Source: a virus
DNA length: 35,288 nt
Virus record (IMG/VR): IMGVR_UViG_3300028800_000222
Location: 1 to 35,288 of that record
Strand: one strand, 5' to 3'
In this document: positions 1 to 35,288 of the stretch, one piece after another
How the letters are laid out: the number at the start of each line of letters is the position of its first letter
Numbering within the stretch: position 1 is the first letter of the stretch
Program-made: the position numbers and the translations under genes
Notes under the pieces: generated by a model
Told to the model about the DNA's origin: nothing
The model's database searches: none
Seen by the model: the letters and a program-made list of their open reading frames with translations, nothing else

Positions 1-207
1 AGTAAAGAATTGAAATCATTAGAATTTATTGAGATCAAAAATGTTCCTACTCCCTCCGTTCCCTTCGCTTCACCCGAGCCTATTCAAGAAACATCTACAA
101 AATCAGTTTTCATTGATATAACCATTAACGAGGTAAAGTTCCAGTTACCATCTAATTTTTCTGCGGAAAGAATTACGAAGATTATACAATTTATTAAGGA
201 GTTATAA
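1..207 (+). CDS. IS66 TnpA-like protein, 3' part
   Basis: The reading frame is open to the window edge; the first possible internal start is TTG at 10, so the gene probably begins upstream. The C-terminal half (a short beta-rich stretch with ITINEVKFQLPSNF, then a helix ending in IIQFIKEL) matches the usual end of IS66 TnpA proteins, which have a hydrophobic strand, a 'lP.gf' motif and a final leucine-rich helix. The stop overlaps the next start by one base (TAATG), the standard IS66 coupling. The role of TnpA in IS66 transposition is accessory. Family assignment rests on this short tail and on the neighbour. Confidence 0.6.
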   Translation, partial: SKELKSLEFIEIKNVPTPSVPFASPEPIQETSTKSVFIDITINEVKFQLPSNFSAERITKIIQFIKEL

Positions 208-554
208 TGCTTTTGTCTTACACAAACAAAACTGTATACCTTGCTTCAAAATCTGTGGACTTTAGGATGTCTATAGATGGACTATCTTCTATAATTCAAC
301 GGGAAGCTAAAGATTTGCATGTACATGACGGAAGCATCTATGTTTTTTATAATCATGCTAAAGATAAAATTAAATGTCTATTTTGGGATAGAAATGGATT
401 TGTTTTATACTATAAGCGTTTGGATAAATGCAAATTTAAAATTAAAGACATGAGGGAAAATATAGAAAATATTACGCCTGAAGAGTTAGAAATATTATTG
501 TCTGGCCTTCATGCTCAGCCTTCCGCGCGCTTAATAGAACATAAAAAAGGTTGA
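207..554 (+). CDS. tnpB: IS66 accessory protein TnpB (Orf2 family)
   Basis: 115 residues, the normal length for IS66 TnpB/Orf2. Diagnostic motifs are present in order: VYLASKSVDFRMSIDGL near residues 10-27 (family pattern 'vDmRkgidGL'), IYVFYNHAKDKIKCLFWD near 44-61, GFVLYYKRLDKCKF near 64-77, and a final LEILLSGL. TnpB is needed for IS66 transposition but is not the catalytic transposase. The gene is intact, coupled to tnpA upstream, but has no tnpC after it, so it is unlikely to support movement by itself. Confidence 0.9.
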   Translation: MLLSYTNKTVYLASKSVDFRMSIDGLSSIIQREAKDLHVHDGSIYVFYNHAKDKIKCLFWDRNGFVLYYKRLDKCKFKIKDMRENIENITPEELEILLSGLHAQPSARLIEHKKG

Positions 555-579
555 TACAATACTTATAAGATGATTAAAT
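551..579 (+). promoter_or_regulatory. possible sigma-70 promoter for the sigma-like gene
   Basis: TTGATA (551-556), a 17-base spacer, then TTAAAT (574-579), followed by AAGGATA as ribosome binding site and ATG at 598. The -10 match is weak (4 of 6), so this is tentative. Confidence 0.3.
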
Positions 580-597
580 AATAAGGATATATTTAAT

Positions 598-1179
598 ATG
601 GAATATAGAATTGAAGTAAAAGTAAAAAACAACCAGCTTCTTAAATACATAGAAGCGGCCGGATATAAAAGTATAGGAGAATTTTGCCGCTTAAATAACA
701 AAAGTAACTGGGCTTCTACGATTGGCGAATATGTAAATCTTAAAAAAACTCCCTTAATGGCCGATGGAAATTTTTATCCCCACGTTTACAAAATCAGCAA
801 ACTGTTAAATTGCTTACCAGAAGATCTCTTCACTGAAGTTCAAATGAACACTGCACTTGAGACCAATAAACGTACAATGCAAGTAAACGAAGCTGAAGTT
901 AAGTATATGCTAGAAAATATGGGAGAAACTCTTCTCCTCGAAGATAAAATTGACGCAGAAAGATTACCGGAAAAGATAGATCAGCTCTTAGAATTATTAA
1001 CATTACGCGAACAAAAAGTAATTCGCACTAGGTTTGGTATGGATCAAGAACCGAAAACATTAAAAGATACCGCGAAAATGTTTAATGTTAGTGTAGAAAG
1101 AATTAGACAAATAGAATCTAAAGCTCTTAGAAAACTTCGCCACCCAAATAGACTTAAAAGTATAATAGATTACAAATAG
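598..1179 (+). CDS. XRE-like/sigma-70 region 4 fusion, putative transcription regulator
   Basis: 193 residues in two parts. Residues about 11-80 resemble the phage-type XRE helix-turn-helix (IGEFCRLNN, IGEYVNLKKTPL, KISKLLNCLPEDLF). Residues about 126-188 closely match region 4 of RpoD-type sigma factors: LTLREQKVIRTRFGMD, then the helix-turn-helix VSVERIRQIESKALRKLRHP, which reads the -35 element in primary sigma factors. Regions 2 and 3 are absent, so it cannot melt a promoter alone. It could act as an activator that contacts -35 boxes or the RNA polymerase beta flap, or as a late regulator. ATG at 598 follows AAGGATA. It sits just after the IS66 remnant; whether it belongs to the phage is not certain. 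Confidence 0.8.
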   Translation: MEYRIEVKVKNNQLLKYIEAAGYKSIGEFCRLNNKSNWASTIGEYVNLKKTPLMADGNFYPHVYKISKLLNCLPEDLFTEVQMNTALETNKRTMQVNEAEVKYMLENMGETLLLEDKIDAERLPEKIDQLLELLTLREQKVIRTRFGMDQEPKTLKDTAKMFNVSVERIRQIESKALRKLRHPNRLKSIIDYK

Positions 1180-1201
1180 AAAAAATGGGATAACCATAAG
1201 T

Positions 1202-1221
1202 CTGATTATTACAGTAATCAG
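1202..1221. repeat. inverted repeat after the sigma-like gene
   Basis: CTGATTA and TAATCAG form a perfect 7-bp stem with a 6-base loop. It begins about 20 bases after the stop of the sigma-like gene but is not followed by a T run, so it may be a weak terminator or an mRNA stabiliser. The rest of 1180-1375 shows no gene. Confidence 0.35.
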
Positions 1222-1375
1222 TATCATGAAAATACAGCAAATGATATTATTATCAATAAGTTAAATTATTATATGGCTAGTTACTGAATGTATAAAATTT
1301 GCACCAACTAATTGAGTAATATTTATACCGAATTTTAGCGTTACATGGAACCAATAATATAAGGAATTATGCTAT

Positions 1376-1567
1376 ATGTCGGATAATGTAACATATGTAA
1401 ATTTTAAGCCATCTACAGTAATGTTAATTAATGAAGACGGCACACAAATTCCTGTTTGCATCTGTTCGTGCGGTAATTATAGTTTTTGGATAGGCGAAAC
1501 AGGGATTATAGTTTGCTGTGAGTGCAAATCCGAATGCAAGCTTGTAAATCAAAAATTAAACTTGTAA
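1376..1567 (+). CDS. small cysteine-rich protein
   Basis: 63 residues with cysteines arranged as CICSC (28-32) and CCECKSEC (47-54), which could form a zinc ribbon-like site. Not recognised as a named family. ATG follows AAGGAATT at a good distance. It heads a small group with the next two genes that leads to the acetyltransferase. A role in binding nucleic acid or protein is only a guess from the cysteines. Confidence 0.55.
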   Translation: MSDNVTYVNFKPSTVMLINEDGTQIPVCICSCGNYSFWIGETGIIVCCECKSECKLVNQKLNL

Positions 1568-1599
1568 TATCCCTCATCTTTAACTTAGAGGAAATAATT

Positions 1600-1785
1600 T
1601 TGCGTTACTTCGATCCAGATGGTCTTGAGATGGATGTTCAAGATCCAGAATTTAACATGGACGAAAAAGGACACAACGAATTTTCGCTTGACGAAGAGTG
1701 TTTGTATTGTAACAATCGCAACATGATTAACGATGCGCTTTTGAGTGATATGCGACAAAGAAAGGAGTATGAGTGTCATATTTAA
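1600..1785 (+). CDS. small acidic hypothetical protein with CxxC
   Basis: Start chosen at TTG 1600 because GAGGA lies at 1588-1592 at a proper distance and an earlier start would overlap the preceding gene. About 61 residues, acidic (DPDGLEMDVQDPEF), with CLYC near the middle and a basic end. The 3' end overlaps the acetyltransferase start by 13 bases, which suggests translational coupling. No family recognised. Confidence 0.5.
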   Translation: MRYFDPDGLEMDVQDPEFNMDEKGHNEFSLDEECLYCNNRNMINDALLSDMRQRKEYECHI

Positions 1786-2336
1786 CTGAACATGCATTAT
1801 CGGAGATGGGATTTAAATATCTTGGAAAAAATGTAAAGATAAGTTCTAAAGCATCTATATATTGCCCTGCGCTTATATCAATAGATGATAACTCTCGGAT
1901 AGATGACTTTTGCGTAATTAAAGGCCCCTTAACAATTGGCAAGTTTGTACATATATCTCTGTTCTGCGTGGTCTCGGCTTCTCGCGAAGAAATATGTTTT
2001 GAAGATTTTTCGGGCTTGTCGCACGGGGTAAGTGTATTTAGTGCCACAGATGACTATTCGGGCATGGCATTAACTAATCCTACTGTTCCCGATGATTTTA
2101 AAAAGGTCAAGCATGCGCCTGTTACGCTTCAAAAACATTCAATAGTTGGCGCTCATTCCATAATTATGCCAGGCGTGACCGTAACAACAGGTTGTGCAAT
2201 AGGTGCTATGTCATTTGTTACGAAAAGTACATTGCCCTGGGGTGTGTATTTTGGATCTCCAGCCAAACGCATAAAGGAGAGACGCAAAGATTTGCTAGTT
2301 AAAGAGCAGGAATTTCTGGATTCGCTTAAGGAATAA
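1773..2336 (+). CDS. hexapeptide-repeat O-acetyltransferase (left-handed beta-helix)
   Basis: 187 residues, the typical size of maltose/galactoside-type O-acetyltransferases. Hexapeptide turns are visible throughout (KISSKASIY, ISIDDNSRIDDFCVI, HSIVGAHSIIMPGVTVTTGC, IGAMSFVTKS), and the C-terminus has the usual GSPAKRIKERR. The expected reaction is acetyl transfer from acetyl-CoA to a sugar hydroxyl. Start is GTG at 1773, set by AAAGGAG at 1761-1767; the nearby ATG at 1769 leads to an immediate stop. It lies next to the tail-fibre genes in opposite orientation, a common place for genes that change the host surface polysaccharide (lysogenic conversion). That role is inferred from position; the substrate cannot be read from sequence. 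Confidence 0.85.
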   Translation: MSYLTEHALSEMGFKYLGKNVKISSKASIYCPALISIDDNSRIDDFCVIKGPLTIGKFVHISLFCVVSASREEICFEDFSGLSHGVSVFSATDDYSGMALTNPTVPDDFKKVKHAPVTLQKHSIVGAHSIIMPGVTVTTGCAIGAMSFVTKSTLPWGVYFGSPAKRIKERRKDLLVKEQEFLDSLKE

Positions 2337-2357
2337 CAAGATTTTATATTATGACAA

Positions 2358-2388
2358 TCTCAGTACGGACAGTGACGTACACCTGAGA
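2358..2388. repeat. imperfect hairpin after the acetyltransferase gene
   Basis: TCTCAG then TACG pairs with CGTA then CTGAGA, with a three-base bulge (CAC) on one side and an 8-base loop. There is no T run after it. It may help stop or protect the acetyltransferase transcript. Confidence 0.4.
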
Positions 2389-2445
2389 CTATAGAATTGG
2401 GGATAACACAGCAGGTCTATAGAGATATGAGCGATGTCTATGTGT

Positions 2446-2478
2446 TAAAGCCCATAAAAAAACGCGCTCTGGGCTTTA
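2446..2478. terminator. hairpin between convergent genes
   Basis: TAAAGCCC (2446-2453) and GGGCTTTA (2471-2478) form a perfect 8-bp stem around a 17-base loop that contains an A run (T run on the minus strand). It lies between the converging ends of the acetyltransferase (+) and the last tail-fibre gene (-), where a two-way terminator is expected. There is no clear U tract after the stem, so the terminator role is inferred from position. Confidence 0.5.
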
Positions 2479-2531
2479 TCGGTAGCGGTAGTTATCAAGC
2501 TTGTGCAATTCAAGCAGATTGTCACTTAATT

Positions 2532-3347
2532 CTACGGAATAACTAAATATCCGATCAATATGGTTCCGTTAAGACTTGTCGCGGCAGTGTTGTTATATAT
2601 AGTTAGTGAACTAGACCCCGATCCTGCCGTTGCTTTTAAAGTGATATTCAAGGTCGTGTTAGTGCCACCCATCAGTGACAATATTATTGTTGATGTGGAA
2701 CTAATAAAGGTATTAGTCCAGGTAATGGCATAGCTCGCTCCGCCCGCTGTAGTTAGGGAAGAAGTGGTTATGACGCCCGTGGTTCCGCTCGCAGTGACCG
2801 CGTTTGCTGCTTCTGTTCCATTCGCCTTACTTGCTAGGTAGATTGTCCCATTTGCATCAGGAAAGGTCACAGTTCGCGTGGCTGCCGTATTGGCAAATGA
2901 AAATAATGTTTCATGCTGGGGAAAATCACCCGCCAAAGTACCGTTATAAATGGCAAGAGGTAGCGTAGTATTCTGACTAGCTAATAGTATTTGTCCAGTA
3001 CCTTTAGAGCCTATTATGGCGCTAACATTAGTATCTGCGCCTGCTGCTAGTAACGCTACTCCTGAACCTGAGGGGCTATTAATCAAATTTATATAATTTA
3101 CCGCACTTGGCATGGATTGGAATCCAACAACATGATTTGAACTTGCATCATTTATAAATGTAGGTGCTTGAATAACCCCAGTCAATCCAGTTAATGATGT
3201 AATATTTGAGTTGGCACCTGCAGTTGCAAAAAGGCTTGTTAATTGGGTAAGGCTCTCTTTATATGTAACCCCAGATTGAACAACAGGGAATATGTCACTT
3301 AAGGCTGGTGTGACAATTGCTGGTAAAGCACTTATTTTAATACCCAT
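2532..3347 (-). CDS. phage tail fibre-like protein, short paralogue
   Basis: 271 residues, last gene of the late operon. The first 45 residues (KISALPAI, then SDIFPVVQSGVTYKESLTQL) share a pattern with the next gene upstream and with many phage tail and fibre proteins, so this is likely the part that docks to the virion. The rest is rich in Thr, Ser, Gly and Ala with short beta-strand-like segments (TVTFPDANGTIYLASKANG), typical of trimeric fibres; no catalytic motif is seen. ATG is preceded by AAGGAAAT. It could bind the host receptor or be a decoy or alternative tip. Confidence 0.7.
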   Translation of the reverse strand: MGIKISALPAIVTPALSDIFPVVQSGVTYKESLTQLTSLFATAGANSNITSLTGLTGVIQAPTFINDASSNHVVGFQSMPSAVNYINLINSPSGSGVALLAAGADTNVSAIIGSKGTGQILLASQNTTLPLAIYNGTLAGDFPQHETLFSFANTAATRTVTFPDANGTIYLASKANGTEAANAVTASGTTGVITTSSLTTAGGASYAITWTNTFISSTSTIILSLMGGTNTTLNITLKATAGSGSSSLTIYNNTAATSLNGTILIGYLVIP

Positions 3348-3368
3348 TTTATATTTCCTTATTTATTC

Positions 3369-5159
3369 TTATCTTCGGCGGCGTGCATAAATCGCGCCAA
3401 ATCCCGAACATGTACTTATATTAAATTGTGCCAAACAAGATAAGTACACAGTAGTTGTGCCGGACAGAGATAGTCTTGTACCTGGCACTACAAATACAGG
3501 GTTAGTATTAGCAAAAATTGTAGTGCCGCCAGGGAAATATTGAGTAGAGAACAATGAGGCATCGGGCAATGTGGCTGATGTGGTGCTAATCCAGCCTACA
3601 CCCACAGTAAAGACAGTTGTACCGCCTCCACTAAACCCCACGTTTCCCCATAAATCCCAGTCTCCTGCTGTAAGAGATATCGATGTTACGTCTTTGGCGG
3701 TAATATTAACTAGAGAGACTGCGGAGGCTACCGCTATAGTGCTTGTTACTAATTCCCCGACGCTAAGTGCTGCTGCATTATTATTGGTCGTAGTGCCTAT
3801 GATTCCTGAGGTGCTCGAGAAGGTTAAGCTCGTAGCTGATGCTGCCCCTAAAACTGGTGTCACAAAGGTAGGGCTAGTGCTTAATGAGATAGCGCCTGAG
3901 CCATTCACGTTTGCGGCTAATGCTGTGGCAACCCCTGTACCGTACCCCGTGGTTCCCGATATGGGTAAGCCCGTAGCATTAGTCAAAGTCAATGAGGCTG
4001 GGGTGCCCATAGCTAAGTTGGTAGGTAATGTCGTACTTAAACTCGGTACACCGCCTGATGAGGTCACAAGTACTGAGCTATTTGCGGTTGCGAGAGCAGA
4101 CATGACGTTTGCTGATGAAGCATAAAGCAATGTGTTTATGGCATTTGTGGCCGGATAGGTCGTAGTAGACCAGGAAGGCGTAGTATTTGCCCCGGATTGT
4201 AAAATCTGTCCTGCGGTTGCGGTGCCTGCTAATATAGCGCCTGCCGATGCCGTACTATAGAATATGCCACCATTCGATGCAGTTAAGCTTGCATTAGTAC
4301 CCCCATTGGCCAATGACAAGGGCAAAGAGGGTATTTGGGATGTGGTGGCCAGGGTTCCAGAAGTCGGGAAGGTCACGGACGTAGTATTGGTCATGGTGAA
4401 GGTATAGGCGAAGGCACCTGAGGTCGTTAAGTTGCCACCTAGGGTTATGGTGCTTGACCCATTATTCACCCCTGTGCCGCCATAGGTGCTCCCAATTACC
4501 GTGCCTTGCCAAACTCCAGTACTTATTGTGCCGAGGGTCGTGATCGAGGATTGCCCCACATAAGAGGCCGAAATATCGATTACTGGGGTTGTACCACCGC
4601 TTGAGGTGATTCTATTTATGGTGCCAGAAACGCTCGTAACCCCCGTGCCTGCTGGGGTTGTCCACTGACCATTTCCTGCCCAATATGTGGTGGCACTTGC
4701 GCTTGTGCCTGAATTTAGATTGGTTACTGGTAAATTTCCGGTCACGCCGGTTGTTAAGGGTAAGCCTATGGCATTCGTTAATGTACCTGATGAGGGAGTG
4801 CCTAGGGCGCCATTGAATACCACAAAAGACCCTGCTGAGCCTACGTTTATACCGAGTGCTGTGGCAACCCCTGTTCCTAGTGAAGATATGCCGGTTCCCC
4901 CACGAGAGGGCGAAAGCTGACCTTGCCACCCAACTGTGATTGATGTTGCATTTAAAAGTGCGTTACTGGGAGACCCTCCTAATCCTAGGGTGACGTTAGT
5001 ATCGTTATTTGAAGTTAGGGCTTGACCATTCGCTTGAAATAAAGTCAAAAGTTGTGAGTTAGATTCTTTATACGTAGTGCCCGATTGACTCATTGGAAAC
5101 ACATCAGTTAATTGCGCCGAAGGTGCCGCGGGTAAATTTATTATCTTAATGCCAGCCAT
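3369..5159 (-). CDS. large repetitive phage tail fibre protein
   Basis: 596 residues. It starts with the shared docking domain ([20 protein letters not shown]) and continues with degenerate repeats around [20 protein letters not shown] (about 119-142) and [25 protein letters not shown] (about 385-410, first residues given), GGTG motifs and ATALxxNVxGSG segments. This repeat class is widespread in phage fibres and forms beta-rich trimeric stalks. The C-terminal 150 residues are less repetitive ([15 protein letters not shown] region) and are the likely receptor-binding tip, ending in ARRRR. ATG follows CAGGAG that overlaps the end of the small upstream gene. Long open frames on the other strand here are shadows caused by the repetitive composition. 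Confidence 0.8.
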
Positions 5160-5161
5160 GG

Positions 5162-5305
5162 CTACTCCTGCACTATAATTCCTTGTGATGAATCGGTGAG
5201 GATAAAGAGATTATTATCAGTAATTAGCTCAAATTCTTCTTCAACAGCCGCTTGTGCGCCTGCGTACATGATAATTACAATTAATCCACCGTATGCACCT
5301 TGCAT
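5162..5305 (-). CDS. 47-residue small protein between fibre genes
   Basis: ATG at 5305 follows AAGGATGTTAA; the stop TAG at 5162-5164 is only two bases from the next gene's ATG, and its last codons form that gene's ribosome binding site (GTGCAGGAG). The N-terminus is hydrophobic ([11 protein letters not shown]) and the C-terminus has short strand-like repeats ([20 protein letters not shown]) that recall small phage tail-associated peptides. Tight packing in the operon is the main evidence that it is real. Function unknown. Confidence 0.6.
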
Positions 5306-5320
5306 TTAACATCCTTGTTT

Positions 5321-5339
5321 GGCGGCCATTACAGCCGCC
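5321..5339. terminator. GC-rich hairpin between fibre genes
   Basis: GGCGGC (5321-5326) and GCCGCC (5334-5339) form a 6-bp stem with a 7-base loop, just after the stop of the 410-residue fibre gene and before the ribosome binding site of the small gene. There is no U tract on the minus strand, so it may be an RNA processing or stability element rather than a full terminator. Confidence 0.4.
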
Positions 5340-5351
5340 TTTAAGCAACTA

Positions 5352-6584
5352 CTAACCGTAACTACCTGCTGATAATTGAGCAGAAATCTTACAGCCATTA
5401 GAAAGCACAAGCACTAGATAACTTGTTTGTTTGCCAGTATCCAAGAGGCTTAATACGCAGCCACCGGTAGCACTGGACATACAAGAAATCTGTGTAGTAA
5501 TGGCCGCCCCATTATTCAAGCTTAAGCCGCCTGAGGCCACGGAAAAACCTGTGGAGGCCGCACTTGCTAGAGTCAAGCCATCAGCGGCTGAAGAGGCATA
5601 CACCCTGAATGGAATAATGCGGGTCATATTTGTACCACTACCGTCTTTAAGCTGGATTGTGACTGTTGCTGTATTGGCGGCGCCCGCTGCTGCTGTGATC
5701 GTACATGAGGCTGGATCCACTTGAGCCACTGGGGTTGCCCCATATTTAAGGTTCGTAATATTGGCAGTAGTTGAGGTGAGCGTGGTGATGGTCTTTGCCG
5801 TTGTGGTGCCAGCGTCCAACATGAAATTGGCCGTTGCCGCACCTGGGTCTGGGATCGTAATCACTGAGGATTGACCCATGGTGCCGCTAGCTATTGTGGT
5901 ATTGAAAGCGCCACCTGCGTTGACAGCTTGTAAAATTAATGAACCATTGGCCGCTGTTGCTGGGAAAGAGGTTACAGTGCCCGCATGGCCTGAGGAGCCT
6001 GCTATTAGGTTGCCTGTGGTTGTGGCCACGTTGCCTGTGGCTACGGTCAGTCCAAAGGCTAGAGTTGAGGTTGTTGTTTGGGCTTTAATATTCCCTGATG
6101 TATCAGAAAATACAGCGAGTGCATTGGCAGTTGATGCGCCACCAGAGAATGATACCCCGCCTGCACTTGGATCTGAATCCCAGTTAAATGCGCTAATACC
6201 TAAGATGGATGGTAACGGTTCAACAATGGAAAAAAAGTTACCAGCATTTACTGAACCTGCGCCAACTGAGGCATATTGTCCAGCTTTAATCTGCTCAATG
6301 CTTTGCATATCATCAGAACGTTGTAGTACTACAGTAGAGGCAATAGTTTTTACAACATAGATGCCTTGTTCATTAGTATTAGTTTGAGTTTGCAGTAATA
6401 TTCTATCGCCTACTGCTGCAACTACGCTATCGACTGTTAATGAGGAAGCGGCTATTGTAAGGGTAGCACCTACGCCATTGTTATCTTGGCCATTATAGTA
6501 AGTGCCTGCAATATTTGAGGTGCTTACTAGGCGAACAGGAGTCAGCCAGGGCGAAAAGACTGTTTGTGAATATGTTAATGTCAT
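5352..6584 (-). CDS. phage tail fibre/structural protein with conserved N-terminal module
   Basis: 410 residues. Residues about 16-80 (PVRLVSTSNIAGTYYNGQ, then GVGATLT, then GDRILLQTQTNTNEQGIYVV) match a module found at or near the N-terminus of many phage tail fibres and virion surface proteins. The rest is Ala/Thr/Ser/Gly rich with beta-strand character, and the C-terminus (ISCMSSATGGCVLSLLDTGK onward) is cysteine-containing and compact. No enzyme motif. ATG follows AAAGGAATTT. Likely a fibre or a virion decoration protein. Confidence 0.75.
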   Translation of the reverse strand: MTLTYSQTVFSPWLTPVRLVSTSNIAGTYYNGQDNNGVGATLTIAASSLTVDSVVAAVGDRILLQTQTNTNEQGIYVVKTIASTVVLQRSDDMQSIEQIKAGQYASVGAGSVNAGNFFSIVEPLPSILGISAFNWDSDPSAGGVSFSGGASTANALAVFSDTSGNIKAQTTTSTLAFGLTVATGNVATTTGNLIAGSSGHAGTVTSFPATAANGSLILQAVNAGGAFNTTIASGTMGQSSVITIPDPGAATANFMLDAGTTTAKTITTLTSTTANITNLKYGATPVAQVDPASCTITAAAGAANTATVTIQLKDGSGTNMTRIIPFRVYASSAADGLTLASAASTGFSVASGGLSLNNGAAITTQISCMSSATGGCVLSLLDTGKQTSYLVLVLSNGCKISAQLSAGSYG

Positions 6585-6624
6585 TTTAAATTCCTTTTAT
6601 TTAATTAAAGTTTACTTCCCTTTA

Positions 6625-6927
6625 CTAACTACCCCATGCAATATTAGTTGCTGTGGTTCCTGATGTATTAACTTGTATTGAAAAGATAGGGTGCCAAACG
6701 CCTGCAGCTAATCCGATTAAATCTTGTGTCGTGCCATCCCACTTGATATAAGAGACATTCCCAGTGACGCCAACGTACAGCCAGCGGGCAAATTCTACAC
6801 TATTATTATTACCGTACATGGTATCTAGCACAACCGTACCTGTACGGGCGACTCCTGCCATGACGCGGGTCGGGCCGGTATAGGCATTAGGGTCTAACGC
6901 TGGTACATTTATTAATTGAACAGCCAT
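6625..6927 (-). CDS. small phage virion protein (spike/decoration-like)
   Basis: 100 residues. The pattern FARWLYVGVTGNVSYIKWDG, then AAGVWHPIFSIQVNTSGTTA, fits a short beta-sandwich family common next to phage head and tail genes ('raiyvGgtGnvsv ... pvGs.lPi.v..v..sGTTA'). Those proteins are thought to be structural. It follows AAGGAGTAGTTAAC in the late operon, immediately after the collar-type fibre gene. Exact place in the virion is unknown. Confidence 0.6.
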   Translation of the reverse strand: MAVQLINVPALDPNAYTGPTRVMAGVARTGTVVLDTMYGNNNSVEFARWLYVGVTGNVSYIKWDGTTQDLIGLAAGVWHPIFSIQVNTSGTTATNIAWGS

Positions 6928-6944
6928 GTTAACTACTCCTTGTA

Positions 6945-8609
6945 TTATATTTTGATAAATACGTTCATAAAGCTTGTAGGCTGCATATTGCCATCATCAG
7001 CACCACGGACGTTTAATACCCCGGTTGCACCACCGCCTTGAGCTGCTATATTTAGTGCTGTAGCTGGGGAATTCGCAGCCGATGTCGTGAATCCAGTTGA
7101 ATTTGTGCCTTGATTACCAATGGCTAAACCTACTGTACTACCTGGATGGTTATGTGCCGGCATGCCAGCAATGGTTATAAATTCAGAACCTACGAATTCT
7201 CCTAAAGCTCTTGAGCTTAGTAATGCGCTATTTCCAGCAGCGGCTAAGGCACATCCTAGACTTCTAGTAAGGCTTAGTCTTTTGCCTAGCAAAAAGTCAG
7301 TTATAGCACTCGCCATGTCATTGCCTGGTGGCGTTCTAAGACCTGAGACGGGTGCCCAAGCATCTGATACGCAAGTGTAAAGAGTTGTATACAATTGGAA
7401 TGTTTGCATATTTGCATAGGTTGTCGCGCCTGAGTCTGCATTACCTATCGAGCCATCATCCATAGGCAACCATCCAAGAGGCGCTTTATTGGTCAGGCTT
7501 ACTCTAATATCGCCTGTGCGTGGGCTATCAGCAATTGTATTTATTTGATCGTAGGTATCGAAAGTGGTTGTTGGGATAACCTGACCTAGATATAGGCCTG
7601 GCTTTGTGAATGCTACATTGGAAGCCTGATTAAGGGGCATTTGTATTTGGATGTAAAGTGCATCGTCATTAGTTTGCAGACCTGGAGTTCCTAACGATTT
7701 TCCCGAAACATCAGGGATAGTGATAAATGCATTGTATTGCTTCCAGGATGAAGTCAATACCCACGTAGCTACTTGATTGCGAACTTCAGCACTTGCAGCA
7801 GTTCCAGAGCCAAAATATTGTCTGACCCATCCCGTAATTGTCCCAGGAGTTGTTGTATATTTTGCCCAAATAGACAATGTCATTTTTTGGTTAGAGAGAT
7901 TTTTTACTTTCTGGCAAATTGGAAATTGGAAGGCTTTGTATTGTTCACCTATAGGACTATTAGTACATTCGTAATTTACATATTCTGATGGTGTGACGTC
8001 AGGTATTAAAGCTGCATCTGACAGCAGAAATGTTGGGAATGTAATTTGATCAGTCGCAGGAGTTCCAATACCAGTATTTGTCACCAAACGAATGTCTCCT
8101 CCTAAGCCACCATTTGTGCCTACAAGAGGATTAACTAAAGCTGGTGTAAATCCCTTATGATTTGAAGGGGCAATGACAAGATTCCCTGATCCAATTGGGT
8201 TTGCGGTTGCGTCTATATGATCGATGAATTGGTTATTGCTAATAAAGTTTACAATGTTAACATTAACTGTTCCGCCACCTCCACCACCTCCGCCTGAACC
8301 TGGGGGGAAGTAATCTTGTATTGTGAAAAGTTCGGTTCCATCTGCTGCATTTATCTCTAGAAAATATGTATCATTGGGATTGGCAGAGTCTACTTCCCAG
8401 TAGAATGGCCCCTGTGTTCCGTTCGCATCAAAAATAATTGGATTAGGCCAAGCTTTATTACCAAATGGATCCATCCAAACCGCTTTATCTTCATCAAAAT
8501 TAAGATTACGTTTTGTTGCCATGGTAGCGCCGCCCGCTACGGTTCCGTCATTATTGATAAGAACCCATTTTGGGATTGGGGCTAAGAGATATGATATTGT
8601 TGATGCCAT
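6945..8609 (-). CDS. tail fibre with glycine hinge and tail-collar-like C-terminus
   Basis: 554 residues. The N-terminal 100 residues (LLAPIPKWVLINNDGTVAGG, then FEDKAVWMDPFGN-like and GPFYWEVDSANPNDTYFLEI segments) look like a compact virion-binding domain. A linker with eight glycines (about 105-112) follows, then a beta-rich middle. The C-terminal 180 residues resemble the phage tail collar fold (GWLPMDDGSIGNADSGATTY, AHNHPGSTV, and a final QPTSFMNVFIKI). It is probably the main fibre attached to the tail hub. ATG at 8609 is preceded by AAGGACTAG at a rather long distance. The N-terminal assignment is by inference. Confidence 0.75.
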   Translation of the reverse strand: MASTISYLLAPIPKWVLINNDGTVAGGATMATKRNLNFDEDKAVWMDPFGNKAWPNPIIFDANGTQGPFYWEVDSANPNDTYFLEINAADGTELFTIQDYFPPGSGGGGGGGGTVNVNIVNFISNNQFIDHIDATANPIGSGNLVIAPSNHKGFTPALVNPLVGTNGGLGGDIRLVTNTGIGTPATDQITFPTFLLSDAALIPDVTPSEYVNYECTNSPIGEQYKAFQFPICQKVKNLSNQKMTLSIWAKYTTTPGTITGWVRQYFGSGTAASAEVRNQVATWVLTSSWKQYNAFITIPDVSGKSLGTPGLQTNDDALYIQIQMPLNQASNVAFTKPGLYLGQVIPTTTFDTYDQINTIADSPRTGDIRVSLTNKAPLGWLPMDDGSIGNADSGATTYANMQTFQLYTTLYTCVSDAWAPVSGLRTPPGNDMASAITDFLLGKRLSLTRSLGCALAAAGNSALLSSRALGEFVGSEFITIAGMPAHNHPGSTVGLAIGNQGTNSTGFTTSAANSPATALNIAAQGGGATGVLNVRGADDGNMQPTSFMNVFIKI

Positions 8610-8640
8610 GCTTCACTAGTCCTTGTGAAAATTTACTTTA

Positions 8641-8661
8641 TTATTTGCTATTGACAAATAA
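8641..8661. repeat. inverted repeat over a -35 box
   Basis: TTATTTG (8641-8647) and CAAATAA (8655-8661) form a perfect 7-bp inverted repeat with a 7-base loop. It covers the TTGACA box of the plus-strand promoter at 8651, so it could be an operator or simply a small hairpin in the fibre mRNA leader. Confidence 0.35.
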
Positions 8662-8679
8662 CGAGCATTAAGTTATAAA
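8651..8679 (+). promoter_or_regulatory. strong sigma-70-like promoter opposing the late operon
   Basis: TTGACA (8651-8656), a 17-base spacer and TATAAA (8674-8679): 11 of 12 consensus bases at ideal spacing. It points against the late operon, and the predicted start of transcription (about 8686) is only about 8 bases from an ATG at 8694. It could drive a tiny gene or an antisense RNA into the ejection-protein genes. Confidence 0.6.
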
Positions 8680-8693
8680 TTAACCATTACTAA

Positions 8694-8774
8694 ATGGAAA
8701 CTCTTATGCTACTTACTATAATCATCTTCGTTGCCTTACTCGCAATTACAATAGATTGGTGGATGCCAGATTAA
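8694..8774 (+). CDS. 26-residue hydrophobic peptide (possible membrane or toxin-like peptide)
   Basis: METLMLLTIIIFVALLAITI then DWWMPD and a stop: one membrane segment of about 18 residues with an acidic, tryptophan-containing end. It lies directly under a near-consensus promoter, in the only gap between late minus-strand genes here, and its stop overlaps the end of the convergent gene by 4 bases. There is no ribosome binding site and the predicted leader is very short, so it would be translated almost leaderless. It resembles type I toxin peptides in size and composition only. Confidence 0.4.
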   Translation: METLMLLTIIIFVALLAITIDWWMPD

Positions 8775-10369
8775 AATAAATGCGATAAAGCATTTGTTCC
8801 TAGGCTGGCCAACGCTCCTAACCCTGTAATTTTACCTACTGTTTTAGCTGATTCTTTATTTTTTATCTTTTTATTAAGAGCATTAATGCTTTTTTCAACT
8901 TCAGGAGTTATATAACTACCAAACCCTTTGCTTTTAACATCCTCAATTTTTTTGAGTAACTCCTCAGGGTTTAATTTATTACCACCTATGGCATTAAATA
9001 ATATCCTATTTTTTGCACTGGCTGGTAAGTCTTGCATTATTTTGTTTATATGACCAATTTTTTCTATGCCATTTTTTTCTATAAAATTAGTAGGTGAACC
9101 AAATGCATTGTGCAGGTTTTTTATATCTGTCTTGCCCCCTTGTACAATGTCTAAAATCTTTTTGTCTTGTCGGAATGGAGCAACATGCTCTCGATATAAA
9201 TTAAGTCCTTGTTTATATTTATCGCCTATTGGTTGATTAGAAGAACTATCATGCTTTTCAAGAAATGCTCCAATATCTTTTTTTACTTGACTGCGAGCAT
9301 CTCTTAATTTTGCCAGTTGATTTCTTATATCTCCTGTTCTAGGGCGAATTTGCTTTAGATCATCAATCATAAATCTCAATTCTGATTGCAGGTTGTGCGC
9401 ATTAGAGAAAGTAGGATTTGCCTTAAAAGATTTGTATAGATCGCCAACACCTAATCCTTTGAGTTTATCGAATGTCGCAATGGACTTATCTAACTTATTC
9501 AGAATAAATGGGGTTGTTTCGTATATTTTTTCATTCCCAGCTTTTCCAAGGGCATAGTTTAAAAATACACCTGCCTCTTCATTGCGCATATTATACGCAC
9601 TTCTAATGTCCTTCACTAATTCTTTAGAATTCTTCGTTAAATTGTTAGTGCCGCCACTTAAATAATGTTCTATTTCCTTTGCTTGACCAGTCGGATTAAT
9701 TTTAGAGTATGTTTTTTTCAAAAACTCATTGTTCTCAAGAGAGTTTTTAATACCACTATATCCTTTACTAACTCCCTCCCCAATTAGTCCGCCAGCCGCG
9801 CCCAATCCCATACCGAGCAAAGGATTATCAGGAGCATAAACGCCACCTAGCAAAGCGTTCCCTGCTAGTTTTGATGTTCTGGGAGCCTTGCCCAATAGAT
9901 TAGATGCAGCATTTATGCCTTTTTCAATAAAAGGTACATTCATTGCGGATTCTGCGACATTCGCTACTTTTGGAATCTTACCAAGCGCTTTTAAAATTCC
10001 CCCTGGCGCAAAAAAGGATGCTATTTCGCCAGTAGTTGCGGCCGAATTATGAGGCGCCATATCAAACATAGGAACTTTAGGAATGTTACCACCTACTGCA
10101 TTGATTCCGCTTATGCCTAGATTCGCCGCCCCGGGAATGATATTTGCAATGCCTTGTCCAAAGCCGCCCGCAATATCCGCAATAGGCTTTACAATATTTT
10201 CTTCAATGGGGCGATTAAGATTTCTTTCTACATAATTTCCCGCGCGCTCTAGTAGCCCAGTCTTTCTTTCTTTATTTTTTTTAATAAAGTTATGCGCCTC
10301 ATATTGGCTATACTTATCTTTATTCTTTAAGAAATTATGCGCGTCATATTGGCTGAATTTATCACTCAT
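8771..10369 (-). CDS. putative internal virion/DNA ejection protein
   Basis: 532 residues from ATG at 10369, chosen because AAGGA lies 7 bases upstream and ATGAGTGA overlaps the stop of the previous gene by 8 bases; a longer frame to 10495 would run far into that gene. The N-terminus holds a tandem repeat (KFSQYDAHNFLKNKD and KYSQYEAHNFIKKNK). Residues about 60-200 carry glycine/alanine-rich amphipathic stretches (IAGGFGQGIANIIPGAANLG, GMGLGAAGGLIGEG) typical of ejected proteins that cross or insert in membranes. The C-terminal half is helical and charged and ends in a hydrophobic segment (GKITGLGALASLGTNALSHL). It follows two other ejection-type genes as in P22-like phages (gp7, gp20, gp16). 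No lysozyme motif was seen. Confidence 0.6.
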   Translation of the reverse strand: MSDKFSQYDAHNFLKNKDKYSQYEAHNFIKKNKERKTGLLERAGNYVERNLNRPIEENIVKPIADIAGGFGQGIANIIPGAANLGISGINAVGGNIPKVPMFDMAPHNSAATTGEIASFFAPGGILKALGKIPKVANVAESAMNVPFIEKGINAASNLLGKAPRTSKLAGNALLGGVYAPDNPLLGMGLGAAGGLIGEGVSKGYSGIKNSLENNEFLKKTYSKINPTGQAKEIEHYLSGGTNNLTKNSKELVKDIRSAYNMRNEEAGVFLNYALGKAGNEKIYETTPFILNKLDKSIATFDKLKGLGVGDLYKSFKANPTFSNAHNLQSELRFMIDDLKQIRPRTGDIRNQLAKLRDARSQVKKDIGAFLEKHDSSSNQPIGDKYKQGLNLYREHVAPFRQDKKILDIVQGGKTDIKNLHNAFGSPTNFIEKNGIEKIGHINKIMQDLPASAKNRILFNAIGGNKLNPEELLKKIEDVKSKGFGSYITPEVEKSINALNKKIKNKESAKTVGKITGLGALASLGTNALSHLF

Positions 10370-11591
10370 AAGTAAATCCTTCAGCCAATGCTTCATCAAC
10401 TTTATCGGGAGGAATAAAAATTTGTCTATTCCCTTTGTATAATCCCACATATCCCTCGGGAATATCCAGATCGGCCATATTGTAATTTTTTTCAATACTT
10501 TTAGTAGGCTTAGCCTTCGTCTTATTTCTTAAGCCACCAATGCTTATATCAACAGAATTTCGAGCCTCCAACCCTTTACGTAATGCCTCATCCAAAAATC
10601 TAGTTGCTTCTTGACGGGCTACACCTGATAACCTAGGAAATTTAGCGTTAATTAATTGACCTGAAGCCTTCATCAATCCTTCCGTTGCCGTGACTCCAGG
10701 TTGTCCATTAGCTAGTCTGATACGATTTTGCGAAGCTTCATATTGAAGGGCTTGCGATGCAATAAATCTACCGAGTTTTATTTGAGAGGTTTTGTCGCCT
10801 TTAAAAGAATCGAAAATTTGTTGAGGTGACATATCGAAATAAGTAGTGCCATAAGGCTCTAAGCCTTCATCGGCGTATTTAGATAATACTGAGAGTTCAG
10901 CTTCTGCTTGTTTTGCTTTAATACCAGCCGTAATAAGTGGTGCTGTAGTTGTGCGTTTTGCAATAAGTTTTAAATAATCATCTGCTTTCCCCTGAAGTGG
11001 CGGCAAAGGTGTGCCGTCTGAGAAAGTATCATTTCCAGAGAGGTAAGCATTAGATGCATCATTTAATTGTTCTGGTGTCCATTCTGGGTGATCTAGAGAT
11101 AGTTGATTTTCGAACCCTTTCAATTCTTTTTGAGGCGCACTCATCGCAAAACCGCCTGAATTTCTATATTTAGCCATGGCCTTTTGAGATTCAATACCTG
11201 CTTTAGTTACTTCTGGGTAAAATTCATTTTGCAGCCTCAATTGCTCAGCTTGCAATGGCGTCATAGTATTGGATTTTTGTGTCATTGCATTTCTATTGTC
11301 AATTTCTGATTGCATGTTAGGAGCGTAAAATTGATTATGAAGTTCGGCAAGCGCATTAGCTAAAGCTAGTTTCCTAGGCAAATATTGATTATTTATATTC
11401 TGACCTTGTGTTAATGCATTCCTGTAGCCTATTTGAGATTGTATATCTTGAGGATAGTATTTATTCTTAAGGCTTTGCATCTTAGTATTAAGCATGGCAT
11501 TATTTAGTGAATTAATACCGCCCATAGCAGTTACGATTCTGCCGCCTGGCTGAACGTCATACAAAATTTTCGGTAATGGAAGAGCCATCAT
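10362..11591 (-). CDS. putative internal virion/DNA ejection protein with 19-residue repeats
   Basis: 409 residues, mostly helical and polar. Three related 19-residue blocks start at about 44 (KYYPQDIQSQIGYRNALTQ), 87 (QFYAPNMQSEIDNRNAMTQ) and 123 (EFYPEVTKAGIESQKAMAK), suggesting a repeated helical packing unit. The C-terminus (PEGYVGLYKGNRQIFIPPDK) looks like a small beta element. Two adjacent ATGs (11591, 11588) follow AGGGATTT. It lies between a P22 gp7-like gene and a glycine-rich protein, the usual location of DNA transfer proteins. Assignment is by position and composition; sequence identity to a named protein was not seen. Confidence 0.55.
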   Translation of the reverse strand: MMALPLPKILYDVQPGGRIVTAMGGINSLNNAMLNTKMQSLKNKYYPQDIQSQIGYRNALTQGQNINNQYLPRKLALANALAELHNQFYAPNMQSEIDNRNAMTQKSNTMTPLQAEQLRLQNEFYPEVTKAGIESQKAMAKYRNSGGFAMSAPQKELKGFENQLSLDHPEWTPEQLNDASNAYLSGNDTFSDGTPLPPLQGKADDYLKLIAKRTTTAPLITAGIKAKQAEAELSVLSKYADEGLEPYGTTYFDMSPQQIFDSFKGDKTSQIKLGRFIASQALQYEASQNRIRLANGQPGVTATEGLMKASGQLINAKFPRLSGVARQEATRFLDEALRKGLEARNSVDISIGGLRNKTKAKPTKSIEKNYNMADLDIPEGYVGLYKGNRQIFIPPDKVDEALAEGFTYE

Positions 11592-11597
11592 AAATCC

Positions 11598-12212
11598 CTA
11601 TAAAAAGAAGCCCAAAAGACTTCCTAAGCCACCAAATATGTCACCTTTATCTTGTTCTCTGCCAGCTTCACGCCCATATTCAGCATTTGCCATATTTTCA
11701 CCCATTTGACCATACATATTAGTTAACGCATTCGCAGAAGATTGGCCGCCTTGAATCAGACTCTGTTGGCCTTGGCCGTATTGCGTGTTTATTCCTAAGA
11801 CATTCTTTAGCCATTTACCCATATCTTCTGAGGAAATATTCCCAGCATTTTGTTGTAGCTGCATCATCAGAGGAGTGCTACCAGATAAGCCATTTGCTGA
11901 GCCATAATTTTGCCCAGCGCGCATGGATTGCTGTTGCATGTATTGTGCCCATGGGCTTTGTTGATATTGACCCATGAGATTATTAATAAATTGACTTGGG
12001 TTTGATTGGCTTTGAAGCCAGTTTTGAAAAGCTGGTATTGCTTGAGTTCCGGCATTGAAAAATGGCTGCTGCGTTTGCCTAGCTAAGTCGCCATATTTTT
12101 GATATTGCTCGCCTGCTGCTTCATAAGGCTCATCAGAATTTCCAAATAAGCCGCCTAGTATTCCGCCAAATGCGTTTCCTATGCCTAATTTTTCGAAAGG
12201 GCTAAATGCCAT
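11598..12212 (-). CDS. DNA transfer/ejection protein, P22 gp7-like
   Basis: 204 residues. It has the features of the gp7-type family: a glycine-rich N-terminus (GIGNAFGGILGGLFGNSDEP), then a Gln/Tyr/Ala-rich helical body (YQKYGDLARQTQQPFFNAGT, QSPWAQYMQQQSMRAGQNYG), then a glycine/phenylalanine end (GGLGSLLGFFL). In P22, gp7 is carried in the head and ejected with DNA to help cross the envelope. Located after the gp10-like gene and before two larger candidate ejection proteins, as expected. ATG follows AAGGAACGTGAC. Confidence 0.7.
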   Translation of the reverse strand: MAFSPFEKLGIGNAFGGILGGLFGNSDEPYEAAGEQYQKYGDLARQTQQPFFNAGTQAIPAFQNWLQSQSNPSQFINNLMGQYQQSPWAQYMQQQSMRAGQNYGSANGLSGSTPLMMQLQQNAGNISSEDMGKWLKNVLGINTQYGQGQQSLIQGGQSSANALTNMYGQMGENMANAEYGREAGREQDKGDIFGGLGSLLGFFL

Positions 12213-12242
12213 GTCACGTTCCTTGTGATAAGATACATCATT

Positions 12243-12542
12243 TTAAACTATTGTTGTCCATTGGCCAACCCCAGCAACTACCTGCCAAATCTGTAATGCA
12301 GCAGTTCGTGGCAAAGTTGGCGTATTGGAATTAGAAACATAAATCATTTGCCCTTCAACTGGATTTTGAAGGGCATTTCTCTGTGCAAGAGTTAGAGAAG
12401 GCACAAACATGCCATTTTGTGACAAATATCCTTGCAATGTTTGCACAAACGTTGCAATGAAATCAGCCCATATGCTAGATAAGTATATCTGATCTCTGAC
12501 CAATGGATCATAAGTCGGGAAGTTGTCCAAATCTCGTGCCAT
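12243..12542 (-). CDS. small neck/tail-associated phage protein
   Basis: 99 residues starting MARDLDNFPTYDPLVRDQIY, with LSQNGMFVPSLTLAQRNAL and EGQMIYVSNS. This pattern recurs in short phage proteins found next to gp10-like genes. The last 40 residues look like a small beta domain (GQMIYVSN ... LQIWQVVAGVGQW). Probably structural; its precise position is unknown. It is packed between the gp10-like and gp7-like genes. Confidence 0.6.
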   Translation of the reverse strand: MARDLDNFPTYDPLVRDQIYLSSIWADFIATFVQTLQGYLSQNGMFVPSLTLAQRNALQNPVEGQMIYVSNSNTPTLPRTAALQIWQVVAGVGQWTTIV

Positions 12543-12547
12543 CCTCT

Positions 12548-14401
12548 TTACTCCGGTAACACTTCAAATACCCAGGCCGCTCCTAGGATAATAAATGGAA
12601 TATCTGCAAAAAATTCAATCTTCGGTACATAACCCTGACCTCGAGGAGTGGTACCAAGTTTTCTCCAAACAGTTCTAAAGGTTCTTTCACCTAGTTTTCC
12701 CATATTAGCAGGTAAAACATAGCCATATGTTTGGCCGCCATCTCTTGAGATTGATAGATAAACGACTGGTTGACCTCCTCCTACATCTACTTCCTCCTCG
12801 AGGACGATATTTATGCTACTTTCCGTAAGAATTTCTTGTGAATCTTCAGTTAATAAATCAACTTCCTCGAAAACCTCAATATCTTTTTGTCCTTGTAGTA
12901 AATCAAGCTGGAATCTATCTATACGCAGGCGGTTGTAACCTTCGGGCGTCATTTGTCGACCAATTCTCACGCGTCTTATCGCTTCCCCATTATTGTTTGA
13001 GACTGTGTCATCTACGATGTAAAATATAGGCGCACTATAATCACCGTAATAGTTAATGCCATCAAAATAAGCGTGAGTTTGGGCGGGGTGCCTATTACCA
13101 TTTAACACCTCTTCTTCATGCCATTTTGGAGAATCAACGGTACTCATTGTGACATTTAAAACATAAGTGTGATTAGCTCTTGTGAAATTTAGTCTATAAA
13201 AAATAATCCCATTTTCTTTTATTAAGACCCCTCTGGCATCTGAAACACCTTGTGTTATATCGGCAGCATATTGTGCTAGTTGAAAGTCTAAGGCTCTATT
13301 ACTTACGAGTAATGTTTGCGTGCCAGATACTTCAACAACTCCTGCGAGTCCATCCCTATCTTGTGCCAAGAAAAACATTCTATCAAAGCCAACTGATATG
13401 CTCCCAATAGCAGGTGTTCCTACTTCCATAAGAGATGAATTATTGCGTCTAATGGGTAGGTTAGTGCCCGCTCCTGCGTTCTCCCAGACTTCGGTAAAGT
13501 TCTCTGAGAATAAGAAAATTCGCCTATGTAGAGTTCGGCACGCAACAATGTTTCCAGGATGAGATGTAATTGTTCCAAGCTGTAATTGGCCATTATTTGT
13601 TACGAATATTGATCCGCTGCCGGATGATGAGAAGGTTATAGGTGTTCCGCCTTGGGTGATTGAGATTCTAAAGATTGTAGGACTTATAACCGCTACTACG
13701 TAATAGGTAACACCTGTTGAGATTGCGGGTGTGCCTGTAGGTAATGTGCCGCCACCATTGAAAGTGATAGGCGTGCCAACTTGATAAAATAATGTTGAAC
13801 CTGATGTTAATACGAGATTCGGTGAAGCCCCACTTGCAGCCACAAATGAGTTGCCAGTTCCCGCTGAATCTGCACCCCATATAAGACCATTATTAAAGCT
13901 CGACATTTGAAACTGATTAGTTTCCCCATTTGCTACAATAAAAAATCCATCGATATAGCAGACATCAATTGGCCTTGAAGGAAAAGCTGGATCGGTTATC
14001 AGTTTAAAAGTCTCTGTATTAATATCCCAAATCCACCCTTGAACGCCATCTACGAATATAACCTGAAAAGTGTTAGCGTCTACTCCCACGTAGCCAATTG
14101 ATGTAGATAATTTCCCTATAGGTAAAGTTTCAAGAAAATCTGATGGCCCCTGAGTTCCAAATACTGTTTGTCCGAATACGTTAAATATTTCATTATTAAA
14201 TACAAAAGTAGCTCTAGCGCCACCTGTCTCATCATCAAAGTCTAGATCGGCATCAACAAGGCCTGATGTCGAGAGGAGAACTTTAGGCTTCTTACCTTGA
14301 GGATCGATAAACTCGAACATATTGATCGTACGTTCAGCGTTAATCGGCGTATAGCGTTGATTATCATAACTTCCGACTATATCGTAATCTTTTATAGTCA
14401 T
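12548..14401 (-). CDS. P22 gp10-like tail accessory factor (packaged DNA stabilisation)
   Basis: 617 residues. Matches the gp10 family by several segments: an N-terminus that names mature positions (INAERTINMFEFIDPQGKKP), a WD-like beta-propeller pattern with IDGFFIVANGETNQFQMSSF, then RRIFLFSENFTEVWENAGAG and IGSISVGFDRMFFLAQDRDG. In P22, gp10 binds below gp4 and seals the head after packaging. P22 gp10 is about 470 residues; the extra length includes a Thr/Ser/Gly insert around residues 185-275 (VGTPITFNGGGTLPTGTP) that looks like a fibre-type domain. ATG at 14401 is one base from the stop of the gp4-like gene. Confidence 0.85.
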   Translation of the reverse strand: MTIKDYDIVGSYDNQRYTPINAERTINMFEFIDPQGKKPKVLLSTSGLVDADLDFDDETGGARATFVFNNEIFNVFGQTVFGTQGPSDFLETLPIGKLSTSIGYVGVDANTFQVIFVDGVQGWIWDINTETFKLITDPAFPSRPIDVCYIDGFFIVANGETNQFQMSSFNNGLIWGADSAGTGNSFVAASGASPNLVLTSGSTLFYQVGTPITFNGGGTLPTGTPAISTGVTYYVVAVISPTIFRISITQGGTPITFSSSGSGSIFVTNNGQLQLGTITSHPGNIVACRTLHRRIFLFSENFTEVWENAGAGTNLPIRRNNSSLMEVGTPAIGSISVGFDRMFFLAQDRDGLAGVVEVSGTQTLLVSNRALDFQLAQYAADITQGVSDARGVLIKENGIIFYRLNFTRANHTYVLNVTMSTVDSPKWHEEEVLNGNRHPAQTHAYFDGINYYGDYSAPIFYIVDDTVSNNNGEAIRRVRIGRQMTPEGYNRLRIDRFQLDLLQGQKDIEVFEEVDLLTEDSQEILTESSINIVLEEEVDVGGGQPVVYLSISRDGGQTYGYVLPANMGKLGERTFRTVWRKLGTTPRGQGYVPKIEFFADIPFIILGAAWVFEVLPE

Positions 14402-14402
14402 G

Positions 14403-15137
14403 TTAATACGCCAGTATATTTTGCCAGTAGAAAGGCTCTGGTCTTTGTAATATCGCCGTAGGTCTTACTGTAACGTCAGTTTCATTAGCATTTTTAATAA
14501 TACTAAAATAATCTTGATATTCATCTTCTGCAGATTGCGGCCAGTTGCCAGAAGGATAATAAGATAAGAACTTTCTTGCCAGCGCGTATTTCATAAAACC
14601 GTAATAAAAGGGTGGTAGCTCACCTATGCTTTGGTTAGCAATGAGTTTGTTTATCATCACCTTGCAACCCAGTAGACAAGGGTAGGGTTGATCTGGTTGC
14701 GGATAAATTGTTACAAAACTTTGAAATTCTTGCTTATCAAGATATATAAATCCTGGACGTGTAGTTAAGGGCTGTAACCTTGTCACACCAAAAAACTGAG
14801 ACTTTGTAATAATCTGCATGGGATAGATAATCCCTTGTCCCGCACTAGGTACCGTGTAATTCGCGAAAGATAAATCTACAACTCGATCAGCATTAATGTC
14901 GGCTGGAACCATGTCTGATATAGAATACGTGCCTTGCCCAACTACCATGTTGAAAGGTATTTCAGTTAAATAAGGAATATAAATACTATCTGCCGCAAAT
15001 TTATCTAGTAGTTCATTGATTAAATCAAGACCTGATGAGAGCATGAAAGCATCTGGGGTTTCGCCCACACCTAACTCGCCCAAGAGATATAGAGAATTTA
15101 TAATTAGGTCATTGGTAGTGCGTGCCACTTGAGACAT
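14403..15137 (-). CDS. P22 gp4-like tail accessory factor
   Basis: 244 residues. N-terminus TTNDLIINSLYLLGELGVGE with LDLINELLDKFAADS, then a beta-rich middle (RPGFIYLDKQEFQSFVTIYP) and a C-terminal helical part with FYYGFMKYALARKFLSYYPS. This is the gp4 (TAF4) pattern: the protein adds to the portal after packaging and forms the platform for gp10. P22 gp4 is about 166 residues, so this one is longer. Gene order coat, two small genes, gp4, gp10 supports the call. I see no muramidase motif. Confidence 0.8.
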   Translation of the reverse strand: MSQVARTTNDLIINSLYLLGELGVGETPDAFMLSSGLDLINELLDKFAADSIYIPYLTEIPFNMVVGQGTYSISDMVPADINADRVVDLSFANYTVPSAGQGIIYPMQIITKSQFFGVTRLQPLTTRPGFIYLDKQEFQSFVTIYPQPDQPYPCLLGCKVMINKLIANQSIGELPPFYYGFMKYALARKFLSYYPSGNWPQSAEDEYQDYFSIIKNANETDVTVRPTAILQRPEPFYWQNILAY

Positions 15138-15176
15138 AACATATCCTTATGTCGAAATATTTTGCGATACTTATCT

Positions 15177-15225
15177 AAAATAAATCGGTTTATCGGTATA
15201 ATTATGCAATAAACCGATTTATTTT
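15177..15225. terminator. bidirectional Rho-independent terminator
   Basis: AAAATAAATCGGTTTAT (15177-15193) and its exact complement (15209-15225) form a 17-bp perfect stem with a 15-base loop. T-rich ends lie on both strands. On the minus strand it follows the small gene ending at 15228 and precedes the gp4-like gene, so it may lower transcription between head genes and neck/tail genes. Confidence 0.75.
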
Positions 15226-15227
15226 TA

Positions 15228-15431
15228 TTACTTCAATGGAAATGCATCATCCATGTCACGACAAAGTTTTCTAGCTGACTCTTGTGCGTGCGCGCCATCA
15301 TTTGACATGTAGGCGTTAAATTCCAGCATCTCTTTAGGAGCACCAGGACGATTTCCCATCATCTTAGTTAATTTTTCTTGTTCGCGCTTAACAAAGTGAT
15401 TGTTTGACTCAACCATTGCATTATTTTTCAT
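15228..15431 (-). CDS. small hypothetical protein after the coat gene
   Basis: 67 residues, charged and helical (VKREQEKLTKMMGNRPGAPK, ESARKLCRDMDDAF). Two bases after the previous small gene and just before the strong terminator. Start ATG at 15431 follows AAGGGGAAATAAAA. Not recognised; possibly a head or packaging accessory factor because of its location. Confidence 0.6.
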   Translation of the reverse strand: MKNNAMVESNNHFVKREQEKLTKMMGNRPGAPKEMLEFNAYMSNDGAHAQESARKLCRDMDDAFPLK

Positions 15432-15433
15432 TT

Positions 15434-15616
15434 TTATTTCCCCTTCTTAGGCTTAATTTCGTTTTGAGCGTTTTTACCTTCTTCGGCTACTTTATTACGA
15501 AAATCTCGTGCTTTCTTAGGACAATCAAACCACATGCCCGATGCTTTCAATTTTCTAGCCTCATCTTCTTCAACGACGATCATTGGGTTAATTGGATGAT
15601 AAACACATGTAAGCAT
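15434..15616 (-). CDS. small basic hypothetical protein after the coat gene
   Basis: 60 residues: a compact start (MLTCVYHPINPMIVVEEDEA), then EARKLKASGMWFDCPKKARD and a lysine-rich tail (NEIKPKKGK). The start of this type (short strand, E-x-A helix, 'W.dsP..A') resembles small phage proteins located next to coat genes. It follows the coat gene by 11 bases with AAGGAGAAATCCG as ribosome binding site. Function unknown. Confidence 0.6.
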   Translation of the reverse strand: MLTCVYHPINPMIVVEEDEARKLKASGMWFDCPKKARDFRNKVAEEGKNAQNEIKPKKGK

Positions 15617-15627
15617 CGGATTTCTCC

Positions 15628-16839
15628 TTAAGAAAGTACTTTAGTCGCGTATTGCGCATGCCATTTAAAGCCGCAAAGTAAATCTATACGCATATAGTTT
15701 TGATATCCTAAAATATCACCAGTTTGTGTTACTGCGAGTGATAAACCAGTTTCAGGATCAACAGCTACTGATGCATAAGGAACTTGGAGCTTGTAAAGTG
15801 GAGGGCATACAATATCAAGGCCTCGACTTGGGTATGCTACGTTTACATTATAAGAACCCACCATCGTAACAGGCGCGTCATCAGGAATAGGATTTGATAC
15901 GTTTCTGTTAGGATTTAAAGTGTCAGATATAATGACGGGCAACACTGTGATTGTGACGTTTCCTGAGCCATCAGAGTTCGCAGCAGCTTGTACTACAAAC
16001 TGCATATCTTGACCAGTAGCAGCACGTCCCACAGGGTTTACAGATTGAACGCCAGCTATGGAAATTACATCACCTGGTAAGAAGTAGTTTGTAACGCTTA
16101 TAGTTGCGCCATTCATGACTATTGTATTACCAGAAGACACAGCACCATTCACTAAGAGTGGGTCAGAAGAATGTAGGGTCGGCCCGGCTCCAGCTATATG
16201 ATGCTTAATATTCTGAGACTGGAAAATATCAAAATAAGATAAGTGACCAATCGCAGAAGAGCGTACGATGTCCTCGTTAAATACTGGAGTGAAGTTATTA
16301 AGGAGCGCACCTTTCAAGCTTGAACCATCACGTACAGTCATCGCTAAATATGCATCAGATGCAATATTAACGCCTTGCTCGAGTAACTTCGCGCCTGCTG
16401 TATCTACAGTTGTGAAGCTGTTGATAGGGACGCCTGCAGTGCCTGTGAAGAAGTTCAAATCTAGTTCAGCAGATCCAGAAATGTCCTTTTCCATCTGTGT
16501 AATAATTTCCTGTATTGCAGGAGCAATAAACACACGGGAGAAGTCTTCAATACGTAATGTCAAATCTTGAATTGTATAGGCAATAAGTGCGTGGTACTGG
16601 TGCGCAATTACTATTGTCTCGACCGTTTCAATAATCGACTGAGGAGTTGCAACGGAACCATCACCAACTATAAAGTGGTTTTGGCGTCTGACCTGCAGCG
16701 TATCACCGATTTTGTAACCGGACGAAACAAAATCATCTTGGTAGATACGGCTTGCAGTCATGACAAATGGTGCATTGTTTGCAAACATTGCAAGTGCTGT
16801 ATTACTGACTAGGTCAGTTGTAATAAATTGGTTAGTCAT
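15628..16839 (-). CDS. major capsid protein, P22 coat protein family
   Basis: 403 residues (P22 coat is 430). Family features: MTNQFITTDLVSNTALAMFA at the start, an N-arm followed by SGYKIGDTLQVRRQNHFIVG, a spine-helix region with EITQMEKDISGSAELDLNFF-like text, FNEDIVRSSAIGHLSYFDIF, and an inserted beta domain around 230-330 that corresponds to the P22 I-domain. Ends with LLCGFKWHAQYATKVLS. It is preceded by the scaffold and portal genes in the canonical order. ATG follows GGAGCAATTTAA. Confidence 0.9.
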   Translation of the reverse strand: MTNQFITTDLVSNTALAMFANNAPFVMTASRIYQDDFVSSGYKIGDTLQVRRQNHFIVGDGSVATPQSIIETVETIVIAHQYHALIAYTIQDLTLRIEDFSRVFIAPAIQEIITQMEKDISGSAELDLNFFTGTAGVPINSFTTVDTAGAKLLEQGVNIASDAYLAMTVRDGSSLKGALLNNFTPVFNEDIVRSSAIGHLSYFDIFQSQNIKHHIAGAGPTLHSSDPLLVNGAVSSGNTIVMNGATISVTNYFLPGDVISIAGVQSVNPVGRAATGQDMQFVVQAAANSDGSGNVTITVLPVIISDTLNPNRNVSNPIPDDAPVTMVGSYNVNVAYPSRGLDIVCPPLYKLQVPYASVAVDPETGLSLAVTQTGDILGYQNYMRIDLLCGFKWHAQYATKVLS

Positions 16840-16893
16840 TTAAATTGCTCCATTAATCCTTTAATGGGCACTTAAAATAGCCGGGTCTCAAAT

Positions 16894-16912
16894 GGTTTTA
16901 ATCCTTAAAACC
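16894..16912. repeat. perfect hairpin between scaffold and coat genes
   Basis: GGTTTTAA (16894-16901) and TTAAAACC (16905-16912) pair perfectly around a three-base loop. An outer pair, GGCACTT (16867-16873) and AAGTGCC (16924-16930), encloses it and reaches the last codons of the scaffold gene. There is no U tract. The element may set the ratio of scaffold to coat by RNA processing or partial termination. Confidence 0.5.
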
Positions 16913-16915
16913 GCG

Positions 16916-17731
16916 TCACTTAAAAGTGCCTGCCTTCATACGCGCTCTGATAACAGAGGGTGGCGTTTTATCCGTAATCGCATTTGAAGAATGAGCTGGA
17001 TTTGGTCTGATGGAGCCAATAGGGTTAGCTCTCGAAGGAGTCGATTGCTTACCCGTATTGCCGCCCATCAAAGAAAATGACAGCTTATTAACTTCTCGTG
17101 CTTGATCTAGTGGATGGAGTTTTGAGATTCGTTCCAGTTCTGATTTATTCTTACCGAGTTTGTAGGCAACTTCAGCAGGGTTTTCAACGAGCAATAGTGC
17201 ATCCCGCACATGTGGAGTAAAGGGAATATCATCGCCTCGTACCACGTCGTCAAAATCATCGTACTTGTCAGACGCTTTATCAAATTCGCTATGCAACCGC
17301 TCGTATTGCTTATGCACATGAGCTTGACGTTCTGCGTCTTTTGCTTGGCGTTCGGCGTGTTCCTTTGCGCCTAGAGCCAAGCGTACTGCATGCTGAATTC
17401 TCTCCTCTTCATTCATTCCGGGCGGAATGGGCTGCCCAGGTGATGGATAAGGATTTGAGTTATAAGAATATGAGTCATGTGGGTTAGCGCTATCGCTATG
17501 GGAATTTGTTTCAAGATGCATGATTCTCTCTTGCAACTGTCGCATCTCCCTTGCGTGCTTTTTGGCTTGCATGCCCAGACGTTTTTTGACCCCATAAGGA
17601 TCTCCGTCTGAATGTTCGCCCTCGTCTGGGTTAACAGTCGAGTTATCTAACTCTGGTGCCTCATCTTCCTGTGCCGCACTTACTTCTTCGGCAATCATAT
17701 TCTCATCTGATTCCAATTCTTTTATCTCCAT
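16916..17731 (-). CDS. capsid scaffolding protein
   Basis: 271 residues, between portal and coat as in P22 (gp8). Acidic, disordered N-terminus (EEVSAAQEDEAPELDNSTVN), then a conserved-looking segment DPYGVKKRLGMQAKKHAREM with a coiled coil, then a Pro/Ser/Tyr linker, a second helical part (RLALGAKEHAERQAKDAERQ) and a basic C-terminus (VIRARMKAGTFK). P22 scaffold binds coat through a basic C-terminal helix-turn-helix, which the basic tail here could mirror. ATG at 17731 has no strong Shine-Dalgarno; the leader has a small hairpin (GAGAG/CTCTC near 17778-17791). Confidence 0.75.
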   Translation of the reverse strand: MEIKELESDENMIAEEVSAAQEDEAPELDNSTVNPDEGEHSDGDPYGVKKRLGMQAKKHAREMRQLQERIMHLETNSHSDSANPHDSYSYNSNPYPSPGQPIPPGMNEEERIQHAVRLALGAKEHAERQAKDAERQAHVHKQYERLHSEFDKASDKYDDFDDVVRGDDIPFTPHVRDALLLVENPAEVAYKLGKNKSELERISKLHPLDQAREVNKLSFSLMGGNTGKQSTPSRANPIGSIRPNPAHSSNAITDKTPPSVIRARMKAGTFK

Positions 17732-17794
17732 ATCGACATTTGTAATGTCCTAAACCTTACGGTAGGTCTGAAACCCTGAGAGTTCCCTCTCGTC

Positions 17795-17816
17795 TAGTTC
17801 AAGTATAGTTCAAGTT
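17795..17816. repeat. short tandem repeat between portal and scaffold genes
   Basis: TAGTTCAAGT occurs twice in tandem (period 11) in the 135-base gap. Nearby, CCCCA/TGGGG (about 17832-17845) gives a short GC hairpin. This could be a protein-binding or RNA element for scaffold expression; a clear promoter was not found. Confidence 0.3.
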
Positions 17817-17866
17817 ATTTTGCAATTGAAACCCCACCTGTGGGGATAAAGTGCAATTTTTACTTT

Positions 17867-20062
17867 TTATGTTCCGTTATCAGTTTGTTTCTCTTCTTTC
17901 TTATGCGGATTAGCATGTTTATGTAAATCGGCTAGTATCTTGGCCAAGTCTGTAGAAAACTTGGATTCTGCTTTTTCTTTATCTAGTCCATGGGCGAGCC
18001 TTGTTTTTTCTAAGCTTGCTTGGTGATTGTAAATGTCCAACTGACTGTCGAGTTCAACTTTCTGCGCTTTTAATAGCAGATCGGCCTTGTCGAGTTCATG
18101 TTGCTGACGTTCAAGTTCTAATTTTTCTTGTTTGTTTTTTATTTCAGCAATTTTGGATTGCAACTCCATTTGCATGAGTTGTTCTTGTGGGTTAGGTGGA
18201 GCAGGCGGCAATTCCTTACCTTCTTCTTCTGCAATAATTTTCGGCGGCACAAGAGTTTTAAAGCGCTCAGCAATCTGTGGCATGTATTGTACATCAAGAT
18301 TCTTAGCCCAAAGGTCTGCCACAAGTGGGAATGTTTGGGGTGCTGCTTGTAATGTTTGTTGGAAGAATTCTAGAGCGACCTCTTTTTGAACTGCGAATGA
18401 TGGCCCCGTATCAATTTCAATATCATACTCATCATCATCGAGCACGTTCTCACGCTCTGGCTCACCTTCTTCATTTTGACCTATAATTTTATTTAAGACT
18501 ATAGATTCGGTTCTACCATCTGGCTTTGAAACTATGAAAGGACGCTCATGCTCTCCTGCAATAACAGGTAGTAAATCTAGTACGATTCTTCCGCCTTGCT
18601 CAATTGCTTGATTTAAGTTACTAAACCAAACTCCTGCTGACATTGAGCCTTCCATTTTACGCTCACGCCGTGCTTTTCCAGACATATCGTGACCTTGGAG
18701 CGCTTCGTTTTCTGAAAAGCCTAGAATTTCTCGGATGTCTTGGCAACCGCGCTGGAATTGTTGGAAAAGACCTTGTGATATTTCCCAGGCCGGCATTTTC
18801 TGCGGCATCTGTCCGGTTTTTGGGTCAGGTTTAGCCGTGAGGATGCCCATTTGAAGCTCAGGATTCCGCCACATTTGTTCATTGCCCACAATGTTGTCTG
18901 GTGTTCCGAGCCATTGTTCACGTCGTCTATTTTTTATTTCTGCTGTTATTTCAGAACCTACATAGTTCACAAACTTCTGCGCATCGCGTGCCTCATGAAT
19001 AAATGAGCGCGTGTATTGTTGTCCGTTTACATAGTTTGAATCCCCATCTACAAACACTTGAGGCAGATATTTTGACGGCCAATCAGTGAACTTAATGATT
19101 TCATTTTGCGTAAGAAGATATTGTCTAATTTTGTAATCTTTTTCCATGCGCTCGCCATGTATTTCAGGAATTCCGCGCCTAATCATATCTCCTACAATTT
19201 GAGAACTATCAGCTAAAGAGCGTTGCATCTCAATTTCTCTTTGCATCTCAAACCATTCATATTCTGTGACAGTCTGGCCATTTGTGAGTAGCAAAAGTTT
19301 AACGGGAAACCATTCTTTTTGCGTGTACTTACAAACGACAATTGTGTCTCTAGTTTCCCATTGAAAATCTAGTAATGAGCGAGGGTCAGTGTATGAGACA
19401 GGGTTTATAACGCCTGGGAATGTTGCGAAGAACTCTGGCTTTCCGTACAAGAATTGTCTAGCGCAAAAATCTCCATCTCCCTTATGAGGCTTTAATGCCA
19501 CGGGGTCAAATGATACACGTGAGGTATCAGGTATAAGCTCATACCTTATGACTTGATTAAATGAATTTGGCTCGTAATCTAGCACTATTTCAAAAGCACC
19601 AAAGCCCATCATAAGAGCTGAGCGGAATGCTGTTTGATAAACTAAATCGTTTTGTGACTGGTAAGATATTGTTCGAACTAAGTCAGCTCGTATATCAATT
19701 TGCTTTTCATTGGCACGTCCTGTAAGTGAGCGTACCATTAGATCGGGTTTATTTTTGCGTTGCTCAGCAAGTATCTTTTTAACGGGATCGTAAAGTTTAT
19801 TAAAAGTCATTGCAGGTACAAAAGTACGTGAGAACTCGGAACGTTCAACTGCAGACCACATATCTCTTACGAGAAATTTCATGTCATCTCGGCCACGTAC
19901 TATATTTTCCCCAAAATACCCATCCCAAAGCACCATGTTTTCACGGGCTTTGACAAGTACTTCTCGCTCGTCTATGCCTGCGTCATCAAGATCGCTAAGC
20001 AGTTTATCGCGAATAGACTCTGATTCTTCAACTGGCACCATTGGGTGTGCAATGACTTCCAT
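17867..20062 (-). CDS. portal protein, P22-like
   Basis: 731 residues (P22 portal is 725). Typical segments: WDGYFGENIVRGRDDMKFLV, VPAMTFNKLYDPVKKILAEQ, RSALMMGFGAFEIVLDYEPN, GDSNYVNGQQYTRSFIHEAR. The body ends in a long charged coiled coil at about 630-715 (KIAEIKNKQEKLELERQQHE), equivalent to the barrel helix of the P22 portal that reaches into the head. The protein forms the dodecameric ring through which DNA is packaged and ejected. ATG at 20062 is preceded by GGGGAGAAATAAGA. Confidence 0.9.
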   Translation of the reverse strand: MEVIAHPMVPVEESESIRDKLLSDLDDAGIDEREVLVKARENMVLWDGYFGENIVRGRDDMKFLVRDMWSAVERSEFSRTFVPAMTFNKLYDPVKKILAEQRKNKPDLMVRSLTGRANEKQIDIRADLVRTISYQSQNDLVYQTAFRSALMMGFGAFEIVLDYEPNSFNQVIRYELIPDTSRVSFDPVALKPHKGDGDFCARQFLYGKPEFFATFPGVINPVSYTDPRSLLDFQWETRDTIVVCKYTQKEWFPVKLLLLTNGQTVTEYEWFEMQREIEMQRSLADSSQIVGDMIRRGIPEIHGERMEKDYKIRQYLLTQNEIIKFTDWPSKYLPQVFVDGDSNYVNGQQYTRSFIHEARDAQKFVNYVGSEITAEIKNRRREQWLGTPDNIVGNEQMWRNPELQMGILTAKPDPKTGQMPQKMPAWEISQGLFQQFQRGCQDIREILGFSENEALQGHDMSGKARRERKMEGSMSAGVWFSNLNQAIEQGGRIVLDLLPVIAGEHERPFIVSKPDGRTESIVLNKIIGQNEEGEPERENVLDDDEYDIEIDTGPSFAVQKEVALEFFQQTLQAAPQTFPLVADLWAKNLDVQYMPQIAERFKTLVPPKIIAEEEGKELPPAPPNPQEQLMQMELQSKIAEIKNKQEKLELERQQHELDKADLLLKAQKVELDSQLDIYNHQASLEKTRLAHGLDKEKAESKFSTDLAKILADLHKHANPHKKEEKQTDNGT

Positions 20063-20090
20063 TTCTTATTTCTCCCCAATCCTAGGGTTG

Positions 20091-20115
20091 AATCGGTGAC
20101 AAGTTGTCACCGATT
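20091..20115. repeat. near-perfect palindrome/hairpin between Tad2-like and portal genes
   Basis: AATCGGTGACAA and TTGTCACCGATT are exact complements around a single G (20103), giving an 11-bp stem with a 3-base loop. It sits in the 59-base gap between the DUF2829/Tad2-like gene and the portal gene. No U tract follows on the minus strand. It could be a protein-binding palindrome or a transcript processing hairpin. Confidence 0.55.
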
Positions 20116-20121
20116 GACTTA

Positions 20122-20379
20122 TTATGCTGCTGGTAAAACTTCTGGTGGTGTAACTTGATCAATTGTTGCTGGAGAATGCTTAAATATTTCCCAGTCGCTA
20201 GAGATTAAGTCTTCATAAGAAAATATGAAGTTGCCAGCGTTTGGAGATGGTGATAATACAATTTTCCATACATGAGCCATACCAGGCATTAAAGATAGAT
20301 ATCCGTCTTGCGGACTCCAGCCAGTTCTGTGCATTGCATCACCTAATTTTAAATGTTCTAACGCTTCACTTAACTGCAT
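20122..20379 (-). CDS. DUF2829 protein, Thoeris anti-defence Tad2-like
   Basis: 85 residues. It matches the DUF2829 pattern: LSEALEHLKLGDAMHRTGWS at the start ('f.eAl..lk.Gkk..R.gW'), a central strand pair (GYLSLMPG, HVWKIVLSPS), and the closing FSYEDLISSDWEIFKH ('DllA.DWei'). DUF2829 contains Tad2, a phage protein that binds the signalling nucleotide made by Thoeris TIR proteins and so blocks that defence. This copy has a shorter middle loop than typical members and a Pro-rich tail. ATG is placed by AAGGAGAAGTAAA. It lies in the packaging part of the late operon, not in an early anti-defence cluster. Family call is strong; sequestering activity is inferred. Confidence 0.75.
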   Translation of the reverse strand: MQLSEALEHLKLGDAMHRTGWSPQDGYLSLMPGMAHVWKIVLSPSPNAGNFIFSYEDLISSDWEIFKHSPATIDQVTPPEVLPAA

Positions 20380-20380
20380 T

Positions 20381-20551
20381 TTACTTCTCCTTTTTGTTAA
20401 TTAAATCTTCATCCACTTCTATAAGTTTTCCACAAAATTTATCCATCATTTCATTAACACAATATATGCACCAGCGACCACTTATACCATTACTCCACAT
20501 AATGCGCTCATCTTTAGATAATTCCCCGTGTTTTTCACAAACATATTTCAT
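20381..20551 (-). CDS. 56-residue putative zinc-finger protein
   Basis: Frame starts MKYVCEKHGELSKDERIMWS and has CIYC near residues 28-31, so a Cys-x2-His plus Cys-x2-Cys metal site is plausible. Its start is one base from the stop of the upstream gene and its end carries the ribosome binding site of the Tad2-like gene, which supports that it is real. Similar short 'CxxHG...CxxC' proteins are common in phages; function unknown. Confidence 0.65.
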   Translation of the reverse strand: MKYVCEKHGELSKDERIMWSNGISGRWCIYCVNEMMDKFCGKLIEVDEDLINKKEK

Positions 20552-20552
20552 A

Positions 20553-20810
20553 TCATGGCAATACCGTCAATCGGCAAGAACCATTTGTAAAAACGGGCTT
20601 ATACCATTGATGACCATCAGAACCTACAGCCGCAACAAAGTCTGTTGCATAAACTGCAGCACTTTGCGTCTTAATATAGTTGTCCAGGAAGCCCGCGGCT
20701 GAGATTTCAGCAAGTGTGTTATTAGGACAGTATAGATGTCCTATGCGTGGGATAATGTTGTTTTGTCCGGCGAAATTAAGTGTAAACTGGTTAATCTGTG
20801 GTGCTGTCAT
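20553..20810 (-). CDS. conserved phage hypothetical protein
   Basis: 85 residues: APQINQFTLNFAGQNNIIPR, then IGHLYCPNNTLAEISAAGFL and PVFTNGSCRLTVLP. The whole length looks like a small beta-rich family seen in phage late operons, usually without assigned function. ATG follows AAGGAGAACAAC. Likely structural or virion-associated. Confidence 0.55.
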   Translation of the reverse strand: MTAPQINQFTLNFAGQNNIIPRIGHLYCPNNTLAEISAAGFLDNYIKTQSAAVYATDFVAAVGSDGHQWYKPVFTNGSCRLTVLP

Positions 20811-20828
20811 GTTGTTCTCCTTGTCATA

Positions 20829-21071
20829 TTAAATTACTTTTCTGTATTTTTTTGGGACTTTCGGTATTCTTTTCCAGGCTACAATATCATATAGAGCGTC
20901 TAAAGATACAGGTCTTGTAAATACATTGGTTCGATCGATTTTCTTAGGATAAAATCTACATCCTATGAAACCTAATCCTACAACTCTCCCATTAGTTACA
21001 AGCACAATTTCAAAAGACGTTGGTAAGCTTTTTTTAACATCGTTCCACCCGCGTATATGTATATGTCTCAT
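20829..21071 (-). CDS. DUF551-like small protein
   Basis: 80 residues from ATG at 21071, chosen because it forms the classic ATGA overlap with the terminase stop; a GTG six bases upstream is the alternative. The pattern GWNDVKKSLPTSFEIVLVTN at the start and IVAWKRIPKVPKKYRKV at the end fits DUF551 ('W..v...lP..g..Vlv ... vtHW.pLP..P'), though it is more divergent than the early-operon copy at 35071. Function of DUF551 is unknown. Confidence 0.5.
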   Translation of the reverse strand: MRHIHIRGWNDVKKSLPTSFEIVLVTNGRVVGLGFIGCRFYPKKIDRTNVFTRPVSLDALYDIVAWKRIPKVPKKYRKVI

Positions 21072-22627
21072 TGCCACCTAAACACTGGATTAAACATGTT
21101 CTCAGGCTCTTTGCCGCCCATCTTCTCTTGACTGATTCTATCAGAAGCAAGCTCCAAACATCCATATCCTAACCCATCCATTGGGTGTGATGCCATGTTT
21201 TTATTAGGCTTGTCTTTATAGCGCTCTTCGCCAGAGACCGCAACCCTTGCATAAACATAATCTTTAACAAATCCCTTAAATAGTATAGGGCAGTTGCGCC
21301 TATCAAGCACGAGCCCTGGCTTACCATCTATCATTTTGTTTAGAAAGTATTTAACACTAGCAAGTCTTGGGTCAATGTCATTAGTGCGTGCGGCTCTTGT
21401 TGGAATGCCAAGCGATGTAAGCTCACCTATGCATGACATTTCCTCAATGACCTCTGACCTATTGTTACCCGCAGGGTCGGCTAGTGACATGCCGACTTTG
21501 CAGTACGGAAAGTCCTTAAGCAAACTCGGCATAACAACCGAATCAGCAAAGCTTCTTATGCCCATACCATCAGCCACATACTCTTTCAATATTAAAAGCT
21601 GTCCTCGGGGGGATAATTGCATTACCACGCACGCAGGTGTTAGACCAAAGTCCCAGCCAAGTATTAGCTGTTCACCTTGAATTGCTGTTATTGATTCAAC
21701 AGCATGAAAATCAGGATTGAATTCAGGATAAACACGCTTGCCAAAACCAACTGCACCATATTCACCAAGACAAAAAACTTTAATGAATTCTTGCGATTGT
21801 CCTTCTGCGAGCATTTCATAATAATTGTCAGGTAGATGATTTGCATTGTCAGCGCTAGGATTACGTATCCATTTGTTGTCATGTTTTATAAGTCCTGGTG
21901 GTTGCTTAAAAAGCTTGTGATTTGGAAAAACTTGCTCTTCAAAATCCTTGTAAATCCAGTGGTCATCTTCGGGAGGGTTGGTATCAGCTATTATTCCAGA
22001 CCAGTACGGTTCAGGACAAAATGCCTTAGATGGATAGCGGTTAACACGACCTTTCATATGCGCAAGGGCTGCTTTCGGAACCTCTGAGAGTTCGTTAATA
22101 TAGCAGCCTGTAAGCTCCAAAGATTTAATCTTGCGCACATCTTCTGGTCTATCGAGGGCTATGAAAAGTAATTCTAGCTCTACAACACCATAGCCATCGT
22201 TAAATGTATGCTCATAAGTGAGTATTGGCTTTTGGCGCTTACGAATGTCTCCTAGCTCACCAAACCACGACAACCACGTTGCGAGAGTTGTGGTCTGGAG
22301 TTCTCCTGAGGTGTTGCGTACAATGCCCCATCGGCTTCTACGTCTTCCAGAATGCCATTTGGGTATGGCACATGCGCGCTCAACAATTTCTGCAGCTGCG
22401 AGTGTACTTTTTCCGCTTCCGTAAGGGCCCATAATGACGCGCACAAAGCTGTCATCGAGATGAAAAGCACGACCGGTCTCAGTCGGAATATAGATTTTAT
22501 CTTCATTATGTCCATGTATGATTACCTCCTTGGTGATGTGATTGATAGTGATTTGTCGTTCTACTTCTTTACGATGTGATTCTTCTATCTGTTCTATGCG
22601 CTTAAGTAAGGCTGCGGGGGACATCAT
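21068..22627 (-). CDS. terminase large subunit
   Basis: 519 residues with ATPase and nuclease halves. Walker A is GPYGSGKST at 67-75; Walker B-like LTGCYINELSEV at 172-183 has the catalytic Glu. The RNase H-like nuclease half shows GWDFGLTP with D326, LADPAGN with D384 and HPMDGLGYG with D484. It drives DNA into the head through the portal and cuts the concatemer. Its start overlaps the zinc-ribbon gene by four bases (ATGA); an adjacent ATG at 22624 is equally possible. The nucleic acid end type (headful or cos) cannot be told from sequence alone, though P22-like partners suggest headful. Confidence 0.9.
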   Translation of the reverse strand: MMSPAALLKRIEQIEESHRKEVERQITINHITKEVIIHGHNEDKIYIPTETGRAFHLDDSFVRVIMGPYGSGKSTLAAAEIVERACAIPKWHSGRRRSRWGIVRNTSGELQTTTLATWLSWFGELGDIRKRQKPILTYEHTFNDGYGVVELELLFIALDRPEDVRKIKSLELTGCYINELSEVPKAALAHMKGRVNRYPSKAFCPEPYWSGIIADTNPPEDDHWIYKDFEEQVFPNHKLFKQPPGLIKHDNKWIRNPSADNANHLPDNYYEMLAEGQSQEFIKVFCLGEYGAVGFGKRVYPEFNPDFHAVESITAIQGEQLILGWDFGLTPACVVMQLSPRGQLLILKEYVADGMGIRSFADSVVMPSLLKDFPYCKVGMSLADPAGNNRSEVIEEMSCIGELTSLGIPTRAARTNDIDPRLASVKYFLNKMIDGKPGLVLDRRNCPILFKGFVKDYVYARVAVSGEERYKDKPNKNMASHPMDGLGYGCLELASDRISQEKMGGKEPENMFNPVFRWQ

Positions 22628-22815
22628 TTCTCAAGCACCCTTTTAGGCGGGATAGTTTTAAAAGTGGGATTATAATTGTCTCGGTAATGCTCTTGCGTTG
22701 TAAATCTCACGCCACACTTGAGACACTCTCGACGTCTGTAGGTCTGGTTAATTTCGTGTTTTTGTACTGTTTCTACAACACTTGAGTTAGAGTAATGGCA
22801 GTGGGGGCATTCCAT
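22624..22815 (-). CDS. NrdR-type zinc ribbon protein without ATP-cone
   Basis: 63 residues. MECPHCHYSNSSVVETV with CPHC (3-6), then RRRECLKCGVRFTTQEHY with CLKC (31-34): this is the N-terminal zinc ribbon of the NrdR repressor, which in bacteria binds promoters of ribonucleotide reductase genes. The ATP-cone domain that follows in NrdR is missing. A free ribbon could bind DNA near phage or host promoters, or bind the packaging machinery, as it is coupled to the terminase gene (ATGA overlap). Function is inferred only from the domain. Confidence 0.75.
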   Translation of the reverse strand: MECPHCHYSNSSVVETVQKHEINQTYRRRECLKCGVRFTTQEHYRDNYNPTFKTIPPKRVLEK

Positions 22816-23003
22816 TATTTTCTAAGCCCCCTCAATGTCTTAAACATCTGAGCGTGAGTTGATGCTTGAGTAAATCTCTTTGATTGTTTTTTAGTTGATT
22901 CGACAGTATATTTATCATCATCTGCATTCTCGAATGCGGGCGCTGTCTCCTCTTTACGCTTTTCTCGTGTCTTGTGTACCCATCTATTAGGTATTGCGCG
23001 CAT
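22815..23003 (-). CDS. small basic hypothetical protein
   Basis: 62 residues, highly charged, basic at both ends (RWVHKTREKRKEETAPAFEN, STHAQMFKTLRGLRK). One-base overlap (TAATG) with the zinc-ribbon gene and a good AAGGA at 7 bases upstream of ATG. No family recognised. It probably contacts DNA or the packaging complex, but that is a guess from charge and position. Confidence 0.5.
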   Translation of the reverse strand: MRAIPNRWVHKTREKRKEETAPAFENADDDKYTVESTKKQSKRFTQASTHAQMFKTLRGLRK

Positions 23004-23033
23004 CTTAGTCCTTAAGAGCTAGTTACTGGTTAG

Positions 23034-23243
23034 TTATTTCTTCTTTTTGCCTAAGACTTTATCAGCCTTGGCGTCTATCTTTGCCTTGGTTGAAGGTGAT
23101 AGCTTGCCTTTGTGCTCCATTTCAGATGCTCTACTTTTGGCGTTTCTAGCGTGTGCTTTGTCAGGCATAGGGTACTTTTTCTCACCAGGTAGCCCAAATT
23201 CACCCTTGGGGATTTTCTTGCGTTCTTTCGTTGTTAACTTCAT
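23034..23243 (-). CDS. small conserved basic phage protein
   Basis: 69 residues: LTTKERKKIPKGEFGLPGEK, then KYPMPDKAHARNAKSRASEM and a KKKK end. The 'eFalPgerkYPi.DkaHArnAlaR' motif is widespread in phage proteins, often as a free short protein or a domain of larger ones; function unclear. It overlaps the end of the alpha-CTD-like gene by 44 bases in another frame, so its start codon lies inside that gene. Confidence 0.65.
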   Translation of the reverse strand: MKLTTKERKKIPKGEFGLPGEKKYPMPDKAHARNAKSRASEMEHKGKLSPSTKAKIDAKADKVLGKKKK

Positions 23244-23643
23244 TAGTCTCTTCCTTTAGTTTTAGTCCTAGCTTATCTAAATGATAAATAATTTCAGCGA
23301 TAGCTATAGTTGTAATGTGTTCTATGCCAATAATATCACTGCGTGTTCGTTCTACGAGTTCACCAACTTTCATTATACCTGCGTTCATGAGAGTGGTATA
23401 AACCGAAGGGGAGAGTCCTATCGCTGAAACTGGGGTAGAGAGTATGTTTGAGCCCTCTTGCTTCTCATCTATGTCATCCTCAGGAGTACTTTTAGATGAT
23501 CTTATGATCATCGATCTTAATACATTGATGTTTTCGTGAATTGTGAGGAAAGCTTTATTATCAGATGCTTGATAAGCACCAAACGCGAATAATGCTATGC
23601 CTTGGAGAGCACTGGGTAGATCGTCTTTTTTACTTGTATTCAT
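23200..23643 (-). CDS. RNA polymerase alpha C-terminal domain-like protein
   Basis: 147 residues. Residues about 70-131 (TPVSAIGLSPSVYTTLMNAG, IMKVGELVERTRSDIIGIEH, TTIAIAEIIYHLDKLGLKLK) line up with the alpha-CTD of bacterial RNA polymerase ('pv..LgLs....L..agI..vgeLv.rt..dLl.i.nlg.ks..EI...L...gL.L'), a helix-hairpin-helix fold that binds UP elements and activators. By eye, the Escherichia coli DNA-contact residues R265, N268, K271 and the GK loop are replaced here (S, T, M, and TTIA), so DNA binding may be lost and partner binding kept. The N-terminal 65 residues are unlike RpoA. It sits among packaging genes. Confidence 0.7.
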   Translation of the reverse strand: MNTSKKDDLPSALQGIALFAFGAYQASDNKAFLTIHENINVLRSMIIRSSKSTPEDDIDEKQEGSNILSTPVSAIGLSPSVYTTLMNAGIMKVGELVERTRSDIIGIEHITTIAIAEIIYHLDKLGLKLKEETNEVNNERTQENPQG

Positions 23644-23793
23644 TTATTTCTTTTTCCTCTTCTTAGGTTCTTTGGCCTCAGAGTATGCAATAGCAACAGC
23701 CTGATTGACAGGCTTTTTACCTATCTTAACCTCAGTCTCTATGTTCTTTTTAAACCCTGGACTACCAGGTTTTGCGCCTTTAATCAACGGCAT
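23644..23793 (-). CDS. small basic conserved phage protein (MPLIKG type)
   Basis: 49 residues from ATG at 23793, chosen because AAGGATAATACA precedes it and an upstream start at 23847 would add an unlikely sequence. MPLIKGAKPGSPGFKKNIET, then QAVAIAYSEAKEPKKRKKK: the 'MPLikG.s...fskNi.tE...Gkp.kQAvAIAys' pattern is frequent in phage genomes near packaging and head genes. Function unknown; the basic tail suggests nucleic acid contact. Confidence 0.65.
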   Translation of the reverse strand: MPLIKGAKPGSPGFKKNIETEVKIGKKPVNQAVAIAYSEAKEPKKRKKK

Positions 23794-23843
23794 TGTATTA
23801 TCCTTAATTAATAAATGCCCCCATTGCTGAGGGCAGAGTATCA

Positions 23844-24512
23844 TCAATCAGCTTTAAGTAAAGTAATCTTTAAATAAGCGCTGTTTGTTTGAGCATTTGT
23901 GCCAAGAGTAGGAGCGGTTAACACAACAGTCGCAACTGATGTATTAGCAAGTTCTAGCACATCTCCCTTGTCACAGTGTACAAACACATCCGCCACAATC
24001 TCATTGGCCTTTTGCTCAGGGCTAATAGTCATGTTAGCAAATGTAGAGCCTGGTACTATCAATCCATTTCTGAAAAGCGATAATGTCCAAACTGGCAATG
24101 GGCTTGCGATCGGGTTTAAAGACCCACACAAACCTGTTGCTACATCGTACCAACCGGCAAGATTTACAGTTATCTTACCGTTTGCACCTGCCATGCTCAC
24201 ATCAATATTAGATGTTGCAAAGACAGTGTTTTCAAGTGTAACTACCTGTCCAGCTTGGTTCGGCGCAGGAGAAGCAATAAGGTTTTGAGTTTGTATACTG
24301 TAAACTTCTGCAAACTCAACAGCTCCAACTGGGGGATGGTCGCCACCACAATTTACACAAGAACCCGGAATACCTTGGGGGCCTTGAATTCCTTGAGGGC
24401 CTTGCAAACCATCTTGTCCACGGGGCCCTTGCACACCTTGTTCCCCTTGAACGCCTTGCATAGATTGACAGCAATCACATTTACACTTGTGATGATCGTG
24501 TTCGTTACTCAT
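23844..24512 (-). CDS. collagen-like phage protein with C-terminal beta-trimer domain
   Basis: 222 residues. A His/Cys-rich start (HDHHKCKCDCC, residues 5-15) is followed by about ten Gly-X-Y triplets (GVQGEQGVQGPRGQDGLQGP onward, about 20-50), then a C-terminal domain of about 160 residues with the strand pattern of C1q/TNF-like or BclA-like trimers (ANGKITVNLAGWYDVATGLC, LSLFRNGLIVPGSTF). Such proteins form trimeric rods. In phages they serve as fibres or surface decoration. The His/Cys cluster could bind metal or be disulphide-linked. Position before the terminase genes is unusual for a fibre. Confidence 0.75.
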   Translation of the reverse strand: MSNEHDHHKCKCDCCQSMQGVQGEQGVQGPRGQDGLQGPQGIQGPQGIPGSCVNCGGDHPPVGAVEFAEVYSIQTQNLIASPAPNQAGQVVTLENTVFATSNIDVSMAGANGKITVNLAGWYDVATGLCGSLNPIASPLPVWTLSLFRNGLIVPGSTFANMTISPEQKANEIVADVFVHCDKGDVLELANTSVATVVLTAPTLGTNAQTNSAYLKITLLKAD

Positions 24513-24513
24513 A

Positions 24514-24617
24514 ATTTTTTATCCTTTAATGATGTTGAGAGAAACTTCTAAATTTAAATCTAAGTCTAAATCTACGTCTATTACAACATCATTAAGGCTA
24601 AATTTTGTGTAGTTAAG
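24514..24617 (-). other. in-frame extension after a stop, no start codon
   Basis: Right after the TAA of the 59-residue gene the same frame stays open for about 33 codons (LNYTKFSLNDVVIDVDLDLD, then LNLEVSLNIIKG) up to a TAA just before the collagen gene. It has no ATG, GTG or TTG of its own. The hexamer-like repeats GATTTA/GACTTA give alternating D/V/L residues. Either the stop is leaky, the gene was split by a point mutation, or this is only an untranslated leader. Confidence 0.3.
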
Positions 24618-24797
24618 TTATCCTTTAAACCGTAAATCATTCTTGCCGTAATTAGCCATGCTCTGCTCTGGCAGATTGCGTGACGCTCCAGCATGTCTGT
24701 AAGTACTAGTTTGCTGAAGAGATTCGCGTTCTAAATATATGTTGTTGCGAGTAGATAGATAGCCGTCAGGCTTCTGAGATGTGTATTTAGCGCCCAT
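24618..24797 (-). CDS. 59-residue hypothetical protein
   Basis: ATG at 24797 follows AAAGGATA and overlaps the previous stop by one base (TAATG). Polar, Tyr/Ser/Gln/Asn-rich: MGAKYTSQKPDGYLSTRNNI, then ANYGKNDLRFKG. No family recognised. Operon packing supports it. See the neighbouring in-frame extension for a possible longer product. Confidence 0.55.
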   Translation of the reverse strand: MGAKYTSQKPDGYLSTRNNIYLERESLQQTSTYRHAGASRNLPEQSMANYGKNDLRFKG

Positions 24798-25000
24798 TAT
24801 TTATCCTTTAAATTATGTAAATGCTCAATTACTTTCTTTGTTGCATTACAAAAATCTTGGTCTATTATCATGAGATATTCAGATTCTTCGTAGTAAGGTT
24901 GTAAATCTAGATTGTCAGTCACGATATTATGTATCACTTTACAGCGCATAAATCGCACATCTATCATATAAGTATCATCGCCTTCTTTTAATTCACTCAT
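24797..25000 (-). CDS. 67-residue hypothetical protein
   Basis: Acidic and helical, with two cysteines (MSELKEGDDTYMIDVRFMRC, EESEYLMIIDQDFCNATKKV). Start overlaps the Lys-rich gene's stop by one base (TGATG); end overlaps the next start by one base. Located early in the packaging operon. No family recognised. Confidence 0.55.
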   Translation of the reverse strand: MSELKEGDDTYMIDVRFMRCKVIHNIVTDNLDLQPYYEESEYLMIIDQDFCNATKKVIEHLHNLKDK

Positions 25001-25119
25001 CAGTAACCACAGTCTTTCTTGCCATCTTTTTTGCCGTCTTTCTTACCGTCTTTCTTTTTAGACATCTTCATTTCTTTGCCCATCTTGCTTGACATCTTCT
25101 TCTTTTCTGCTGCTTTCAT
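25000..25119 (-). CDS. 39-residue Lys-rich protein with KKDG repeats
   Basis: ATG at 25117-25119 follows an ideal AAGGAGTAAAA. The protein is almost all Lys, Met, Ser, Asp and Gly with three KKDG repeats and ends DCGY. It overlaps the last 62 bases of the small-terminase gene in another frame. Extreme charge suggests binding to DNA or RNA; no homologue is recognised. Confidence 0.55.
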   Translation of the reverse strand: MKAAEKKKMSSKMGKEMKMSKKKDGKKDGKKDGKKDCGY

Positions 25120-25537
25120 TTTTTACTCCTTGTAATTTATCTACGCGTTTACTTAATTCTTCGAGCAATGCATTTGCACCGAAATGTTTGTTCCAACGTC
25201 GCTCTAAAAGCCATGCGTGAGCTTGCCAGCGCTCGGGTGCAGAAGCGATCATATCTGTATGTTCCATGACTTTTTGCATTTCTGCTTTCTTTATGCCCTG
25301 CAAAAAGTCAGAATATTCCGATTCAATATGATTGTCTAAATCATCCGCACCTTGGTCTAACCAGTAATATAGCGTGCGCTCTGATATGCCATTGGCTTCT
25401 GCAGCTAGTTGATAGGGAACACGTCTTGATATAGCAGATATAATATTAGCTGTGCGTTCGGGCGTAAATTTCGATGGTCGTCCCATTGGTTCGGGAACGT
25501 AATCTTTGTGAGACCTTCCAGCCATAGTAGTACTCAT
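25058..25537 (-). CDS. terminase small subunit
   Basis: 159 residues. N-terminal helix-turn-helix of the terminase type: GRPSKFTPERTANIISAISR, then PYQLAAEANGISERTLYYWL, then a helical oligomerisation region (FLQGIKKAEMQKVMEHTDMI) and a charged tail. It recognises the packaging site and recruits the large subunit. ATG at 25537 touches AAGG with almost no gap; an ATG at 25525 has better spacing to GAG, so the true start may be there (155 residues). First gene of the late operon. Confidence 0.75.
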   Translation of the reverse strand: MSTTMAGRSHKDYVPEPMGRPSKFTPERTANIISAISRRVPYQLAAEANGISERTLYYWLDQGADDLDNHIESEYSDFLQGIKKAEMQKVMEHTDMIASAPERWQAHAWLLERRWNKHFGANALLEELSKRVDKLQGVKNESSRKEEDVKQDGQRNEDV

Positions 25538-25556
25538 CCTTAAGTTATTTGATCAA

Positions 25557-25584
25557 ATCATAGCACGCAAAAAAAATAATGCAA
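25557..25584 (-). promoter_or_regulatory. candidate late promoter for the terminase/head operon
   Basis: On the minus strand TTGCAT (25584-25579), a 16-base spacer and TATGAT (25562-25557), about 20 bases before the terminase start. The -10 is good (5 of 6), the -35 weak (3 of 6), so an activator might be required. It lies back to back with the plus-strand promoter at 25602. Confidence 0.45.
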
Positions 25585-25601
25585 ATAAATATAAAAATAT
25601 G

Positions 25602-25629
25602 TTGACATGCTGAAATGCTAATGTATAAT
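25602..25629 (+). promoter_or_regulatory. near-consensus early promoter P1 of the Lar operon
   Basis: TTGACA (25602-25607), 16 bases, TATAAT (25624-25629): both boxes perfect. It is followed by a short leader and the gene at 25665. The -10 box lies inside a palindromic 20-bp site shared with another early promoter, so control by a repressor is likely. Confidence 0.8.
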
Positions 25630-25634
25630 AGCAT
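25615..25634. promoter_or_regulatory. candidate operator over P1
   Basis: ATGCTAATGTATAATAGCAT: ATGCTA and TAGCAT are inverted halves around the -10 box. A copy with only two changes (ATGCTAATGTAGAATGGCAT) occupies the same place at the promoter at 30348. Best candidate binder is the ribbon-helix-helix protein at 30198. Confidence 0.6.
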
Positions 25635-25664
25635 CTTATCAACAACAAACAGAGAGATAAGAAA

Positions 25665-25877
25665 ATGAATCATTTTAATGAACAACTAGCAAGAATGTCT
25701 TACGAAGATGCTCTTTTATTCCCAGGAGCAGAGATTTCATGCCATGGTGTTGTGACAAAAGACCCTAATTGTAAAATGATGTCTTATTACAAATCAAAGC
25801 CAGGATTGCCGACATGCGGGCTGCAGGCAATGTCAGATGCAGAAATTCGTGATATAGCATTACATCAAGATGAATAA
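25665..25877 (+). CDS. unknown early protein, first gene of the Lar operon
   Basis: 70 residues: NHFNEQLARMSYEDALLFPG, then a central stretch with GVVTKDPNCKMMSYYKSKPG and an acidic end. ATG is preceded by AGAGAGATAAGAAA, almost the same initiation sequence as the next gene's. No family recognised. Its place under a strong regulated promoter, just before a restriction-alleviation gene and near a CRISPR-repeat-like element, makes an anti-defence role possible but not shown. Confidence 0.65.
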   Translation: MNHFNEQLARMSYEDALLFPGAEISCHGVVTKDPNCKMMSYYKSKPGLPTCGLQAMSDAEIRDIALHQDE

Positions 25878-25894
25878 TAACAGGAGATAAGAAA

Positions 25895-26158
25895 ATGACT
25901 GAACTACTACCATGCCCGTTTTGTGGAAATGAAGAAAACAATGGAATTTGTTGGAAAAGTGATAATTATGTTTGCGTATGTTGCGGATCTTGTGGAGCTG
26001 AAGGGGCTAATCAGGAAGACGAAGAAGAAGCAATAAAATCATGGAACACTAGAGCAAGATTGAATCACGAAGCAGAATTCTTTCAGGGATGTTTGTACAC
26101 AAAATATGCAATTAAAGAAGCTATTGATAAATTAAAAACATGGGAAAAGCCATTTTAA
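25895..26158 (+). CDS. Lar-family restriction alleviation protein
   Basis: 87 residues. The N-terminal 55 match the Lar zinc-ribbon family: LLPCPFCGNEENN with CPFC at 7-10, then YVCVCCGSCGAEGANQ with the second cysteine pair at about 30-33, then EEEAIKSWNTRARL ('teeeAi.aWNrR'). Rac prophage Lar lowers restriction by type I enzymes; many phage homologues are known only by similarity. A second, helical part (YTKYAIKEAIDKLKTWEKPF) follows. The initiation region CAGGAGATAAGAAAATG is shared with two other genes. Last gene of the P1 operon. Confidence 0.8.
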   Translation: MTELLPCPFCGNEENNGICWKSDNYVCVCCGSCGAEGANQEDEEEAIKSWNTRARLNHEAEFFQGCLYTKYAIKEAIDKLKTWEKPF

Positions 26159-26169
26159 GAAAATGAATA

Positions 26170-26187
26170 GGGCTCAATCAAGAGCCC
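26170..26187. terminator. hairpin after Lar gene / at the end of the candidate small RNA
   Basis: GGGCTC (26170-26175) and GAGCCC (26182-26187) with a 6-base loop. On the minus strand it is followed by a pyrimidine-rich UAUUCAUUUUCUU, so it could end the candidate small RNA; on the plus strand it lies just 11 bases after the Lar stop but has no U run. Confidence 0.5.
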
Positions 26188-26228
26188 CATACCTGCTTAT
26201 TCAACAGATAACTATGCATATCTCGTTT

Positions 26229-26260
26229 GTTTCAATCCACGCGCTAGGAGAAGCGCGAAC
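26229..26260 (-). CRISPR. single CRISPR repeat-like element, type I-C-like
   Basis: A 32-base unit. Read on the minus strand it begins GTTCGCGCTTCTCCTAGCGC and ends CGCGTGGATTGAAAC. Type I-C repeats are 32 bases with a stem of GC-rich halves and the 3' handle GTGGATTGAAAC; the terminal 16 bases GCGCGTGGATTGAAAC are fully of that type, and the stem CGCGCT/AGCGCG is perfect. No second copy is seen within a spacer length on either side, no cas gene is present, so it is not an ordinary array. Similar solitary repeats in phages are known as RNA anti-CRISPRs. Confidence 0.65.
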
Positions 26261-26293
26261 TATCAATTCCCTCCAGCTTGGAGGTTAACGCAA

Positions 26294-26325
26294 GAATCAT
26301 ATATAAAAATGATTCAGTTTTTTTC
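26294..26325 (+). terminator. Rho-independent terminator of the Lar operon
   Basis: GAATCAT (26294-26300) and ATGATTC (26309-26315) form a 7-bp stem, followed by AG and seven T (26318-26324). This is the only classical terminator with a long T run in the region. The same stem would also fold in the opposite-strand RNA. Confidence 0.65.
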
Positions 26326-26363
26326 TAAGCTTTCAGCATGAAAGTTAACATTACAACCCGCGC

Positions 26364-26391
26364 ATTATATCTCAAAATACAAAGAAATCAA
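26364..26391 (-). promoter_or_regulatory. minus-strand promoter upstream of the CRISPR-like repeat
   Basis: Minus-strand TTGATT (26391-26386), 16-base spacer, TATAAT (26369-26364). The -10 is perfect and the -35 matches 4 of 6. There is no gene immediately downstream on that strand, which supports a non-coding product. Confidence 0.5.
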
Positions 26392-26399
26392 ATAATAAA

Positions 26400-26421
26400 T
26401 AGCCCTACGTTAATAGGGCTA
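26400..26421. repeat. hairpin upstream of the small-RNA promoter
   Basis: TAGCCCTA (26400-26407) and TAGGGCTA (26414-26421) form a perfect 8-bp stem. It overlaps a second possible fold with AGTGGC just downstream. On the minus strand it is upstream of the candidate promoter and could end readthrough from the lysis operon. Confidence 0.5.
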
Positions 26422-26632
26422 CTAGGAGTGGCTCTTTCTGAAAATCTACAATAAAAGCGACAAAATAAAACCGTATGCGATAACTATATTCTGTCTCATT
26501 TATATCATAACTCAAAAAGTTAAATAGTCAAACGCTGTTATCAACAACCAGGGCAAACCTACACTAGATGCAAATATTAATGCCAAACTGCTATAAAAAT
26601 ACTTATCCTTCATTCTCCCTAACCCCTTTCCA

Positions 26633-26654
26633 GTTTACTCACTGCGTAGTAAAC
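26633..26654. terminator. hairpin after the holin gene
   Basis: GTTTACT (26633-26639) and AGTAAAC (26648-26654), 7-bp perfect stem and 8-base loop, starting about five bases after the stop of the putative holin. No U run on the minus strand, so it may be a weak or factor-dependent stop. Confidence 0.4.
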
Positions 26655-26659
26655 AAAAT

Positions 26660-26920
26660 TCAAGACTCTTTGGCAAGCTTTTTAGACCGTTTTGTTCCAC
26701 ATTTTTCACACGCATTTTTACGTAAAATAGCGACAATTATTACAAGCACTACAGCCTCAATTCCGCCCATGCTTGAAAGACTTAATAGACTCGCAATATC
26801 TCCTTCTAGTGTCTTAGCTAGATTAATGACAGTCGAAATAAAATCGTAAGAGCAAATTGCAGCAGGTATGGAAACCGCAACATGAGGTTTTGACCGAATG
26901 TATTTTTTTATACTTTTCAC
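26660..26920 (-). CDS. putative holin
   Basis: 86 residues with two hydrophobic stretches: about 13-35 (VAVSIPAAICSYDFISTVIN) and a strong one at about 49-68 (MGGIEAVVLVIIVAILRK), a charged N-terminus and a basic, cysteine-containing tail (NACEKCGTKRSKKLAKES). Size, topology and position right after the endolysin gene fit a small holin that permeabilises the inner membrane. ATG is preceded by AAAGGAGGCAGTCGT, a strong ribosome binding site. No specific holin family was recognised. Confidence 0.6.
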   Translation of the reverse strand: MKSIKKYIRSKPHVAVSIPAAICSYDFISTVINLAKTLEGDIASLLSLSSMGGIEAVVLVIIVAILRKNACEKCGTKRSKKLAKES

Positions 26921-26935
26921 GACTGCCTCCTTTCA

Positions 26936-27346
26936 TTACTTTATGAGTTCAAAGTGTACTAAATCCCTGAATTTTTCATCATCAATGTTCTTATTTTCAT
27001 TCCAATCACCTCCGTACCGCACTGAATGTCCCATAAACCCATCATTTTTCAATTTTACTGCTATACCCAATACAAACCCAGCGAACCAGTAGAAACGTTT
27101 GAAATTACCCCATTCTATGGGAAATGGCGCTACATCGACTGCAAGAGAAGGTAATTGGTTGTGGTTGCCATGTGGCCAATCCAGTTTTGAATGTACACTC
27201 GCAAATGCTTCGTGTTGCGCTTCTTGTCCGCGATGACCTTCTAGCACCTTGCAATCGAAATGCTTGATCACCTCATTGAACAAAACTTGCAAATCAGGAT
27301 GACAGGTTGATAATTGGCGTAGTGACTCAGCGCTAAATCTTGCCAT
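26936..27346 (-). CDS. endolysin, peptidase M15 family
   Basis: 136 residues, the size of single-domain phage M15 endolysins. Motifs: VLEGHRGQEAQHEAFASVHS, then GNHNQLPSLAVDVAPFP with zinc ligands H62 and D71 (family 'SxHxxxPSxAvDvaP'), and FRDLVHFEL with E/H around 128-133, where H131 completes the metal site. These enzymes cut the L-Ala-D-Glu or D-Ala cross-link of peptidoglycan. No signal peptide is visible, which fits holin-dependent release. Followed directly by the putative holin. Confidence 0.85.
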   Translation of the reverse strand: MARFSAESLRQLSTCHPDLQVLFNEVIKHFDCKVLEGHRGQEAQHEAFASVHSKLDWPHGNHNQLPSLAVDVAPFPIEWGNFKRFYWFAGFVLGIAVKLKNDGFMGHSVRYGGDWNENKNIDDEKFRDLVHFELIK

Positions 27347-27347
27347 T

Positions 27348-27764
27348 TTAAATCCCCCTCGGACGAAGATAATTGTTAACTGTCCTCACTGCATCATCAA
27401 AACCGTAGCAAAAAAAGGCGGCAAATCCAACATCTTTTACAATTCTTTGAAATTCCTCTTGAGCTAGCCAAGTGTCGGTCATGCGCTCTGAGCGAGAATA
27501 AGTTCTATTGCGTTTCATCTCTACAAACAACCCATGATATCCACCGCATGGATAATAAATAAACAGGTCGGAAACCCCCGCTCTAAGCCCTAGTAACTTC
27601 GCATGCCATCCCTGGGCTGGGGTTCTGGCTCCTTCATTGTCGATCTTGCAAAAAAGGTTTTTCAGTAAGTGGTGCGTGCTCAGCCATTTTACGAATGCCC
27701 TTTGTTCCTGAGCTTCGGTTGCAATCTTAGGTTTTGTAAGTACCGCTACTTTTCTTCTGGCCAT
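27348..27764 (-). CDS. VRR-NUC domain nuclease
   Basis: 138 residues. Core motif of the PD-(D/E)xK superfamily VRR-NUC: LGLRAGVSDLFIYYP with D66, then YHGLFVEMKRNRTYS with E82 and K84, then a helix with QEEFQRIVKDVGFAAFFCYG. An N-terminal E (TEAQEQRAFVKWL) may complete the site. Phage VRR-NUC proteins are thought to process branched DNA during replication or recombination, or to cut concatemers. It ends one base before the endolysin start and follows the replication genes. Confidence 0.8.
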   Translation of the reverse strand: MARRKVAVLTKPKIATEAQEQRAFVKWLSTHHLLKNLFCKIDNEGARTPAQGWHAKLLGLRAGVSDLFIYYPCGGYHGLFVEMKRNRTYSRSERMTDTWLAQEEFQRIVKDVGFAAFFCYGFDDAVRTVNNYLRPRGI

Positions 27765-27819
27765 CCTTAGCCCCTTCTGTTGTCAATGGTGAATCATGCA
27801 CAAATGGTGCCACTAAATC

Positions 27820-28128
27820 CTAGCTCGAACTAGATAACCCATCTTTCCCCGATAGACCAGGGTTTTGGGGTTGACCTGCGTGACTTCCTATTTTCCCAGA
27901 TTCTCCAGGCTGGAGTTTCTGGGTTTTCGTAACCCCAAACATCAGTCTCTCTTCTACTTCCTCATAACATCGTATAGCTTCCTCTATTTTCTCCTCAGGA
28001 TATGCCGCTAATACTTCCCTACAAACCTGTCTCAAGAACTCAATCTCATCCCCGCCATGCAAATCTGAGACTTTTCTTATCAATAGGCAAAGATAGTTCT
28101 TTCGAGCTATCCATAGCCCTTTGTTCAT
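27820..28128 (-). CDS. hypothetical protein after the P-like gene
   Basis: 102 residues from ATG at 28128, which overlaps the stop of the previous gene by one base (TAATG); an earlier start at 28140 is possible but lies inside that gene. N-terminal half is helical (MNKGLWIARKNYLCLLIRKV, QVCREVLAAYPEEKIEEAIR), C-terminal half is polar and Ser/Gly-rich. It may work with the replication loader. No family recognised. Confidence 0.55.
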   Translation of the reverse strand: MNKGLWIARKNYLCLLIRKVSDLHGGDEIEFLRQVCREVLAAYPEEKIEEAIRCYEEVEERLMFGVTKTQKLQPGESGKIGSHAGQPQNPGLSGKDGLSSSS

Positions 28129-29018
28129 TATTCCCCCCAAGTCTGGTAAACGCGAGTAGGCTTATCATATCGCCGTACGGGTTCTTCAGGTTCTACTTTC
28201 GCATTGGGATTGTAGCCAAGTTCTTTCAAGAGAGATTGTTGTTCAATCATGTTCAAAAACTTTCTGCGTTGATACATGTAGTTCACAGGCAATATCATCA
28301 CTTTCGTCTCAGGTATAGAAATCAAGTACTCTCTAAACTCGTTGTAAACGGCTTGATCAAAATCTCTAGCCCCGGGTCGTATTTTATTTTCGTCAAACTC
28401 TTTGTACGGCAAACCTTTGCACTCGAGTTTTGCATCTTCAATCTTTTGCTGATATTCGGCTAAGCGCTCTCTAAAAGACTTCCGCTCTTCTACTGTGGGT
28501 ATTTTAGGAGGTGGTGGCAGCTCTTTAGGTTTAGCATTGAAGACTTCTAGTTGTGCCCAACATTTTTCAGGGTAAAGCATAAACTCAGATTCTGCGTCTT
28601 TATAAGCATCCTTAGATTTCTCTAAAATATCATCTTCTTTGCCGTTGCTTAAAGTCCATGAGCCTATTATGTCATACATCATTTTGACAATAGGGTGGCT
28701 AAAGTCACGAGCCATCATCATGCGTATAGCGTCATGAGGTTGTAGAAAACCAGAGTATTTTTTGCATAAGTTTTCAAACTGTCCGAAAGTGGGTGGGAAG
28801 TTTGGGAACTTATTAAATGTCTCTTTAGTAGCTAGCACAAGAGTTTTATAGTCATACTGGCTTAAGTCATTACGCCAATCATCAATGCACTCATCCCAGT
28901 TGGGATTAGCTCCTAGCCTATTAGTCCATGGAGTACCGTACTTATTAGCAAACTTTGCAAACAAATTAACAATGTTTTCCCTTTCACAAGTAGCATTCAG
29001 TAAAGTTACCTTGTTCAT
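28128..29018 (-). CDS. phage replication protein, lambda P-like helicase loader candidate
   Basis: 296 residues. The first 110 resemble lambda P and related loaders: ENIVNLFAKFANKYGTPWTN, then WRNDLSQYDYKTLVLATKET, then the typical NFPPTFGQFENLCKKYSG ('..wpPsp.eF..lC'). The rest is long, helical and charged, without Walker motifs, so it is not an AAA-type DnaC homologue. Position directly after the O-like initiator, with a 35-base overlap, is that of lambda P. It would bring the host helicase DnaB to the origin. Start ATG 29018. Confidence 0.65.
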   Translation of the reverse strand: MNKVTLLNATCERENIVNLFAKFANKYGTPWTNRLGANPNWDECIDDWRNDLSQYDYKTLVLATKETFNKFPNFPPTFGQFENLCKKYSGFLQPHDAIRMMMARDFSHPIVKMMYDIIGSWTLSNGKEDDILEKSKDAYKDAESEFMLYPEKCWAQLEVFNAKPKELPPPPKIPTVEERKSFRERLAEYQQKIEDAKLECKGLPYKEFDENKIRPGARDFDQAVYNEFREYLISIPETKVMILPVNYMYQRRKFLNMIEQQSLLKELGYNPNAKVEPEEPVRRYDKPTRVYQTWGE

Positions 29019-29793
29019 CGTAATACCCCCTCTTTGGTGATTGTTTTTGTTTAGCCATGGTTTGGTGGAAATTGTCAGTAGATTGCTGTTTGCCTGTAGA
29101 TCCTCTTGGCCTTATATCAAGTTCATCTGTCCAACGTTCTTGGTTTAAGTAGGTAAGTGGGTTGGGGATATATCCGTCTATCCATGAGCGATCATTTGCA
29201 ATCTGCGCTTCAACTTTTGCGATGATCTCCTCTGCGTGGGCGTCTAATTTCTTTGATATCCATTTTTGTTCACAGACTACTTTCCCTTTTTTAAGAGGAT
29301 AGACTTCCCAGAAATCATCAAAACGAGAAGAAATTTTTTGGGGAGATATAGAGGGGTTTTTAAGTTCTTCTTTTAGATTCTCTCTTTTAGATTCAGTGTC
29401 CCAAATTTGGGACTGGTCACCCGTCCCGTTTTTGGGACTGGTACCCGTCCCGTTTTTGGGACTGGTCACACTTTTGGAACCAGTACCGTTTTTGGGACTG
29501 GTGAACTCTGATAATGAGTTATCTACGTATGTAAGTCTCATTACTGGTATTTGTCCAGAACGTCCTTTAAATTCACCTGAGTATTCAAGAAGTTTTTTAT
29601 CAATTACAGATTGACGTACCTTAATAATTGTTTTTCTATCGAGCGTACTATCTGCAATAAGCCTATCGATAGATGGCCAACACTCATGAGCTTCACCAGC
29701 TCTATTGGCACATGCGAGAAGGAATAGTTTTTCGCTAGATGTTACTTTTGATTTAGGCAGTCGCCAGGTGGCAGCTGTAGCTTCTACACTCAT
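28984..29793 (-). CDS. phage replication initiator, lambda O-like
   Basis: 269 residues. Residues about 20-90 form a winged helix of the phage replisome organiser type (SSEKLFLLACANRAGEAHEC, WPSIDRLIADSTLDRKTIIK). A linker at about 97-130 holds the repeat SPKNGTG three times, which is the protein view of DNA iterons inside the gene. The C-terminal part (SRFDDFWEVYPLKKGKVVCE, then YIPNPLTYLNQERWTDE) is of the type common in phage initiators and is expected to bind the P-like partner. As in lambda, the origin seems to lie in this gene. ATG 29793 follows AAAAGGAGTTAACTA. Confidence 0.8.
   Translation of the reverse strand: MSVEATAATWRLPKSKVTSSEKLFLLACANRAGEAHECWPSIDRLIADSTLDRKTIIKVRQSVIDKKLLEYSGEFKGRSGQIPVMRLTYVDNSLSEFTSPKNGTGSKSVTSPKNGTGTSPKNGTGDQSQIWDTESKRENLKEELKNPSISPQKISSRFDDFWEVYPLKKGKVVCEQKWISKKLDAHAEEIIAKVEAQIANDRSWIDGYIPNPLTYLNQERWTDELDIRPRGSTGKQQSTDNFHQTMAKQKQSPKRGYYDEQGNFTECYL
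29370..29394. repeat. AT-rich direct repeat beside the iterons
   Basis: CTTTTAGATTC occurs twice (29370-29380 and 29384-29394), 14 bases apart, in an AT-rich stretch that starts near 29330 (AAATTTTTTGG). It lies directly beside the iterons and could be the DNA-unwinding element. Confidence 0.45.
29406..29502. other. replication origin iterons inside the initiator gene
   Basis: Direct copies of CCCGTTTTTGGGACTGGT: 29425-29442 and 29449-29466 are identical, 29485-29502 has one change at the first base, 29406-29417 carries the core TTTGGGACTGGT, and 29472-29484 is a diverged copy (TTTTGGAACCAGT). Core spacing is 25, 24, 18 and 18 bases. The unit is 18 bases, the same size as lambda iterons, and lies in the linker of the O-like protein. 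Confidence 0.75.
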
Positions 29794-29874
29794 TAGTTAA
29801 CTCCTTTTAATAATGATTTAAACGCTTCATGCGCATAATAAAAGTATAATGAGAAAATATGTATTAAAGAAAGG

Positions 29875-29903
29875 TTGTTATTAGAATGTTTCATCGATAT
29901 AAT
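29875..29903 (+). promoter_or_regulatory. promoter of the control-region RNA
   Basis: TTGTTA (29875-29880), 17 bases, TATAAT (29898-29903). It points away from the replication operon, toward the RHH gene, and leads into three tandem hairpins. Confidence 0.55.
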
Positions 29904-29909
29904 TGCCTT

Positions 29910-30050
29910 GTCGTATGGATGCTAAGCGGTGTTACTTGCCAAAGCGTGCATCCGGTTGTAAAGAATGAATAAGAATCTTGGCGGATATGGTATTCATTCG
30001 GTTTATAAAAGTTCTCGCAGGCGGGAACATGAAGTGCCCGCCCTTAACTT
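29910..30050 (+). ncRNA. candidate structured small RNA or long leader
   Basis: Starting a few bases after the -10 box at 29898, three stems follow in a row: GGATGC/GCATCC (29917-29922 with 29948-29953), GAATGAATA/TATTCATTC (29963-29971 with 29991-29999, 9 bp perfect), and GGCGGG/CCCGCC (30020-30025 with 30037-30042). No open frame of note lies here. A weak AT stem (TAAAAAT/ATTTTTA, 30086-30103) could end it. The 400-base stretch 29794-30197 has no other gene. It may be a regulatory RNA or the leader of the RHH gene. Confidence 0.45.
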
Positions 30051-30129
30051 CCAAGTATTATGCCCCAACTCAATTAATAAGTCTCTAAAAATCCTAATTT
30101 TTAAATTTCTAAAAAATATCACGAAACTC

Positions 30130-30158
30130 TTGCGTATATAATAATATATTGGTATCAT
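30130..30158 (+). promoter_or_regulatory. possible promoter of the RHH gene
   Basis: TTGCGT (30130-30135), 17 bases, TATCAT (30153-30158); the -10 matches 5 of 6 and the -35 3 of 6. It is followed at 30160 by a degenerate copy of the operator-like site and then by the RHH gene. Confidence 0.4.
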
Positions 30159-30159
30159 A

Positions 30160-30180
30160 ATGCTATTGGATAATCAGTAT
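30160..30180. promoter_or_regulatory. degenerate third operator-like copy
   Basis: ATGCTATTGGATAATCAGTA plus T resembles the 20-bp site at 25615 and 30362 (ATGCTA at the left, ATAAT in the middle, AG-AT at the right with one inserted base). It lies between the promoter at 30130 and the RHH start, where autorepression would act. Match is imperfect. Confidence 0.35.
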
Positions 30181-30197
30181 AAATAAAGGTGGATAAA

Positions 30198-30362
30198 ATG
30201 AAAGAAGAAGAAATGAAACAATTTAACGTAAGATTACCGAAAGTAATTTGGACGTTCTTAAAACATGATTCATTTAACACAGGCTTAACTATGAATCAAA
30301 TTATTACGAATCTTTTAACAAAATATAAAAATAAATCAGAAAAGAAGTTGACACAAGAGTAA
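30198..30362 (+). CDS. Arc/CopG-type ribbon-helix-helix regulator
   Basis: 54 residues, the size of P22 Arc. Residues 7-14 (KQFNVRLP) form the DNA-reading strand, 15-25 helix A (KVIWTFLKHDS), then a turn (NTGLT) and helix B (MNQIITNLLTKYK), followed by a lysine-rich tail. RHH proteins bind DNA as dimers and tetramers at short repeated sites. ATG follows AAAGGTGGATAAA. The stop overlaps the operator-like site of the next promoter, whose TTGACA lies in the last codons. It is the best candidate for the early repressor in this window. Confidence 0.8.
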   Translation: MKEEEMKQFNVRLPKVIWTFLKHDSFNTGLTMNQIITNLLTKYKNKSEKKLTQE

Positions 30363-30376
30363 TGCTAATGTAGAAT
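30348..30376 (+). promoter_or_regulatory. early promoter P2, within the 3' end of the RHH gene
   Basis: TTGACA (30348-30353), 17 bases, TAGAAT (30371-30376). It starts the early operon at 30447. The boxes lie partly in the RHH coding sequence and the -10 lies in the 20-bp site shared with P1. Confidence 0.7.
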
Positions 30377-30381
30377 GGCAT
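30362..30381. promoter_or_regulatory. candidate operator over P2
   Basis: ATGCTAATGTAGAATGGCAT, 18 of 20 bases identical to the site over P1 and in the same register with the -10 box. ATGC and GCAT form the inverted ends. Confidence 0.6.
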
Positions 30382-30387
30382 TTTAGT

Positions 30388-30416
30388 GTGAGCCAAAGCA
30401 ACGAACTTTGACTCAC
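30388..30416 (+). promoter_or_regulatory. leader hairpin of the early mRNA
   Basis: GTGAG-C-CAAAG (30388-30398) pairs with CTTTG-A-CTCAC (30406-30416), ten pairs with one mismatch and a 7-base loop, beginning within a few bases of the predicted P2 start of transcription. A hairpin at the 5' end can protect mRNA or act in antitermination. Confidence 0.5.
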
Positions 30417-30446
30417 TGAGCGATAATAACCGACAAAGGAAATATC

Positions 30447-30998
30447 ATGAACAACAAAAGTATAACTTATGTAAATAAAATAAATCAAATACTTTCTGCC
30501 GAAGACCAGTTTTTCTGCGGTGCAGAAAGCATAAGTGCAGGATTTTTACATAGTCAAGGAGTGACTGGAATGAACCCACAGAGAGAGCTAGAACTATATA
30601 TTGAGGAACTAATCGCTAATTATGCGAAATACGAAGACGAAGTTTATAGTTTAGATTTAGATCAAATCCCCGATTACGAACAAGCAGAACTCACACGTCT
30701 ATTTTTAGAATCAATCGATCGCGAGATGGAATGCGAAGCGATTCACGGCAATGATTTTGGCATCAATAGTGATTTTAATTGCGCACTGCTTGCGATGCTT
30801 AAAAATGACAATTCGTTCACGCGATCTAATTTTGCAGAAATCACACACCGCAACATAACTACTTATTACGCAGATAGCTTGAACAAAATACTATCAGATG
30901 CTTGTAATGATTACTTGCACAATCTCAATGGCGATGAAGGATATTACGCGCGAATTGACAGAGAGCACGGCGATTTAGAATGGAGAAAAATATCATGA
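30447..30998 (+). CDS. hypothetical early protein
   Basis: 183 residues, acidic, largely helical (NPQRELELYIEELIANYAKY, DQIPDYEQAELTRLFLESID), with HGNDFGINSDFNCALLAMLK in the middle. First gene under P2; ATG follows AAAGGAAATATC. No family or catalytic motif recognised. Acidic charge and early timing would fit a host-interaction protein, but there is no direct evidence. Confidence 0.6.
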   Translation: MNNKSITYVNKINQILSAEDQFFCGAESISAGFLHSQGVTGMNPQRELELYIEELIANYAKYEDEVYSLDLDQIPDYEQAELTRLFLESIDREMECEAIHGNDFGINSDFNCALLAMLKNDNSFTRSNFAEITHRNITTYYADSLNKILSDACNDYLHNLNGDEGYYARIDREHGDLEWRKIS

Positions 30999-31222
30999 TG
31001 ACAGATTTTGTTAGTAGTCAAGAACGTATTTCAATGTGCAAAGAAAAGATAGTGACATTTTACGAATGTGATCGCGCTTTCTGGAATTGTGAGCCTTGGG
31101 TAGCGCATTTTTCAAGCTACGACGGAGCACAAATTGATAATGAAACTCCAAGTGATGACCCAATAGGTTTTGGCTGTACAGAACAAGAAGCAATAGATAA
31201 TTTACTTGAGAACGCTAGATAA
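30995..31222 (+). CDS. small hypothetical phage protein
   Basis: 75 residues from ATG at 30995, which overlaps the preceding stop by four bases (ATGA) and has GGAG at 30982-30985; the next ATG at 30998 is also possible. It contains CEPWVAHFSSYDGAQIDNET, then GFGCTEQEAIDNLLENAR; the end 'G.G.TeeeAi.dLl' is common in small phage proteins. The stop codon lies within the first arm of a large inverted repeat. Confidence 0.6.
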   Translation: MMTDFVSSQERISMCKEKIVTFYECDRAFWNCEPWVAHFSSYDGAQIDNETPSDDPIGFGCTEQEAIDNLLENAR

Positions 31223-31288
31223 ATGCTTTATGCGCACTAAAACCCAAGAATTCGAGGGAATTAATGCGCATCTGGGATTTATCTAGCG
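31213..31288. repeat. nested 76-base inverted repeat
   Basis: Outer arms CGCTAGATAAAT (31213-31224) and ATTTATCTAGCG (31277-31288) are perfectly complementary over 12 bp. Inside, after five unpaired bases on each side, ATGCGCA (31230-31236) pairs with TGCGCAT (31265-31271). The left arm includes the last codons and stop of the upstream gene; the centre contains GAATTC. It has no T run, so it is not a simple terminator. Confidence 0.7.
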
Positions 31289-31335
31289 CCCCGAAATGGG
31301 CATAACTAAACTATAACTAAGTTGGAGATGTAGAA

Positions 31336-32181
31336 ATGGTCTTAAAAGCAAAAAAACCTGTTGTTTCTGAATGCAGACTTAAAGCGCTGTTCTATGGTTG
31401 TGCCGGAGTCGGTAAAACGTACGCTGCAATTCAATTCCCTAAGCCTTATATAATTGATACCGAGGGTTCAACTAATAAGCCACAATATGTACGACTCATA
31501 GAAAAGTCAGATGGTGCCGTGCTCATGACAATAGATTTTGATGAGATGATCAACGAAGTTAGGGAGCTTTTAACAACTAAACATGATTACAAGACTTTAA
31601 TTCTTGACTCTCTAACTTTGGCCTATAATGATTTATTAGAAAAAGCTGAACGCAAGGTGGGAACAGAATTCGGCCGCCATTTTGGTGAAGCGAATAAGCG
31701 AATGAAACAACTTTTGAACTTATTGTTCAGGTTAGATATGAATGTGATAATTACTAGTCACTCTAAGAATGAATATGGTGCAAATTTAGCAGTGCTAGGA
31801 CAAACTTTTGATTGTTACAAGAAACTAGATTACCTTTTTGATCTTGTATTTGAGATTCAAAAACGTGGTGAAAATCGCGTAGGAATTGTTAAAAAGTCAC
31901 GATTTGAAACATTCAAGGATAATGACACTTTTCCCTTCTCTTACGAAGAGATTGCAAACCGTTACGGGCGTGCTGTTATTGAGCGTGAAGCCATAGCGCA
32001 AGAATTAGCAACACATGAACAGGTTAAGGGTATTTTAAGGTTGATTGAACTCTTGAAGGTTCCGTCTGAAATTTGGCAAAAATGGCTAGATAAAGCTAGT
32101 TCTGAAAGCTGGGAAGATATGCCGCAGGACTCTATACAAAAGTGTATTGATCACTTGGAATCAAAAATTAAGGGCGAATAA
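31336..32181 (+). CDS. Sak4-like AAA/RecA-fold recombinase
   Basis: 281 residues. Walker A GCAGVGKT at 21-28, Walker B-like LILDS at 88-92, then NVIITSHSKNEYGANLAVLG and a C-terminal extension. This matches the AAA_24/Sak4 group of phage single-strand annealing or RecA-like recombinases, usually paired with an SSB, as here. It would promote homologous annealing during phage DNA replication or repair. ATG at 31336 follows GGAGATGTAGAA. Not a full RecA: it lacks the RecA N-terminal and long C-terminal parts. Confidence 0.8.
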   Translation: MVLKAKKPVVSECRLKALFYGCAGVGKTYAAIQFPKPYIIDTEGSTNKPQYVRLIEKSDGAVLMTIDFDEMINEVRELLTTKHDYKTLILDSLTLAYNDLLEKAERKVGTEFGRHFGEANKRMKQLLNLLFRLDMNVIITSHSKNEYGANLAVLGQTFDCYKKLDYLFDLVFEIQKRGENRVGIVKKSRFETFKDNDTFPFSYEEIANRYGRAVIEREAIAQELATHEQVKGILRLIELLKVPSEIWQKWLDKASSESWEDMPQDSIQKCIDHLESKIKGE

Positions 32182-32339
32182 TGAGTAAAAACCTTACAAA
32201 GAAAGAAATCAGCTTTCATTCTTCATTCTTTGGTACAGGCGGCCATTTGTCAATACGAAACATCAGGCGCCTTATTAAAAAACACCCTAATGACTTGCAG
32301 CTGCAAGAGCTACTGAAAATAGAACTAGCAAAAATATAA
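32181..32339 (+). CDS. 52-residue basic hypothetical protein
   Basis: Start overlaps the recombinase stop by one base (TAATG). Basic and helical: SKNLTKKEISFHSSFFGTGG, then IRRLIKKHPNDLQLQELLKI. It lies between the recombinase and SSB genes and may belong to the same recombination unit. No family recognised. Confidence 0.55.
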   Translation: MSKNLTKKEISFHSSFFGTGGHLSIRNIRRLIKKHPNDLQLQELLKIELAKI

Positions 32340-32350
32340 GGAGAATAACA

Positions 32351-32845
32351 ATGCTTAATTACGAAGTGATGTCAGAAGAACAGGCAGAGCAAGAGCGCTA
32401 CCAGCTTCTCAAGGAAGGAGAATACAACGCAGTCATCGCCAGTTCTGAGGACAAGACGTCCTCAACTGGCAACCCAATGATGGACATGTCACTAACGGTT
32501 TATGACGAGCTAGGTAAGACATACAGCGTACGCGACTTTCTAGTTTTCACGCGTCAGATGATGTGGAAAATTATAAACTGCGCGGACTCAGCCGGATTGC
32601 TTCCTGAGTACAACACGGGTAAATTTTGCTCTAACGCCGTGATTAACAAAAACATTAGAGTGAAAATTGGTCTCGAAGAAGGTAAGATTATTCCGCACGA
32701 TAAGTTACAGGGTAAGCCTGAGGGCTCGACATATCCTTCTAAAAACAAGGTAATGGCTTATATTAAACGAGCTGAACAAAAGCCATTGGGTCATAAAGAG
32801 CCAGATTTGAAAGAAAATGACATTGACAATGATGTTCCGTTTTAA
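32351..32845 (+). CDS. phage single-strand DNA-binding protein (DUF669-like)
   Basis: 164 residues. LLKEGEYNAVIASSEDKTSS, TGNPMMDMSLTVYDELGKTY match the DUF669/phage SSB pattern ('lpeGeY.a.i...e.k.SktGnpmi.l.l.v'), and the end is acidic with NDIDNDVPF, like the C-terminal tip of bacterial SSB that recruits partners. It is expected to coat single strands and load the Sak4-like recombinase. ATG follows AAGGAGAATAACA. Confidence 0.8.
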   Translation: MLNYEVMSEEQAEQERYQLLKEGEYNAVIASSEDKTSSTGNPMMDMSLTVYDELGKTYSVRDFLVFTRQMMWKIINCADSAGLLPEYNTGKFCSNAVINKNIRVKIGLEEGKIIPHDKLQGKPEGSTYPSKNKVMAYIKRAEQKPLGHKEPDLKENDIDNDVPF

Positions 32846-32864
32846 TTACAGGAGATAAGAAAAG

Positions 32865-33077
32865 ATGAAAGAATGTACAGCAACCACGACATTTACAGTT
32901 ACAAAACGTGAATTATTGATTGATAGTGTAGATACATTCGTCATGGCTTCAATGGGATCATTGAAAAATAAAATAGGCAAAGACTTTGTTAATATGATTC
33001 TCGCTGATTTCAAAGACGTTGATAATAATTTTCAGTTTGAATTGACAATCAGGAAACTAGAAAACAGTGAGATTTGA
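32865..33077 (+). CDS. 70-residue hypothetical protein
   Basis: Mixed strand/helix protein (TTTFTVTKRELLIDSVDTFV, FKDVDNNFQFELTIRKLENS). Its initiation region CAGGAGATAAGAAAAG is nearly the same as those of the two genes in the Lar operon, which suggests copied or co-selected translation signals. No family recognised. Confidence 0.55.
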   Translation: MKECTATTTFTVTKRELLIDSVDTFVMASMGSLKNKIGKDFVNMILADFKDVDNNFQFELTIRKLENSEI

Positions 33078-33134
33078 CTATTGGGCGACGCATGTGCCGA
33101 CACCTCACAGGTAAATCATGCTTAAGAGGTAAAT

Positions 33135-33260
33135 ATGGGTGAGTTTATTGCTAAATTAATAGTTACAGCAGCCTGTGTGCTTGTCATAAATCATCATGTT
33201 TACCTTGAGTTGTGGGAAGGTGCAGCGATTGGTGCAGGTTTGATGATGCTCTTTGTTTGA
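33135..33260 (+). CDS. 41-residue membrane peptide
   Basis: Two hydrophobic stretches (FIAKLIVTAACVLVI and GAAIGAGLMMLFV) with a short polar loop (NHHVYLELWE). ATG is preceded by AAGAGGTAAAT. A small inner-membrane protein is likely; function unknown. Similar small membrane proteins in early phage operons include exclusion or lysis-inhibition factors, but nothing here decides that. Confidence 0.5.
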   Translation: MGEFIAKLIVTAACVLVINHHVYLELWEGAAIGAGLMMLFV

Positions 33261-33269
33261 GACAATACC

Positions 33270-33440
33270 ATGTCTAAATGCGACAAATGCGAGCAAACAT
33301 TAGGAGTATTCATTGAGGATGACTTAGGTACCTTATGTCAAAAATGTCATCCTCAATTTATGAATCCTTGCGATCCTAAAGAAGTGGCTTTATATTTCGA
33401 TTCAATTGACTTTCCAAGGACAAGAAAATGCCTGAAATAA
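33270..33440 (+). CDS. 56-residue zinc-ribbon-like protein
   Basis: CDKC at 4-7 and CQKC at about 23-26 form a standard double Cys-x2-Cys site (MSKCDKCEQTLGVF, then GTLCQKCHPQFM). The tail includes FDSIDFPRTRKCLK. It overlaps the next gene by 13 bases. Role unknown; such ribbons in phage early genes often bind host proteins or nucleic acids. Confidence 0.6.
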   Translation: MSKCDKCEQTLGVFIEDDLGTLCQKCHPQFMNPCDPKEVALYFDSIDFPRTRKCLK

Positions 33441-33628
33441 TGAATTTAGATTTTTCTGTAATCTTTACTGGGATAAATACGGCGTTTTGTATGATTTTAT
33501 ATTCCGACTTACTGGCAATGACCAAAAGACTGAATAAAATAGAAACGCTGCTAGTTCATATCAATATAAATCGTCATTGGCCTAGCGATCCTAGTTGTAC
33601 TGAAAATATCACTAATCATGCGGATTAG
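33428..33628 (+). CDS. small membrane-anchored hypothetical protein
   Basis: 66 residues with one membrane segment at about 9-30 (FSVIFTGINTAFCMILYSDL) followed by a short helix that could be a coiled coil (LAMTKRLNKIETLLVHI). ATG 33428 follows AAGGACAAGAAA. No family recognised. Confidence 0.5.
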   Translation: MPEIMNLDFSVIFTGINTAFCMILYSDLLAMTKRLNKIETLLVHININRHWPSDPSCTENITNHAD

Positions 33629-33670
33629 TTAGTGTAAAAAATGCCGATACATTGTATCTGTAAATGAAAG

Positions 33671-33985
33671 ATGGAATTAATTACTATGGTTAAAACTGAA
33701 GCAGAAAGAAAGAGAATAATCTTTGATGTATACAGTAAAACATCAAAATTTATTCGGAAAGAAATTTTGAACAATATGACTGAAATCGAATATGAGTCTA
33801 ACCCTGAGTTTTATCAAACCTTGGAATTAAATGCAGTGATTCTTTTAAGTGCAAACATATTAAGTTTTGCTTTTCATAATTCTACAGAAACTCCTAAGTG
33901 CATAATGAGAGCTTTTTTTGAAGGAATACATCATGCTTTGATTAACATGTTTGATCATGACATTGAACAATTTAAGAATCTTTAA
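33671..33985 (+). CDS. 104-residue hypothetical protein
   Basis: Helical, Asn/Glu/Phe-rich (TEAERKRIIFDVYSKTSKFI, LNAVILLSANILSFAFHNST). ATG at 33671 lacks a good ribosome binding site; ATG at 33686 is preceded by GGA 10 bases upstream and is an alternative. No family recognised. Confidence 0.5.
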   Translation: MELITMVKTEAERKRIIFDVYSKTSKFIRKEILNNMTEIEYESNPEFYQTLELNAVILLSANILSFAFHNSTETPKCIMRAFFEGIHHALINMFDHDIEQFKNL

Positions 33986-34026
33986 AAAATATTTTGAGCA
34001 AATTGCAAAAATAACAAGGAGTTCTA

Positions 34027-34209
34027 ATGAAATTACAAGATTGGATTGATGCAAAATATTTAGAAATATCAAAACAGCTTCCTGTACTCGTTAACACTGA
34101 ACCTACAAGTTTTAGATGTGGGCACGTTAGTGGATACAAAGCATGCTTGCTTGAGATAGACAGATTCCTAGAAGACTTCGTGGACGCTGAAAATGAAAGA
34201 TTTAGCTAA
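34027..34209 (+). CDS. 60-residue hypothetical protein
   Basis: Strong ribosome binding site AAGGAGTTCTA before ATG. Helical (MKLQDWIDAKYLEISKQLPV), then CGHVSGYKACLLEIDRFLED and an acidic end. The 'GY..aL.ei..fL' segment resembles the small protein at 34926 (LLGYSWSAIKS, LNDFLIPRLE), so the two may be distant relatives. Overlaps the next gene by 17 bases. Confidence 0.55.
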   Translation: MKLQDWIDAKYLEISKQLPVLVNTEPTSFRCGHVSGYKACLLEIDRFLEDFVDAENERFS

Positions 34210-34423
34210 GATGCGCCTCGGCGTTTTACGTGAGATTAAAAACGTTAGAAGATTTTTAGATAACATAGAACGTAGTGTTAAATCCCGAAACCCTGCAGCT
34301 ATCCAGCGCGCTTATATGTTTCTAGTGCATCTAGTCCGAGAGATGGACGAAGGTTTATTGACGCCGAATAACATTGCGCTAGATGTAGAGATTGCGCAGC
34401 TATTAAAAGAAGAGAACAATTAA
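34193..34423 (+). CDS. 76-residue basic helical hypothetical protein
   Basis: Starts inside the end of the previous gene. MRLGVLREIKNVRRFLDNIE, then AAIQRAYMFLVHLVREMDEG: amphipathic helices, likely a small oligomer. No family recognised; start support is weak (no clear Shine-Dalgarno). Confidence 0.5.
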   Translation: MKDLAKMRLGVLREIKNVRRFLDNIERSVKSRNPAAIQRAYMFLVHLVREMDEGLLTPNNIALDVEIAQLLKEENN

Positions 34424-34439
34424 AAATGATGAATATATA

Positions 34440-34763
34440 ATGACTTTCTACACTTTAGACAAAAATAAAAAAGTAGTGCCATGCTCTATAGACGAATGGA
34501 TGCATCACGTGGAACATGTTAATTGTGTTGCTCGTGATACTATCAAAGATTACGACGTGTCTACAGTGTTTTTGGGGTTAGACCAAGGTTACAGCTTTAC
34601 GGAAAACCCACTTCTTTTTGAAACAATGATATTTGAAAATGATAGCCATGAATCTCATGCAAGCTATCAAACCCGATGTTCTACGTATGAACAGGCATTA
34701 GAGATGCATCAAATAGCCATAGATTGGATTAAAATTAATCACAAAGAAAAGGAAGCAAAATAA
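34440..34763 (+). CDS. conserved phage hypothetical protein
   Basis: 107 residues. The segments KVVPCSIDEWMHHVEHVNCV, DVSTVFLGLDQGYSFTENPL and LLFETMIF, with a later YQTRCSTYEQALEMHQ, match a frequent small phage family ('VSTVFLGLdh.f...ppLLFETMvf ... ysTweeA..gH'). It is found in early accessory regions of many siphoviruses and podoviruses; function unknown. Confidence 0.7.
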   Translation: MTFYTLDKNKKVVPCSIDEWMHHVEHVNCVARDTIKDYDVSTVFLGLDQGYSFTENPLLFETMIFENDSHESHASYQTRCSTYEQALEMHQIAIDWIKINHKEKEAK

Positions 34764-34924
34764 TGAATGATCTTAGAAGTTTATGCTTAGGTGACCTCAT
34801 ATCAAATAGAGGCGCAGGAGGATTTATAACTCAAGCAGGTGTTCCACATGATTATAATAGCAGTATAGAAGCATTAATGTATTTGCGGCAACAAATCATA
34901 TCAAATTCTTGCGCGCGCAAATGA
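34763..34924 (+). CDS. 53-residue hypothetical protein
   Basis: ATG overlaps the previous stop by one base (TAATG) with AAAGGAAGCAAAATA upstream. MNDLRSLCLGDLISNRGAGG, then HDYNSSIEALMYLRQQIISN and a basic tip. No family recognised. Coupled translation supports it. Confidence 0.5.
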   Translation: MNDLRSLCLGDLISNRGAGGFITQAGVPHDYNSSIEALMYLRQQIISNSCARK

Positions 34925-34925
34925 C

Positions 34926-35084
34926 ATGGCTTTTCTTCTGGGTTATAGCTGGTCTGCTATCAAGAGTATTTGTAATAGCCCTCAATTTGTTAATGATAGA
35001 ACGGCTATTAATGAGCTAAATGATTTTCTAATACCACGCTTAGAAAAACTATTTTATCCTGAGGTAGAAAATGAGCTGGATTAG
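34926..35084 (+). CDS. 52-residue hypothetical protein
   Basis: MAFLLGYSWSAIKSICNSPQ, then ELNDFLIPRLEKLFYPEVEN. Two bases after the previous stop, overlapping the DUF551 gene by 14 bases. A different frame from ATG 34921 gives a 32-residue hydrophobic peptide and cannot be excluded, but this frame looks more protein-like and resembles the gene at 34027. Ribosome binding site is poor. Confidence 0.45.
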   Translation: MAFLLGYSWSAIKSICNSPQFVNDRTAINELNDFLIPRLEKLFYPEVENELD

Positions 35085-35268
35085 CGTAGAAAATAGTTTG
35101 CCAGTATTCTGGAAGGACGTCTTAGTGTTCGATGAAAACGGTTACATATTTGTTGCTAAACATGTTCGTAATAACTGGACGGCTAGCAGCTGTTATTCTG
35201 ATTGTTGCGGTTGTAAATTAAATGTAACCCATTGGCAACCTTTGCCGGAAATACCTGAGGAATATTAG
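35071..35268 (+). CDS. DUF551 protein
   Basis: 65 residues. MSWISVENSLPVFWKDVLVF, then CGCKLNVTHWQPLPEIPEE: the DUF551 signature ('W.sv.d.lP..g..Vlv...g ... vtHWmpLPepP') is almost complete. A middle CxxCCGC cluster (SDCCGC) is a local feature. Common in phage accessory regions; function unknown. ATG is preceded by GAGGTAGAAA. Confidence 0.8.
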   Translation: MSWISVENSLPVFWKDVLVFDENGYIFVAKHVRNNWTASSCYSDCCGCKLNVTHWQPLPEIPEEY

Positions 35269-35270
35269 TG

Positions 35271-35288
35271 ATGGATGATTTTAAACCC
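35271..35288 (+). CDS. start of a further gene, cut by the window edge
   Basis: ATG at 35271 two bases after the DUF551 stop opens a frame to the last base (MDDFKP). Spacing fits the operon, but only six codons are visible, so the product is unknown. Confidence 0.35.

Follow-up and report, generated by a model that had tools for sequence, protein, structure and literature searches.

To our knowledge, the known RNA anti-CRISPRs are solitary repeats, each directed against one subtype. In the tested examples, RacrIF1 and RacrIC1, a phage small RNA carries a repeat hairpin with a handle (Camara-Wilpert 2023, PMC10651486). RacrIC1, RacrIF1 and even a non-targeting crRNA inhibit, and the C6G/G20C mutation in RacrIF1 abolished both Cas6f binding and inhibition (PMC10651486). 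SRUFinder accepts matches to known repeats from 90% identity upwards (PMC10651486) and drops repeats that are clustered within 100 bp or accompanied by a similar flanking repeat (PMC10651486). Viral CRISPR mini-arrays of the archaeal SPV1/SPV2 type are repeat-spacer-repeat modules without cas genes (PMC11656645), and the effector-binding protein AcrIE4-F7 is an anti-CRISPR fusion directed against I-E and I-F (PMC8887544).

The DNA analysed here, referred to below as the window, is the whole 35,288-nt stretch of the IMG/VR virus record IMGVR_UViG_3300028800_000222. Its minus strand contains a predicted RNA unit that resembles the Racrs in being a phage small RNA with a repeat hairpin and handle, in its intergenic position directly after a promoter and in that no cas genes were found; I-F and I-C, whose repeats it resembles, are both subtypes with tested Racrs (PMC10651486). 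Unlike in the Racrs, one RNA holds units of two subtypes, with a repeat-spacer-repeat module instead of a solitary repeat as its I-F part. This module is shared with the SPV1/SPV2-type mini-arrays, but here the repeats are non-identical, the spacer is self-folding and without a known target, and the module is joined to the repeat of another subtype. Like AcrIE4-F7, the RNA is a single product that apparently targets two CRISPR subtypes, although it is an RNA repeat mimic and not a protein. No description of mixed-subtype Racr RNAs was found in the literature searched, subscription papers and the supplements of PMC10651486 lying outside its scope. By analogy with the tested Racrs, it is probable that one autonomous small RNA mimics both I-F and I-C repeats and serves as a decoy against both systems.

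Genomic Setting of the RNA Unit

The phage is a podovirus with a P22-like portal (at most about 26% identity to known phages), a P22-type coat and a GC content of 40%. A comparison of the locus DNA with phages and E. coli gave no similarity. A region resembling the C-terminal domain of the RNA polymerase alpha subunit is encoded at 23200–23643 on the minus strand (PF03118, 4e-7) and possibly belongs to a transcription takeover factor. The RNA unit adjoins a plus-strand gene pair with the following features:

25602–25629, plus strand: promoter TTGACA-16-TATAAT of the gene pair (found by scan, 12/12)
25665–25877, plus strand: 70-aa ORF of no known family, the first gene of the cassette
25895–26158, plus strand: gene of a Lar-type restriction alleviation protein (PF14354, 42.5 bits, over the cut-off; phrog_599, 1.9e-11)

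The original prediction had placed the RNA beside a Lar gene and noted the absence of cas genes. The PF14354 match bears out the former; as to the latter, cas families were not found among the phage proteins scanned, a set that did not comprise every small ORF.

A search of IMG/VR for terminase relatives found 145, of which 80 were fetched. The gap between TerS and the endolysin gene is 1402 bp in the present phage versus about 40–540 bp, mostly near 270 bp, in most relatives, where it contains a holin gene. Four relatives (L015, L017, L026 and L045) possess a DNA methyltransferase gene in the same slot, between holin/endolysin and the small terminase, and most of these methyltransferases, as read from the translations, have a ParB-like N-terminal part. 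Because these four carry DNA methyltransferases there, the slot appears to receive counter-restriction genes. In the present phage it is occupied by the 70-aa ORF, the Lar-type gene and the RNA unit, and in these five phages it looks like a counter-defence hotspot. A Tad2-like gene, probably a Thoeris anti-defence gene, is located at 20122–20379 on the minus strand (PF11195, 32.4 bits, over the cut-off). By association, the Lar gene, the slot and the Tad2-like gene support a counter-defence role of the RNA.

Predicted Transcription Unit and RNA Fold

The RNA unit is intergenic, lies behind a promoter and has a terminator-like hairpin at either side:

26398–26423, minus strand: upstream terminator-like hairpin AGTAGCCCTATTAACGTAGGGCTATT with a T-rich tail, 11 pairs
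26364–26391, minus strand: sigma-70-type promoter TTGATT-16-TATAAT (found by scan, 10/12 consensus matches)
26167–26190, minus strand: closing terminator-like hairpin GGGCTC-TTGATT-GAGCCC with a T-rich tail (found by scan)

Transcription presumably starts near 26357. Since terminator-like hairpins flank the unit, it appears to be insulated on both sides, and the upstream hairpin would shield it from the minus-strand lysis genes. The minus-strand promoter and the closing hairpin (26190–26167), both named in the original prediction, were thus recovered by the scans, and the autonomous transcription unit proposed there is likewise predicted from the promoter and terminator-like hairpins detected.

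The RNA folds more stably than shuffled sequences (z −2.8). In the computed fold of a 198-nt transcript, all hairpins coexist with pair probabilities of about 0.8–1.0, and the outermost pair of the I-C stem has a probability of 0.43.

Type I-F Repeat Units and the Spacer

In type I-F arrays, a 28-nt repeat and a 32-nt spacer make up a period of 60 nt. The 5′ part of the RNA has the same arrangement:

26349–26322, minus strand: unit 1, a 28-nt mimic of a type I-F repeat, GTTAACTTTCATGCTGAAAGCTTAGAAA, which forms the 5′-most hairpin of the RNA
26290–26321, minus strand: spacer of I-F length, 32 nt, self-complementary (GAATCAT/ATGATTC, a perfect 7-bp stem)
26289–26262, minus strand: unit 2, degenerate I-F-type repeat GTTAACCTCCAAGCTGGAGGGAATTGAT with the geometry of unit 1

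Unit 1 has the geometry of a type I-F repeat, namely a 5-nt lead, a 5-bp stem with a 5-nt loop, the pair C6-G20 and the handle CTTAGAAA; 6e-4 such units are expected by chance per window. A scan against 4227 Rfam families placed CRISPR-DR4 (positions 1–28 of 28) on 26349–26322 with an E value of 0.3, below the gathering score, and the whole window gave no Rfam match at gathering cut-offs. The published Legionella pneumophila I-F repeat, GTTCACTGCCGTACAGGCAGCTTAGAAA, which may not be that of the host, is identical to unit 1 at 20 of 28 positions. Unit 2 starts exactly 60 nt past the start of unit 1. It is without the I-F handle, is identical to the L. pneumophila repeat at 12 of 28 positions and to unit 1 at 16 of 28, so that the two are not the near-identical repeats of a viral mini-array. 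The stem of unit 2 nevertheless remains paired, two U-A pairs of unit 1 being replaced by C-G.

The I-F stems were aligned for five sequences: units 1 and 2, the published Legionella repeat and the two I-F repeats of L073, a terminase relative. All 25 stem cells are paired, three of the five pairs covary and C6-G20 is invariant, and this whole pattern is lost when the pairing register is shifted. Conservation that would be driven by selection is seen only by way of these analogous I-F stems. A 7-bp stem like that of the spacer occurs in 1.2% of random window segments, and in the 198-nt transcript the computed pair probability of the spacer stem is at least 0.97.

The three 5′ hairpins of the original prediction are therefore present, but two of them are I-F-type repeat units and the third is formed by the self-complementary 32-nt spacer. 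The description of the I-C repeat as solitary does not hold, because the same RNA opens with a type I-F repeat and has a second I-F-type hairpin at the 60-nt period.

Type I-C Repeat Unit

The I-C unit begins after a gap of 1 nt from unit 2:

26260–26229, minus strand: type I-C repeat mimic GTTCGCGCTTCTCCTAGCGCGTGGATTGAAAC, 32 nt, read directly from the sequence
26188–26228, minus strand: 41-nt tail 3′ of the I-C handle, containing the hairpin TATCTGTT/AGCAGGTA

The 6-bp stem of this unit (CGCGCT/AGCGCG) encloses a loop of 6 nt and is followed, with zero gap, by the I-C handle of 11 nt, TGGATTGAAAC. Cleavage by Cas5c is predicted between 26240 and 26239 and would produce the 11-nt handle. In random sequence from an order-1 model with the dinucleotide composition of the window (120 Mb), the handle by itself occurred 148 times and not once with a 6-bp stem flush against it; about 2e-4 complete I-C units are expected by chance per window. 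The Rfam scan that placed CRISPR-DR4, which covered a 251-base stretch, also aligned CRISPR-DR9 in full length with 26263–26229 (E 0.1, below the gathering score). The unit is identical at 21 of 32 positions to the published L. pneumophila I-C repeat, which may not be the repeat of the host. Among the four sequences available for the I-C stem there is no significant covariation, in part owing to a one-base offset of the published I-C repeat. A comparison of the unit with plasmids and phage records gave matches at chance level only. The tail hairpin TATCTGTT-GAATA-AGCAGGTA, which has the loop GAATA as in L073, was considered as an extra I-F-like unit and was too weak to claim.

The 32-nt I-C-like repeat with its stem and complete handle is thus present as first described. 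Exactly one I-C repeat was found in the window, and not the two that an I-C array comprises, so that the statement about the lack of a second repeat stands for I-C and fails for the RNA as a whole, which contains the I-F-type units. A decoy is still the best explanation of the RNA, but the target is probably two systems and not I-C only, because of the I-F repeat and the second I-F-type hairpin at the 60-nt period. It is highly improbable that the RNA is a decoy for I-C alone whose 5′ hairpins merely stabilise the structure. No other part of the RNA is as clean as the I-C unit, and the 5′ hairpins could protect the RNA, but the first hairpin matches the I-F geometry, the handle and C6-G20 exactly, CRISPR-DR4 falls on the same hairpin, even if below the gathering score, and unit 2 stands at the I-F period.

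Occurrence in Related and Other Viruses

Two further records represent the same phage and contain the intact unit, L082 (99.98% identity over 4.4 kb, from another sample) and L096 (100%). No diverged relative carrying the same cassette was found in IMG/VR. Apart from the same phage, IMG/VR contains no relatives of the Lar protein above 43% identity.

It is very unlikely that the RNA unit is a functionless, decaying fragment of a host CRISPR array acquired via recombination. The degenerate state of unit 2 agrees with such an origin, as do the low identities to the published L. pneumophila repeats. A relic, however, would not bring the repeats of two subtypes to within 1 nt of each other inside a stretch bounded by a promoter and terminators, nor would it preserve stems through paired changes, and all three records have the unit intact.

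A pattern scan of 43 related virus records for I-F and I-C repeats found a true I-F repeat in L073 only and an I-C repeat in none. L073, whose terminase is 62% identical, has a double I-F repeat at 7301–7232 on the minus strand, consisting of AATAACTGCCGAATAGGCAGCTTAGAAA, a 14-nt spacer and ATTCACTGCCGAATAGGCAGCTATATAT, with Rfam E values of 7e-6 and 8e-4 for the repeats. It adjoins the endolysin gene of L073, and a TATACT box is located upstream of the repeats. In an apparently independent parallel to the present phage, the first repeat has the handle and the second has the hairpin only. A normal guide would not fit into the 14-nt spacer; possibly, the double repeat is a truncated decoy crRNA. 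The Cas6f-trimmed look-alikes of crRNA would be unlikely to target anything, the guide being truncated in L073 and self-folded in the present phage. Downstream of its repeats, L073 also has a 96-aa ORF of no known family (6923–7213), which is possibly an acr gene.

Scans of IMG/VR for an I-F handle with an I-C handle after it returned 16 and 15 stretches; for the opposite order there were two. Both repeat hairpins were present only in the records of this phage; the other handle-pair matches lacked them on inspection and were attributed to chance. These results bear on the reading of the RNA as a phage small RNA of regulatory or structural function whose resemblance to CRISPR is accidental, which is extremely improbable. 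The RNA is indeed a well-folded small RNA between genes and its Rfam CRISPR matches are below the gathering score. Against this stand the joint probability of both units in one transcript, which is far below 1e-6, and the restriction of the I-F and I-C handles with both hairpins to this phage in IMG/VR.

An unrelated virus, the 68.6-kb L099, contains a lone I-C unit, CTTCGCGCTTACCTAAGCGCGTGGATTGAAAC, at 546–515 on the minus strand, identical to GTTCGCGCTTCTCCTAGCGCGTGGATTGAAAC at 27 of 32 positions. It is flanked by the 8-bp inverted repeats ACAATCTC/GAGATTGT, and TACAAT occurs just upstream.

Guide Sequences

No protospacer for the I-F spacer was found in 50,697 phage records, the window and the fetched loci, and the best PAM and seed matches in a seed search of IMG/VR reached 20 of 32 positions. 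The I-C tail likewise had no credible protospacer in the same phage records, window and fetched loci or in the IMG/VR seed search. Since no credible protospacer was found for either guide, a targeting mini-array becomes less likely.

According to that explanation, the I-F repeat-spacer-repeat would supply a guide that turns the I-F system of the host on a competitor, and the I-C repeat would supply a second guide. The exact 60-nt period and the 32-nt spacer would indeed give a full-length crRNA, and viruses are known to carry mini-arrays directed against their relatives (PMC11656645). Besides the lack of protospacers, the I-F spacer is self-folding, a second repeat is missing from the I-C part, and units 1 and 2 differ as described above, whereas the repeats of reported mini-arrays are identical to those of the host (PMC11656645). 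A working viral mini-array is therefore considered unlikely.

Proposed Mode of Action

The dual decoy RNA would span about 190–200 nt, from 26357 to about 26160. The Cas6f of a host I-F system would bind units 1 and 2 and cut after G20 of each, at 26330 and 26270, releasing a 60-nt look-alike of crRNA composed of the handle CTTAGAAA, the 32-nt self-folded guide and a 3′ hairpin. This product would occupy Cas6f, Cas7f and perhaps Cas5f/Cas8f, and would find no target. The Cas5c of a host I-C system would bind and cut the I-C unit to leave the 11-nt handle on a structured tail, which would in turn occupy Cas5c/Cas7c. In this way, the I-F and I-C effectors would be kept off real crRNAs early in infection. 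The case for such a function is made by anatomy, spacing, setting and analogy with the tested Racrs, and it is from these that we infer that the RNA is expressed, binds Cas proteins and inhibits them, and that the host has both systems.

The repeat units (26349–26322, 26289–26262 and 26260–26229) lie within 100 bp of each other and are not solitary repeats. Because the solitary-repeat definition fails, the RNA unit is better regarded as a composite variant that would work like a Racr. Composite loci of this kind are excluded by SRUFinder, since clustered or flanked repeats and those of less than 90% identity are discarded.

Phages may well evolve composite anti-CRISPR RNAs in which a decoy crRNA with a self-folding or truncated guide is combined with a repeat mimic of another subtype. 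If true, one small gene would disarm hosts with one or both of the systems concerned. It would also show that repeat mimicry is stackable, like fused protein Acrs, and existing surveys, which drop clustered repeats, would be undercounting RNA anti-CRISPRs. A composite RNA would also predict hosts with I-F and I-C together.

Host Prediction

Alignment of the terminase with 84,980 genomes yielded two contigs, L100 and L101, in Planctomycetota and Thaumarchaeota MAGs. Both are implausible bins for such contigs, which were judged to be mis-binned, probably through contamination; no Csy4 match was found in either MAG. A comparison of plasmid spacers with the phage by 28-base words gave no match. 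The IS66 TnpB gene near the left end of the window (207–551, plus strand) has its top-listed plasmid match in Legionella israelensis, at only 46.5% identity. Together with the occurrence of both I-C and I-F in some Legionella pneumophila and the 40% GC of the phage, this gives a hint of Legionella as the host, short of an assignment.
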